A stretch of DNA of 40,919 nucleotides from Candidatus Methylomirabilota bacterium (GTDB lineage Bacteria; Methylomirabilota; Methylomirabilia; Methylomirabilales; CSP1-5): positions 1 to 40,919 of the forward strand of contig JAPUFX010000075.1 of NCBI GenBank assembly GCA_027293415.1, written 5' to 3'. The position numbers and the translations under genes were made by a program. Position 1 is the first letter of the stretch. Every line of letters begins with the position of its first letter. A model generated the notes under the pieces. It saw nothing but the letters and a program-made list of their open reading frames with translations. It ran no database searches and was not told where the DNA came from. This document shows, piece by piece, positions 1 through 40,919 of the stretch.

Positions 1-220
1 CGAGGTCAAAGTCGGCGTCGTACTTGATGTCACGGCGGGCCCGTTCCACGGCCATTTCGGCCACGTAGAGGGCACGGGTGGCGTTCTTGTCGTTAAAGGC
101 AATCTGGGTCTCGGTCATGGAGAGGGTCATGAAAATCGGCCCGAGGATAAACAGAACGACCATGCACAGGAGGGCTACGATCAGCACGAAACCGTTGTTG
201 TTCTTCATGGATGCCCTCAT
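1..220 (-). CDS. Type IV pilus minor-pilin assembly protein, PilX-like (N-terminal part; runs off window)
   Basis: Only the first ~73 codons are inside the window. The protein opens with a short polar stretch (MRASMKNNNG) and then a hydrophobic helix (FVLIVALLCMVVLFILG), followed by a segment rich in T, E and N and the phrase ALYVAEMAVERARRD. This matches the PilX N-terminal domain of minor pilins. I chose the ATG at 220 because a GAGGAGAAGGA ribosome site sits directly before it; an in-frame ATG at 208 is the alternative. It lies 9 bases after the stop of the PilW-like gene, so it is the fourth gene of a leftward minor-pilin operon. In that family the product works with PilV and PilW at the pilus tip or in initiation of pilus assembly. 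Confidence 0.75.
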   Translation of the reverse strand, partial: MRASMKNNNGFVLIVALLCMVVLFILGPIFMTLSMTETQIAFNDKNATRALYVAEMAVERARRDIKYDADFDL

Positions 221-229
221 TCCTTCTCC

Positions 230-964
230 TCAGATATTCCGGAGCCGAACGTCCGAGGTCAGCGGGAACGCATGTGTTCCCCCCATTGGCGCTACACCCT
301 CGGTCAACACCTGGATAGTGATCCGCTCGATCCGTGTCAGGTCCGCGGCCGCGACCGGAGAGGCCAGTTCTTTGAACTTCAGGACCGGATTGAGCTCGGT
401 CGCGTCATAGTAGAAATAGCGGAAGACCGTCGTGAGGGTCGGGTCGAGCTGCTCAGCAATGGGCGGCGGCTCGACGCACCCGTTGTCGGCCGGCGGCGCC
501 ACGAAGTCGGCCGGGACGGCCGCCGGGTTCCAGATCCAGAGCTTGCGCCGGACCTGCATACAGACCGGATCGTAGGTGTACTCGAGCATGTCTCCCCAGC
601 CATCGGGACCGATGCCCGCAGGGGCGTTGACATCGGCGACGAAACGGATGCTGGTTGCGGTCGCACTCTGGATCGCCCGCTGCGTCGTGGCGGGGTTCGT
701 CCCAGCCCCCAGGAGGGGCAAGGTATGGCTCGGGTCATAGCCGATCATCCGGAGCTCCCGGGAGACGAGATCAACCGCCGCGCGGGCATTCTGCTGGATG
801 TTGATCTTGACCTCCCCTTTGGCATAGGTCCTCCGATTGGCGTTGTACATCTGGTAGAGCCCGATCAGCACGATGGTTGAGATCACCGTGGCAATCAGGA
901 CCTCGAGCAAGGTGAAGCCGCCTGCTCCCCTTCTCCGCTTATCTTGCGGGCGCTTCGCACTCAT
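230..964 (-). CDS. Type IV pilus minor pilin, PilW-like
   Basis: A 244-residue prepilin. After a basic leader the type III signal GGFTLLEVLIATVIST appears at about residues 15-30: Gly before the cleavage site, Phe at +1 and Glu at +5 of the mature protein. A hydrophobic helix follows, then NARAAVDLVSRELRMIGYDP, which is typical of PilW-type minor pilins. The start codon overlaps the stop of the upstream PilV-like gene (ATGA at 961-964), so the two are translationally coupled. The rest is a soluble beta-rich pilin domain with no catalytic motif. By family it is cleaved by a prepilin peptidase and forms part of the pilus-priming complex in the inner membrane and periplasm. Confidence 0.85.
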   Translation of the reverse strand: MSAKRPQDKRRRGAGGFTLLEVLIATVISTIVLIGLYQMYNANRRTYAKGEVKINIQQNARAAVDLVSRELRMIGYDPSHTLPLLGAGTNPATTQRAIQSATATSIRFVADVNAPAGIGPDGWGDMLEYTYDPVCMQVRRKLWIWNPAAVPADFVAPPADNGCVEPPPIAEQLDPTLTTVFRYFYYDATELNPVLKFKELASPVAAADLTRIERITIQVLTEGVAPMGGTHAFPLTSDVRLRNI

Positions 965-1413
965 TCAGCCACCCGGGCGTCGAGCTGGAAGGTTTTGGCG
1001 CCGAAATTCCCCTCGGTCCAGTCCAAAATGACGGTGATCTCCGCAAACCGGTAGGGAGCAGTTCCCTGAAGCTGCACCCACGTCCTCCGGGTGAAATTGT
1101 AGCCGTCTCTTACTACGGGGGGGGCGATCGCCTCAGTTTCCGAAGGCGCGCCAGCTGGGGGCACCCCCGCCGCGTTCAAGCAGACCAGATCGGTGGGTGG
1201 AACTGTGCAGGCCGCTCCAAGGTCGAAGGGAAAGTTCCGCAGCGCTTCAATCTTTTGTTGTCCAAGGCTGGCCGCCGTGGTCATGCCGCCGCTGTAGACG
1301 ATGTTCTGATAGCCGGTCGGGAAAAGGCTAGCGAGGCCCAGGAGGGCCACGCTGAGGATCACCGACGCGATCATCACCTCGAGTAGGCTGAATCCACTTG
1401 CCCTACGCCCCAT
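961..1413 (-). CDS. Type IV pilus minor pilin, PilV-like
   Basis: A 150-residue prepilin with the cleavage and methylation signal SGFSLLEVMIASVILSVALLG at about residues 6-26, including Glu at +5. It then has the ...GYQNIVYSGGMTTAASLGQQKIEALRN-type segment seen in PilV proteins. Its stop overlaps the pilW start by four bases, and it begins 23 bases after the GspH/FimT-like gene. The order fimT-pilV-pilW-pilX is the usual minor-pilin cluster order. The protein should be anchored in the inner membrane until cleavage and then be incorporated into the pilus or its initiation complex. Confidence 0.85.
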   Translation of the reverse strand: MGRRASGFSLLEVMIASVILSVALLGLASLFPTGYQNIVYSGGMTTAASLGQQKIEALRNFPFDLGAACTVPPTDLVCLNAAGVPPAGAPSETEAIAPPVVRDGYNFTRRTWVQLQGTAPYRFAEITVILDWTEGNFGAKTFQLDARVAE

Positions 1414-1436
1414 CCCTTCCTCCCGTTCCTCGTTTG

Positions 1437-2069
1437 CTACTGGATTCGCACGTGGCCGGTCGCCGGGGAAATCCAGACTTGCCGCGTCTGCCCTATACTA
1501 TCCTTCGTGATCGTCAGCGGACTCACCCCATCGAAGCACTGGGTGAGGGGAGTAGTACAGAGCCTTCCGGAGGAGTTGAACCCGGCATACATTGGAGGGT
1601 TTGCCCCGGCCGCGCTGTTGTCCAGCTGGATGCCGGGAAAGCTCGCGCCGATCCGGATCCACGGCCCCACGTACTGATCAGCCGTTTGCCCCACTGGATC
1701 TATGGCGGCCGGCCAGGCGATCGCCGTGGTCCGGCGGCCCTCTATACGGTACTGGTTGGCATTGACTCCGCCCCGCCGGTCCCAGCCGCTGATTCGGTAC
1801 TCCCATCCGCTGCTCACTGCCTTGGACCTGGCCAGGCGCATGTCCCCCGCGATCTGCTGCACTGCCGCGTTAAACCGGGCATTGTCCACGCTGGTCATCA
1901 TCATCGGGAGGGCGGCCCCCGCCACGATAGCGGTCAGGGCGGCTGCCCCTACCAGTTCGATAAGCGTGACACCCTGGCTTCCCAGTTGGCGGATCCACTC
2001 TGTCACACCCGTCCTTTTTCTGGCGGTTGCCAGTTCGTTGTCCTTGACGTTGAAATCCCGTGTTCGCAT
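1437..2069 (-). CDS. GspH/FimT-type pseudopilin
   Basis: A prepilin with the signal SQGVTLIELVGAAALTAIV at about residues 30-48: Gly-Val at the cleavage site and Glu at +5. The FimT/GspH hallmark NAAVQQIAGDMRLARSKAVSSG follows. The remainder is the GspH beta domain, with a G-R-x-C-T...G-H-V-R-I ending. I placed the start at 2069 because GGAGGA lies five bases before that ATG; the reading frame stays open to 2132, but that part lacks a ribosome site. The leader before the signal is unusually long (about 30 residues). It is the first gene of the four-gene minor-pilin operon, about 335 bp downstream of the NtrC-type regulator on the same strand. Confidence 0.82.
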   Translation of the reverse strand: MRTRDFNVKDNELATARKRTGVTEWIRQLGSQGVTLIELVGAAALTAIVAGAALPMMMTSVDNARFNAAVQQIAGDMRLARSKAVSSGWEYRISGWDRRGGVNANQYRIEGRRTTAIAWPAAIDPVGQTADQYVGPWIRIGASFPGIQLDNSAAGANPPMYAGFNSSGRLCTTPLTQCFDGVSPLTITKDSIGQTRQVWISPATGHVRIQ

Positions 2070-2403
2070 GGCTTCCTCCGGTTCCTCTGGTCTCGTACCC
2101 GGTACAAGCAGGACCTGTACCAGGTACCTCATTTAACGCAACTATTTGATATGTAAGGGTAAATACCGTGTGGAGGGATGGAGCTAAAGGCCGGTGGAGA
2201 TGGAAAGATCTGTCATGCTGTCCAGAGGGGGGTCGGATCCGGACATTATGTCACACAGCAAACCGTCCAGGGCGTGGCGTTTGCCCCGGAGAGGGTCCGC
2301 TGAGGGATTGAGAGCAGTCCGTAAATGGATTTATCCTTTTATAGTTAGGGAGTTATGCTTGGGAAGTGTCAGGATATTTGGGAATGGCACCGCGCACGAC
2401 GAT
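2070..2403. other. Intergenic region between the NtrC-type regulator and the minor-pilin operon
   Basis: About 330 bp with no convincing gene on either strand. It should hold the terminator of the regulator gene and the promoter of the pilin operon. I found no clean sigma54 -24/-12 element. The closest match reads leftward at 2371-2356 and has the right GG-N10-GC spacing, but with GA instead of GG and AAGC instead of TTGC. Confidence 0.4.
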
Positions 2404-3801
2404 TCACGCGGACTCGGGCATCTTATTTTCGTGCAGGAGGCGGTCCAGCCCGTATCCCTTGATCTTCCGATACAAGGTGCGCTGTGAAATCCCCAGGAGC
2501 CGAGCAGCGGTGGTTTTGTTCCCGTTCACATCCTGGAGCGTAGCCAGGAGAGCCCGGCGCTCGAGCAAATCCAAGGGGGTCCCGACGTTGAATGTAATGG
2601 ACCGCTCGGTGGCCGGCTGCCGCAGCCCCCGGGGGAGGTTTTCGGCCTGGATCATCTCGCCCCGGGCCAACACCACCGCCCGTTCGATGCAGTTCTCCAG
2701 CTCGCGCACATTGCCTGGCCACTCGTAGTCGAGGAGTAGGGCGAGGGCCTCGGGGGCAATATCGCGGATCTCCTTCTTCTGACGTTGGTTATAGATCCCC
2801 AGGAAGTGATTGGTCAGCAGGGGAATGTCCTCCCGCCGATCCTTCAGGTCGGGAAGCCCGACCACAATGACGTTGAGGCGATAGTAGAGATCGGGCCGAA
2901 ACCTCCCTGCTGCCATCGCTTGGCTCAGATCCTGGTTGGTGGCGGCAATGATCCGGACATCCACCTTCATCGACTGCTCCCCACCCACCGGCTTGACCTC
3001 TCCCTCTTGGATCGCTCGGAGGAGCTTGACCTGCATGGTAGGGCTGGTTTCACTGATCTCGTCCAGGAAGAGGGTCCCGCCGTCCGCCTCCCGGAAGAGC
3101 CCGCGCTTGCTGGAGATGGCTCCGGTGAAGGCGCCCCGGAGGTGTCCGAACAGCTCGCTTTCGAGCAGGGTTTCCGTGAGTCCCCCGCAGTTCACGGCCA
3201 CAAAGGAGCGGTCCCTCCGGGGGCTATGGAAGTGCAACGCCTTGGCGATCAGCTCCTTGCCGGTCCCCGTCGTTCCCTGGATGAGCACCGTTGACTCGCT
3301 TTTCTCGAGGTCTTCAACCAGCCGGAAAATCTCTTGCATGCGGGGGGCCTTGCCGATGATGTTGGCGAACTGGTGCCGCTCCTCGAGCTGGCGCCGCAGA
3401 TAGAGATTCTCCTGGCGTAGCTGTTGCTCCTCGATCGCCCGCCGCACCAGGTGCAGGACTCGCTCGCTGGTGACCGGCTTGGTGATGTAGCCGTAGGCCC
3501 CGAGCTTGGTGGCTTCGACGGCCGAGTCGATTGAGGCGTACGCGGTCGTGATGATCACCGACAGCGCAGGGAGGGATTCGTGAATCGCCTTGAGAAAGGC
3601 TAGGCCGTCCATGCCCGGCATCCGAAGGTCGGTCATCACCAGATCGACTGGCGCTCCTTGGACGATGTTGAGTCCCTCCTTGCCGGTGGTTGCGGTGACC
3701 ACCTGATAGCCGTGGGACTCCAGGATCGTCTGGAGCAACTCCCGGGACCCGGGATCGTCGTCCACTGCAAGGACCTTAATCTTCTTGGGATCGATCTTCA
3801 C
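2404..3801 (-). CDS. Sigma54-dependent response regulator, NtrC family (PilR-like by context)
   Basis: A 465-residue three-domain regulator. Residues 8-120 are a receiver with the acidic pocket D14-D16, phospho-acceptor D58 (MTDLRMPGMDG) and K108. Residues ~145-375 are the sigma54-interacting AAA+ domain: Walker A GTTGTGKE at 176-183, the sigma54-contact loop GAFTGA at 223-228, Walker B GGTLFLDEI, and the arginine-finger region. The C terminus is a Fis-type helix-turn-helix (NKTTAARLLGISQRTLYRKI). It lies directly upstream of minor-pilin genes on the same strand, so a PilR-like role in pilin transcription is likely. No histidine kinase gene is adjacent. PilR, AtoC-like or ZraR-like naming cannot be settled from sequence alone. 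Confidence 0.9.
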   Translation of the reverse strand: MKIDPKKIKVLAVDDDPGSRELLQTILESHGYQVVTATTGKEGLNIVQGAPVDLVMTDLRMPGMDGLAFLKAIHESLPALSVIITTAYASIDSAVEATKLGAYGYITKPVTSERVLHLVRRAIEEQQLRQENLYLRRQLEERHQFANIIGKAPRMQEIFRLVEDLEKSESTVLIQGTTGTGKELIAKALHFHSPRRDRSFVAVNCGGLTETLLESELFGHLRGAFTGAISSKRGLFREADGGTLFLDEISETSPTMQVKLLRAIQEGEVKPVGGEQSMKVDVRIIAATNQDLSQAMAAGRFRPDLYYRLNVIVVGLPDLKDRREDIPLLTNHFLGIYNQRQKKEIRDIAPEALALLLDYEWPGNVRELENCIERAVVLARGEMIQAENLPRGLRQPATERSITFNVGTPLDLLERRALLATLQDVNGNKTTAARLLGISQRTLYRKIKGYGLDRLLHENKMPESA

Positions 3802-3812
3802 TCTTGCCTCCA

Positions 3813-3887
3813 GGTACCAACAGGCAACCCAGCGGCCCGCCGACCAAGTTCCGTAGCTAACCCAGCTTCTCCCTTGGTGACGGTACC
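3813..3887 (-). promoter_or_regulatory. Nested inverted repeats in the 5' leader of the response-regulator gene
   Basis: Three perfect complementary pairs are nested within 75 bases just upstream of the regulator start. They are GGTACC at 3813-3818 with 3882-3887, ACCAAG/CTTGGT at 3843-3848 with 3873-3878, and AGCT at 3855-3858 with 3864-3867. On the leftward transcript the phrase GCTGGGTT also occurs twice. This looks like a folded mRNA leader. I could not match it to a known riboswitch; the c-di-GMP-I core sequences are not recognisable. Confidence 0.35.
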
Positions 3888-4233
3888 GGGTTCAGTTGCT
3901 CTCGGAATGAGCCGCTGCACAGCGGCCGGCTTGTGATATGCTCCCCCTCCTCAAGTCCGGATCGAGCGCCACGGGAACAAGGGGCTTGATTTTGTCGGCG
4001 CAGACCTAAAAAACTCGCATCTTGAAATTGGTTGCAAGGATCGGACCAAAGCGCAATCTCCGCGTCAGCACGCTGTTTGCTGATTTTGGCGGGGGCGTGG
4101 ATGATCTCAGGAAATTGCACCTTGAAACCTCGGATGAGCAGCACCCCTCTCCGGTGACGATCCGAGCGGTGAGGGAGTTATCGGTGGCATGGGTGGAAAA
4201 CTGTGGAGGCCAAAACTGGGGAGCTGTGGGCAA
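3888..4233. other. Non-coding region between the amidohydrolase gene and the regulator leader
   Basis: About 350 bp without a supportable gene; the short open frames here lack ribosome sites and family features. It should contain the regulator promoter and the end of the amidohydrolase transcript, but I see no clear sigma70 promoter or terminator. Confidence 0.4.
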
Positions 4234-5163
4234 CTACCGTGCTAGGAGGCGGGCAATATTCCCGCTGAACATCTGGGTAACCTGTGGGGCCGGGACCTGC
4301 AACGCCTCGAGGACCTCTACCTGGGCATCGAAGATATCCTTCCGCCAGCCCCGAGGAAAGAAACTGGAATCCGTTCCAAAGAGAATCCGTTCTGGGCCCA
4401 AGACCTGAAGGCTCTTGGCGAAGAGGGTCTTCAAGTCGAGGGGATAGGGCATGAGATGCACCCAGTCGTTGGAGCTCGACGTATCGGTATAGATGTTCGA
4501 GCACTGATCGGCGAGCAAAAGAAGCTCCCGAAAGTAACCACACCCAAAGTGCGGGATGACAAAGGGCAGGTTGGGAAATGCCTTAGCCACGCCGTGGAGA
4601 TCCACCGGGTTGGCGAACCGCATTTCGAACCGGCTAGGGAGACCCAGCTTCTCGCGGATGCCCACCTTCAGGTAGCCGCAGTGGACAAAAACGATGCCGC
4701 CATGTGCGGCAGCAGTTTCGTAGATCGGCAGGAGGCGTTGGTCCCACAGGTGGAAGCGGTGCATGGCGGGAAAGAGGCACACCCCTCTCACCCCCAGCTC
4801 GGCAAAGGCCCGCGTGATCCGAGCGGGTGCATCATCGGATATGGGATTCAGCAAGAAGTAGGCGATGATCCGGTCAGGGTAGGCCTGGGCTGCTGCTGCG
4901 ACCGATTCCTCGTCCCTTGGGACGCTCGCGATCAAGACCATCCGGCTAATCCCGTGTCGATTCATCTCGGCCACCCACTGCTTGCCGAGGTCTACCGGGT
5001 CCGCCTCGGGAAATTCCCAGGGGATTCTTTTTCGCAGAGTGGGGTAAAGTTCTACCTCGGAAGGTGGTTCGGGCAGCTCTGCTGCCAAGGTGGCGAAGAA
5101 CCGGTAGGAGAAGAAATGGGCGTGCGCGTCAATGACCGGCATCTCGCCGAAGGGCGTCTGCAT
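4234..5163 (-). CDS. Amidohydrolase family 2 (metal-dependent TIM-barrel hydrolase/decarboxylase)
   Basis: A 309-residue protein of the amidohydrolase-2 superfamily. It shows the N-terminal metal motif DAHAH (residues 12-16), a mid-barrel histidine in FVHCG, a second in PHFGCG, and the C-terminal aspartate in FGTDSS. These are the expected metal and catalytic ligands of ACMSD-like decarboxylases and related hydrolases. The ATG at 5163 follows GGGAGG with five bases between. No neighbour reveals the substrate. It is a probable cytosolic enzyme with no signal peptide. It faces left, away from the endonuclease III gene, with the intervening 220 bp holding one copy of a dispersed repeat. Confidence 0.85.
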   Translation of the reverse strand: MQTPFGEMPVIDAHAHFFSYRFFATLAAELPEPPSEVELYPTLRKRIPWEFPEADPVDLGKQWVAEMNRHGISRMVLIASVPRDEESVAAAAQAYPDRIIAYFLLNPISDDAPARITRAFAELGVRGVCLFPAMHRFHLWDQRLLPIYETAAAHGGIVFVHCGYLKVGIREKLGLPSRFEMRFANPVDLHGVAKAFPNLPFVIPHFGCGYFRELLLLADQCSNIYTDTSSSNDWVHLMPYPLDLKTLFAKSLQVLGPERILFGTDSSFFPRGWRKDIFDAQVEVLEALQVPAPQVTQMFSGNIARLLAR

Positions 5164-5242
5164 TGGATCCTCCCAAGCGTGAGTGCTCCCGGATTATATC
5201 CGTTGCCCTGTCGCTTTGCAACGAATCTGGCCCGCCCGCAAA

Positions 5243-5312
5243 GGGCTCGGGGAGTGAGCCTTCGCCGGCGGAACATTGCACAGGTCAATTGAGCGGAAAC
5301 CCTTCATGTTGC
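5243..5312. repeat. Dispersed repeat, copy 1
   Basis: About 65-70 bases aligning with 12679-12740. Both copies contain GGGCTCGGGGAGTG, then CCTTC, CCGGCGGAACATT, CAC, GGTC and a GCG-AA-CCCT ending, with scattered substitutions. Both copies are in the same orientation and in non-coding DNA. No terminal repeats or coding potential were seen, so it is not an insertion sequence. Confidence 0.6.
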
Positions 5313-5386
5313 GCGGTGTTCCATCTCCCCCGCCCCCTCAAAGGTGCCGTTGTGCTTCTTTTTCCGCTCGGTTATCATGATTGCCG

Positions 5387-6043
5387 ATGAAGGATGCTGA
5401 CATTACCGCAATTGTTCGCACGCTCAAACGAGAGGTGGAGCGATGGGGTCCGACCGCCGTTGGACAGGTCGCCGAGGACTCCCACGACCCCTTTCGCATC
5501 CTCATCTCCTGTCTTCTGAGCCTGCGGACCAAGGACGAGGTGACCGGCGGGGCGTCTGCGCGCCTCTTTCGTCTGGCCGACACCCCGGCGACGATGCTTC
5601 AGCTCCGGGAGAGGACGATCGCGCGGCTGATCTACCCGGTTGGTTTCTACCGGACCAAGGCCAAGGTAATCCGTGGGGTCTGCCGGAGCCTGATCGAAGA
5701 GTACGAGGGCCGGGTTCCAGATGATATCGATGAACTCCTGAAATTAAAAGGAGTGGGCCGGAAAACGGCGAATTTAGTGGTTTCTGTCGGCTATGGCAAA
5801 CCGGGGATCTGCGTCGATACCCATGTCCACCGGATCTCGAATCGCTGGGGCTATGTAAAGACACGGACGCCCGAGGAGACGGAACAGGCTCTGCGGCGCA
5901 AGCTCCCCCGGCGGCACTGGATTGTGTTCAACGATCTGCTGGTCAGCTTCGGCCAAAACGTCTGTAAGCCGATCTCACCGCTGTGTAGCCGATGCCCTGT
6001 GGAGCGATACTGCGCCAAGGTGAGGGTCACGAGGAGTCGATGA
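5387..6043 (+). CDS. nth: Endonuclease III (DNA glycosylase/AP lyase)
   Basis: A 218-residue HhH-GPD glycosylase that removes oxidised pyrimidines in base-excision repair. The helix-hairpin-helix LKGVGRKTANLV contains the catalytic lysine, and VDTHVHRISNR contains the catalytic aspartate. The C terminus carries the [4Fe-4S] signature with exact endonuclease III spacing, C-x6-C-x2-C-x5-C (CKPISPLCSRCPVERYC). I prefer the ATG at 5387; a TTG two codons earlier is also possible, and neither has a strong ribosome site. The stop overlaps the start of the next gene by four bases (ATGA at 6040-6043), so the peptidase gene is co-transcribed. Confidence 0.95.
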   Translation: MKDADITAIVRTLKREVERWGPTAVGQVAEDSHDPFRILISCLLSLRTKDEVTGGASARLFRLADTPATMLQLRERTIARLIYPVGFYRTKAKVIRGVCRSLIEEYEGRVPDDIDELLKLKGVGRKTANLVVSVGYGKPGICVDTHVHRISNRWGYVKTRTPEETEQALRRKLPRRHWIVFNDLLVSFGQNVCKPISPLCSRCPVERYCAKVRVTRSR

Positions 6044-7605
6044 AAGGCAGAGGTTCAGAGTTGAGGGTTCAGAGTTCAGGGAGGAGAGGATATCTCGGGG
6101 CCTGGATCGTTTTCCTTCCGCTGCTCGTGGCTGCATCGGCGCTACGGGGGGAGGGGATTATCACTCCGTCCGCGCTGCTCGAGCAGGTGGGGATCCTGGC
6201 GTCACCAGCCATGACGGGTCGCGGAGTCGGTACCCCGGGGATTGATAGGGCGGCGGATCACATCGCCCGGGAGTTTCAGATGGCGGGCCTGAAACCGGGA
6301 GGAACCCACAGGTTCCACCAACCGCTTTCGGTGATTACCGGGGTGAAGGTGGGACGAAAGACCCGAATGCGCCTCATAAGCTGGGGGCACGATCAGCAGC
6401 GGTCAGCTGCCCTTTCTGAACAACTTTTTGCCCCCTTTGGTTTCTCTGAGGACGGAGCAGTAGAAGCAGAAGTTGTTTTTGCGGGATATGGGATTACTGC
6501 ACCCGAGCTGGAGTACGATGACTATGCTGAGGTCGACGTAACTGACAAGGTCGTCCTCGTCATGACCCATGAGCCACGGGAGAAAGATGAAAAAAGCCCT
6601 TTCCGGGATCCGGAGGCGTACCGGTACACGGAGGTTCGGTATAAAACCATCAATGCGAGGGAACATGGGGCCAAGGCCATCATCATCGTGGAAGATCCGC
6701 TGAGTCATGAGGGAGAGCACGAGGACCTCTTTGCCATCCGGGGCGTGGCGGGAGGTCGCCGAGCCGGGATCGTCGCCGTGAATGCCAAACGGAGCGTCGC
6801 CGAGAGTCTCCTCAGATCCACCGGAAAGACCTTGGTTCGGTTACAGCAAGCAATCGATCGGGCTCTCAAGCCACAGAGCCTGCCGATCCCGAGGGCTCGG
6901 GTGGCAATCCGGGTTGAGCTGATTGAAGAGCGCGGAACCACCGCCAATATCATCGGTGTCCTCCTCGGATCGGATCCGGTCCTCCGGGAGACCGCTATCG
7001 TCGTGGGCGCCCACTACGACCACCTGGGCCTCGGAGGAGAATACTCTCTCGCCCCCTCTCGGTACGGCGAGATTCACCCTGGTGCCGATGACAATGCGTC
7101 AGGGACGGCGGGTTTGATCCTCCTAGCCAGAGCCTTTGCCCAGAGCGGCGGAGCCAAGCGAACCCTGATTTTTGCCGCCTTCTCTGCCGAGGAGTTAGGG
7201 ATCGTGGGTTCCTCCCATTACGCCAAAAATCCCTGGTTTCCGCTTCAACAGACCGTGGCCATGGTCAATCTGGACATGATCGGCCGCCTCAAGAATCGGA
7301 CCCTCTACGCCTTCGGTGTCAAGACAGGGAAGGAGTTCGCCGACCTCCTTGGGGAAGTGAATCAGAACCCCGGGCTCACGCTCACACTCGGCGGGGACGG
7401 GTACGGCCCTTCGGATCACACCAGTTTCTACGCCCGAGGGGTGCCGTCCTCTTCTTCTTCACCGGCCCGCATACCGACTACCACCGACCTTCGGACACCG
7501 CAGACAAGGTCAACGGGGAAGGACTGGCCGAGGTGTCTCGCTTCGTGTATCGGGTCGTCGAGTATTTGGCCAATCGCGCCCAGGCAATCACCTACGTCAA
7601 GGTAA
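6040..7605 (+). CDS. M28-family zinc metallopeptidase; frameshifted near its C terminus
   Basis: Secreted aminopeptidase-type protein. A hydrophobic signal or anchor (LGAWIVFLPLLVAASAL) follows a basic start. Residues ~120-270 resemble a PA (protease-associated) domain. The M28 catalytic part has all the expected zinc ligands and the catalytic glutamate: AHYDHLG, GADDNASG, FSAEELG, NLDMIGR and SDHTSF. Right after SDHTSFYARG the frame is lost at about 7444-7450, where one base seems missing. The next frame continues VLFFFTGPHTDYH and joins the PDZ segment ending at 7907. Read through, the intact protein would be ~622 residues. The ATG at 6040 has GAGGAG upstream and overlaps the nth stop. The N-terminal residues GSELRVQSSGRRG are encoded by a tandem DNA repeat. 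Confidence 0.85.
   Translation: MKGRGSELRVQSSGRRGYLGAWIVFLPLLVAASALRGEGIITPSALLEQVGILASPAMTGRGVGTPGIDRAADHIAREFQMAGLKPGGTHRFHQPLSVITGVKVGRKTRMRLISWGHDQQRSAALSEQLFAPFGFSEDGAVEAEVVFAGYGITAPELEYDDYAEVDVTDKVVLVMTHEPREKDEKSPFRDPEAYRYTEVRYKTINAREHGAKAIIIVEDPLSHEGEHEDLFAIRGVAGGRRAGIVAVNAKRSVAESLLRSTGKTLVRLQQAIDRALKPQSLPIPRARVAIRVELIEERGTTANIIGVLLGSDPVLRETAIVVGAHYDHLGLGGEYSLAPSRYGEIHPGADDNASGTAGLILLARAFAQSGGAKRTLIFAAFSAEELGIVGSSHYAKNPWFPLQQTVAMVNLDMIGRLKNRTLYAFGVKTGKEFADLLGEVNQNPGLTLTLGGDGYGPSDHTSFYARGVPSSSSSPARIPTTTDLRTPQTRSTGKDWPRCLASCIGSSSIWPIAPRQSPTSR
6052..6084 (+). repeat. Tandem GGTTCAGAGTT repeat inside the peptidase N terminus
   Basis: GGTTCAGAGTT occurs at 6052-6062 and again at 6066-6076 (14-base period), followed by CAGGG. 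The same 11-mer followed by CATGGTTCAGGG is found in the intergenic palindromic repeat at 14882. Here it is translated as part of the peptidase leader. Confidence 0.6.
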
Positions 7606-7907
7606 AAGAACCTCCACCGGCAGGGAGAGGTCGAGGCTACGGGGCCTACTTTGGCTCGATCCCCGACTTCGGGTTTGAGGAAGAGACCGGGGTCCTGCTC
7701 ACCGGAGTCCGGCCTGGAAGCCCGGCAGAGAAGGCCGGCTTATACGAGGGTGATCTCATCGTGAGGATGGCCGGGGTCCGTATCAAGAATCTTTACGACC
7801 TGGTCTATGTCCTCCGATCCAAGCGGACCGGTGACACAATCGAGGTGGTCTTTATACGCAACGGCAAAGAGATCCGGAAAACCACTACCCTTGGGCGCCG
7901 CCGCTAA
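7533..7907 (+). CDS. PDZ-domain C-terminal fragment of the M28 peptidase
   Basis: This 124-residue frame is the displaced C terminus of the preceding peptidase, not an independent gene. Its frame is open before the first Met, giving VLFFFTGPHTDYHRP and DTADKVNGEGLAEVSRF, the usual end of the M28 domain. The PDZ domain follows: GVLLTGVRPGSPAEKAGL, EGDLIVRMAGVRIKNLYDL and the final strand GDTIEVVFIRNG. M28 peptidases with a C-terminal PDZ domain are a common architecture. The overlap with the upstream frame and the lack of a ribosome site both support a frameshift. Whether it is a sequencing error or a real mutation cannot be told here. Confidence 0.75.
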   Translation: MSRFVYRVVEYLANRAQAITYVKVKEPPPAGRGRGYGAYFGSIPDFGFEEETGVLLTGVRPGSPAEKAGLYEGDLIVRMAGVRIKNLYDLVYVLRSKRTGDTIEVVFIRNGKEIRKTTTLGRRR

Positions 7908-8108
7908 CCATGATAGGCGTTCTTTACATTCGCCCGTCCCGCCGGGTTCCCCTCGTCCCCACGAGCTTGATTTCCGTACATACCACCGTGCCGTCCGCGA
8001 CCCACCGGCGGCCTCATTTTTGCACTACCCCCCCCTTCCGGGCGCATAGCGTTCTCTTGTTCTTCAGGCAACTCTTTGTGACTGGGGACCTGATCCACAA
8101 GGGTAAAG

Positions 8109-8558
8109 ATGAGATACTTCGTGAAGGTTGTTGTTGCTGTTCTGGCCTATTTCGTTGGTCTGGGGGCCTACGTCGGTGTTCTCCGTGCGGTATGGCACGA
8201 GAAGATAACAGGTGGGGAGGCTGAGGCGGTCATTTTCTGGGGAGGACTCGCCTATCTGCTCGTTGCTATCCCGCTCTATCTTCTCGCGTTTTGGATGATC
8301 AAACGCGCGCGGCCTTTTGTTTTCGGTTTCAGACGTCTATTTCTCCTTTTCATCTTTCCAGCAACGGCCGTACTTGTGACAATTCTTCCCACGGGCTTTG
8401 CCCTTTGCGCTGGGTTCTTCGGGATTTCGCTTCTCGCCCTTCCGAACGCCATGTTCGAATGTGCGTTTGCCTACCCGGAGGCGATACCGTTCTATGCGTT
8501 TTTCGGTGCATCAGGGCTGTGTTTCTCGCTAGGCTGGCTGCTCTTATCTCGCGCCTAG
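8109..8558 (+). CDS. Small integral membrane protein, unknown function
   Basis: A 149-residue hydrophobic protein with four or five predicted membrane helices. They lie at about residues 4-26, 37-61, 66-90, 92-112 and 125-147, and short basic stretches (KRARPF) suggest inside loops. I recognise no family or active-site motif. The ATG at 8109 is preceded by AAGGGTAAAG, a modest ribosome site. A CGGTAC-CAAA-GTACCG hairpin lies just past the stop at 8576-8591 but has no T-tract. Codon use resembles the neighbours but is slightly less GC-rich. Confidence 0.6.
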   Translation: MRYFVKVVVAVLAYFVGLGAYVGVLRAVWHEKITGGEAEAVIFWGGLAYLLVAIPLYLLAFWMIKRARPFVFGFRRLFLLFIFPATAVLVTILPTGFALCAGFFGISLLALPNAMFECAFAYPEAIPFYAFFGASGLCFSLGWLLLSRA

Positions 8559-8739
8559 CGATCATCGAGGCCCTCCGGTACCAAAGTACCGCAAAGATCC
8601 CAGATCCACCCCTCTTTCTCCTCCCCTCCGACGCAGTCCAAGGCTGGCATCGGGATTGCAATTAATTCTGCCCGGCGAAGCGAAGGTTGCAACTTTATTT
8701 GGTTCCCTTCCTGTCGATAGGAAGCGGGGAACGGACGTG

Positions 8740-9174
8740 ATGGGGGTCAACATGCGGGAGAAACGGGGTTTATTGAACATGATCGGGCTGTTGGGGGTTT
8801 TCCTTATTGCATCCGGTGGTGGGTGTGCCACGTATCCTACCATTTCAGGGAAGGTTGTCGTTCACGACAAGAATACGCACGTGAGAATTGCATTCAGCGT
8901 TCGAGACCGCAGCCTGATTCGTAAGTATTACCGCCATCACCTTCCCCCTGGTCTGGCCAAGCGGTCCTCCCTGCCACCTGGGTTGCAAAAGCAGGTCAAG
9001 CAGCGTGGACAGCTTCCACCGGGACTCCGCAGAGACCGCCTGCCAAACGAGCTGGAAGTCAAGCTCTCACCCCTGCCTACAGGCTACATCCGGTTCCGGA
9101 TAGGAACAGATGTGGTCCTCATGAACACCCGCACCCAGGTGGTCGTGGATGTGATCAAGGACATTAGCGGCTAG
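8740..9174 (+). CDS. Putative lipoprotein with LPPGL repeats (RcnB/CigR-like)
   Basis: A ~144-residue exported protein. After MREKRGLLNM comes a hydrophobic signal ending in IASGGGCA, consistent with lipid modification at Cys, although Gly at -3 is atypical. The centre carries the motif LPPGL three times (HLPPGLAKR, SLPPGLQK, QLPPGLRR), then RLPNELEVKLSPLPTGYIRFRIG. This proline-glycine pattern is the hallmark of RcnB/CigR-type periplasmic proteins, so placement in that superfamily is likely; a metal-homeostasis role is only suggested by RcnB. The start is uncertain: ATG at 8740 or 8752, the latter behind GGGGG. It is a solitary rightward gene facing the MBL gene tail to tail, seven bases apart. 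Confidence 0.6.
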   Translation: MGVNMREKRGLLNMIGLLGVFLIASGGGCATYPTISGKVVVHDKNTHVRIAFSVRDRSLIRKYYRHHLPPGLAKRSSLPPGLQKQVKQRGQLPPGLRRDRLPNELEVKLSPLPTGYIRFRIGTDVVLMNTRTQVVVDVIKDISG

Positions 9175-9181
9175 ACGGGCA

Positions 9182-9976
9182 TTAGAGAACGATGCGCATA
9201 CCGTCGTAAGCGACCTCGTCTGAGAGGTCCTGCATGCGGGCCAGCGCATCGGCATCAAGGTGGGTGAGGAGCAGGCGCTTGCACTTGAGGGCTAAGCGGT
9301 GTGCTTGGATCTGCGAATAGCTCATGTGAAACCGGAGATCCCCATCATATTGGGTGGACTCGCAGATGAAGAGATCGCACCCGTCTGAGAGCTGAATGAG
9401 TTCATCCGTCCACTCGGTGTCACCGCTGTAGCCGAGAACCTTCCCTGCCGCCTTCACCTTATACCCGTAGGCGACCTCTCGGCGGTGATGCACGACCTCT
9501 ACGGGCAGGACCTCTACGGGCCCCATCCGGGTCCAGCTCTTTGGCGTCAGCTCAAGGTACTGGATGGGAAATCGCCGTTGTATCGTCCTCCCGGTCTCTT
9601 CATACATCAGCCGCCAGAGGCCTTCTACCCGCTCTTCGATTCCCGGAGTGCCTGCGATGATAAGGGGGCGTTGCCGCTCAGCAAGAAACTGATACTCGAG
9701 GAATAGAAACGGGATGCCTGCGGTGTGATCCCCGTGGAAGTGGCTGAGAAGGATGGCTTCGATGGCATCTGGGTCCAGGCCAAGCCGCTTGAGAGCCACC
9801 AGGGTCGTGGCCCCGCAGTCCAGGAGAAAGGACCAAGAAGGTAGGTTGACGAGGAAGGCCGGTTGATTCCGCCCGCCACTGCCAAAGGCATCCCCCGCCC
9901 CGAGGACGATGACCTCTGCCCGTCCTTCGGGTACCTCGTCTTGGCCGGCTGACCAGGTCCTCTTGGCGGACATCAT
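9182..9976 (-). CDS. MBL-fold metal-dependent hydrolase, ribonuclease Z-like
   Basis: A 264-residue metallo-beta-lactamase fold protein. The metal motif HFHGDH (about residues 79-84), an upstream LLDCGATT strand, SGDTEW with the bridging aspartate, and late THLDADAL are all in the expected order for the RNase Z/ElaC-like group. The exosite insertion of true tRNA 3' RNases is not evident, so tRNA processing is not assured. It begins with two ATG codons (9976 and 9973) with AAGGA just before. It is probably cytosolic, with no signal peptide. Upstream lies a palindromic repeat element and then a divergent-looking gap before the thioesterase gene on the same strand. Confidence 0.8.
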   Translation of the reverse strand: MMSAKRTWSAGQDEVPEGRAEVIVLGAGDAFGSGGRNQPAFLVNLPSWSFLLDCGATTLVALKRLGLDPDAIEAILLSHFHGDHTAGIPFLFLEYQFLAERQRPLIIAGTPGIEERVEGLWRLMYEETGRTIQRRFPIQYLELTPKSWTRMGPVEVLPVEVVHHRREVAYGYKVKAAGKVLGYSGDTEWTDELIQLSDGCDLFICESTQYDGDLRFHMSYSQIQAHRLALKCKRLLLTHLDADALARMQDLSDEVAYDGMRIVL

Positions 9977-10036
9977 TCCTTGTTCTTCTCAGCTTTCCGG
10001 CGGCTTGCCTCGCTAGCCCGGATTAATCACATAGAA

Positions 10037-10200
10037 GTGAATAATCTGCCCTCCGGGCTTCGACTCCGCCCCGCGTGTGCGGGGCGTCGCTCAGGGCTAG
10101 CCTTGAGTCCCGCCGCTGCGGCGGGATCGAAACCTGCCGGTACGGCCGAGGCCGCACCAGCAGGCGCATTATTCACGAACGGAGTGTCTTCGTGAATAAT
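10037..10200. repeat. Composite palindromic element with four hairpins
   Basis: GTGAATAAT at 10037-10045 is inverted as ATTATTCAC at 10168-10176. The latter is itself the left arm of a perfect 12-bp hairpin (10168-10179 with 10189-10200, 9-nt loop). Between them lie an 8-bp GC hairpin (10067-10074/10079-10086), a 9-bp near-continuous palindrome (10108-10116/10118-10126) and a CCTGC...GCAGG stem holding CGGCC-GA-GGCCG. There is no open frame. It resembles a REP/BIME-type or MITE-like intergenic element. Confidence 0.65.
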
Positions 10201-10231
10201 GTGGGCGAGGCTGCAGTGAGCCATCGCTCTT

Positions 10232-10726
10232 TCAGGCCTGCGGCTGAATAATCATCCAGGTGCCGAGGCCGCGGGCTAAATGGTTCCCCTCTTGATCGAA
10301 AATATCTCCTTCCCCGGTGACGAGGTTTTTCCCTTGCCGGATCACCCGGCCCCGACCGGTGATGGTCCCACTCGTCGCCGCGGCCAGAAAGTTGATCTTG
10401 ATCTCGGCGGTGACCGCCCTGCTTCCTTCTTCGAGATTGTTGTATACCGCCCAGCCAATTGCTTCATCCATCAAGGTACAGATCACTCCGCCGTGAACGA
10501 CCTGGGCGCGGTTCAGCAGAAAGGGTGTCACCCGGATCAGAACCTCCGTCTGGCCGCCCTCGACTCGTACCACCTCCTGTCCGATGAGGTCTCGGTAGTG
10601 AGGAGGTTTGGTCTTCTTTCCTGGAGCCGCCAGCCTCTTTGCCAGAGATGACACTTCGGCCCTTCCCTCTTCCCCGAGGGATCGAAAATGTTCCAACAAA
10701 TGTTTTTCCTCGGCTGTCAGGTCCAC
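10232..10726 (-). CDS. PaaI-like hotdog-fold thioesterase
   Basis: A 164-residue hotdog-fold protein. The signature VVHGGVICTLMDEAIGWA (HGG-x4-L-x-D) around residues 78-95 is the active-site helix of PaaI/YdiI-type acyl-CoA thioesterases. It is followed by the beta strands VTAEIKINFLAAA and ITGRGRVIRQGKNLVTGEGDI typical of the fold. The start is the GTG at 10726, with AAAGGAG six bases before it. An N-terminal helical extension of about 45 residues precedes the hotdog core. The substrate is unknown, and no phenylacetate or other acyl-CoA pathway genes are adjacent. Confidence 0.82.
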   Translation of the reverse strand: MDLTAEEKHLLEHFRSLGEEGRAEVSSLAKRLAAPGKKTKPPHYRDLIGQEVVRVEGGQTEVLIRVTPFLLNRAQVVHGGVICTLMDEAIGWAVYNNLEEGSRAVTAEIKINFLAAATSGTITGRGRVIRQGKNLVTGEGDIFDQEGNHLARGLGTWMIIQPQA

Positions 10727-10850
10727 CCGTGACTCCTTTCAAATCCCCACGGCGAATTTCCCTCTACTTACCTCTGGTGGGTAATCATGGACATTCCCAC
10801 CCGATTGAAGCGATCCGTGTTGTCGAACTGTAGAGCAAGGAGAGGACCGT

Positions 10851-10886
10851 GTCAAGGATTGACCCGCCATCTGAGTGATCCTTGAC
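10851..10886. repeat. 9-bp inverted repeat upstream of the ECF sigma gene
   Basis: GTCAAGGAT at 10851-10859 is perfectly inverted as ATCCTTGAC at 10878-10886, with an 18-base spacer. It lies in the divergent gap between the thioesterase and sigma-factor genes, about 90 bases upstream of the ECF promoter, so it could be an operator or a weak terminator-like hairpin. No T-tract follows. Confidence 0.4.
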
Positions 10887-10974
10887 CTGGCAAAGTAACG
10901 GGTGCTAGGGTAGGCGCGCATGACAAATGCCCACACGGGGGCACATTCAGTCGGGCCGCGATGAAAATACTCAG

Positions 10975-11003
10975 GGAACTTTTCACGGGCGGGGCTGTCT
11001 AAA
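10975..11003 (+). promoter_or_regulatory. ECF-type (RpoE-like) promoter of the sigma/anti-sigma operon
   Basis: GGAACTT at 10975-10981 and TCTAAA at 10998-11003 are separated by 16 bases, matching the -35 and -10 elements recognised by RpoE-type ECF sigma factors. The predicted start of transcription (about 11009-11011) coincides with the first possible start codon. This implies autoregulation of the sigma gene. Confidence 0.75.
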
Positions 11004-11009
11004 TTTCTA

Positions 11010-11621
11010 GTGATGGCCGCACGCTCCTTCCATAGCATGATGCTCGAGACCCAGGATCGGGATCACGAGCTGGTCGATCGAGTCTTGGCCGGGGACCGGG
11101 AGGCGTTTGCCCACCTCTTGCGGAGGCACCAGCGCACGGTGCTCAACTTCATGTATCGGATGGTTGGAGAGCGAGGGGCTGCGGAGGATCTCACCCAAGA
11201 GGTCTTTTTAAAGGCCTACGTTTCCTTGCCCCGGTTTCGGAAGGAGGCGACCTTTTCTACCTGGCTGTTCCGCATCGCCCACAACCATTGCCTCAATGCC
11301 CTCAAGGGAAGGGGACGGGAAATGTCGGAAACCGCCCTAGCGAAAGGCCCCTCGAACCCCAACCGAGTCGCGAGTGTCCCCGACCCGTCTATCTCTGCCA
11401 GCGAGCGATTGGAACAGCGAGAGCTTCGGGATGTCATCCAGGAGAAGCTGGGTGAACTCACGCCGGACCACCGGGCCGTCGTCGTCCTTCGAGATATCCA
11501 GGGGCTCTCGTACGATGAGATCGCCTCGGCCCTCGACATCGAAGGGGGGACGGTACGATCTCGGCTTCATCGGGCGAGGATGGAGTTGAAAGAGAAGCTG
11601 CGGACCTATTTGGAGACATGA
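11010..11621 (+). CDS. ECF-subfamily RNA polymerase sigma factor (RpoE-like)
   Basis: A ~200-residue sigma70-family protein with only regions 2 and 4. Region 2 (residues ~25-95) has FMYRMVGERGAAEDLTQEVFLKAY and the promoter-melting segment TFSTWLFRIAHNHCLN. Region 4 (~135-195) has LTPDHRAVVVLRDIQGLSYDEIA followed by the helix-turn-helix GTVRSRLHRARMELK. It is encoded directly before a zinc-finger anti-sigma factor whose start overlaps its stop (ATGA), the standard ECF pair. The start is uncertain between GTG 11010, ATG 11013 and ATG 11037. None has a ribosome site, and the predicted transcription start suggests a leaderless or nearly leaderless mRNA. It should direct a membrane or envelope stress regulon. 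Confidence 0.92.
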   Translation: MMAARSFHSMMLETQDRDHELVDRVLAGDREAFAHLLRRHQRTVLNFMYRMVGERGAAEDLTQEVFLKAYVSLPRFRKEATFSTWLFRIAHNHCLNALKGRGREMSETALAKGPSNPNRVASVPDPSISASERLEQRELRDVIQEKLGELTPDHRAVVVLRDIQGLSYDEIASALDIEGGTVRSRLHRARMELKEKLRTYLET

Positions 11622-12502
11622 TGCGGTGTGAAGAGATTCAAGGTCATCTCTCGGCCTATCTTGAAGATGAAGTCGAGCCAGGAGAGCGTCGGGCGATAGA
11701 GGAACATTTGCCGGAATGTGTCCGTTGCCGTCACGAGCTCGAGCTTCTTCGGCGGACCGTCTCGGCTCTCACGTCTCTCGAGGAGATTGAAGTACCACCC
11801 CGGCTTACGGCGTCGATCCAGGCCGGCGTTGAGGCCCAGGGCAGCTCCTGGTGGCGGAACCTCACCTCGCGCCTCTTTTTTCCTCTCCACATAAAGCTTC
11901 CCTTGGAGGCCGTGGCCCTTATCTTGGTTGCCCTGGGTGCCGTGTATATCTACCGTTCCGCGCCGGAGATGGGACAGGCACCCCGGCCCCTTGCCGTGAC
12001 CGAAAGGGCCCCTCGAGGTCGAGGCGCTGCTCAAGTCGCGGGAGCGCGGCAAGATCTGGACGAGACGACTGCGCTCAAGCAATCGGCCGTAAAGACCGAG
12101 GCGAGCCTCAACGATCAAGCAGAACGAGAGGCTTTCGAGGAAGCAGAACCCAAGTCCCTGAAGGAAAGGGATGTTGGACTGCGTCGCTTCGGTGTCATGC
12201 GGAAAGAAGCCCCCTCATCCTCGAACGTGGCTCCACTGGTCCGGGAATTGATCCTCAAGACGGAAAATTTTTCACAGGCGGCGTCTCGCATCGCTGAGAT
12301 CGCCGCGACCTTGGGGGGAAAGCTCTTGGAGGTGAGAGACAACCAGCAGCTTATCCTCACGATTCCCGCACAGGAATACCCCAAGTTTTTGATAGCTGTC
12401 CGGGAACTTGGCGCGCCGGTGGATGTTCCCGAAGAGGCCAGAGAGGCGAAACCCTCCACACCACAGGGAACCCTGATGCTCCATCTTCGCCTCGTACGCT
12501 AA
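11618..12502 (+). CDS. Zinc-finger anti-sigma factor with a single membrane helix
   Basis: A 294-residue partner of the ECF sigma factor. Residues 1-50 form the ZAS domain with the zinc motif H-x3-C-x2-C (HLPECVRC), preceded by MRCEEIQGHLSAYLEDEVEPGER. A membrane helix (LPLEAVALILVALGAVYIY) lies near residues 93-112. A low-complexity periplasmic linker rich in A, E and R follows. The C-terminal ~90 residues (VRELILKTENFSQAASRIAEIAATLGG...) form a folded sensor-like domain resembling part of DUF4349-type regions. It overlaps the sigma stop by four bases. It should hold the sigma factor at the inner membrane and release it on an envelope signal; the signal is not evident. Confidence 0.85.
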   Translation: MMRCEEIQGHLSAYLEDEVEPGERRAIEEHLPECVRCRHELELLRRTVSALTSLEEIEVPPRLTASIQAGVEAQGSSWWRNLTSRLFFPLHIKLPLEAVALILVALGAVYIYRSAPEMGQAPRPLAVTERAPRGRGAAQVAGARQDLDETTALKQSAVKTEASLNDQAEREAFEEAEPKSLKERDVGLRRFGVMRKEAPSSSNVAPLVRELILKTENFSQAASRIAEIAATLGGKLLEVRDNQQLILTIPAQEYPKFLIAVRELGAPVDVPEEAREAKPSTPQGTLMLHLRLVR

Positions 12503-13107
12503 TCGGCTCCCCTGGAACATTTCGGCCAACGGCTTTCAGCCTTGGGAGGGTCGTCCCGCTCGTCAGCGGAATATTCCAGTGCTCAGTAGGTCGTAAGGGG
12601 AGATGTCTAGGCAGCATCTGCAGGCCCCGAGTAACATTGCCGACAGCGGCGGGGCCCCGACGGCGGTCGAGCCGGGAGGGGCTCGGGGAGTGGACCTTCC
12701 CCGGCGGAACATTCCACGGGTCGGTCTAGCGAAAGCCCTAACTTCCGCGCCGAACGGTTTTAACCGGCAGCAGGACGGCCATCCCCCGCTTGCGCTTCGC
12801 TCCGGCGGGCGGGACCCCCTGGCCGGACGCAGGCCAGGTTCCGCCGGGCTCCAAGCCCATCCCCCCTCGCCCCCTTGCAGACATTTCGGTCATGGGTCAA
12901 CGGTGAACGAATCGGAGGCCTGGAGTGAGGGGCTCAGGTGCTGCCTATTCTTTTCAGGGGACTTGACTTTCCCGGGGAGCCACGGCTAGCCTGGAAAGGC
13001 CAACAGGCAACCGCACCGGAAGAAACCAGAGAGATCGATGCCGAAGGGACAGCGACAGGACTCAGATCCGCCAGGAGCAATACTGGAAGGAGAATGAGGA
13101 GGGGGTC
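12503..13107. repeat. 600-bp non-coding GC-rich repeat region
   Basis: No convincing gene; the longest frame is G/P/R-rich and lacks any family signature. It holds copy 2 of a dispersed repeat (12679-12740) and a perfect 7-bp hairpin, CCTGGCC at 12818-12824 with GGCCAGG at 12832-12838. That hairpin sits inside a longer imperfect palindrome between GGCGGGCGGG and CCGCCGGGC. Short GGAACATT/GGAATATTCC phrases recur at 12512, 12569 and 12707. It appears to be a repeat-rich spacer. Confidence 0.5.
12679..12740. repeat. Dispersed repeat, copy 2
   Basis: Matches 5243-5312 over about 62 bases with scattered single-base changes, in the same orientation. The best-conserved core is GGGCTCGGGGAGTG followed after a short gap by CCGGCGGAACATT. 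Confidence 0.6.
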
Positions 13108-13926
13108 ATGTGCGTGCCGGCTGCCTTGGAGATGTTTCGATCTCTCCTTTCGTCCCCTGATACCCTGAGCTGGATAGGCATGGGCTTTGCGGCCGTGGCT
13201 GGCCGATCACCCGCCAGGCGTACGGTACGGCCGTTGAAGGTGTCTCACGTGGTTGACCTGACCCAGATCCTCACCCCGGATTTTCCGAGCTGGCCCGGAT
13301 ACCCCTCCCTCGAGATTCTAAACACCCACAACATTGCGCAGCATGGGTTCTTTGCCAATGCGTGGCATGTCCATGAGCATAGCGGGACCCATGTCGATGC
13401 TCCCCTCCACTTCAGCGGGAAGGGGTGGTCGGCCGCCGAAATTCCTGAGGAAGCCCTCATCGCCCCAGCGGTCATCATCGACATTCGGGCGCGCGCGCGG
13501 CGGGATCCTGACGCACAGGCGCGAGTGGACGATATCAAGGCCTGGGAGAGAAAGCATGGGCGAGTTCGGCGGGGCGCGGCGGTGCTGATGTGGAGCGGAT
13601 GGGAGGATAGGGCCAGCGACCAGACGGCGTACCGGAATATGGACAGCAAAGGGGTCATGCACTTCCCCGGGTTCAGTCGAGAGGCGGCGGAATTTTTGGT
13701 GAATGAACGGGCGGTCGGCGGGATCGGCGTGGACACTCTTAGTTTGGACTATGGCCCCTCGACAGACTTTGGAGCGCACTTTGCGGTCCTGCCGGCTAAC
13801 AGGTGGGGGATCGAGAACCTGGCGAATCTGGGAAAGCTCCCTCCCAAGGGTGCGACCCTCTTCGTCGGCCTCCCACGAGTGAAGGGGGCATCCGGAGGAC
13901 CCGCCAGGGTTCTGGCCGTTTGGTAG
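13108..13926 (+). CDS. Cyclase family protein (kynurenine formamidase-like metal hydrolase)
   Basis: A 272-residue protein of the cyclase/KynB family. The metal-binding signature HSGTHVDAPLHF (H-x-G-T-H-x-D-x-P-x-H) lies near residues 91-102, with the usual VDLTQILTPDFPSWPG N-terminal strand, VLMWSGWEDR, the GIGVDTLSLD segment and a final LPRVKGASGGPARVLAV. These are Mn/Zn-dependent amide or lactone hydrolases. The substrate is not determined, and no tryptophan-catabolism genes are adjacent. The ATG at 13108 has GGAGGGGG a few bases upstream. The first ~45 residues are hydrophobic and basic, and could be a signal or anchor (LSWIGMGFAAVAG). Confidence 0.85.
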   Translation: MCVPAALEMFRSLLSSPDTLSWIGMGFAAVAGRSPARRTVRPLKVSHVVDLTQILTPDFPSWPGYPSLEILNTHNIAQHGFFANAWHVHEHSGTHVDAPLHFSGKGWSAAEIPEEALIAPAVIIDIRARARRDPDAQARVDDIKAWERKHGRVRRGAAVLMWSGWEDRASDQTAYRNMDSKGVMHFPGFSREAAEFLVNERAVGGIGVDTLSLDYGPSTDFGAHFAVLPANRWGIENLANLGKLPPKGATLFVGLPRVKGASGGPARVLAVW

Positions 13927-13949
13927 GCTCGGACAGGATGCCGGGCGCG

Positions 13950-13978
13950 TTGACCCACCCCTGATTTCGTGGTATGCT
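13950..13978 (+). promoter_or_regulatory. Sigma70-type promoter upstream of the NYN gene
   Basis: TTGACC at 13950-13955 and TATGCT at 13973-13978 with a 17-base spacer. The predicted transcription start is near 13985, about 95 bases before the NYN-domain gene. Confidence 0.6.
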
Positions 13979-14020
13979 GTAAGCGAAATGGGAACCGCTC
14001 AAATCTGAAAAAGACTGAGG

Positions 14021-14056
14021 CCCCGCGCGGTGAGGAGCCGACGGGGTTTTTCTTTT
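14021..14056 (+). terminator. Terminator-like hairpin with T-tract between promoter and NYN gene
   Basis: CCCCG at 14021-14025 pairs with CGGGG at 14042-14046, and is followed at once by TTTTTCTTTT. A second weaker hairpin (CTCA..TCT/AGA..TGAG) precedes it. It could end the cyclase transcript, act as an attenuator for the NYN gene, or end a ~70-nt short RNA started at the 13950-13978 promoter. Confidence 0.5.
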
Positions 14057-14079
14057 CCATCACGGAATGGGAGTGAAAG

Positions 14080-14832
14080 ATGAACGACGAACGTAAGCTG
14101 GCCGTCTATATTGATTTTGAAAACATCGCCCTGGGCGCCCGGGAGGCCAAGTATAAATCGTTCGAGATTGGCCTCGTCTTGGAACGGCTCGTCGAGAAGG
14201 GGAAGATCATGGTGAAGCGAGCCTACGCCGACTGGGAGAAGTATTCGGAGTATAAGAGGCCTTTCCACCAAGCCGCCATCGAACTCATTGAAATTCCTCG
14301 CCGTGCGTACAGTGGGAAGAACTCTGCCGACATCCGCATGGTGGTGGACGCCATGGACCTTTCGTTCTCCAAGGAGCACATCGACACCTTTGTCATCGCG
14401 TCGGGGGACAGCGACTTTTCCCCACTGGTCTCCAAGCTCAGGGAAAACAATAAGTTTGTCATTGGGTTAGGCGTCAAGAACTCCTCCTCGGAACTTCTGA
14501 TCGCCAATTGCGACGAGTTCATCTATTACGATGATTTGGTCCGGGGGATCAAGAAGCCCCGGATGGAGAAGCTGCCCGAAAAGAAAGCCGAGGTCTTTGA
14601 ACTTTTGGTCGATTCCATCCTGGCGTTGTTGCGGGAGAATAAGGACATCCTCTGGGCCTCAATGGTCAAGCAGACCATGATGCGCAAGCGTCCCGACTTC
14701 ACAGAATCCTACTACAGCTACAGCACCTTCTCGAAGCTCCTCGAGGACGCCTCGAAGCACAAGATTGTGGAACTGAAACGGGACGATCGGAGTCGGACCT
14801 ACATTATTGTGGGGTTGGGCGAAGGGCACTAG
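14080..14832 (+). CDS. NYN-domain (LabA/DUF88) protein with C-terminal OST-HTH/LOTUS-type domain
   Basis: A 250-residue PIN-like nuclease-fold protein. The NYN core begins YIDFENI with D12. SADIRMVVDAMD supplies D84 and D90, and IASGDSDFSPLV supplies D110 and D112, giving the acidic metal-binding cluster of the family. Residues ~168-245 (FELLVDSILALLRENKDILWASMVKQTM...YSTFSKLLEDASKHKIVEL) form a winged-helix OST-HTH/LOTUS-like module, an RNA-binding domain often fused to NYN. The architecture suggests RNA cleavage or RNA turnover. A promoter and terminator-like hairpin lie upstream. The ATG follows GGGAGTGAAAG. It is monocistronic, ending in a palindromic repeat. Confidence 0.85.
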   Translation: MNDERKLAVYIDFENIALGAREAKYKSFEIGLVLERLVEKGKIMVKRAYADWEKYSEYKRPFHQAAIELIEIPRRAYSGKNSADIRMVVDAMDLSFSKEHIDTFVIASGDSDFSPLVSKLRENNKFVIGLGVKNSSSELLIANCDEFIYYDDLVRGIKKPRMEKLPEKKAEVFELLVDSILALLRENKDILWASMVKQTMMRKRPDFTESYYSYSTFSKLLEDASKHKIVELKRDDRSRTYIIVGLGEGH

Positions 14833-14994
14833 ACGAACCGACGACCGAACACCGATGACCGACGATGATTATCTCGTTCACGGTTCAGAGTTCATGGTTC
14901 AGGGAAAATACCCTCTTACCGTGCTTAAGCCATGAACCACGAACCATAATCCATGAACCACTCCCCCACGGTCGTCGGTCATCGGTTTGCGGTC
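14833..14994. repeat. MITE-like palindromic repeat (GGTTCAGAGTTCA family)
   Basis: A 15-bp perfect inverted repeat, ACCGATGACCGACGA at 14851-14865 with its complement at 14972-14986, encloses smaller inverted words. GTTCATGG at 14890-14897 is inverted at 14930-14937 and again at 14951-14958. GGTTCAGAGTT at 14882 is identical to the tandem unit in the peptidase gene at 6052. There is no coding content. The right end abuts the small gene at 15017. Confidence 0.65.
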
Positions 14995-15016
14995 AACCTC
15001 GCCGGAGGCGAGCGCG

Positions 15017-15196
15017 GTGGAACAGGGGATCAAAGATGCGATGGAGTGGATCAATGGCGAGCTTCAGGATCATCCGGAGGCGAATGTCAACCTGCTCATT
15101 GACCGGGCGAGTCAGCAGTTCAATCTTACTCCACTCCAGACCGACTTCCTGTATCGGGAATATGCCCGGACGGCCAATCGGCCTACCCCCGAATAA
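15017..15196 (+). CDS. Small helical protein, unknown function
   Basis: A 59-residue acidic helical protein beginning at GTG 15017, with GGAGG eight to ten bases upstream inside the end of the palindromic repeat. A TTG at 14987 in the same frame is an alternative start. The body (IKDAMEWINGELQDHPEAN, then LIDRASQQFNLTPLQTDFLYREYA) reads as two amphipathic helices with a natural turn and looks like a selected protein rather than chance. I recognise no family. It is the only gene between the NYN gene and the SDR remnant. Confidence 0.5.
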   Translation: MEQGIKDAMEWINGELQDHPEANVNLLIDRASQQFNLTPLQTDFLYREYARTANRPTPE

Positions 15197-15231
15197 CCAC
15201 ACACACAACACGAAATGAGATACCCGCTCCC

Positions 15232-15660
15232 CTACGCTTTCCGGGAGACCATATTTCGTATCACAAAATCGCCCAGTCGGGGGGAGAGGGCATTCAGGAC
15301 CACCATGAGCCTGGCCGGGGGAAAGACGATCACCTCCGGGCGGGGGGATTTGGCACAGCGGATGATGGCTTTTGCCACAGTGGCGGAAGGCTGGACCGGT
15401 GGTTTGGGAGCTAGTTTTCGTCCCAGAGTGTTTTTGGCAGCATCGAAAAACTCCGTGGCGGTCCCCACCGGGCAGATGAGGCTGAGCACCTCGGTGCCGA
15501 GCTCTTGGATCTCTTTCTCCAGGGCCTGAAGCTGTTGTTCCCGACGGGCGGCCAGAGCCACTCGGGCCTGCTCACGGGCGAAGAGCAGCGCCGTCTCCCG
15601 CCCAATCCCGCTGCTCGCTCCGGTCACGATGACCACCTGCCCGCTGAGGTCTTTACCCAT
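15232..15660 (-). pseudogene. Short-chain dehydrogenase/reductase with large internal in-frame deletion
   Basis: The first ~60 residues are a normal SDR Rossmann start: VIVTGASSGIG for NADP binding, ALAAR, and an LxxLxxE helix ending GTEVLSL. The next residues, ICPVGTATEFFDAA, belong to the SDR segment that normally follows the active site. So the ~110-120 residues containing the NNAG motif, the catalytic Ser, and the Tyr-x3-Lys are missing, with the frame kept. The junction is near 15473-15482. The C-terminal part (RPEVIVFPPARLMVVLNALSPRL) is intact to the stop. The product could not catalyse an SDR reaction. It is a deletion pseudogene or an assembly collapse. Confidence 0.75.
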
Positions 15661-15828
15661 GACTCCTCTCCCGTCGGATACACCGCCGGGTCGTGCTGTT
15701 CCCCCTCCTGACGGGATCAGGACGCCTCCTGCCTACCCCTCCCCCTGATCTTCTCGGGATAGGGGAGTGAAGGGTGGCGTGAAGCCCTTTTTCGGATTAT
15801 TCAACACCACAAGGAAAGCGGGGAGGCG

Positions 15829-16125
15829 CTACTCCTGCGGGTAGGCAATGATCACGGTATCTAAATGGAGGACCCGGTACTCTTCCTGTCGTACGTAGAA
15901 ATAATGCCCCTCGACCCCCTCGGGGGTCTCCTCGAAGGCAACCAGGGCCCCAACTTGAGGCATCTCTCGGAAGGCGTTAGCCCCGGCGTCGAAGCCATCC
16001 CCCGCGGCGACCACGCGGCCGTACCGGATGGGAGAACCGCGTGGGCAGTGGATCGTCATTCCTGCCGGTGGCTCGGAGAGAACCTGAACCAGGAAATTGA
16101 CCCCGTAGACCTTATGCGTCATCAT
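15829..16125 (-). CDS. Small GroES-like beta-barrel protein
   Basis: A ~99-residue protein starting at one of two ATG codons (16125 or 16122) behind GGAGG. The pattern YGRVVAAGDGFD, then PQVGALVAFEE, YRVLHLDTVIIAY follows GroES: GxVvAvGxG, a VGDxVlF-like strand and a final DIIAI-like strand. The mobile loop and dome are not clearly present. No groEL gene is next to it, so a co-chaperonin role is uncertain; it may be a GroES-fold protein with another job. It is transcribed leftward and divergently from citrate synthase. Confidence 0.5.
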   Translation of the reverse strand: MMTHKVYGVNFLVQVLSEPPAGMTIHCPRGSPIRYGRVVAAGDGFDAGANAFREMPQVGALVAFEETPEGVEGHYFYVRQEEYRVLHLDTVIIAYPQE

Positions 16126-16531
16126 GATCCTCCTCACCTCCAGAAGTGGATGCCCAGCATCATACCACATTATTGCCCGATCGGTACGCCTTCAGATGAC
16201 CATCGGCCCATCTTTGGGGACCAGCCCAACGGGGGGTTGGCAACTTCTGCAGGACAGGATAGACTAGCTGGAATGCACTTTGCTAGAAACGAGGGCGGTG
16301 AAGAATGAGGCGATCGTCGGCTTTAACCGGGGGCGCCTCGTCAGCCTCTTGGGACCTGGGTGATTCGCTGAACACCTTGGCCGGACGGTTCGGCAGGACC
16401 GTTCACCTCCCGGTCCGGGTAGGAATTTATCTAGTTGCGTCACGCCGGCGTTTGCCATACAAGTTAGAAGGCATGGACCTGCAATCCCCGAACGAAGGGC
16501 GTGGAAGAATCGGGCGAAAAGGAGCGGCGAG
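16126..16531. other. Divergent intergenic region upstream of citrate synthase
   Basis: About 400 bp without a supportable gene. It must carry the promoters of gltA and of the leftward GroES-like gene. A weak candidate for gltA is TTGCGT (16434) and TACAAG (17-base spacer), but its match is poor. Confidence 0.35.
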
Positions 16532-17821
16532 ATGGCAAAGGAGACGTTGACCGTCACGGATAACCGCACCGGCAAGACCTACGAGATCCAGATAGACCAG
16601 GGGGCCATTCGGGCAACCGATCTCCGACAGATCAGGGTGTCCGAGGACGACGTTGGGCTCCTGAGCTACGATCCCGCCTTCATGAATACGGCCTCGTGCA
16701 AGAGCGCGATCACCTTTATCGATGGGGAGAAGGGGATCCTGCGGTATCGTGGCTACCCGATCGAGCAGCTGGCCGAACGGAGTACGTTCCTCGAGACCAC
16801 CTATTTAGTCCTCCATGGTGAGCTACCCACCGGCAAGCAGCTGGAGGAGTGGGTCTACAATATTACCCACCACACCATGATCCACGAGAACATCAAGAAG
16901 TTTATAGATGGGTTTCACTACGACGCCCATCCGATGGGGATCCTGGTCGGGACGGTGGCGGCCCTGTCCACCTTTTACCCCGACGCCAAGGGTATCTTGG
17001 ACACAGCCAATCGGCAGAAACAGATTTACCGCCTGATCGCCAAGATGCCCACCCTAGCGGCCTTCGCGTACCGGCACAGCCTGGGGCTGCCCTTTGCCTA
17101 TCCGGATAACGACCTCTCGTACAGCGGCAACTTCCTCAACATGCTCTTTAGGATGACTGAATCGAAATACACGCCCAATCGCGTTATGGAGAAAGGTCTG
17201 GACGTCCTCTTCATTCTTCACGCGGATCACGAGCAGAATTGTAGCGCCAATGCCATGCGCAGTGTGGGCAGCTCCCACGTGGATCCCTACTCTGCGGTGG
17301 CGGCGGCCTGTGCAGCGCTGTACGGGCCGCTGCACGGGGGGGCCAATGAAGCGGTCCTCCGGATGCTGCGGGAGATTGGCGCCAAGGAGAAGGTTCCTGA
17401 GTTCATCAAGAAAGTCAAGACGCGCGAGGCGCTGCTCATGGGTTTTGGCCATCGGATCTACAAGAGTTACGACCCCCGGGCCAAGGCCATCAAGAAGCTG
17501 GCGTATGAGATCTTCGAGGTGACCGGGACGAATCCCCTTCTCGATATTGCCATCGAGTTGGAACGGATTGCCTTGGAGGATGAGTTTTTCGTGAAGCGGC
17601 GGCTGTACCCGAATGTGGACTACTATACGGGGATGGTTTACGAGGCGATGGGCTTTCCGGTCGAGATTTACCCGGTCCTCTTCGCCATCGGCCGGACCCC
17701 TGGCTGGATCGCCCAGTGGCAGGAGATGCTCCTCGATCCCGAACAAAAAATCGCCCGCCCCCGACAGCTATATGTCGGTTCTGAACAGCGCGACTACGTC
17801 CCGATGGAGCAGCGCCGATAG
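16532..17821 (+). CDS. gltA: Citrate synthase
   Basis: A 429-residue type II (hexameric-type length) citrate synthase that condenses oxaloacetate with acetyl-CoA at the entry of the TCA cycle. The active site is complete: GPLHGGAN with the first catalytic histidine, GFGHRIYK with the second, and NVDYYTG with the catalytic aspartate. ILHADHEQNCSANAMR, the oxaloacetate-binding region, is also intact. The N-terminal beta domain (TVTDNRTGKTYEIQI) is the one typical of Gram-negative GltA. AAGGAG lies seven bases before the ATG. It is monocistronic, ending at a strong hairpin shared with the convergent HAD gene. Confidence 0.96.
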   Translation: MAKETLTVTDNRTGKTYEIQIDQGAIRATDLRQIRVSEDDVGLLSYDPAFMNTASCKSAITFIDGEKGILRYRGYPIEQLAERSTFLETTYLVLHGELPTGKQLEEWVYNITHHTMIHENIKKFIDGFHYDAHPMGILVGTVAALSTFYPDAKGILDTANRQKQIYRLIAKMPTLAAFAYRHSLGLPFAYPDNDLSYSGNFLNMLFRMTESKYTPNRVMEKGLDVLFILHADHEQNCSANAMRSVGSSHVDPYSAVAAACAALYGPLHGGANEAVLRMLREIGAKEKVPEFIKKVKTREALLMGFGHRIYKSYDPRAKAIKKLAYEIFEVTGTNPLLDIAIELERIALEDEFFVKRRLYPNVDYYTGMVYEAMGFPVEIYPVLFAIGRTPGWIAQWQEMLLDPEQKIARPRQLYVGSEQRDYVPMEQRR

Positions 17822-17838
17822 ATTTCCGTCTCGAGTGC

Positions 17839-17877
17839 GACCGTTAAGGAAGGCCGGCCTCGCCGGAAGGAACGGTC
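17839..17877. terminator. Hairpin between convergent gltA and HAD genes
   Basis: GACCGTT at 17839-17845 pairs with AACGGTC at 17871-17877, and an inner CCGGC-CTC-GCCGG stem sits at 17854-17866. GGTAGCTTTT follows on the plus strand. The position between two convergent stops supports a two-way terminator, although the T-tract is short. Confidence 0.55.
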
Positions 17878-17904
17878 GGTAGCTTTTGCCCCCGGGCGTC
17901 CCCC

Positions 17905-18648
17905 TTACCTCAAGATCTCCTTGATCTCTTCCAAACGTCTCACGGTGTATTCCGGGCGCGGGATGGACTCGTCGAGGCATTCTCCCGTGCGATTCAGCCA
18001 GATGGCTGCCATGCCGACCCCTTTTGCTCCTGCAATATCGACGGTGGGGCTATCCCCGATGAAGATCGCCTCCACCGGGGTGATCCGGAGGGCCTGGCAT
18101 GCGGCCTCAAAAATAGCCGGGTGGGGTTTCCGGTAGCCTACCTCGTCGGAGATGAGGATCAGATCAAAGAGGGAGTTGATCCCCGCACGGGCCAAGATCG
18201 CGCGGGCAGTCGGACCGTGATCGAAATTGGAGATGAGGCCAAGTTGATACTTGGGCCGCAGCCACTCGAGCAGCTCGCAGTGCTCTGGCGGAGTGTAGAT
18301 CACCTCGGCCAGACAAGCCATATGTTTTTCCAAGAGGGCGGCCAAGAAGGGCTCAACGTCCGGAGTGACCGGAATCTCAAGCTTCTGAAAGAACAGGTGG
18401 AACCGCTCATAGGCTGAGACCTCGCGCTCCTCCCGTTCCCGAAGCCGGGCCGCCTCGTCAAAGCTCTCCCGGAAGGCATAGTAAAAGGTCTTCAGAGAGA
18501 CTTGGCTGTACCGTTCTACGAAGAGGGGGTAGACCACGGCGGTGGTCGAGTGGATTGGTTCTCCGTTGATGTGAATGAGGGGAAGGTGATCCCGGTTAAA
18601 GTCCGCCAGTGTCTCGAAGAGATCGAAGATGACGCACCGGTAACTCAT
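17905..18648 (-). CDS. HAD-superfamily hydrolase
   Basis: A 247-residue HAD phosphatase/dehalogenase-type protein. Motif I is FDLFETL: nucleophile aspartate present, but Phe at the +2 acid position, as in the dehalogenase/REG-2-like branch rather than classic DxD phosphatases. Motif II is LISNFDHG, motif III is YRKPHPAIF with the lysine, and motif IV is IGDSPTVDIAGA. A helical cap (~residues 20-110) lies between motifs I and II. It starts 82 bases after the end of the methyltransferase on the same strand and may share its transcript. The substrate is unknown. Confidence 0.85.
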   Translation of the reverse strand: MSYRCVIFDLFETLADFNRDHLPLIHINGEPIHSTTAVVYPLFVERYSQVSLKTFYYAFRESFDEAARLREREEREVSAYERFHLFFQKLEIPVTPDVEPFLAALLEKHMACLAEVIYTPPEHCELLEWLRPKYQLGLISNFDHGPTARAILARAGINSLFDLILISDEVGYRKPHPAIFEAACQALRITPVEAIFIGDSPTVDIAGAKGVGMAAIWLNRTGECLDESIPRPEYTVRRLEEIKEILR

Positions 18649-18730
18649 CAGGACCCCATGGAAGATGAGCCATGTTAGCGGAGTTAGGAATCGAGATCAA
18701 CACCGGAAGACAACAGGGGGGTAGGACCTC

Positions 18731-19465
18731 TTATCGTCGAGCGTACACCTCCGCGGCGAGCACGCGCGGATTCTTCGTCCGGGCATTCTGCGTCGTTCTC
18801 AGAATAATAGCTTCGGAAAATCCAACCTCTCGAAACTCTTCAAGGAAGGCACCGCCTTCCTTGGCTCCCGCAATTCAGGCAAACCAGTTCGCCTCGCTGT
18901 CCCGAATCTCTGGAGGAAGCGGTTCACGCAATATGAGTTCGGCCGTGTAGACAGCTCCACCCTGTCGCACGACTCGTGCAAGTTCGTGGAAAATTTCACA
19001 CCTCGCCGGATTCAGGTTAAAGATGCCATTCACCAAGGCAATATCAATCGAGCCACCTTCAATGGGTAGCTTCTCTGCATCGGCTTGGTTGTATTCCACG
19101 TTGTCGATCCCAACTTGTGCTGCCGCTTGGCGGGCACGCGCGAGCATGGCATCACTGAAGTCAACACCGATGGTCTTTCCCTGCGGACCTGTCCGCCGCG
19201 CAGCAATCAAAGAATCGAGCCCTGCCCCGCACCCCAGGTCGAGGACAGTGGCACCCACCGGGATATCCGCAAAGACGGCCACACTCGACACCCCGGAAAA
19301 AGCATCAACAGAAGCGGATGGCAAACGGGTAAGTAGATCCTGCGGGTAGCCTACGCTTTCCGCGAAACGCCGCCCCATTGGAAACGGATGTTCATCCTGC
19401 GGTCTTACCGCAGCCGCAGAATAGGCCCGCCGAACGCCATCCCGGAGTTGCTGTGGCCTGTCCAT
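18731..19465 (-). CDS. Probable selenoprotein: ArsM-like SAM-dependent methyltransferase with in-frame TGA (Sec197)
   Basis: A class I SAM methyltransferase with LDLGCGAGLDS (SAM-binding motif I, residues 75-85), GVDFSDAMLARA, an acidic DAEKLP motif and VNGIFNLNP. This order is characteristic of arsenite methyltransferases (ArsM). At codon 197 (18877-18875) an in-frame TGA replaces the family's conserved cysteine: EANWFA-[TGA]-IAGA corresponds to ArsM ...C-(I/V)-(A/S)-GA, where Cys binds the metalloid. Translation then continues for 47 codons (FLEEFREVGFSEAIILR, NARTKNPRVLAAEV) to TAA at 18731, giving 244 residues with no frameshift. A SECIS-like hairpin follows the TGA, and selA is in this window. 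The start is the ATG at 19465 behind AGGAGG and a good sigma70 promoter. A nonsense mutation is the alternative but does not explain the hairpin or the preserved tail. The substrate (arsenite or another metalloid/thiol) is inferred. Confidence 0.85.
18841..18863 (-). promoter_or_regulatory. Bacterial SECIS-like hairpin for the methyltransferase TGA
   Basis: On the leftward mRNA, CAAGGAAGGC and GCCTTCCTTG form a perfect 10-bp stem (18841-18850 with 18854-18863) closed by a GGU loop. The loop begins 21 bases after the TGA at 18875-18877, inside the range seen for bacterial SECIS elements, which carry G/GU in the apical loop for SelB. It is within coding sequence, as bacterial SECIS elements are. 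No T-tract follows, so it is not a terminator. Confidence 0.75.
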
Positions 19466-19526
19466 GTCAGTCGATCCTCCTGTCGCTGAACGCCGCGCTG
19501 CCCTTATGAGGAAAATAGATCCGATG

Positions 19527-19554
19527 ATTGTATAGGTCAAATCAATAATATCAA
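19527..19554 (-). promoter_or_regulatory. Sigma70-type promoter of the methyltransferase gene
   Basis: Reading leftward, TTGATA (19554-19549) and TACAAT (19532-19527) are separated by 16 bases, each one base from consensus. The predicted start near 19520 leaves a ~55-base leader before the ATG at 19465 and rules out an upstream start. The surrounding 120 bases are strikingly AT-rich against the GC-rich background. Confidence 0.65.
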
Positions 19555-19627
19555 CTATGACAATAGGAATAACAAATGAGAAATCTAACTATACATAAGT
19601 AAAAGGATTGTAGGTGTTGTGGCTTTC

Positions 19628-20416
19628 CTAAAGGATCAATTGGCGGCGGAGCTGATGGGCTGGAGTGAAGTACCGCTTGACCGCGAGGTGGAGAAAGAGG
19701 AAGGAACTCAAGGCTACGGCGCACGTGATCATGAGCATGACGACGACCTGATACTTTACTGCGATGAGGGGGGAGGTGCCGGAGAGGATTTGCCCGGTCA
19801 TCATCCCGGGAAGTTGGACGATCCCGACCGCCAACATGGCGTTGATCGTCGGGATCATGGCCGCGCGGAGGGCTGAACGGTAGAGATCGCGGGTTGCCTC
19901 CATTCCGGAGAATCCGAGGGCGAGGAGCGTCTCCACCTCCTCTACCCGGCTTCGCAGCTCGCCTTGAAATCGTTCCCCTGCCAACGCCGCGCCGGTCATG
20001 GCGTTGCCGAGAATCATGCCGCCGATGGGGATGAGATAACGGGGGTCGTACCACGGCTCGACCTGAATCACCACTTGGGTCACGAAGCCGAGCGTGATGG
20101 CGCTGCCGACGACCAGCGACGCCACCGCGATCCAGCGAGCGCCCGGCAACGGATGTTCTAATCTGCCGACGGCGATCCAGGACGCGGCAGAGAGCATCAC
20201 GATGAGGGTCAGGAGGACGAGTTCCCACCGATCCGAGGCGAAGAGATAGATGAGGAAGTAGCCCACGAGAAAGAGCTGGAGGAAGGTCCGGGCGGTCGCG
20301 ATGATGAGATCGCGCTCGAGGCCAAGACGTTCCCGGTAGGAGATGGCAAGCACCAGCAGGACCAGGATCAGGGCAAGGAAGAGATGGATGATTCCCACAT
20401 CGATGATCGGCTTCAT
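19628..20416 (-). CDS. fetB: ABC transporter permease, FetB/YbbM (UPF0014) family
   Basis: A 262-residue membrane protein with about seven hydrophobic helices. It has the family-specific phrases AISYRERLGLERDLIIATARTFLQL, LIPIGGMILGNAMTGAALAGER and the cytoplasmic coupling region EVETLLALGFSGMEATRDLYRSALRAAMIPTIN. In E. coli FetAB is an inner-membrane iron exporter that protects against oxidative stress; function here is by homology. The start overlaps the stop of the ATP-binding subunit by four bases (ATGA at 20413-20416). Confidence 0.88.
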   Translation of the reverse strand: MKPIIDVGIIHLFLALILVLLVLAISYRERLGLERDLIIATARTFLQLFLVGYFLIYLFASDRWELVLLTLIVMLSAASWIAVGRLEHPLPGARWIAVASLVVGSAITLGFVTQVVIQVEPWYDPRYLIPIGGMILGNAMTGAALAGERFQGELRSRVEEVETLLALGFSGMEATRDLYRSALRAAMIPTINAMLAVGIVQLPGMMTGQILSGTSPLIAVKYQVVVMLMITCAVALSSFLFLHLAVKRYFTPAHQLRRQLIL

Positions 20417-21126
20417 CCATGCTCCTCCAGAAGCCTGGCCGCCTGTTCCGCCCCTTCTTCACGGACGATCCGGCCCCCTTCAAGAAACAGGACCCGGCCG
20501 CCCAGGCGGAGAATCAGTTCCGCTTGGTGGGTGGCGACAAGCAGCGTTAGCCCTTTGACGCGGTTGAGCTGGGTGATCGTGTCAACCACGAGGTGGAGGC
20601 TGCGCGCATCGAGGGCCGAGGTGGGCTCGTCCAACAGGAGGATCTCTGGTTCCCCCAGGAGGGATCGTGCAATGGAGAGCCGCTGCTTCTCCCCGCCGGA
20701 GAGTTCCATCGCGTTGCGATGGAGAAATGATCGATTCAGGCCTACGTCTGCCAAGGCCTGAACAAGCGTGGACTCCGAAAGCTGCCTTCCGTTCGGGCGC
20801 CGGAGGAGATTCTCTCGGATCGTTCCATGGAACATTACCGGATGCTGAAGGACCAGGGCAATCCGTCTCCTGAGCTCTAACGGATCGTAGTATTGCAAGG
20901 GCCTTTCGCGGAAGAGGATCTCGCCTTGAACGGGATCATCAAAACGGTTGAGTAGGCGGAGGAGGGCAGATTTGCCGGAGCCGGAGGGTCCGGTGATGCT
21001 GAGACATTCCCCCGCCTGCACCTGAAAGGAGACCGCTTTCAGGACCTCGCGGTGCGCATCCAGCGTATACCCGCCGGAGACCTCGCGGCATGCGAGGATC
21101 GGTTCACGCTTCCCCTCGATAGTCAT
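20413..21126 (-). CDS. fetA: ABC transporter ATP-binding protein, FetA/YbbL-like
   Basis: A ~237-residue ATPase. Walker A is GPSGSGKSALLR, the Q-loop is VLQHPVMF, the signature is LSGGEKQRLSIARSL, Walker B is ILLLDEPTSALD and the switch histidine is in VATHQAEL. The domain starts ILACREVSGGY. I placed the start at ATG 21126: the open frame continues to 21282, but that extension has no ABC features. It is the first gene of a two-gene fetA-fetB operon. By family it energises export of iron across the inner membrane. Confidence 0.88.
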   Translation of the reverse strand: MTIEGKREPILACREVSGGYTLDAHREVLKAVSFQVQAGECLSITGPSGSGKSALLRLLNRFDDPVQGEILFRERPLQYYDPLELRRRIALVLQHPVMFHGTIRENLLRRPNGRQLSESTLVQALADVGLNRSFLHRNAMELSGGEKQRLSIARSLLGEPEILLLDEPTSALDARSLHLVVDTITQLNRVKGLTLLVATHQAELILRLGGRVLFLEGGRIVREEGAEQAARLLEEHG

Positions 21127-21456
21127 GGCCTGCCACGGAAGTTTTCCGCCAAAAGGCAACACGTCGTCCACGTGTGCTACGCTTGGGCAGTCGTTAAGGT
21201 AGCATGCGCGAGATTTGTTTCGCAAGTTGACAGATGCAGATGAGCCCCATGTGAGCTTGACGGCGACTGCGACTAGATGCACGAGGGTGTTTATGGGTGA
21301 GGCAGGAATGGGGCAGGTATTTCCCGGGCGGTCAGAATTTGGGCACGGACAAGCGGGGTGTGTATCTCTAACCGTTGCAAAATAGGACTAGCACAGGGGA
21401 CCTCGCCAGTTGGCACGTTCGTTGCTAGTTTGTAAGGTGAAAGCGAGGTCGCGAAG
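21127..21456. other. Intergenic region between fetA and the small zinc-ribbon gene
   Basis: About 330 bp with no supportable gene other than weak open frames. It should carry the divergent promoters of fetAB (leftward) and the small gene (rightward). No clear consensus element was identified. Confidence 0.35.
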
Positions 21457-21597
21457 ATGTTTTACTGCACTTCGTGTAAAATATGGGTCCAGCCGATCCA
21501 ATGGATTGAGTCCATATGGAGTGGTGAGTTGTGCGTCTTCGAGGCCTGCCCTTGCTGCCACCAAAAACCCGCCAACCCCGATCGCACCGCTGCCTGA
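21457..21597 (+). CDS. Small zinc-ribbon-like protein (46 residues)
   Basis: A short gene with ATG at 21457 behind GAGG (spacing ~8) and stop TGA at 21595. The product begins MFYCTSCKIWVQP and ends with EACPCCHQKP. The paired CxxC and CPCCH clusters, ~30 residues apart, and the aromatic strand IWVQPIQWIESIW between them look like a compact zinc ribbon. I do not recognise a named family. No partner gene is adjacent. Confidence 0.5.
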   Translation: MFYCTSCKIWVQPIQWIESIWSGELCVFEACPCCHQKPANPDRTAA

Positions 21598-21918
21598 GCC
21601 TGGACAAGCGCTAACATTCGAACAGTCTTGTGTTTCCCCACGAAATTGCCCCTTCTTACGCCTTAAACGGCAGCGACATTTTGGGTTTTTGCAAGGATCG
21701 TGGGCGCGGTCGCTCTCTCCTCACATGCGAGCCTGCTTCCTTCCACATCTTCCCCAAAAAAGAAAACAGGAGGCGGCGTGTCAGGACCTATGGGGTTGCC
21801 GCTCAGATGTGTGGTCGACGTGAGGGGTGGGGTTTGTTTGACCATCCTGCCATACGGGGCATAGTGCCCGTTCATAGGTCAGGTTGTTCCTTGACCAATA
21901 GTAATAGGAAAACGAGTT
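21598..21918. other. Intergenic region downstream of metG
   Basis: About 320 bp without a gene. A short imperfect hairpin (ACGGGGCA-TAG-TGCCCGT, 21854-21871) lies just past the metG stop on the leftward strand, but without a T-tract. Confidence 0.35.
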
Positions 21919-23820
21919 TCAGCGGATCTTGGAGCCGGGGGGGATATCCCTGTCCGGGCTAAGCAGCACGATGCGCCCCTCGGCATCTTCGGCGGCTAGG
22001 ACCATCCCCCGCGATTCAACCCCCATGAGCTTCGCCGGTGCGAGGTTGGCCACGACAGCCACCTTTTTGCCAATCAGCGCGTCTGCATTGTACTGCCCCT
22101 GTAGTCCCGCAACCAGGGTTCGGTCTTCGGTACCGACGCGGACGGTGAGCTTGAGGAGATTTTTCGAACCCGCGATCGGCTCGACAATCAAGATCTCACC
22201 CACCCTCAGGTCAAGTCGCTGAAACTCCGCGAGGCTGATCTCGGACATGGCAGGCTGGTCCTCCTCCTGGCCACGGATGGCCGCAAAACCTCCTTCGATG
22301 CGAGGAAAGAGAGGCGGTCCCTTCCGGATCTTTCCGGAGGTAGGACCCTCTCCCCACGCGGCTTGCTCGATCCGGGACTGCTCAACATGTGCGTCAATAC
22401 CTAATTGTTCGGTGATGGCCTGGCCGGTGTCGGGAAGGAAGGGGGAAAGCAAGAGACCCAGGATCCGCAGGATCTCCCAGGCATGGTAGAGAACCCGCTC
22501 GAGAGCTTGGGTATCCTTTTTGCTGAGCTCCCAGGGCTTGCTAGTATCGATATATTTGTTCGCCGCGCTGACTAGTTCCCAGAGGGATTCGAGGGCACGG
22601 TTGAATGCCAGGTCATCCACGGCTCTCGAGAGGGACGCACGAATCGCTTCGGCGATATGCACAAGTCCTTGATCGTCCGGGCTATCAGGGTTCGAACGCT
22701 GGGGGATCCTGCCCCCCAGGTACTTTTCGATCATCGTCAGGACCCGGCTGACCAAGTTGCCCAGGTCGTTGGCCAGACCAGAATTCAATCGGCTGATTAG
22801 GGCTTCTTCACTGAAGCTCGCATCGAGCCCAAAGACCATCTCCCTGAGGAGGAAATAGCGCAGGGTGTCTCGGCCGTATTTTTGTGTCAGGTCCAGGGGG
22901 CGAATCACATTTCCCAGACTCTTGGACATCTTTCCCCATTCCACCTTCCAGTATCCGTGCACGTGCAGATGGCGGTAGAGGGGGATCTCGGCAGCCCAGA
23001 GCATGGTGGGCCAGTAAATCCCGTGGGGTTTTACGATGTCCTTGGCGATCAGGTGATTCGCCGCGGGCCAGAAGGTGCTCGAGTCTTCACTGTCAGGATA
23101 GCCCAGGCCGCTCAGGTAGTTGATCAGGGCATCGAACCAGACGTAGGTGACGTAGTTCGCATCGAAGGGGAGCGGAATCCCCCAGGAGAGTCGGCTGACC
23201 GGCCGCGAAATGCAGAGGTCTTCTAACGGGTCCCGGAGAAAGGCCAGCACCTCGTTTCGGTACCGCTCGGGGCGGATGAAGTCAGGTTTTTCCTCCAGGT
23301 GCTTGACCAGCCGTCCCTGGTATTTACTCATGCGGAAAAAGTAGTTCTGCTCCTTAATGAAGGTGGGCTCGACCTGATGATCGGGGCACTTGCCATCCTC
23401 CAGCTCTCGTTCGGTATAAAAGCGCTCACAGCCAAAGCAATACTTCCCGCCGTATTCGCCGAGGTAGATATCCCCTCGGTCGTAGATCCGTTGCAGGAGA
23501 TACTGAACGAGGCGCCGGTGGGGCGGGTCGGTGGTTCGGATGAAGGCGTTGTGCGTGATGTTGAGGGCTTGCCAGGTGTCGCGGAAAACGGCGCTGATCC
23601 GGTCAGCGTATGCTTTCGGGGCCTCGCCGGCCTTGGCCGCCGCCTGAGCAATCTTGTTCCCGTGCTCATCAGTGCCGGTGAGAAAGAAGACACGATGACC
23701 GGTGAATCGCTTGAAACGGGCCAGGGTATCTGCCAGGATGGTGGTGTAGGCGTGGCCGAGGTGGGGAACGTCGTTTACGTAATAGATTGGGGTGGTGACG
23801 TAGAAGGTCCGTTCACTCAT
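21919..23820 (-). CDS. metG: Methionyl-tRNA synthetase
   Basis: A 633-residue class I synthetase that charges tRNA-Met. The HIGH-type motif is HLGHAYTT, the zinc knuckle is CFGCERFYTERELEDGKCP, and the KMSKS motif is KMSKSLGNV. A C-terminal EMAP/Trbp111-type tRNA-binding domain (FQRLDLRVGEI ... LVAGLQ ... NLAPAKLMGVESRGMVLAA) occupies the last ~105 residues. The start at ATG 23820 (MSERTFYVTTPIYYVND) overlaps the stop of the ricT-like gene by four bases; the frame is open further upstream but lies inside that gene. It is the last gene of a leftward operon beginning at selA. Confidence 0.96.
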   Translation of the reverse strand: MSERTFYVTTPIYYVNDVPHLGHAYTTILADTLARFKRFTGHRVFFLTGTDEHGNKIAQAAAKAGEAPKAYADRISAVFRDTWQALNITHNAFIRTTDPPHRRLVQYLLQRIYDRGDIYLGEYGGKYCFGCERFYTERELEDGKCPDHQVEPTFIKEQNYFFRMSKYQGRLVKHLEEKPDFIRPERYRNEVLAFLRDPLEDLCISRPVSRLSWGIPLPFDANYVTYVWFDALINYLSGLGYPDSEDSSTFWPAANHLIAKDIVKPHGIYWPTMLWAAEIPLYRHLHVHGYWKVEWGKMSKSLGNVIRPLDLTQKYGRDTLRYFLLREMVFGLDASFSEEALISRLNSGLANDLGNLVSRVLTMIEKYLGGRIPQRSNPDSPDDQGLVHIAEAIRASLSRAVDDLAFNRALESLWELVSAANKYIDTSKPWELSKKDTQALERVLYHAWEILRILGLLLSPFLPDTGQAITEQLGIDAHVEQSRIEQAAWGEGPTSGKIRKGPPLFPRIEGGFAAIRGQEEDQPAMSEISLAEFQRLDLRVGEILIVEPIAGSKNLLKLTVRVGTEDRTLVAGLQGQYNADALIGKKVAVVANLAPAKLMGVESRGMVLAAEDAEGRIVLLSPDRDIPPGSKIR

Positions 23821-24764
23821 TGCTCCCCGAACCCTGACATCTCCCCGCTCTCCCCATGGGTCGTTGCGTTGGCCCGACAACGGCCGTTGCCGCATCCATC
23901 CCCGCCACAACCGCCGTTGCCACATTTGTTGCACTGGTGGCCGCCCCCCCGCTCATGGTATCTGGCGGTTGCAATCTGCATGATCTCTTCCAAGGTGACG
24001 CGGAGCGACACCCCCGCGTCGAGTTGGACCGTTACCGCCTCGGCCAGGATGTCTTGCGCTTGCACGGTGCCTGGTCCCTGAGGAGTATCTACCGGCTGGC
24101 CCACCTTGGGCAGATGCCGTACCAGTTCGCTGTAGATGGGATACTCATACGCCAGACAGCACTTCAGACGACCGCAAACCCCGGTGATCTTGGTGGAGTT
24201 CAGAGAGAGCTTTTGCTCCTTGGCCATCTTCATGGTCACGGGATGGAAGCTCGGGAGCCAGCTCTTGCAGCACAACGTCCGCCCGCATGATCCGAGTCCG
24301 GCCCCGGTGATGGCCGCCTCATCCCGCACCCCGATCTGCTTCATCTCGATCTTGGCCCGGAGGCGATGGGACAGATCCCGGACCAGGTCCCGGAAGTCCA
24401 CTCGCTCCTCAGCCGTGAAGAAGACCGTGAGTTTGTTTCCGTCGCTGCTCGAGCGGACGTGCACGATCTTCATGGGGCACTGCCGTCCTGCCGCGAGGCG
24501 CACACCGAGCTGGCGTGCCTCTCCCTCTCGTGCGGTCATTCGTCGGAACCGCTCCAGGTCTTCCGGGGTCGCCAGGCGCATCACCGGCTTCAGGGGCTGT
24601 TTGAGCTTGTGGAGAGGGAAGTAGGGTACTTTCCCCACCACCTTGCCCACGCGGAGCCGCTCGGCGTACTCCACCACCACTTCGGCCCCTAGGTCCAGGG
24701 ACAGTTCGTCTGCTTTGTAAAACTGCTCTCGCTCGCGCTCGTCGATATAGACTTTGACTACCAT
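23817..24764 (-). CDS. ricT: PSP1-domain protein, RicT/YaaT-like
   Basis: A 315-residue protein with the PSP1 domain signature. GAGLGSCGRTLCCKSWLPSF and ITGVCGRLKCCLAYEYPIY carry the conserved double-cysteine motifs, and the KVYIDEREREQFYKADELSLDLGAEVVVE N terminus matches. In Bacillus, YaaT/RicT joins RicA and RicF in an Fe-S complex that affects RNA maturation and development. Its place beside holB, tmk and metG is the conserved context for this family. Oddly, it ends in a ~35-residue glycine- and cysteine-rich tail (CNKCGNGGCGGDGCGNGRC) that could bind metal. It overlaps metG and starts 11 bases after holB. Confidence 0.88.
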   Translation of the reverse strand: MVVKVYIDEREREQFYKADELSLDLGAEVVVEYAERLRVGKVVGKVPYFPLHKLKQPLKPVMRLATPEDLERFRRMTAREGEARQLGVRLAAGRQCPMKIVHVRSSSDGNKLTVFFTAEERVDFRDLVRDLSHRLRAKIEMKQIGVRDEAAITGAGLGSCGRTLCCKSWLPSFHPVTMKMAKEQKLSLNSTKITGVCGRLKCCLAYEYPIYSELVRHLPKVGQPVDTPQGPGTVQAQDILAEAVTVQLDAGVSLRVTLEEIMQIATARYHERGGGHQCNKCGNGGCGGDGCGNGRCRANATTHGESGEMSGFGEQ

Positions 24765-24775
24765 GGCAAAAGTGT

Positions 24776-25759
24776 TCAGGCTGCCTGAAGGTCCCGGAGT
24801 TTGAGAAACATCACTTCGAGGCTGAGCCGAGGGTTCGCGTATCGGCCGAGTCCATCCAGGGTTTGCTTCACCGTGTGATACATCGCCAAGAGCTGGGCGA
24901 GTGCGAGCCGTTCGCTTTGGCGTCGCAGGGCCGCTCCGCTATTTCGATAGACCAGGAGCGTCTCTCGATGTGTCACCTTGGAAACCGTGAGATCCCGACA
25001 CCAGGCGAGGAGCGCCTCCAGGAAGAGAGAGAGGGTCTCCTTCTGGCGGACGACCCGCTCTGCCAGATCGAGCACGGGGAGGATCCTGCCGGCCGGGAGG
25101 GCGACGGCCTGTTCCACCAGCCCCCGGATCTCCTGGAGGGGGCTCGTTCGAAGCTCTTGCGCGCGACCGAGGCTCCCGCTAGCCAGGCTGGCCAGAAAGT
25201 GGGACTCCGCGTCATCACACCCTTCCTCCTGAAGCCGGGCGGCAATAACATTCTCGGGCAGTGGACCAAAGCGGATCTGGCTGCAGCGGGAAGCGAGTGT
25301 GGGAAGAAGCGCCGAGACCTCAGGAGCGATGAGGACGAGTACCGCTCTTCCTGGGGGTTCCTCTAGGGTCTTCAGCAGGGCATTCTGGGCTTGCTCTGTC
25401 ATGGTTTCAGCTTGATCGAGGATGAATACGTTTCGGAGGCCCTCGTAGGGTCTGAGGGTTGCCTCCTGGTTAAGGCCGCGGACCTGATCGATTTTCAAGC
25501 TACTCCCTTCGGGGGCTAGCAGATGCACGTCCGGGTGGACTCCTTTGGCGATCTTGGTGCATGAAAGGCATCGGTCGCAGCAATCCCCCTGTACGTCTCC
25601 AAGGCAGTTCAGGGCCTTGGCGACTGTGGTCGCCGTCAGGAATCGACCGACGCCTTTCGGACCGGTGAACATGAGGGCATGCGGAATGCGACCGGTCTGA
25701 ATCGCCCGCCGCAAGAGTGAAATCGCCCACCCCTGGCCGAGGATGTCGGCGAAACCCAT
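24776..25759 (-). CDS. holB: DNA polymerase III subunit delta'
   Basis: A 327-residue clamp-loader subunit. Walker A-like GPKGVGRFLTA replaces the usual GKT, as is common in non-hydrolysing delta'. The four-cysteine zinc module is CCDRCLSCTKI. VFILDQAETMTEQAQNALLKTLEEPP and LASRCSQIRFGPL are the sensor regions of DnaX/HolB proteins. The start is ATG 25759, which overlaps the tmk stop by one base (TAATG). The frame extends upstream to 26188 but only as a shadow of tmk. It loads the beta clamp within the replicase. Confidence 0.93.
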   Translation of the reverse strand: MGFADILGQGWAISLLRRAIQTGRIPHALMFTGPKGVGRFLTATTVAKALNCLGDVQGDCCDRCLSCTKIAKGVHPDVHLLAPEGSSLKIDQVRGLNQEATLRPYEGLRNVFILDQAETMTEQAQNALLKTLEEPPGRAVLVLIAPEVSALLPTLASRCSQIRFGPLPENVIAARLQEEGCDDAESHFLASLASGSLGRAQELRTSPLQEIRGLVEQAVALPAGRILPVLDLAERVVRQKETLSLFLEALLAWCRDLTVSKVTHRETLLVYRNSGAALRRQSERLALAQLLAMYHTVKQTLDGLGRYANPRLSLEVMFLKLRDLQAA

Positions 25760-26427
25760 TATCGCCTTCCTCCCTGAACCGTCCAGCTGCCGATTAACGG
25801 CTCCACCCGCGCCCAGATCTCGGCGGCGATCGCCTCCTCCGACTGTGTCGCATCGATGATCTGGAATCGGTGTGGTTCTTCTCGGGCGAGCTGGAGATAC
25901 CCCTTCCGAACCCGGTCGTGAAACTCCAAGGCCTCTGCCTCCAGGCGATCCAGCAAGGACTCGGGAAGTGGGACCTGGCCTCGTTCCCTTACCCGGCGGA
26001 GTCCCTCGCGTGGGTCGAGGTCGAGCAGAATGGTCAGATCCGGCGTGAGGCCGCCCGTGGCCACTCGATTTATCGTCCTGATGAGCTTCAGGTCCAATCC
26101 TCGACCGTATCCTTGATAGGCGACCGTGGCATCGGCGAATCGATCGCAGACGACGATAGTCTCCGCGTTCAGGGCTGGGACGATCCACTCCCGGCAGAGC
26201 TGCGCGCGAGAGGCGAGATAGAGAAAGAGTTCGGTTTCGGCCACCATCTCCAGATTGCGCGTCGCGAGCAGAATCGACCGGATTGCGTCGCCGAGGGATG
26301 TTCCTCCGGGCTCTCGGGTCTCCGCAACCCGCTGTCCGGCTTGCCGCAACGTGGCAGACAGCCGTCGGAGCTGGGTGGTCTTTCCGGACCCTTCCACACC
26401 TTCGAAGGTGAAAAACAGCCCGCGCAT
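25759..26427 (-). CDS. tmk: Thymidylate kinase
   Basis: A 222-residue dTMP kinase. The P-loop FEGVEGSGKTTQ lies at residues 8-19, with the substrate motif TREPGGTSLGD, the DRF motif (VVCDRFADATVAYQGYGRGLD) and the LID region RVRERG. It phosphorylates dTMP to dTDP for DNA synthesis. It lies two bases after the helical repeat protein and overlaps holB by one base. All key residues are present. Confidence 0.96.
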   Translation of the reverse strand: MRGLFFTFEGVEGSGKTTQLRRLSATLRQAGQRVAETREPGGTSLGDAIRSILLATRNLEMVAETELFLYLASRAQLCREWIVPALNAETIVVCDRFADATVAYQGYGRGLDLKLIRTINRVATGGLTPDLTILLDLDPREGLRRVRERGQVPLPESLLDRLEAEALEFHDRVRKGYLQLAREEPHRFQIIDATQSEEAIAAEIWARVEPLIGSWTVQGGRR

Positions 26428-26429
26428 CC

Positions 26430-27218
26430 TTAGTGCGCCTTTGTCTTCGGGCCCTTCGATCGACTTTCCATGACCTGTTTGGCTGCCCGGGACACCGCGG
26501 CAGGGATGTTGCGATCTCTCGTGATCCCCTGGAGGTCTCGATCGGTGAGACTCGAAATGCCCAGCCCGAGCGACACGCCGACCGGGGTTTTGGGGTTATG
26601 GAGGAGACTCAAGATCGCGAGCTTGTTCGCCCGGACGCGTCTCATGTTGGCAATTGCCCGGAGGACCTGATCGGAAACATCCCGCATTTGAGCGATCATG
26701 AGGATCTCGTCATCGGTCGTCCGTGGACTGTTCACCACCTCCAAGCCAATCATCTCGTTTTGGTCCTTGATGAGGATCATGCGGGCTTCCTTATTCCCCT
26801 TCTTGGCCAGCGCCAACTTCTGCCCGACGCTCATCTCTTTGATCATCTGGAAGAGAGATTTCTTTCGCTCCCGCTCGTCCTTTGTGCTTTCGTGTAAGGT
26901 CGCGTTCACTTTCCGCCGATCCGTCTCGCTGAGGGCGGGATTCTTGAGGAGAGCATGGCCCACGACGGGATTATGGAGGAGAAAGACTCGGTCGTCCGCA
27001 AGCTCGGCCGCCAGGGAAGACGACGCCCGCTCCGCCATGAAGATCATGGCGCCCAGGGGAGTTTGGGGATTGGCCAGGAGGGGCTTCCAAACCTCCTCGT
27101 CTTCGGGAAACTGAGCCGGCAGATTCTCGAGGACCCTGGACTCGCTCTTTTCCGATTGGGCGAGGCTGATGGCCTCTTCGCGGGATACTGTAGAGGGCGT
27201 CGGATTGGAGTCGCTCAT
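26430..27218 (-). CDS. Conserved helical-repeat protein, unknown function
   Basis: A 262-residue, wholly alpha-helical, charged protein. It contains a recurring phrase N-P-x-T-P or similar at helix starts: LLANPQTPLGAMIFMAE, LLHNPVVGHALLKNPALSE, VVNSPRTTDDEILMIAQM, LLHNPKTPVGVSLGL. These resemble HEAT or leucine-rich-variant repeats of about 35-40 residues. No catalytic motif or signal peptide. From memory, similar proteins occur near replication and translation genes in deltaproteobacteria, but I cannot name the family. Its start overlaps the selA stop by four bases, and tmk follows two bases after it, so it belongs to the selA-metG operon. Confidence 0.75.
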   Translation of the reverse strand: MSDSNPTPSTVSREEAISLAQSEKSESRVLENLPAQFPEDEEVWKPLLANPQTPLGAMIFMAERASSSLAAELADDRVFLLHNPVVGHALLKNPALSETDRRKVNATLHESTKDERERKKSLFQMIKEMSVGQKLALAKKGNKEARMILIKDQNEMIGLEVVNSPRTTDDEILMIAQMRDVSDQVLRAIANMRRVRANKLAILSLLHNPKTPVGVSLGLGISSLTDRDLQGITRDRNIPAAVSRAAKQVMESRSKGPKTKAH

Positions 27219-28651
27219 AGCTCCACCGTGTTTGCAAGGATCGGGCCGACGGTCCCGATTAAAAGCCTCACCTCCTCATCCTGGACGGTCCGAAGATCGA
27301 GGAGGACCTTCTCTTCCTTGATCCGCCCCACCACGGCCGGATCTGTACGCCGCAGGGCGGCTTCGAGTCGGTGCGGGGGGTGCTGGGTCGATTGAAGCGC
27401 AACACAGTAAGTCGGGAGGCTCGCGGTGGGAAGCGCACCCCCTCCAACTTCCGACCGTTGCTCCTCCATCGTCACCCGGACTGATGGATGTGCCTGCGCT
27501 TGCAAGCCATCACGCACCCGCTCCGCCCGCTGGCGAATCTGTTCGAGGGGGCACGTGATCATCGCAAGAGTGGGAATGGTGGCGAGCCCTTTCTCCCCTT
27601 CGAGATACGCCCGGAGGGTGGCCTCGAGGGCTGCGAGCGAGAGCTTATCAATGCGGACGGCACGGGCCAGCGGGTTCTTCCGGAGGCGCTCGATCAGGGT
27701 CTTTCTCCCCACACATATTCCTGCCTGGGGTCCTCCGAGGAGTTTGTCCCCGCTGAAGGTGATCAGGTCCACACCCGTCTTCACAGCTTCTTGGACGGTT
27801 GGCTCCCCGGTGAGACCGAACGGGGTCAGATCAGTGAGGGCACCGCTCCCCATGTCCATCATTACCGGAACACCTCGCTGCCGACCTAACGTCACGAGTT
27901 CCAAGAGGGAGACCTCACTGGTGAAGCCGATGATGTGAAAGTTGCTGGGGTGGACCTTCAAGAGGAGGGCGGTCCTTTCCCCAATGGCCTCTTCGTAGTC
28001 TTTGGGGTGGGTCCGGTTGGTGGTCCCCACCTCTCGGAGGGTTCCGCCGGCTTTTCGCATCACGTCCGGGACCCGAAAGGAACCCCCGATCTCGATCAAC
28101 TCCCCCCGAGAGACGATGACCTCTCGACCTTCGGCGATTGTGTTAATGCTCAAGAGGACCGCAGCGGCGTTGTTGTTGACCGTCAGGGCCGCTTCGGTAC
28201 CGGTGAGGCGGGTGAAGAGCCCCTCCACGTGGAGCTGGCGCGAGCCCCTGGTCCCCTGCCCGAGATCGAATTCTAGGGTCGAGTAATGCTGCGCAACCTC
28301 TTGCACTCGGGCCTGGGCCTCGGGAGAAAGTGGGGCCCGGCCCAGGTTGGTATGCAGGATCACCCCGGTCGCATTGATCACGCGGCGTAAGCTTGGCCGG
28401 GCTCGGTGCAGGACCCTGAGGGATATTTCGCTGAGCAGGGTTGAGAGATCTGGCGGGGTGGTCTCTACCCCCTGACGTAGGAGGGCCAGGAGCTTCTGCC
28501 GGCATTCCTCCAGGGTCTCACGGACCGCTTCGACGACTAGCCATCGGGGATGCGCTTCAAGGATCCGCTGGACAACGGGCTCGTGGAGGACTTCGTCGAC
28601 CGAGGGAATCTGTCGAAGGAGCAGACCCGGTTGCTGCTCAGGGGTAGCCAT
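27215..28651 (-). CDS. selA: L-seryl-tRNA(Sec) selenium transferase
   Basis: A 478-residue PLP enzyme that converts Ser-tRNA(Sec) to Sec-tRNA(Sec). It begins LLRQIPSVDEVL, a typical SelA N terminus. VINATGVILHTNLGRAPL, VNNNAAAVLL, SRGELIEIGGSFRVPDVM and EVGTTNRTHPKDYEEAI are SelA-specific, and the PLP lysine is in TFSGDKLLGGPQAGICVG. I placed the start at ATG 28651 behind GAGG; upstream in-frame codons lie beyond a terminator. The stop overlaps the next gene (ATGA), coupling selA to tmk-holB-ricT-metG. Its presence shows that this organism makes selenocysteine. No selB, selD or tRNA(Sec) gene was found in the window. Confidence 0.96.
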   Translation of the reverse strand: MATPEQQPGLLLRQIPSVDEVLHEPVVQRILEAHPRWLVVEAVRETLEECRQKLLALLRQGVETTPPDLSTLLSEISLRVLHRARPSLRRVINATGVILHTNLGRAPLSPEAQARVQEVAQHYSTLEFDLGQGTRGSRQLHVEGLFTRLTGTEAALTVNNNAAAVLLSINTIAEGREVIVSRGELIEIGGSFRVPDVMRKAGGTLREVGTTNRTHPKDYEEAIGERTALLLKVHPSNFHIIGFTSEVSLLELVTLGRQRGVPVMMDMGSGALTDLTPFGLTGEPTVQEAVKTGVDLITFSGDKLLGGPQAGICVGRKTLIERLRKNPLARAVRIDKLSLAALEATLRAYLEGEKGLATIPTLAMITCPLEQIRQRAERVRDGLQAQAHPSVRVTMEEQRSEVGGGALPTASLPTYCVALQSTQHPPHRLEAALRRTDPAVVGRIKEEKVLLDLRTVQDEEVRLLIGTVGPILANTVEL

Positions 28652-28740
28652 ATACGGCCTCTTTGCAGGAAAATTGATCAGCCTTTCCATTACCATATTT
28701 TTCGGCCCCTTGCAACGCAAATTCCCGCGGGAACTGGAAA

Positions 28741-28771
28741 AACAAAAGCCACCTTCGGGTGGCTTTTGTTT
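28741..28771 (-). terminator. Rho-independent terminator between the zinc-ribbon gene and selA
   Basis: A 12-bp perfect stem (28742-28753 with 28758-28769) with a UUCG-type tetraloop (CGAA on the leftward strand) is flanked by A-rich and T-rich arms, so it can act in both directions. It ends the leftward zinc-ribbon transcript and separates it from selA, whose promoter must lie within 28652-28740. Confidence 0.85.
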
Positions 28772-28788
28772 AGGGTTGCCTCTGCCGA

Positions 28789-29091
28789 CTACGTCAATTC
28801 CCGCACCGCTCCTGCGCGCCGGACCTGGTAACAGGGACGGCAATAGACCGGCCGATCGGGCATGGGTCTGAACGGAACGGTGGTCCGTTGACCGCACTGG
28901 GAGCAGACCGTCTCGAAAACCTCCCTCTGTCCTGCGGCTAGCCCACTCCCTCTCCTCATCGATTTACAACTCTTGCATCGTTTGGGCTCGTTGGTGAACC
29001 CCTTCTGGGCGAAAAACTCCTGTTCCCCCGCGGTGAAGGCAAACTGCTTCTCACAATCTATGCATGTCAAGATCTTATCCTGAAAGGCCAT
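28789..29091 (-). CDS. Double zinc-ribbon protein
   Basis: A 100-residue protein with two four-cysteine modules. The N-terminal one (ILTCIDCEKQFAFTAGEQEFFAQKGF ... RCKSC) matches the 'probable zinc-ribbon' family zf-trcl. The C-terminal one (CSQCGQRTTVPF...VYCRPCY) is the CxxC-x17-CxxC type. Proteins of this pattern are widespread in anaerobes, with unclear function, possibly in RNA or DNA binding. It is a single gene with its own terminator. Confidence 0.82.
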   Translation of the reverse strand: MAFQDKILTCIDCEKQFAFTAGEQEFFAQKGFTNEPKRCKSCKSMRRGSGLAAGQREVFETVCSQCGQRTTVPFRPMPDRPVYCRPCYQVRRAGAVRELT

Positions 29092-29178
29092 GATTCCCTC
29101 CTCGATTTACGATCGTGCCCCTGGGAGTCGTAAGCGGCAATGCATCTTCATGGTCCCATGGTCACCTCCTTGTTCTCG

Positions 29179-30324
29179 TTAACGTGGCACCCCGACGCGG
29201 GGGAAGATGAGTTCGTGTACCCGCTTGACCTGGGCTTGGGCGTACTGCCATGCTTCCTCTTTCCGCGTCCCTTCAGTGCGGTACGGCGGATCGGTGAGGG
29301 AGGTTTCTGTGCACCCGTGGCTCCGAAATCCGGGAAGGAAAGCGGCTGGGAGTTCTGGTGGGATCTCGATCCCGGTCATGAGAGCCCAGACCGCGGTCCA
29401 GGCTCGGGGGACATTGGCGAGAGAGTACCCGCCGCCCCCCAGGGCAAGCCACCGGGGAGCAATCTGCTTCAGCAACGTGGCTGCTCGGAGGAACCCCCCC
29501 ATCGTCAAGCGGAGGTTGGACAGGGGATCGGCCCGATGGGCGTCGATCCCCAACTGGGTGACGACAATATCGGGACGAAAAGCCTCAAGGACGGAAGGAA
29601 CCGTCTCCTCGAAGGCCCAGATAAAGATCTCGTCGTCGGTCTCTGGGGCGAGGGGGACGTTGACCGAATATCCCTCCCCTTTTCCGGTCCCGATTTCCTC
29701 CGGGAATCCGGTGCCGGGGAAGAGGGTGAGGCCCGTTTCATGGATAGAGACAGTAAGAACCTGATCCGTATCATAGAAGGCGTTTTGAACCCCGTCTCCA
29801 TGGTGGGCGTCAATGTCGACGTAGGCCACTCGCAGTCCGCGGCTGGCCAGATAGCTGATCGCCACGGCGGCATCGTCGATGTAACAAAAGCCGGAGGCGC
29901 GGTTGGATGCCGCGTGGTGGAGACCTCCGGCGATATTGAACGCGCACGCGGTCTCCCCGGAGGCCAAGAGCCGGGCTGCGTGCACGGAGGCCCCGGCCGA
30001 AAGTGCTGACCACGTGTATAGACCCCGGAATATGGGGTTATCTGACGTGCCGAGGCCGAAGCGCCAGAGGTGGGGTTGGGGTAGCCCTTCATCCGCCACC
30101 CGTAGAGCCTCCAGATACTCTTTTGTATGGAAGCGGAGGAGGTCTTCTTCAGTGGCCGCCGTCACGTCTGCCAGGCGGACATGGGGAGGCTCAAAGAGGC
30201 CGTAAGCGTCGGCCAGGGCGTGGGTAAGCTTCAGGCGGCCAATCTTCATAGGGTGGGTTGGGCCGTAATCAAACTCCCCGTACTTTGGGGTGTAGAAAAA
30301 AACCGCCTGAGTCGAGCTGGTCAT
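29179..30324 (-). CDS. Histone-deacetylase-family protein, AcuC-like
   Basis: A 381-residue zinc-dependent deacetylase of the arginase/HDAC fold. It has GPTHPMKIGRL near the start, GGLHHA (active-site histidine pair), CYIDDAAVAI, VDIDAHHGDGVQ (zinc-binding Asp and His) and HETGLTLFPGTGFPEEIG. The later aspartate is in LGIDAHRADPL, and LALGGGGY carries the glycine loop. In Bacillus, AcuC deacetylates acetyl-CoA synthetase; the protein target here is unknown. It lies 42 bases after moaC. No acs or acuA gene is in view. Confidence 0.9.
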   Translation of the reverse strand: MTSSTQAVFFYTPKYGEFDYGPTHPMKIGRLKLTHALADAYGLFEPPHVRLADVTAATEEDLLRFHTKEYLEALRVADEGLPQPHLWRFGLGTSDNPIFRGLYTWSALSAGASVHAARLLASGETACAFNIAGGLHHAASNRASGFCYIDDAAVAISYLASRGLRVAYVDIDAHHGDGVQNAFYDTDQVLTVSIHETGLTLFPGTGFPEEIGTGKGEGYSVNVPLAPETDDEIFIWAFEETVPSVLEAFRPDIVVTQLGIDAHRADPLSNLRLTMGGFLRAATLLKQIAPRWLALGGGGYSLANVPRAWTAVWALMTGIEIPPELPAAFLPGFRSHGCTETSLTDPPYRTEGTRKEEAWQYAQAQVKRVHELIFPRVGVPR

Positions 30325-30366
30325 CTCGTGGTGCCTTTGGGGATGGGGCTTCTCGGTGAGAAGATG

Positions 30367-30855
30367 TCAGGCCTTTTCGCCGGCGCGGCGGTATTGGCCG
30401 CTCCTTCCTCCACGCTTGGAGACGAGTCGAATGTTCTCGATGGTCATCCCTTTGTCCACCGCCTTGCACATATCGTAGATGGTCAAGGCGGCGACGGAGA
30501 CTGCGGTGAGCGCCTCCATTTCGGCCCCGGTCTTGCCATTCACCTTCACCCGGGACTCAATCTCGATCATCCCGCGCTTCGCGTGGGGGCTAAAGGTGAC
30601 CTCTGCCGACGTGATGAGAAGGGGATGGCAAAGCGGGATGAGACGATCGACTCCTTTCGCAGCCATGATCCCGGCGACGCGGGCTACGGACAAGACATCT
30701 CCTTTGGGAATCGATTTCTCGAGAATCATCCGGAGGGTTTGGGATTTCAGATGGATGGCGCCTCGGGCTATCGCCTCACGGTCGGTATCAGCCTTTTCGC
30801 TGATATCCACCATCCTGGCTCGGCCCAGAGGATCCAGATGGGATAACGGTTGCAT
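30367..30855 (-). CDS. moaC: Cyclic pyranopterin monophosphate synthase
   Basis: A 162-residue MoaC that acts with MoaA in the first step of molybdenum cofactor synthesis. LSHLDPLGRARMVDISEKADTDREA, KGDVLSVARVAGIMAAKGVDRLIPLCHPL, VKVNGKTGAEMEALTAVSVAALTIYDMCKAVDKGM and IRLVSKRGGRSG cover all conserved blocks, including the catalytic Lys and His residues. The full N terminus is kept because other MoaC proteins start with the same x-LTHx-D/N-x-x-G pattern. This means the gene overlaps the upstream DUF465 gene by 68 bases in another frame. Mo-cofactor synthesis fits with the tungstate transporter nearby. Confidence 0.95.
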   Translation of the reverse strand: MQPLSHLDPLGRARMVDISEKADTDREAIARGAIHLKSQTLRMILEKSIPKGDVLSVARVAGIMAAKGVDRLIPLCHPLLITSAEVTFSPHAKRGMIEIESRVKVNGKTGAEMEALTAVSVAALTIYDMCKAVDKGMTIENIRLVSKRGGRSGQYRRAGEKA

Positions 30856-31081
30856 TTTGGGCCTGTATATGTTGCCGCATGATGGTGTACATTTCGTCCT
30901 TGATGCTGAGTTTCATCTTTTGCAGCTCTTTGCGCTTGCGTTCCTGGTCGCTGGTCAGGTAGTAGACCCGATCGAACTCCATGATTTTCTGATCAAAGTC
31001 GCGGTGTTTTTCGGCGAGGCGGCGGAATTCGGAATCTTCCTCCTTCAGCCGCGCAAAGAGGTGCGCCTCCGTTTCATTCAT
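30788..31081 (-). CDS. DUF465 (YdcH-like) coiled-coil protein
   Basis: A 97-residue protein. The first ~70 residues match the short DUF465 helical hairpin: HLFARLKEEDSEFRRLAEKHRDFDQKIMEFDR, then the turn YYLTSDQERKRKELQKMKLSIKDEMYTIMR. Members are usually 70-80 residues long. Here a disordered tail (IPSGSSGPSQDGGYQRKG) of about 22 residues overlaps the 5' end of moaC in a different frame. No enzymatic motif. It is likely co-transcribed with moaC and the deacetylase gene. Confidence 0.75.
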   Translation of the reverse strand: MNETEAHLFARLKEEDSEFRRLAEKHRDFDQKIMEFDRVYYLTSDQERKRKELQKMKLSIKDEMYTIMRQHIQAQNATVIPSGSSGPSQDGGYQRKG

Positions 31082-31436
31082 ATTTCACCCCCTTTCTTTT
31101 GGAAATAATAGTCCAATGTGAAAACGAGTGCTTGAGGCAGAGGGTAGAGAAACACGCGTGGGTAGGTGAAATCTGGAACGGCGGGAAAACAGATGCAAAC
31201 CGACTCATATCCCCTAAGGAATCTATAGCAACTAGATTAAACAGTAACTTAGCCGAACCTTCCTGGAAAGTCAAGGAGAAAAATCCTTGCCCGCCTTACT
31301 TGAGGGGCCCTGCTTGCCACGGGATCTCAGGCCCCTCCTGGGCCGGCCTGGAGCCCCTAGAGGCCTAGCGGCGAGCCGCCCGCTTTAGGCTTGAGTATTG
31401 CAACCTTTGCCACGTAGAGTAGGCAGACTACCTTGA
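31082..31436. other. Divergent intergenic region with GC-rich hairpins
   Basis: About 355 bp without a gene. GAGGGGCC near 31299 is inverted as GGCCCCTC near 31330, and more GGCC/GGGCC words follow to 31370, so this is another palindrome-rich spacer. The left part is AT-richer and should hold the promoter of the leftward DUF465-moaC genes. Confidence 0.4.
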
Positions 31437-32219
31437 ATGAGATTGAGTAGGAAAGGGTGCGATAAGGTGAAACCCGAAGATGATTCAGATTCTCTCAAAA
31501 AGGAAGGAGCGCCTTGGGGCTTCTGGACCACCACGGGTTTTTCTCTCGTCATCGGGGGGACCTTCTTCGGCGTTCAGGCTCTCGTGTTAGGCGTGTTCGC
31601 GGGGATCGCGCTGTCCAGCAACCCCGATCTGGCTGTCGCAGCAATTGTTTCGGACCTCCGATCGAACGGTTTCTTCCTGGCTGTTGCCACATGCGTCTCC
31701 TCGCCCGTCTGTATCGCCCTAACAATATTGTTCGTACGGATGAAAAGAGGCTGGTCCGTTCGAGAGTATCTAGCCCTGAGAAGGATAGAACGAGCGGTTC
31801 TTCTCAAGTGGCTGGGATTTGCGCTTTTGCTCGCAGCTTTCTCTGACGTTCTCACTGTGCTGATGGGACGCGAGATCGTTCCGGACTTTGTGGCTCGGGC
31901 CTATGAGACGGCTTCATTTCTGCCGCTGCTGTGGATTGCCCTCGTTGTAGCGGCTCCGGCCTTCGAAGAGGTATTTTTCCGTGGGTTCTTATTCCAGGGA
32001 CTTCAACGTTCTTGGGCAGGGCCGATCGGCGCTGTCATCTTGACTTCCATCATTTTCGGCATCATCCATTTTCAGTATGACGCCTATGGGATGGCGACGG
32101 CTTCGGCAATTGGCTTATTACTGGGAACCGCACGGCTAAAAACAGCGTCAATTTATCCAGCCGTTGTGATGCATTCGATGATCAACTTCATAGCGGTCGT
32201 CGAGGCCGCGGTCTTGTGA
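31437..32219 (+). CDS. CPBP-family intramembrane metalloprotease (CAAX protease-like)
   Basis: A ~260-residue membrane protein with six or more helices. The Abi/CPBP signature is present: EEVFFRGFLFQGL (EExxxR) around residues 180-192, IIFGIIHFQYD with the metal-binding histidine, and a late VMHSMINF (HxxxN). Family members cleave or modify membrane-anchored proteins, or act in immunity and bacteriocin processing. The start is ATG 31437 or GTG 31467; the latter has an AGGAAAGGG site. It is monocistronic, divergent from the moaC group, and faces the tup operon tail to tail. Confidence 0.8.
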   Translation: MRLSRKGCDKVKPEDDSDSLKKEGAPWGFWTTTGFSLVIGGTFFGVQALVLGVFAGIALSSNPDLAVAAIVSDLRSNGFFLAVATCVSSPVCIALTILFVRMKRGWSVREYLALRRIERAVLLKWLGFALLLAAFSDVLTVLMGREIVPDFVARAYETASFLPLLWIALVVAAPAFEEVFFRGFLFQGLQRSWAGPIGAVILTSIIFGIIHFQYDAYGMATASAIGLLLGTARLKTASIYPAVVMHSMINFIAVVEAAVL

Positions 32220-32335
32220 ATCCCTCCTCAGGATTTCCGTCGATCGATAGGCGTACTCGAAACGAAATGCGTCGAAATCAGTCCCTTTTGGAAGTGAGTC
32301 AAGGAACCGATGCGTGCTGGTCGCGAGACATCCGG

Positions 32336-33331
32336 CTAGAGGGGCTTGACGGAGGTGCTTTTGAAGGTGATGTAGACCGGGTCACCGACGGTGAGCCCAA
32401 GCTCCTGGAGAGACTGGTGGGTCAGGCGGATAGTGAATGACTCCCCGGCCACCACCGCGACGTCGAGCACCCCTTTCGTGCGCTCCTCGATCCGTGTCAG
32501 GCGTCCCTGAAAGACATTGCGGGCGCTGGACTGAAGTGGCTGTCGTGACAGCAGAATCTCATCGGAACCGATAGAGATGTGCCCGGTGTTGGACAGTCCC
32601 GGGGGTACGGCGATGCGTATCCTGCCAGTGTCAAACCATGAGGTTTCCCTGTCAGTGAGCGGGCGGCCGGCAAAGAGGTTTTCATAGGGGGATGGGGATA
32701 GGCGGCCGTCTGTCAGGACTACTATCTCGTGGGCCAGTCGGTGGGCCAGGCGGGGGTCGTGCGTGCTGAAGATCAAAGTCCCCCCCCTTTTCTCGATTTC
32801 ACCGAATACCTCTTCCAAGGCTTTGGTGGTCATCTGGTCCACATTAGCCAGGGGTTCATCGAGGAGGAGAACCTCCGGATTCAAGGCCAACGCCCTGGCA
32901 ATGGCCACGCGCTTTAGCTCTCCGCCAGAGAGCTCTCGAGCCCTCCGCTTCATGAGATCAAGGCAGCCCACGACCGTTAAAGCCTGCATCACCGCTTGCA
33001 GGATGTCCGCCTTGGGGACACGGCGCGCCTTGAGGCCGAAGGCGACGTTCTCGAAAACTGTCGTATCAAAGAGCAGCGGGGTCTGATGAAGGAGGCAGAC
33101 CTTATGACGAAGCAGCGCGACATTCTCGGGCGTAACCTGCGCACCCCCGTAGGCCAAACTCCCGTGCGCGGGGTTTATCAGTCCCGCGAGCACCTTGAGG
33201 AGCGTCGTCTTGCCCGCCCCGTTCGGACCCATCACGGCAGTGATCGAACCAGGCCTGATGGCGAGGCTCTCGATCGCTAGAACGTGTCGGTCCCCAAACT
33301 TGACGTCCACGTCCTGAAGCACGAAGGGCAT
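32336..33331 (-). CDS. tupC: Tungstate ABC transporter ATP-binding protein with C-terminal Mop/TOBE domain
   Basis: A 331-residue ATPase. Walker A is GPNGAGKTTLLK, the Q-loop is LLHQTPLLF, the signature is LSGGELKRVAIARAL, Walker B is VLLLDEPLANVD and the switch histidine is in FSTHDPRLAH. Residues ~265-331 (ARNVFQGRLTRIEERTKG, ... LGLTVGDPVYITFKSTSVKPL) form a molbindin/TOBE domain that senses oxyanion. It is the last gene of a four-gene operon with the regulator, tupA and tupB. The substrate assignment (tungstate rather than molybdate) comes from the TupA-type binding protein. Confidence 0.88.
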   Translation of the reverse strand: MPFVLQDVDVKFGDRHVLAIESLAIRPGSITAVMGPNGAGKTTLLKVLAGLINPAHGSLAYGGAQVTPENVALLRHKVCLLHQTPLLFDTTVFENVAFGLKARRVPKADILQAVMQALTVVGCLDLMKRRARELSGGELKRVAIARALALNPEVLLLDEPLANVDQMTTKALEEVFGEIEKRGGTLIFSTHDPRLAHRLAHEIVVLTDGRLSPSPYENLFAGRPLTDRETSWFDTGRIRIAVPPGLSNTGHISIGSDEILLSRQPLQSSARNVFQGRLTRIEERTKGVLDVAVVAGESFTIRLTHQSLQELGLTVGDPVYITFKSTSVKPL

Positions 33332-33340
33332 CCGTGTCTC

Positions 33341-34030
33341 CTAAGCTTTCGGGACCAGCACTCGGAGGCTGATGTTGGTCATGAGGGAGAGCAGAATAAG
33401 AATCAAGCCGAGGGCGATGGCAAAGGCAAATTCTCCCTTGCCTGTCTCCAGGGCAATCGCGGTGGCCAACGTTCGCGAGTAGCGGCGGATGTTTCCTCCG
33501 ACAATGAGAGCGGATCCCACTTCTGCAACTACGCGGGCGAAACCTGCCAAGATCGCAGCTACAACCGCGTACCGGGCCTCTAGGACGACCCTGCGAGCGG
33601 CTCCTGAGCGGGATGCGCCCAATGTGAGTGCCGTCTCTCGGACTCTCGGATCCACGCCTCTGAGGGCGGCGATGGTCAGGGCCGCCACAATGGGGGTGGC
33701 GAGGATAAACTCTCCGATAACAATGGCGGTCGGGGTGAATAGCAAGTCTAGTCGCCCCAGCGGGCCTTGGCGGGACAAGAAGGCAAACACCGAGAGGCCG
33801 ACCACCACGGTGGGCAGAGCCATCAGGGTGTTCACAAGGGTGATCACGCTCTCCTTGCCTGGGAAAGATCCCTCCGTGAGCAGCACCGCCAAAGGTATCC
33901 CAGCCGCTGAAGCCAGGAGGGTTGCCCCCAGGGAGATCTGCAGCGTAAGCCAGGTGATTTGGTAGACCTCGGGGTTGAAGGTGATAATGAGGATACCCGC
34001 TTGCACCAGACCTTCCCAGAGATAATCCAT
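33341..34030 (-). CDS. tupB: Tungstate ABC transporter permease
   Basis: A 229-residue inner-membrane permease with five or six helices. It has the TupB-type start ITFNPEVYQITWLTLQISLGATLLAS and the coupling loop AALRGVDPRVRETALTLGASRSGAARRVVLEARYAV (EAA-type). It continues with GFARVVAEVGSALIVGGNIRRYSRTLATAIALE, highly typical of tungstate permeases. It begins seven bases after tupA and ends nine bases before tupC. Confidence 0.9.
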   Translation of the reverse strand: MDYLWEGLVQAGILIITFNPEVYQITWLTLQISLGATLLASAAGIPLAVLLTEGSFPGKESVITLVNTLMALPTVVVGLSVFAFLSRQGPLGRLDLLFTPTAIVIGEFILATPIVAALTIAALRGVDPRVRETALTLGASRSGAARRVVLEARYAVVAAILAGFARVVAEVGSALIVGGNIRRYSRTLATAIALETGKGEFAFAIALGLILILLSLMTNISLRVLVPKA

Positions 34031-34037
34031 GGCTGTT

Positions 34038-34874
34038 TCACCTATGCGGAATCGCCGCGGGAGTAAAGAGCGGTCGGCCGAATTCCTCCGTGCCGAATAT
34101 TGCGATAACTTCCTGACCCTCGGGAGAAGTCAGCCAGCCGATGAGGAGCATGGCACCGAGGTAGTTGACGTGCGGGTGCCTTTCCGGGTTTGTTGCGATT
34201 ACGTGATAGGGATTGAACAGAGCAGGATCCCCCTCTACGAGAACCGCGAGGTCGAGCTTCTGGCGAAAGGACAGAAAGGTTCCGCGGTCGGTAAGGGTGT
34301 AAGCCCGCTTCTGGTCCGCGATGATAAGCACCGCGCCCATTCCGCGCCCTGACTCCAAGTACCACGGGAGTGACGGGCTGAGACCTGTTTTTCCCCAAAG
34401 GTTGAGCTCCTTGATGTGTGTCCCGGACCGGTCGCCGCGCGAGATGAACAGATTCTTGGTCTGGGCAATCCTCTGGAAGGCGCTCTTGGCATCTGGTGCG
34501 TTCTTGATCCCGGCCGGATCATGCGGAGGGCCGACGATGACAAAGTCGTTATACATGACGTAACGGCGATTCACCCCAAAACCCTGCTTCATAAACTGTT
34601 CCTCGAGTTCGGGAGCATGCACTAAGGTGACATCCACGTCCCCCCCCTCGGCCAACTTCAAGGCCTTGCCCGTCCCCACGGGAATCACATCCACTTGGAG
34701 CCCAAATCGAGCCTCAAAAGGTGGAATCAGCGCAACAAGGAGGCCAGAATTTTCCGTGCTGGTGGTGGTTGAGAGACGGAGTCGCTTTTCGGCCGCCGAC
34801 GCCTCCACGACGGCTAGGAGTAGTAGAACGCCGATGAGGAGTCCGGAAAAAGCCAGGGCCCGGGTTCGTGTCAC
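34038..34874 (-). CDS. tupA: Tungstate-binding periplasmic protein
   Basis: A 278-residue exported binding protein. The signal peptide ALAFSGLLIGVLLLLAVVEASA ends near residue 28. LSTTTSTENSGLL is the TupA oxyanion-binding motif, followed by DVIPVGTGKALKLAEGGDVDVTLVHAP and NDFVIVGPPHDPAGI. FISRGDRSGTHIKEL and PWYLESGRGMGAVLIIADQKRAYTLTDRGT complete the ligand site. It has TupA length and order. Its start overlaps the stop of the regulator gene by four bases (34871-34874), so uptake is directly coupled to the sensor. Confidence 0.92.
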   Translation of the reverse strand: MTRTRALAFSGLLIGVLLLLAVVEASAAEKRLRLSTTTSTENSGLLVALIPPFEARFGLQVDVIPVGTGKALKLAEGGDVDVTLVHAPELEEQFMKQGFGVNRRYVMYNDFVIVGPPHDPAGIKNAPDAKSAFQRIAQTKNLFISRGDRSGTHIKELNLWGKTGLSPSLPWYLESGRGMGAVLIIADQKRAYTLTDRGTFLSFRQKLDLAVLVEGDPALFNPYHVIATNPERHPHVNYLGAMLLIGWLTSPEGQEVIAIFGTEEFGRPLFTPAAIPHR

Positions 34875-35794
34875 GGGGCATCCTTTTGCAAGGTGAGATC
34901 CGACACGAGGATCCGACCGGATTCAGAGGTTTCATATCCCCCGAGGGCTTCGACCTGGGTTCGGAACTCTCGCGAACCCACAACATCCAGGAGGGCCTGG
35001 ACACGCCGGGAGAAGAAGCGCTCTTTGGCGATCAGAATGTCGAAACGTTCACGAATGAGAGGGCTATAGTCGAGGCCGAGGAGCCGAGCGGCCGTTTGTG
35101 TTGCGACCCCGACATCGGTCTCCCTTTGAAGAACCTTCAGGCCAACCTCCAGGTGGGTCGTGACATGAGTTTGGTATCCATTGATCTGGTGCGGATTGAT
35201 CCCGAGCCGTGCAAGCTCCTGATCGAGATAGAGGCGTGTCCCTGATCCTTGCTGCCGGTTGATGATCCGGAGGCCGGGTCGGGCGAGGTCGGCCACAGCC
35301 CGAATACCCAGCGGGTTTCCAGGCCTCACGACCAGGCCTAGTTCGCGGTAAAACAGCAGGACAGCGACCGCTCCGGAGGGAAGAAGCTCGGGGAGGTATG
35401 GCAGATTGTACTCGCCGGTCAACGGGTCGAGCAAATGGGCCAAGGCGACGTCGGCCACTCCGTCCCGGATTGCCCTGATACCCTCTGTACTCCCGGTGGT
35501 GGCGAGGAATAGAGAGGTAGCGGTCAGGCGGCCTGTATAGAGTTCCCGGAGGATGCCGAGACTCGGGTCGTCACTGCCGGCGGCCAAAAGAAAGGACCTT
35601 TCGTCCTGCCTTTGCTTTCTTCCAAGTCCCCTGGCGCTCTCCTCGATCCACTGGTCTATGAGGTTCCTTGGAAAGATCCATTTGCCGGTCACCCGGGTGC
35701 ATGGGATCTTTCGCCGCTTAGCCAGATAGTAGACCTTTTTCTCGTGGATCCCGAGATACTCCGCAACCTCTTTGGTGTTCATCAGCTGGCCCAT
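34871..35794 (-). CDS. Tungstate/molybdate-responsive regulator: excisionase-type HTH plus periplasmic-binding-protein-like domain
   Basis: A 307-residue cytosolic regulator. Residues ~4-55 are a MerR/excisionase-type helix-turn-helix (MNTKEVAEYLGIHEKKVYYLAKRRKIPCTRVTGKW). The rest is a PBP-like ligand domain (PF12727 type): GSTEGIRAIRDGVADVALAHLLD, YNLPYLPELLP, INRQQGSGTRLYLDQEL and ETDVGVATQTAARLLGLDY. I placed the start at ATG 35794 behind AGGAGGCGGAA; the frame is open to 35845. It heads the tupABC operon and overlaps tupA by four bases, so it most likely senses tungstate or molybdate and controls this operon. The same design is known in ModE-like regulators. Confidence 0.82.
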   Translation of the reverse strand: MGQLMNTKEVAEYLGIHEKKVYYLAKRRKIPCTRVTGKWIFPRNLIDQWIEESARGLGRKQRQDERSFLLAAGSDDPSLGILRELYTGRLTATSLFLATTGSTEGIRAIRDGVADVALAHLLDPLTGEYNLPYLPELLPSGAVAVLLFYRELGLVVRPGNPLGIRAVADLARPGLRIINRQQGSGTRLYLDQELARLGINPHQINGYQTHVTTHLEVGLKVLQRETDVGVATQTAARLLGLDYSPLIRERFDILIAKERFFSRRVQALLDVVGSREFRTQVEALGGYETSESGRILVSDLTLQKDAP

Positions 35795-35819
35795 TTCCGC
35801 CTCCTCGGTCATCCCATCA

Positions 35820-35885
35820 ATAATGTTATTTGATGATAAAGTCAAGTATAATCACAAATAATTACAAATAATTCTAAAATATGAC
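35820..35885. promoter_or_regulatory. AT-rich operator/promoter region with tandem 10-bp repeats
   Basis: ACAAATAATT occurs twice in perfect tandem at 35854-35863 and 35864-35873, one helical turn apart. It lies 60-80 bases upstream of the regulator start in a ~65-bp AT-rich patch. Reading leftward, TTGACT (35844-35839) may be a -35 and TATACT a -10, but no single best promoter can be chosen. A likely binding site for the regulator. Confidence 0.5.
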
Positions 35886-36058
35886 TAAATGAGGTCTTTA
35901 CTAACTCCGAGCAAGTAACGACCCGGCGTGAAATTCTCCCTTCATGAGGCGGTAAGGCAGGCGGGGAGCGTTGTCGCATAGGGTTGGATGTGATATACGG
36001 AGTTTGCTCTATTCAGTGAGAAAATCCGAGGGCATGGCTGCATGGAGAAACATCGCTC

Positions 36059-37234
36059 ATGGCCGATTTTTTTGGCCGAGAAATTGAGCGCCTCAAGCGC
36101 AAGGACTCGTACCGCTGGCTTCGGGGGATGGAGGGGGCGACCGGGCCCCGGATGCAGGTGGATGGTCGCGAGGTGATTGTGCTGTGTAGCAGCAACTACC
36201 TCGGCCTTGCCAACCACCCACGTCTCAAGACCGCCGCCATTGAGGCTACAGACCGCCTCGGAGTCTGCTCGGCGGCCTCTCGGCTCATCGCGGGCAATAA
36301 TGAACTCTATCGCATGCTCGAGGAGCGGCTGGCTGCCTTTAAGGGCCGCGGAGCGGCGCTGGTCTATAGTACCGGCTACATGGCCAACTTGGGTGTGATC
36401 TCGGCACTGGTGGAAGAGGGAGATGTCGTTTATACCGACGCCCTAAGCCACGCGAGCACCATTGACGGTTGCCGTTTGAGTCGGGCGGCGGTGAAGATCT
36501 TTCCCCATAACGATCTCGACGCCCTCGAGGACTTGCTGAAGTCGGACAAAGGCTTCCGCCGGAAGCTTATCGTGGTGGATGGGGTCTACAGCATGGAGGG
36601 GGATCTCGCACCACTTCCGGATCTGACAAAGCTCGCCAAGAGCTACGATGCCCTGCTCATGCTGGACGATGCGCACGGGACCGGAGTCCTGGGTGAGCAA
36701 GGAGGCGGGACGTCGGAACACTTCGGCCTGAAGGGTCCTGACGCGGTAGACATCGAGATCGGGACCCTGGGGAAGGCTTTAGGGAGCTTTGGGGCCTACG
36801 TTGTGGGCAGCCGGGATCTGCGGGAATACCTTATCAATCGATCCCGGAGCTTCATCTTTACCTGCGCGCTGGCCCCTTCAGCCTTGGCTGCCTCGATTGC
36901 TGCCCTGGAAGTCTTGCAGCAAGAGCCGGGTCATCGGCAGCGACTCTGGGCAAACGTCCGCCATTTCCGAGAAAGTCTCCACCGCCTAGGCCTCTCGACG
37001 GAGCCGAGTGTGACCCACATCTTGCCTGTCATGACGTACGAGAGGCAGCGAACCATGGAATTGTGCGAGCGACTCCTCGAGCTTGGGATCTTCTGTCAGG
37101 GGATCCGTCCCCCCACCGTCCCTCCGGGGACCTGCCGGCTGCGCTTCACCGTCACCGCTGAGCACACCCGCGCCGATCTGGACCAGGCACTGGAGGCGAT
37201 CGAGAAGGCCTTCCGCGAAGTTGCCCTCCTCTGA
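36059..37234 (+). CDS. 2-amino-3-ketobutyrate CoA ligase / 8-amino-7-oxononanoate synthase family enzyme
   Basis: A 391-residue alpha-oxoamine synthase (PLP fold type I). SSNYLGLANHPRL near the N terminus, YSTGYMANLGVISAL, DALSHASTIDGCRLSRA, DGVYSMEGDLAPLPDL, MLDDAHGTGVLGEQGGG and the PLP-lysine region GTLGKALGSFGAYV are all present. The last ~40 residues (PPTVPPGTCRLRFTVTAEHTR) complete the fold. KBL and BioF cannot be told apart reliably from sequence here, and no other biotin genes or tdh are adjacent. It begins at ATG 36059. Its 3' end is duplicated in decayed form at 40110-40234. Confidence 0.88.
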   Translation: MADFFGREIERLKRKDSYRWLRGMEGATGPRMQVDGREVIVLCSSNYLGLANHPRLKTAAIEATDRLGVCSAASRLIAGNNELYRMLEERLAAFKGRGAALVYSTGYMANLGVISALVEEGDVVYTDALSHASTIDGCRLSRAAVKIFPHNDLDALEDLLKSDKGFRRKLIVVDGVYSMEGDLAPLPDLTKLAKSYDALLMLDDAHGTGVLGEQGGGTSEHFGLKGPDAVDIEIGTLGKALGSFGAYVVGSRDLREYLINRSRSFIFTCALAPSALAASIAALEVLQQEPGHRQRLWANVRHFRESLHRLGLSTEPSVTHILPVMTYERQRTMELCERLLELGIFCQGIRPPTVPPGTCRLRFTVTAEHTRADLDQALEAIEKAFREVALL

Positions 37235-37253
37235 GGCGCCATTTTTTGCTTGT

Positions 37254-37287
37254 TTGGTGTATACAATTGGTGTATCTTTTTGGTGCA
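37254..37287 (+). promoter_or_regulatory. VapB operator: three direct repeats with 13-bp period
   Basis: TTGGTGTAT at 37254-37262, TTGGTGTAT at 37267-37275 and TTGGTGCA at 37280-37287 are spaced exactly 13 bases apart directly upstream of vapB. The position and regular spacing fit autoregulation by the VapB or VapBC complex. Confidence 0.55.
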
Positions 37288-37301
37288 AGGAGGTGGTGTA
37301 G

Positions 37302-37505
37302 ATGCGATTGTCCGTCACCGTAGAAAAGCAGCTACTTGAGAAGGCCATCCGTGTCAGCGGGGCGAAGACAAAGCGCGAGGCTATCGAGATGGGTCTCCGC
37401 GAGCTCCTCCGGCGCGCCAGCCGCGAACGGATGATCGAGCACGCCGGCAAGGTAGACCTGGGACTGACGCTAAAAGAGCTGCTCAAGCGCAGGCTTGAGG
37501 GATAG
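37302..37505 (+). CDS. vapB: VapB-family antitoxin
   Basis: A 67-residue antitoxin. MRLSVTVEKQLLEKAIRVSGAKTKREAIEMGLRELLRR is the ribbon-helix-helix-like DNA-binding part of the DUF2191/VapB family. The C-terminal tail (GKVDLGLTLKELLKRRLEG) should wrap the toxin. AAGGAGG lies eight bases before the ATG. Its stop is one base before the vapC start, as usual for antitoxin-toxin pairs. Direct repeats upstream likely bind it. Confidence 0.88.
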   Translation: MRLSVTVEKQLLEKAIRVSGAKTKREAIEMGLRELLRRASRERMIEHAGKVDLGLTLKELLKRRLEG

Positions 37506-37506
37506 G

Positions 37507-37911
37507 GTGCCCGGACCCCACATTCTCATTGATAGCTCGGTGTGGATAGAGTATTACCGCCCTCGTGGTCCGAAGGCCCTGCAGGACCGAGTTCGGGAAG
37601 CGTTGGCTAGAGACGTGGTGGTTACAACAGGCATCATCGTAGTTGAGGTTCTGCAGGGGGCCAGGACCGAGGAGGCGTATGGTATCCTGTGGGACGACTT
37701 TTCCGGCCTCCGTTGGCTCGAACCGAGCCCCCAGGCTGTTCAGGACGCAGCTCGTTTGGGCTTCGAACTCCAGCGACGTGGCACGCCGGTTCCCGCCACC
37801 GACCTTTTGATCGCCTCTGTGGCCCTGCAACACGACTCTCATGTCTGGCACCGGGACGCCCACTTTGCCCGCATCGCCGCTCGCACCCCTCTTCAGGCCG
37901 AGTCGTTGTAG
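37507..37911 (+). CDS. vapC: VapC-family PIN-domain toxin (RNase)
   Basis: A 134-residue PIN-domain ribonuclease. The four acidic residues are present: D9 in LIDSSVWIEYY, E47 in VVEVLQGA, D99 in PATDLLIASVAL and D117 in HRDAHFARIA. The GTG at 37507 follows GAGGG with five bases between; a TTG at 37495 is in frame but overlaps vapB. VapC toxins cleave tRNA or rRNA and are held inactive by VapB. All catalytic residues are intact, so this pair is probably functional, unlike the neighbouring hicAB remnant. Confidence 0.9.
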   Translation: MPGPHILIDSSVWIEYYRPRGPKALQDRVREALARDVVVTTGIIVVEVLQGARTEEAYGILWDDFSGLRWLEPSPQAVQDAARLGFELQRRGTPVPATDLLIASVALQHDSHVWHRDAHFARIAARTPLQAESL

Positions 37912-38012
37912 GATCTCGCCTCTCGTCTTGACAAACGGCCTGGCCGTGAAGGAGACACTGGCTAGGTGGCCGCGAGGTGTTTTGCACCATTGGAGGAAAT
38001 GATGGGGGATAA

Positions 38013-38284
38013 TTGAAAACGGAGCTTTGGCAAATTCCACCAGAGATATTGAGCCGCTACGAAAAGGCCGCTCTGGAAGCAGCCCGTTTTGAACGCTGGA
38101 TGAAGGGTCCTGGTATGCACAGATGCCAGGCTTTACTGGCGTGTGGGCGAATAGCGATACCCAGGACGCCTGCCGTGAGGAACTACGGGAAGTCTTGAAG
38201 GAATGGCTGGCCTTGAAGCTTCAGGACAGGGATGATGTTATCCTCGTGTTGGCCGGGATTGACCTCCGCTCTATTGCCGCCTGA
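38013..38284 (+). pseudogene. hicB: HicB-family antitoxin gene with a frameshift
   Basis: The first frame gives ILSRYEKAALEAARFER and then goes astray. Shifting by one base near 38097 restores DEGSWYAQMPGFTGVWAN, then DACREELREVLKEWLALKLQD and IDLRSIAA to a stop at 38282-38284. This is a textbook HicB: partial RNase-H-like fold, PGFxGVWA motif and an ACREELREVLEEW-type helix. One base appears to be missing (CGC-TGG where CGC-CTG-GAT is expected). The start is probably TTG 38013 behind GGGGG. The stop overlaps the hicA start (TGATG). It is a broken antitoxin unless the shift is a sequencing error. Confidence 0.72.
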
Positions 38285-38457
38285 TGCCCCTCCCCAGACA
38301 AACCCCGCCCCGCGAGCTGATCCGTAAATTTCGCGCTCTAGGCTTTGAAGGCCCGTACGGAGGCGGCAAGCATCGTTCATGGCCCTTTTTCTCCGTTGCC
38401 GGTTTCTATAGCGTGAGCGGGAGGCAAAAGGGGTGGGAGAAAGGTGCGCGAGGTTAA
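38284..38457 (+). pseudogene. hicA: HicA toxin remnant (truncated)
   Basis: The first ~33 residues (TPPRELIRKFRALGFEGPYGGGKH) match the HicA double-stranded-RNA-binding-like start, including the GG-x-KH motif with the catalytic histidine. After KHR the sequence departs from the family: HRSW is one base out of phase with the expected HRFM, and the remaining ~25 residues to the stop at 38455 do not encode a HicA C terminus. The toxin half is therefore truncated and cannot be functional. It follows hicB directly. Confidence 0.65.
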
Positions 38458-38646
38458 TCGGTCTAATTTAGTAGAGCGGGAATCAGGTTCGGATGAGGCT
38501 GAGGTTGACGTGGGGGGAGCATCCCCAGTATCGTATCGCTAATTGAAGGTCCTCTGGTGCCGCCAGACAGGAGTGGTCCGTGATCTCCCCTTTTTCTCCT
38601 GGGCTGGTCTGAACCTCAGATACATCGGGATTCCACGGAGAGCGCC

Positions 38647-40098
38647 TTGCAGTTCCTTCCGGTTGCAGTAGACAAAAGTCACCTCATTACCATCGGCGAG
38701 CGCCTCTACTCGGAGAGCATCGAGCTGATCCGGGAGCTGGTCAACAACGCCTACGATGCTGACGCCACCGACGTCTGGGTCACGGTAAGCGAGGAGGCCA
38801 TCCTGGTCGAGGATAACGGCACCGGAATGGACCTGGAGGGGCTGCGCCAGTATTTCCTGATCGGTTCGCAGGAGAAGCTCCAGAACCCGAAGTCGCCCCG
38901 CTTCGGTCGGGACCGGATCGGGCAGTTCGGGATCGGGAAATTCGCCACCCTGTCAGCCTGCCAGCGCTTCGAGGTAGTCACCCGGAAGGGAGAGTTCGCC
39001 GCCCGCGTGATCTTCGACAAAGAGGAATGGACGCGTCCCGGGGGGGAGTGGCGCCTCCCGCTGGAGACAACCCCTCCGGATCAGGCCCGGGGTGACGGGA
39101 CTACCGTAAGGCTTCAGCACCTGACGCGCCGCTTCGACCCCGCCGAGGTGGAACGGCGGCTCATGGAGGGGGTGCCGCTCAAGGCCCCCCATTTTGCTGT
39201 CTTCCTCAATGGATCACGGGTTCGCCCAAAAAGCCTCGTCGGCCATCGACTCCCGATTCTTGAGGGCACTCCCTTCGGGCCGGTGCACGGGGAAGTGGCA
39301 ATTCTCCCTGCCTCGGCTGCCTCTCGGGACGGACCGGGGATCGAAGTCAAGGTGAAGCAGGTCACCGTCCGCCGGGAGCTGTTCGGCGCCGAGCAGTGGG
39401 GGAAGGTCGTGGCCCGCCTCCGCGGCGAAGTGCATGCCGACTTTCTTCCGGTCACCAGCGACCGCTCCGGATTCGTTCTGGACTCTCCGGAGTATCAGGC
39501 CTTCGCGCACGTGATGCAGAGGGTCATGGGAGAGGTCCGCCAGGTGCTCGGCCGCCTGGCCGGTCAGCGAGAGCGGCGAGCCGCCTCCCGGGCGCTGAAC
39601 GACGCCCTTGAACGGATCGCCCGCGCGCTCCTCAAGAACCCGGACTTTTCCCCGTTCGGGGCTCTTCCCGTGGGAGAGGGGAGCGGTGGGCCGGGTGGGG
39701 CCGCAGTGCAGCCTGGGCGTCGGCGAGGGGCTAGCCGGACCATCCAGGCCGGCGAGGCTGCGGCGTCTCGCACCAGGCGATCCCGAAAGAAGCCCCGCGT
39801 GAAGCGCCTGACCCCGGACGCCGTCGTGCGACGCCTCAAGATGGGGCACGCGGGAATGTCATGTTGCCTTGACCATTTTGGGGAAGACGGGCCCGAGTCC
39901 TTCAGCGAAGGGACTGTCGTGTACATCAACCGGGACCACCCTTTGTATCGGCGCGAGGCAAAAAAAGCGGATACCCACATCATGCATCTGGCCCGACTCT
40001 TGACCCAGGAGATGGCGCTGATGAAAGATCCGAGGCACCCGCGCCAGGCCTTCGAGAGGCAATCCAAGCTGCTCCGGGATGCCTTCATTGAGAGCTAG
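38647..40098 (+). CDS. GHKL-type ATPase (HSP90/MutL/MORC-like), orphan
   Basis: A 483-residue protein. The N-terminal Bergerat ATP-binding fold is complete: ELIRELVNNAYDADA (residues 26-40, N box), LVEDNGTGMD (54-62, D56 and G58) and GQFGIGKFA (92-100). Residues ~180-330 resemble an S5-like transducer and helical domain. A basic, glycine-rich linker (~340-375) follows, then a C-terminal domain (LTPDAVVRRLKMGHAG ... VVYINRDHPLYRR ... THIMHLARLL) that I cannot place. Start TTG 38647 behind GGAGAG. It stands alone between decayed toxin-antitoxin genes and a duplicated fragment. Homologous ATPase folds occur in defence systems and chaperones, but no partner gene is visible. Confidence 0.78.
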   Translation: MQFLPVAVDKSHLITIGERLYSESIELIRELVNNAYDADATDVWVTVSEEAILVEDNGTGMDLEGLRQYFLIGSQEKLQNPKSPRFGRDRIGQFGIGKFATLSACQRFEVVTRKGEFAARVIFDKEEWTRPGGEWRLPLETTPPDQARGDGTTVRLQHLTRRFDPAEVERRLMEGVPLKAPHFAVFLNGSRVRPKSLVGHRLPILEGTPFGPVHGEVAILPASAASRDGPGIEVKVKQVTVRRELFGAEQWGKVVARLRGEVHADFLPVTSDRSGFVLDSPEYQAFAHVMQRVMGEVRQVLGRLAGQRERRAASRALNDALERIARALLKNPDFSPFGALPVGEGSGGPGGAAVQPGRRRGASRTIQAGEAAASRTRRSRKKPRVKRLTPDAVVRRLKMGHAGMSCCLDHFGEDGPESFSEGTVVYINRDHPLYRREAKKADTHIMHLARLLTQEMALMKDPRHPRQAFERQSKLLRDAFIES

Positions 40099-40109
40099 AG
40101 GGCCAATGG

Positions 40110-40234
40110 CTGTGCGCCGTTCCTCCCGGGACCTGCCGGCTCCGCTTCACCGTCACCGCTGAGCACACCCGCGCCGATCTGGACCAGGCCCTCGCAGCGA
40201 TTGAGCAGACCTTCCGCGAATTCGCCCTCCTCTA
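40110..40234 (+). pseudogene. Decayed 3' fragment of a bioF/kbl paralogue
   Basis: This stretch encodes VPPGTCRLRFTVTAEHTR, ADLDQALAAIEQTFREFALL and a stop. It is nearly identical to the C terminus of the enzyme gene at 37115-37234 (roughly 85-90% by eye at DNA level), with mainly synonymous or conservative changes. The 3' flank (TTTTCGCTTGCTTTGGT) also resembles that after the intact gene. The rest of the gene is missing. Confidence 0.75.
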
Positions 40235-40257
40235 AGCCTGTAATTTTCGCTTGCTTT

Positions 40258-40313
40258 GGTACCCCCTCATTCTCATTGATAACGCCCACTTTGTCCGCAT
40301 CGCCGCTCGCAAA
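40258..40313 (+). pseudogene. Decayed vapC fragment (start fused to end)
   Basis: The first ~20 bases match the vapC start at about 37514 (CATTCTCATTGATA). They are joined directly to CGCCCACTTTG and CCGCATCGCCGCTCGCA, which match the vapC end at 37857-37890. So ~320 bases of vapC, and the preceding vapB, have been deleted. Together with the bioF fragment it is the remains of a duplicated bioF-vapBC block. Confidence 0.7.
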
Positions 40314-40536
40314 GATTGCCTCCGACGCGGCATCAAAGGTCAGTGAAGGAATCGGGTTGCAGACTAGGATCTACCCCGGCTGGGTGGGAGAAGGGACCGG
40401 TTTCTATCTTGCCAAGGCGTCCGTGTATGGCACCGCGGGGAAGAATCTGGCGCTTGTGACAGTTGATACCGACGGAACGAACCGGCGAAGCCACCAAGCA
40501 ACCATTGAGGTTGAAGTGGCAAGGAAAGCGAAATAA
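40314..40536 (+). other. Orphan C-terminal-like coding remnant
   Basis: An open frame continues across the vapC fragment and gives ~74 residues (ASDAASKVSEGIGLQTRIYPGWVGEG ... YLAKASVYGTAGKNLALVTVDTDG) to a stop at 40534. It has no start of its own and no family I recognise. The beta-strand pattern suggests the end of an exported or structural protein. It is probably a gene remnant attached to the decayed block. Confidence 0.35.
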
Positions 40537-40545
40537 ATGGCGCCC

Positions 40546-40919
40546 TCAAATTTGGCCTACCCATGTCGCAGCGGCGACCTCGGCCCAGCGGGCGCGAATT
40601 TTCTGGAATTGTTCCGCCGGCAGTGGGCCAGCCGCCAGCATCGCGGCATTCTCAGCCCATCGGCCCGGTTTCGTTGTGCCGACAATTGCGGTGTGTACGC
40701 CGGAAACGCTCACCGTGAAGCGCAGAGCCGTCGCGACGGCATTCTTCATGTCAACGCGCAGGAAATCGTAGTCGAGTTCCCGAAATCGTTCCCAATAGGT
40801 GTGGTAGTAGTCGTCCTCTGGTTTCCTTTTCGACTTCCAGACGGCGTTGGCGATGGGCCGTTTGGCGATCACACCGATGTGGCGCTCTCGAGCAAGAGGT
40901 AAGATAAGGTCGAATGCTT
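40546..40919 (-). CDS. Aldo/keto reductase (C-terminal part; runs off window)
   Basis: The frame is open from 40919 to the stop at 40546, giving ~124 residues without a start. IGVIAKRPIANAVW corresponds to the beta-strand and loop of the AKR barrel. ALRFTVSVSGVHTAIVGTTKPGRWAENAAML is the conserved NADPH-binding C-terminal region (xSVxxAIxGxxxPxxxxEN). Catalytic residues would be in the missing part. The window ends inside the gene. It runs convergently against the decayed region to its left. Confidence 0.85.
   Translation of the reverse strand, partial: AFDLILPLARERHIGVIAKRPIANAVWKSKRKPEDDYYHTYWERFRELDYDFLRVDMKNAVATALRFTVSVSGVHTAIVGTTKPGRWAENAAMLAAGPLPAEQFQKIRARWAEVAAATWVGQI

Follow-up and report, generated by a model that had tools for sequence, protein, structure and literature searches.

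A predicted stand-alone selenoprotein of the ArsM methyltransferase superfamily with a one-chalcogen active site

A gene on the minus strand of a 40,919-nucleotide stretch of DNA from a Candidatus Methylomirabilota bacterium (contig JAPUFX010000075.1; hereafter the window, meaning the whole stretch) very probably encodes an ArsM-superfamily selenoprotein in which selenocysteine (Sec) 197 takes the position of Cys224 of CmArsM, the active site retains one chalcogen, and a soft acceptor would be held by a single selenium bond. Comparison with homologues strongly supports the reading of UGA-197 as a selenocysteine codon and of the gene as a genuine selenoprotein gene.

Gene product and active site

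The gene occupies positions 18731-19465 (minus strand), with an ATG at 19465, a coding part of 18734-19465 and a TAA stop at 18733-18731, and by direct reading of the sequence a ribosome-binding-site-like AGGAGG lies 10 nt ahead of the ATG (19476-19481, minus strand). The open reading frame contains only one in-frame TGA, at codon 197 (18875-18877, minus strand), which is followed by 47 more codons before TAA; read-through yields a product of 244 residues that runs ...EANWFA-U-IAGAKEGGAFLEEFREVGFSEAIILRTTQNARTKNPRVLAAEVYARR around that codon, confirming the EANWFA-U-IAGA sequence, the single TGA and the 47-codon extension reported in an initial annotation of this DNA. Standard gene callers would shorten such genes by 48 codons and leave the product without its active-site residue. 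The host assembly totals 2.75 Mb across 221 contigs, with 96.5% completeness. Directly upstream of the selenoprotein gene, at 19628-21282 (minus strand), the window carries genes for a UPF0014 membrane protein and an ABC ATPase, a pair that is FetAB-like by family and is not kept beside more distant orthologues.

Pfam places Methyltransf_31 and related families on the window protein, and the nearest NCBIfam models are ArsM_AhpD_UU (NF041537; E 7.5e-55), the methyltransferase/UXPK-star model and the arsenite methyltransferase PRK11873, each under its cut-off. An AlphaFold model (pLDDT 95.9, pTM 0.93) has a class I fold, and the solved structures that match it best are all arsenic methyltransferases, with 4fr0 first. 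As modelled, the window protein belongs to the ArsM superfamily, has the ArsM fold and is a stand-alone SAM-dependent methyltransferase of class I.

CmArsM holds As(III) by three thiolates. In an alignment with 4kw7, V59, G147 and residue 197 of the window protein fall on CmArsM Cys72, Cys174 and Cys224, respectively (CmArsM column numbers were counted from the printed alignment, and 5eg5, a C72A mutant, has A at the first column), such that the 224 position alone among the three arsenic-ligating cysteines is kept, as Sec. The Val59 codon lies at 19289-19291 (minus strand) in FSGVSS, where canonical ArsM has GCG, and the Gly147 codon at 19025-19027 (minus strand) in LVNGIFNL. When Cys and Sec forms were aligned together (alignment A2), all 16 Cys rows had cysteine at the three columns and 15 of the 16 had the N-terminal Cys pair; in the Sec rows (19/19) column 59 held V, I or L, column 147 held G and column 197 held Sec, and the Cys pair was missing. 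The same pattern, with V, L or T at 59, holds in about ten more Sec genes that come from a Chloroflexi genome, a second phylum and clades elsewhere in the same class. The Sec rows make up one side of a branch in the tree, with modest support (79/84). These alignments show Sec197 at the catalytic or substrate cysteine position of arsenite methyltransferases, and show the window protein to have a putative one-chalcogen site in which Val and Gly replace the other two arsenic thiolates. The initial annotation had put Sec at the conserved ArsM cysteine column, which the match to Cys224 bears out, and had called that residue metalloid-binding; the latter is uncertain, as two of the three arsenic-ligating cysteines are absent in all Sec forms examined.

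A Cys version of the one-chalcogen site came from a plasmid search that returned distant homologues only: four haloarchaeal plasmid proteins (L093, L094, L095 and L097) and one from Chelatococcus (L092) have V59, G147 and Cys197. Loss of the two cysteines therefore marks a subfamily whose remaining chalcogen can be either Sec or Cys. We considered and rejected the idea that Cys72 and Cys174 were lost as a consequence of gaining Sec, because the haloarchaeal V/G/C homologues have the loss without Sec.

Relation to known selenoproteins

The table of a 2026 review (PMC13188914) includes, among experimentally verified selenoproteins, a Sec "Arsenite methyltransferase, NF008823, UxxG", citing Fomenko 2007 and entered as NF008823/PRK11873 with WP_011987699.1, and the same review also lists ArsM/AhpD, ArsM/DUF2284 and methyltransferase/UXPK-star selenoproteins from Haft and Tolstoy 2025. 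Like WP_011987699.1, the window protein is a SAM methyltransferase of ArsM type whose one Sec lies in a UxxG motif (here UIAG), but it differs from the NF008823/PRK11873 family, scoring 170 bits against a cut-off of 263, and so falls short of a canonical arsenite methyltransferase by this measure. NF041537, its best NCBIfam match, aligns over profile positions 11-231 and has UxxG in the methyltransferase part, but the AhpD part (profile beyond about 231 of 345), with its further Sec, is absent from the window protein, which stops at residue 244 and reaches 186 of the 510 bits required. Searches of 9 named genomes and of 291 genomes from another phylum turned up no NF041537 member over the cut-off. 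The double selenoproteins NF041536 (ArsM/DUF2284) and NF047649 (methyltransferase/UXPK-star) likewise share a homologous methyltransferase domain and UxxG, but have a second domain, whereas the window protein has none and a single Sec. Canonical Cys ArsM proteins (CmArsM 4fr0, human AS3MT 8xt7) have the fold, the SAM motif and an acceptor at the Cys224 position in common with it, but carry Cys72 and Cys174 where the shorter window protein has Val59 and Gly147. Because UIAG fits UxxG, the kind of protein is a known one and the window clade its stand-alone, unnamed member. The initial annotation's term "new selenoprotein" thus suits the clade but not the kind, given that a Sec arsenite methyltransferase and three ArsM-type fusion selenoproteins are already known.

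The same genome holds a second ArsM-like selenoprotein gene (C90:1238-1999, L002; ELWTA-U-IGGALLE) with its own hairpin, which adjoins truncated-haemoglobin-like and GYD-like genes (domain names assigned by eye). Further Sec methyltransferase clades occur in the same class (L101-L105 and L071; ALAG-U-LAGTLAEP, AWTG-U-IAGTLTEQ), two of these genes lying side by side in one genome (G009:C241).

On balance we lean towards a broader reading, in which ArsM has a widespread sister subfamily that relies on Sec, or in some cases Cys, as its sole active-site chalcogen, has dismantled the three-thiolate arsenic site and forms a distinct class of selenoenzyme with a non-arsenite substrate. If this is true, the subfamily is misnamed wherever it is annotated as arsenite methyltransferase, and if its one-chalcogen members are not active on arsenite, metagenomic surveys of the arsenic cycle that count "arsM" may be counting some enzymes with a different role. 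The contrast between three thiolates and one selenolate in the same fold also offers a way to test what selenium does in methyl transfer.

Proposed function and alternatives

We propose that SelB, tRNA-Sec and a hairpin just 3' of the UGA decode UGA-197 as Sec, that Sec197 would hold or activate one soft acceptor via a single Se bond, and that SAM would donate the methyl group to the acceptor so bound. The acceptor might be an organoarsenical in which a single ligand position is free, or a metalloid or chalcogen species of another kind; the selenol may be reset by a thiol-redox partner resembling AhpD or OsmC. An acceptor pocket that retains one highly nucleophilic chalcogen has no three-thiolate hold on As(III), and As(III) is therefore probably not the main substrate; judging from the aligned residues, we think the name "arsenite methyltransferase" doubtful for the window enzyme.

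Hints of a redox partner come from relatives only, namely the AhpD fusion of NF041537 and the CMD/AhpD-like and OsmC genes that lie next to the haloarchaeal one-cysteine homologues. A tblastn search with the haloarchaeal proteins as queries found no AhpD, CMD or OsmC near the Sec loci, and no neighbours were conserved between orthologues within several kb. The window protein had no match in a phage collection. These relatives also bear on another reading, in which the enzyme passes the methyl group to a thiol, hydrosulfide, selenide or tellurium species, with Sec serving as a relay nucleophile or redox switch and not as a ligand for a metalloid. A single selenol at the acceptor position would suit such chemistry, as would the AhpD/CMD and OsmC thiol-redox proteins fused or neighbouring in relatives; against it, such neighbours are not common to the window clade, and we regard this reading as possible but somewhat unlikely.

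It is less probable still that the protein is an ordinary arsenite methyltransferase, serving As(III) resistance, with Sec in place of Cys at one arsenic ligand. The best PDB matches by sequence and by fold are indeed ArsM proteins, and a Sec "arsenite methyltransferase" is listed in the review (PMC13188914), but the equivalents of Cys72 and Cys174 and the N-terminal Cys pair are absent in all Sec forms, the neighbours included no recognised ars gene, and the genome separately encodes a canonical Cys ArsM (C187), which scores 352.6 bits against the 263-bit cut-off, compared with 170 for the window protein.

Evidence for selenocysteine decoding

Ten orthologues (58-97% identity) retain the TGA, and they span three phyla: the window's own class, one assembly labelled Chloroflexota and one labelled Deltaproteobacteria. 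The closest orthologue with a name, at 97%, is in Candidatus Methylomirabilis sp. MAG-BB-18. The TGA is likewise present in further relatives at 40-42% identity, and several other ArsM-like clades also have an in-frame TGA. No Cys homologue was found at 40% identity or above, and in all the more distant ones the Cys falls precisely on column 197, such that the in-frame UGA stands at a column holding Cys or Sec in homologues, as is expected of a selenoprotein. Past the TGA, dN/dS is 0.04-0.37, similar to the part ahead of it, and by this measure the tail up to the TAA is under purifying selection.

The apical loop of a bSECIS element contains G and lies about 16-37 nt 3' of the UGA. The window gene has a SECIS-like hairpin of 10 bp at 18863-18841 (minus strand; CAAGGAAGGC-GGU-GCCUUCCUUG) whose GGU loop starts 21 nt past the UGA, and which taken singly is moderately unusual (z -1.68 to -2.07). 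Among 22 Sec genes the best stem after the UGA averages 8.05 bp, while the mean for 16 Cys homologues is 4.44 bp (p=6e-7); folding energy relative to synonymous recoding has a mean z of -1.78 in Sec genes versus -0.31 in Cys homologues (p=7e-4), although both p-values count related genes as independent and therefore overstate the significance. Stem sequences differ between clades (for example GCUCUCCU-GGA-GGGAGAGU, GACACUGGC-GGA-GCCAGUGUU, GCCAGGUAG-GUC-CUACCUGGC and CCCGGAGC-GGUC-GCUCCGGG) and share their position, with a G-containing loop 17-23 nt past the UGA; differing predicted stems at one place are support for the hairpin that is free of the problem of gene kinship. A hairpin whose loop contains G is present in every Sec gene but one and absent from the Cys homologues; the exception is a 58% orthologue (L079) with an aberrant N-terminus. 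In the closest clade the peptide EGGAFL itself favours a hairpin, and several single orthologues are accordingly not unusual against synonymous recoding. Because the TGA is kept in ten orthologues and other ArsM-like clades and is followed by a 10-bp hairpin, we do not consider it a product of chance.

The host also has the machinery that bacterial selenoproteins need. A selA match (selenocysteine synthase; 616.7 bits) lies in the window itself at 27215-28897 (minus strand), and the genome holds selB (389 bits), a tRNA-Sec (selC) with anticodon UCA (75.9 bits) and selD, which has an in-frame TGA of its own at GAGUACK. Detection of selB in 84/99 relatives indicates that the Sec trait is general in the class rather than tied to the window gene; the 93%-complete assembly of the closest relative (G004) yielded no selB. 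The initial annotation had suggested looking for homologues with TGA at the same place in related genomes, which the orthologues and the 40-42% relatives now provide, and had named observations that would speak against Sec. None of these was made: close relatives do have Sec at the column and distant homologues Cys, the codon is TGA rather than TGC or TGT across at least nine separate assemblies, and selB, selC and selD are all in the genome.

Might the TGA nonetheless be a true stop, giving a truncated protein of 196 residues with a remnant frame downstream? TGA does serve as a normal stop in other window genes, but selection on the tail up to the TAA, conservation of a TGA column that is matched by Cys elsewhere, and the hairpins 3' of the UGA make this very improbable. 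A changed genetic code was rejected, as TGA is the ordinary stop in 11 of the 26 window genes checked. Errors in sequencing or assembly can be dismissed, as can a recent pseudogene, for although the compared sequences are mostly metagenome assemblies, TGA stands at the same codon in orthologues from nine or more separate assemblies, one of which (G046) has two copies.

Several loci depart from the intact form. A 78% orthologue (L025, G032:C227:523-1209) has lost some residues near its end, which reads FREATVYARR and then TAG, with the terminal YARR retained. A fragment of a window-type gene (L070:10329-10592, G016:C221) encodes the last ~80 residues with U and lies about 2 kb from an intact C90-type gene. 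In a C90-type homologue (L036, G023:C265:3425-4069), from an assembly (76% complete) in which selB was not found, TAA replaces TGA at the Sec codon and the hairpin is still present, possibly a case of decay following loss of Sec decoding.
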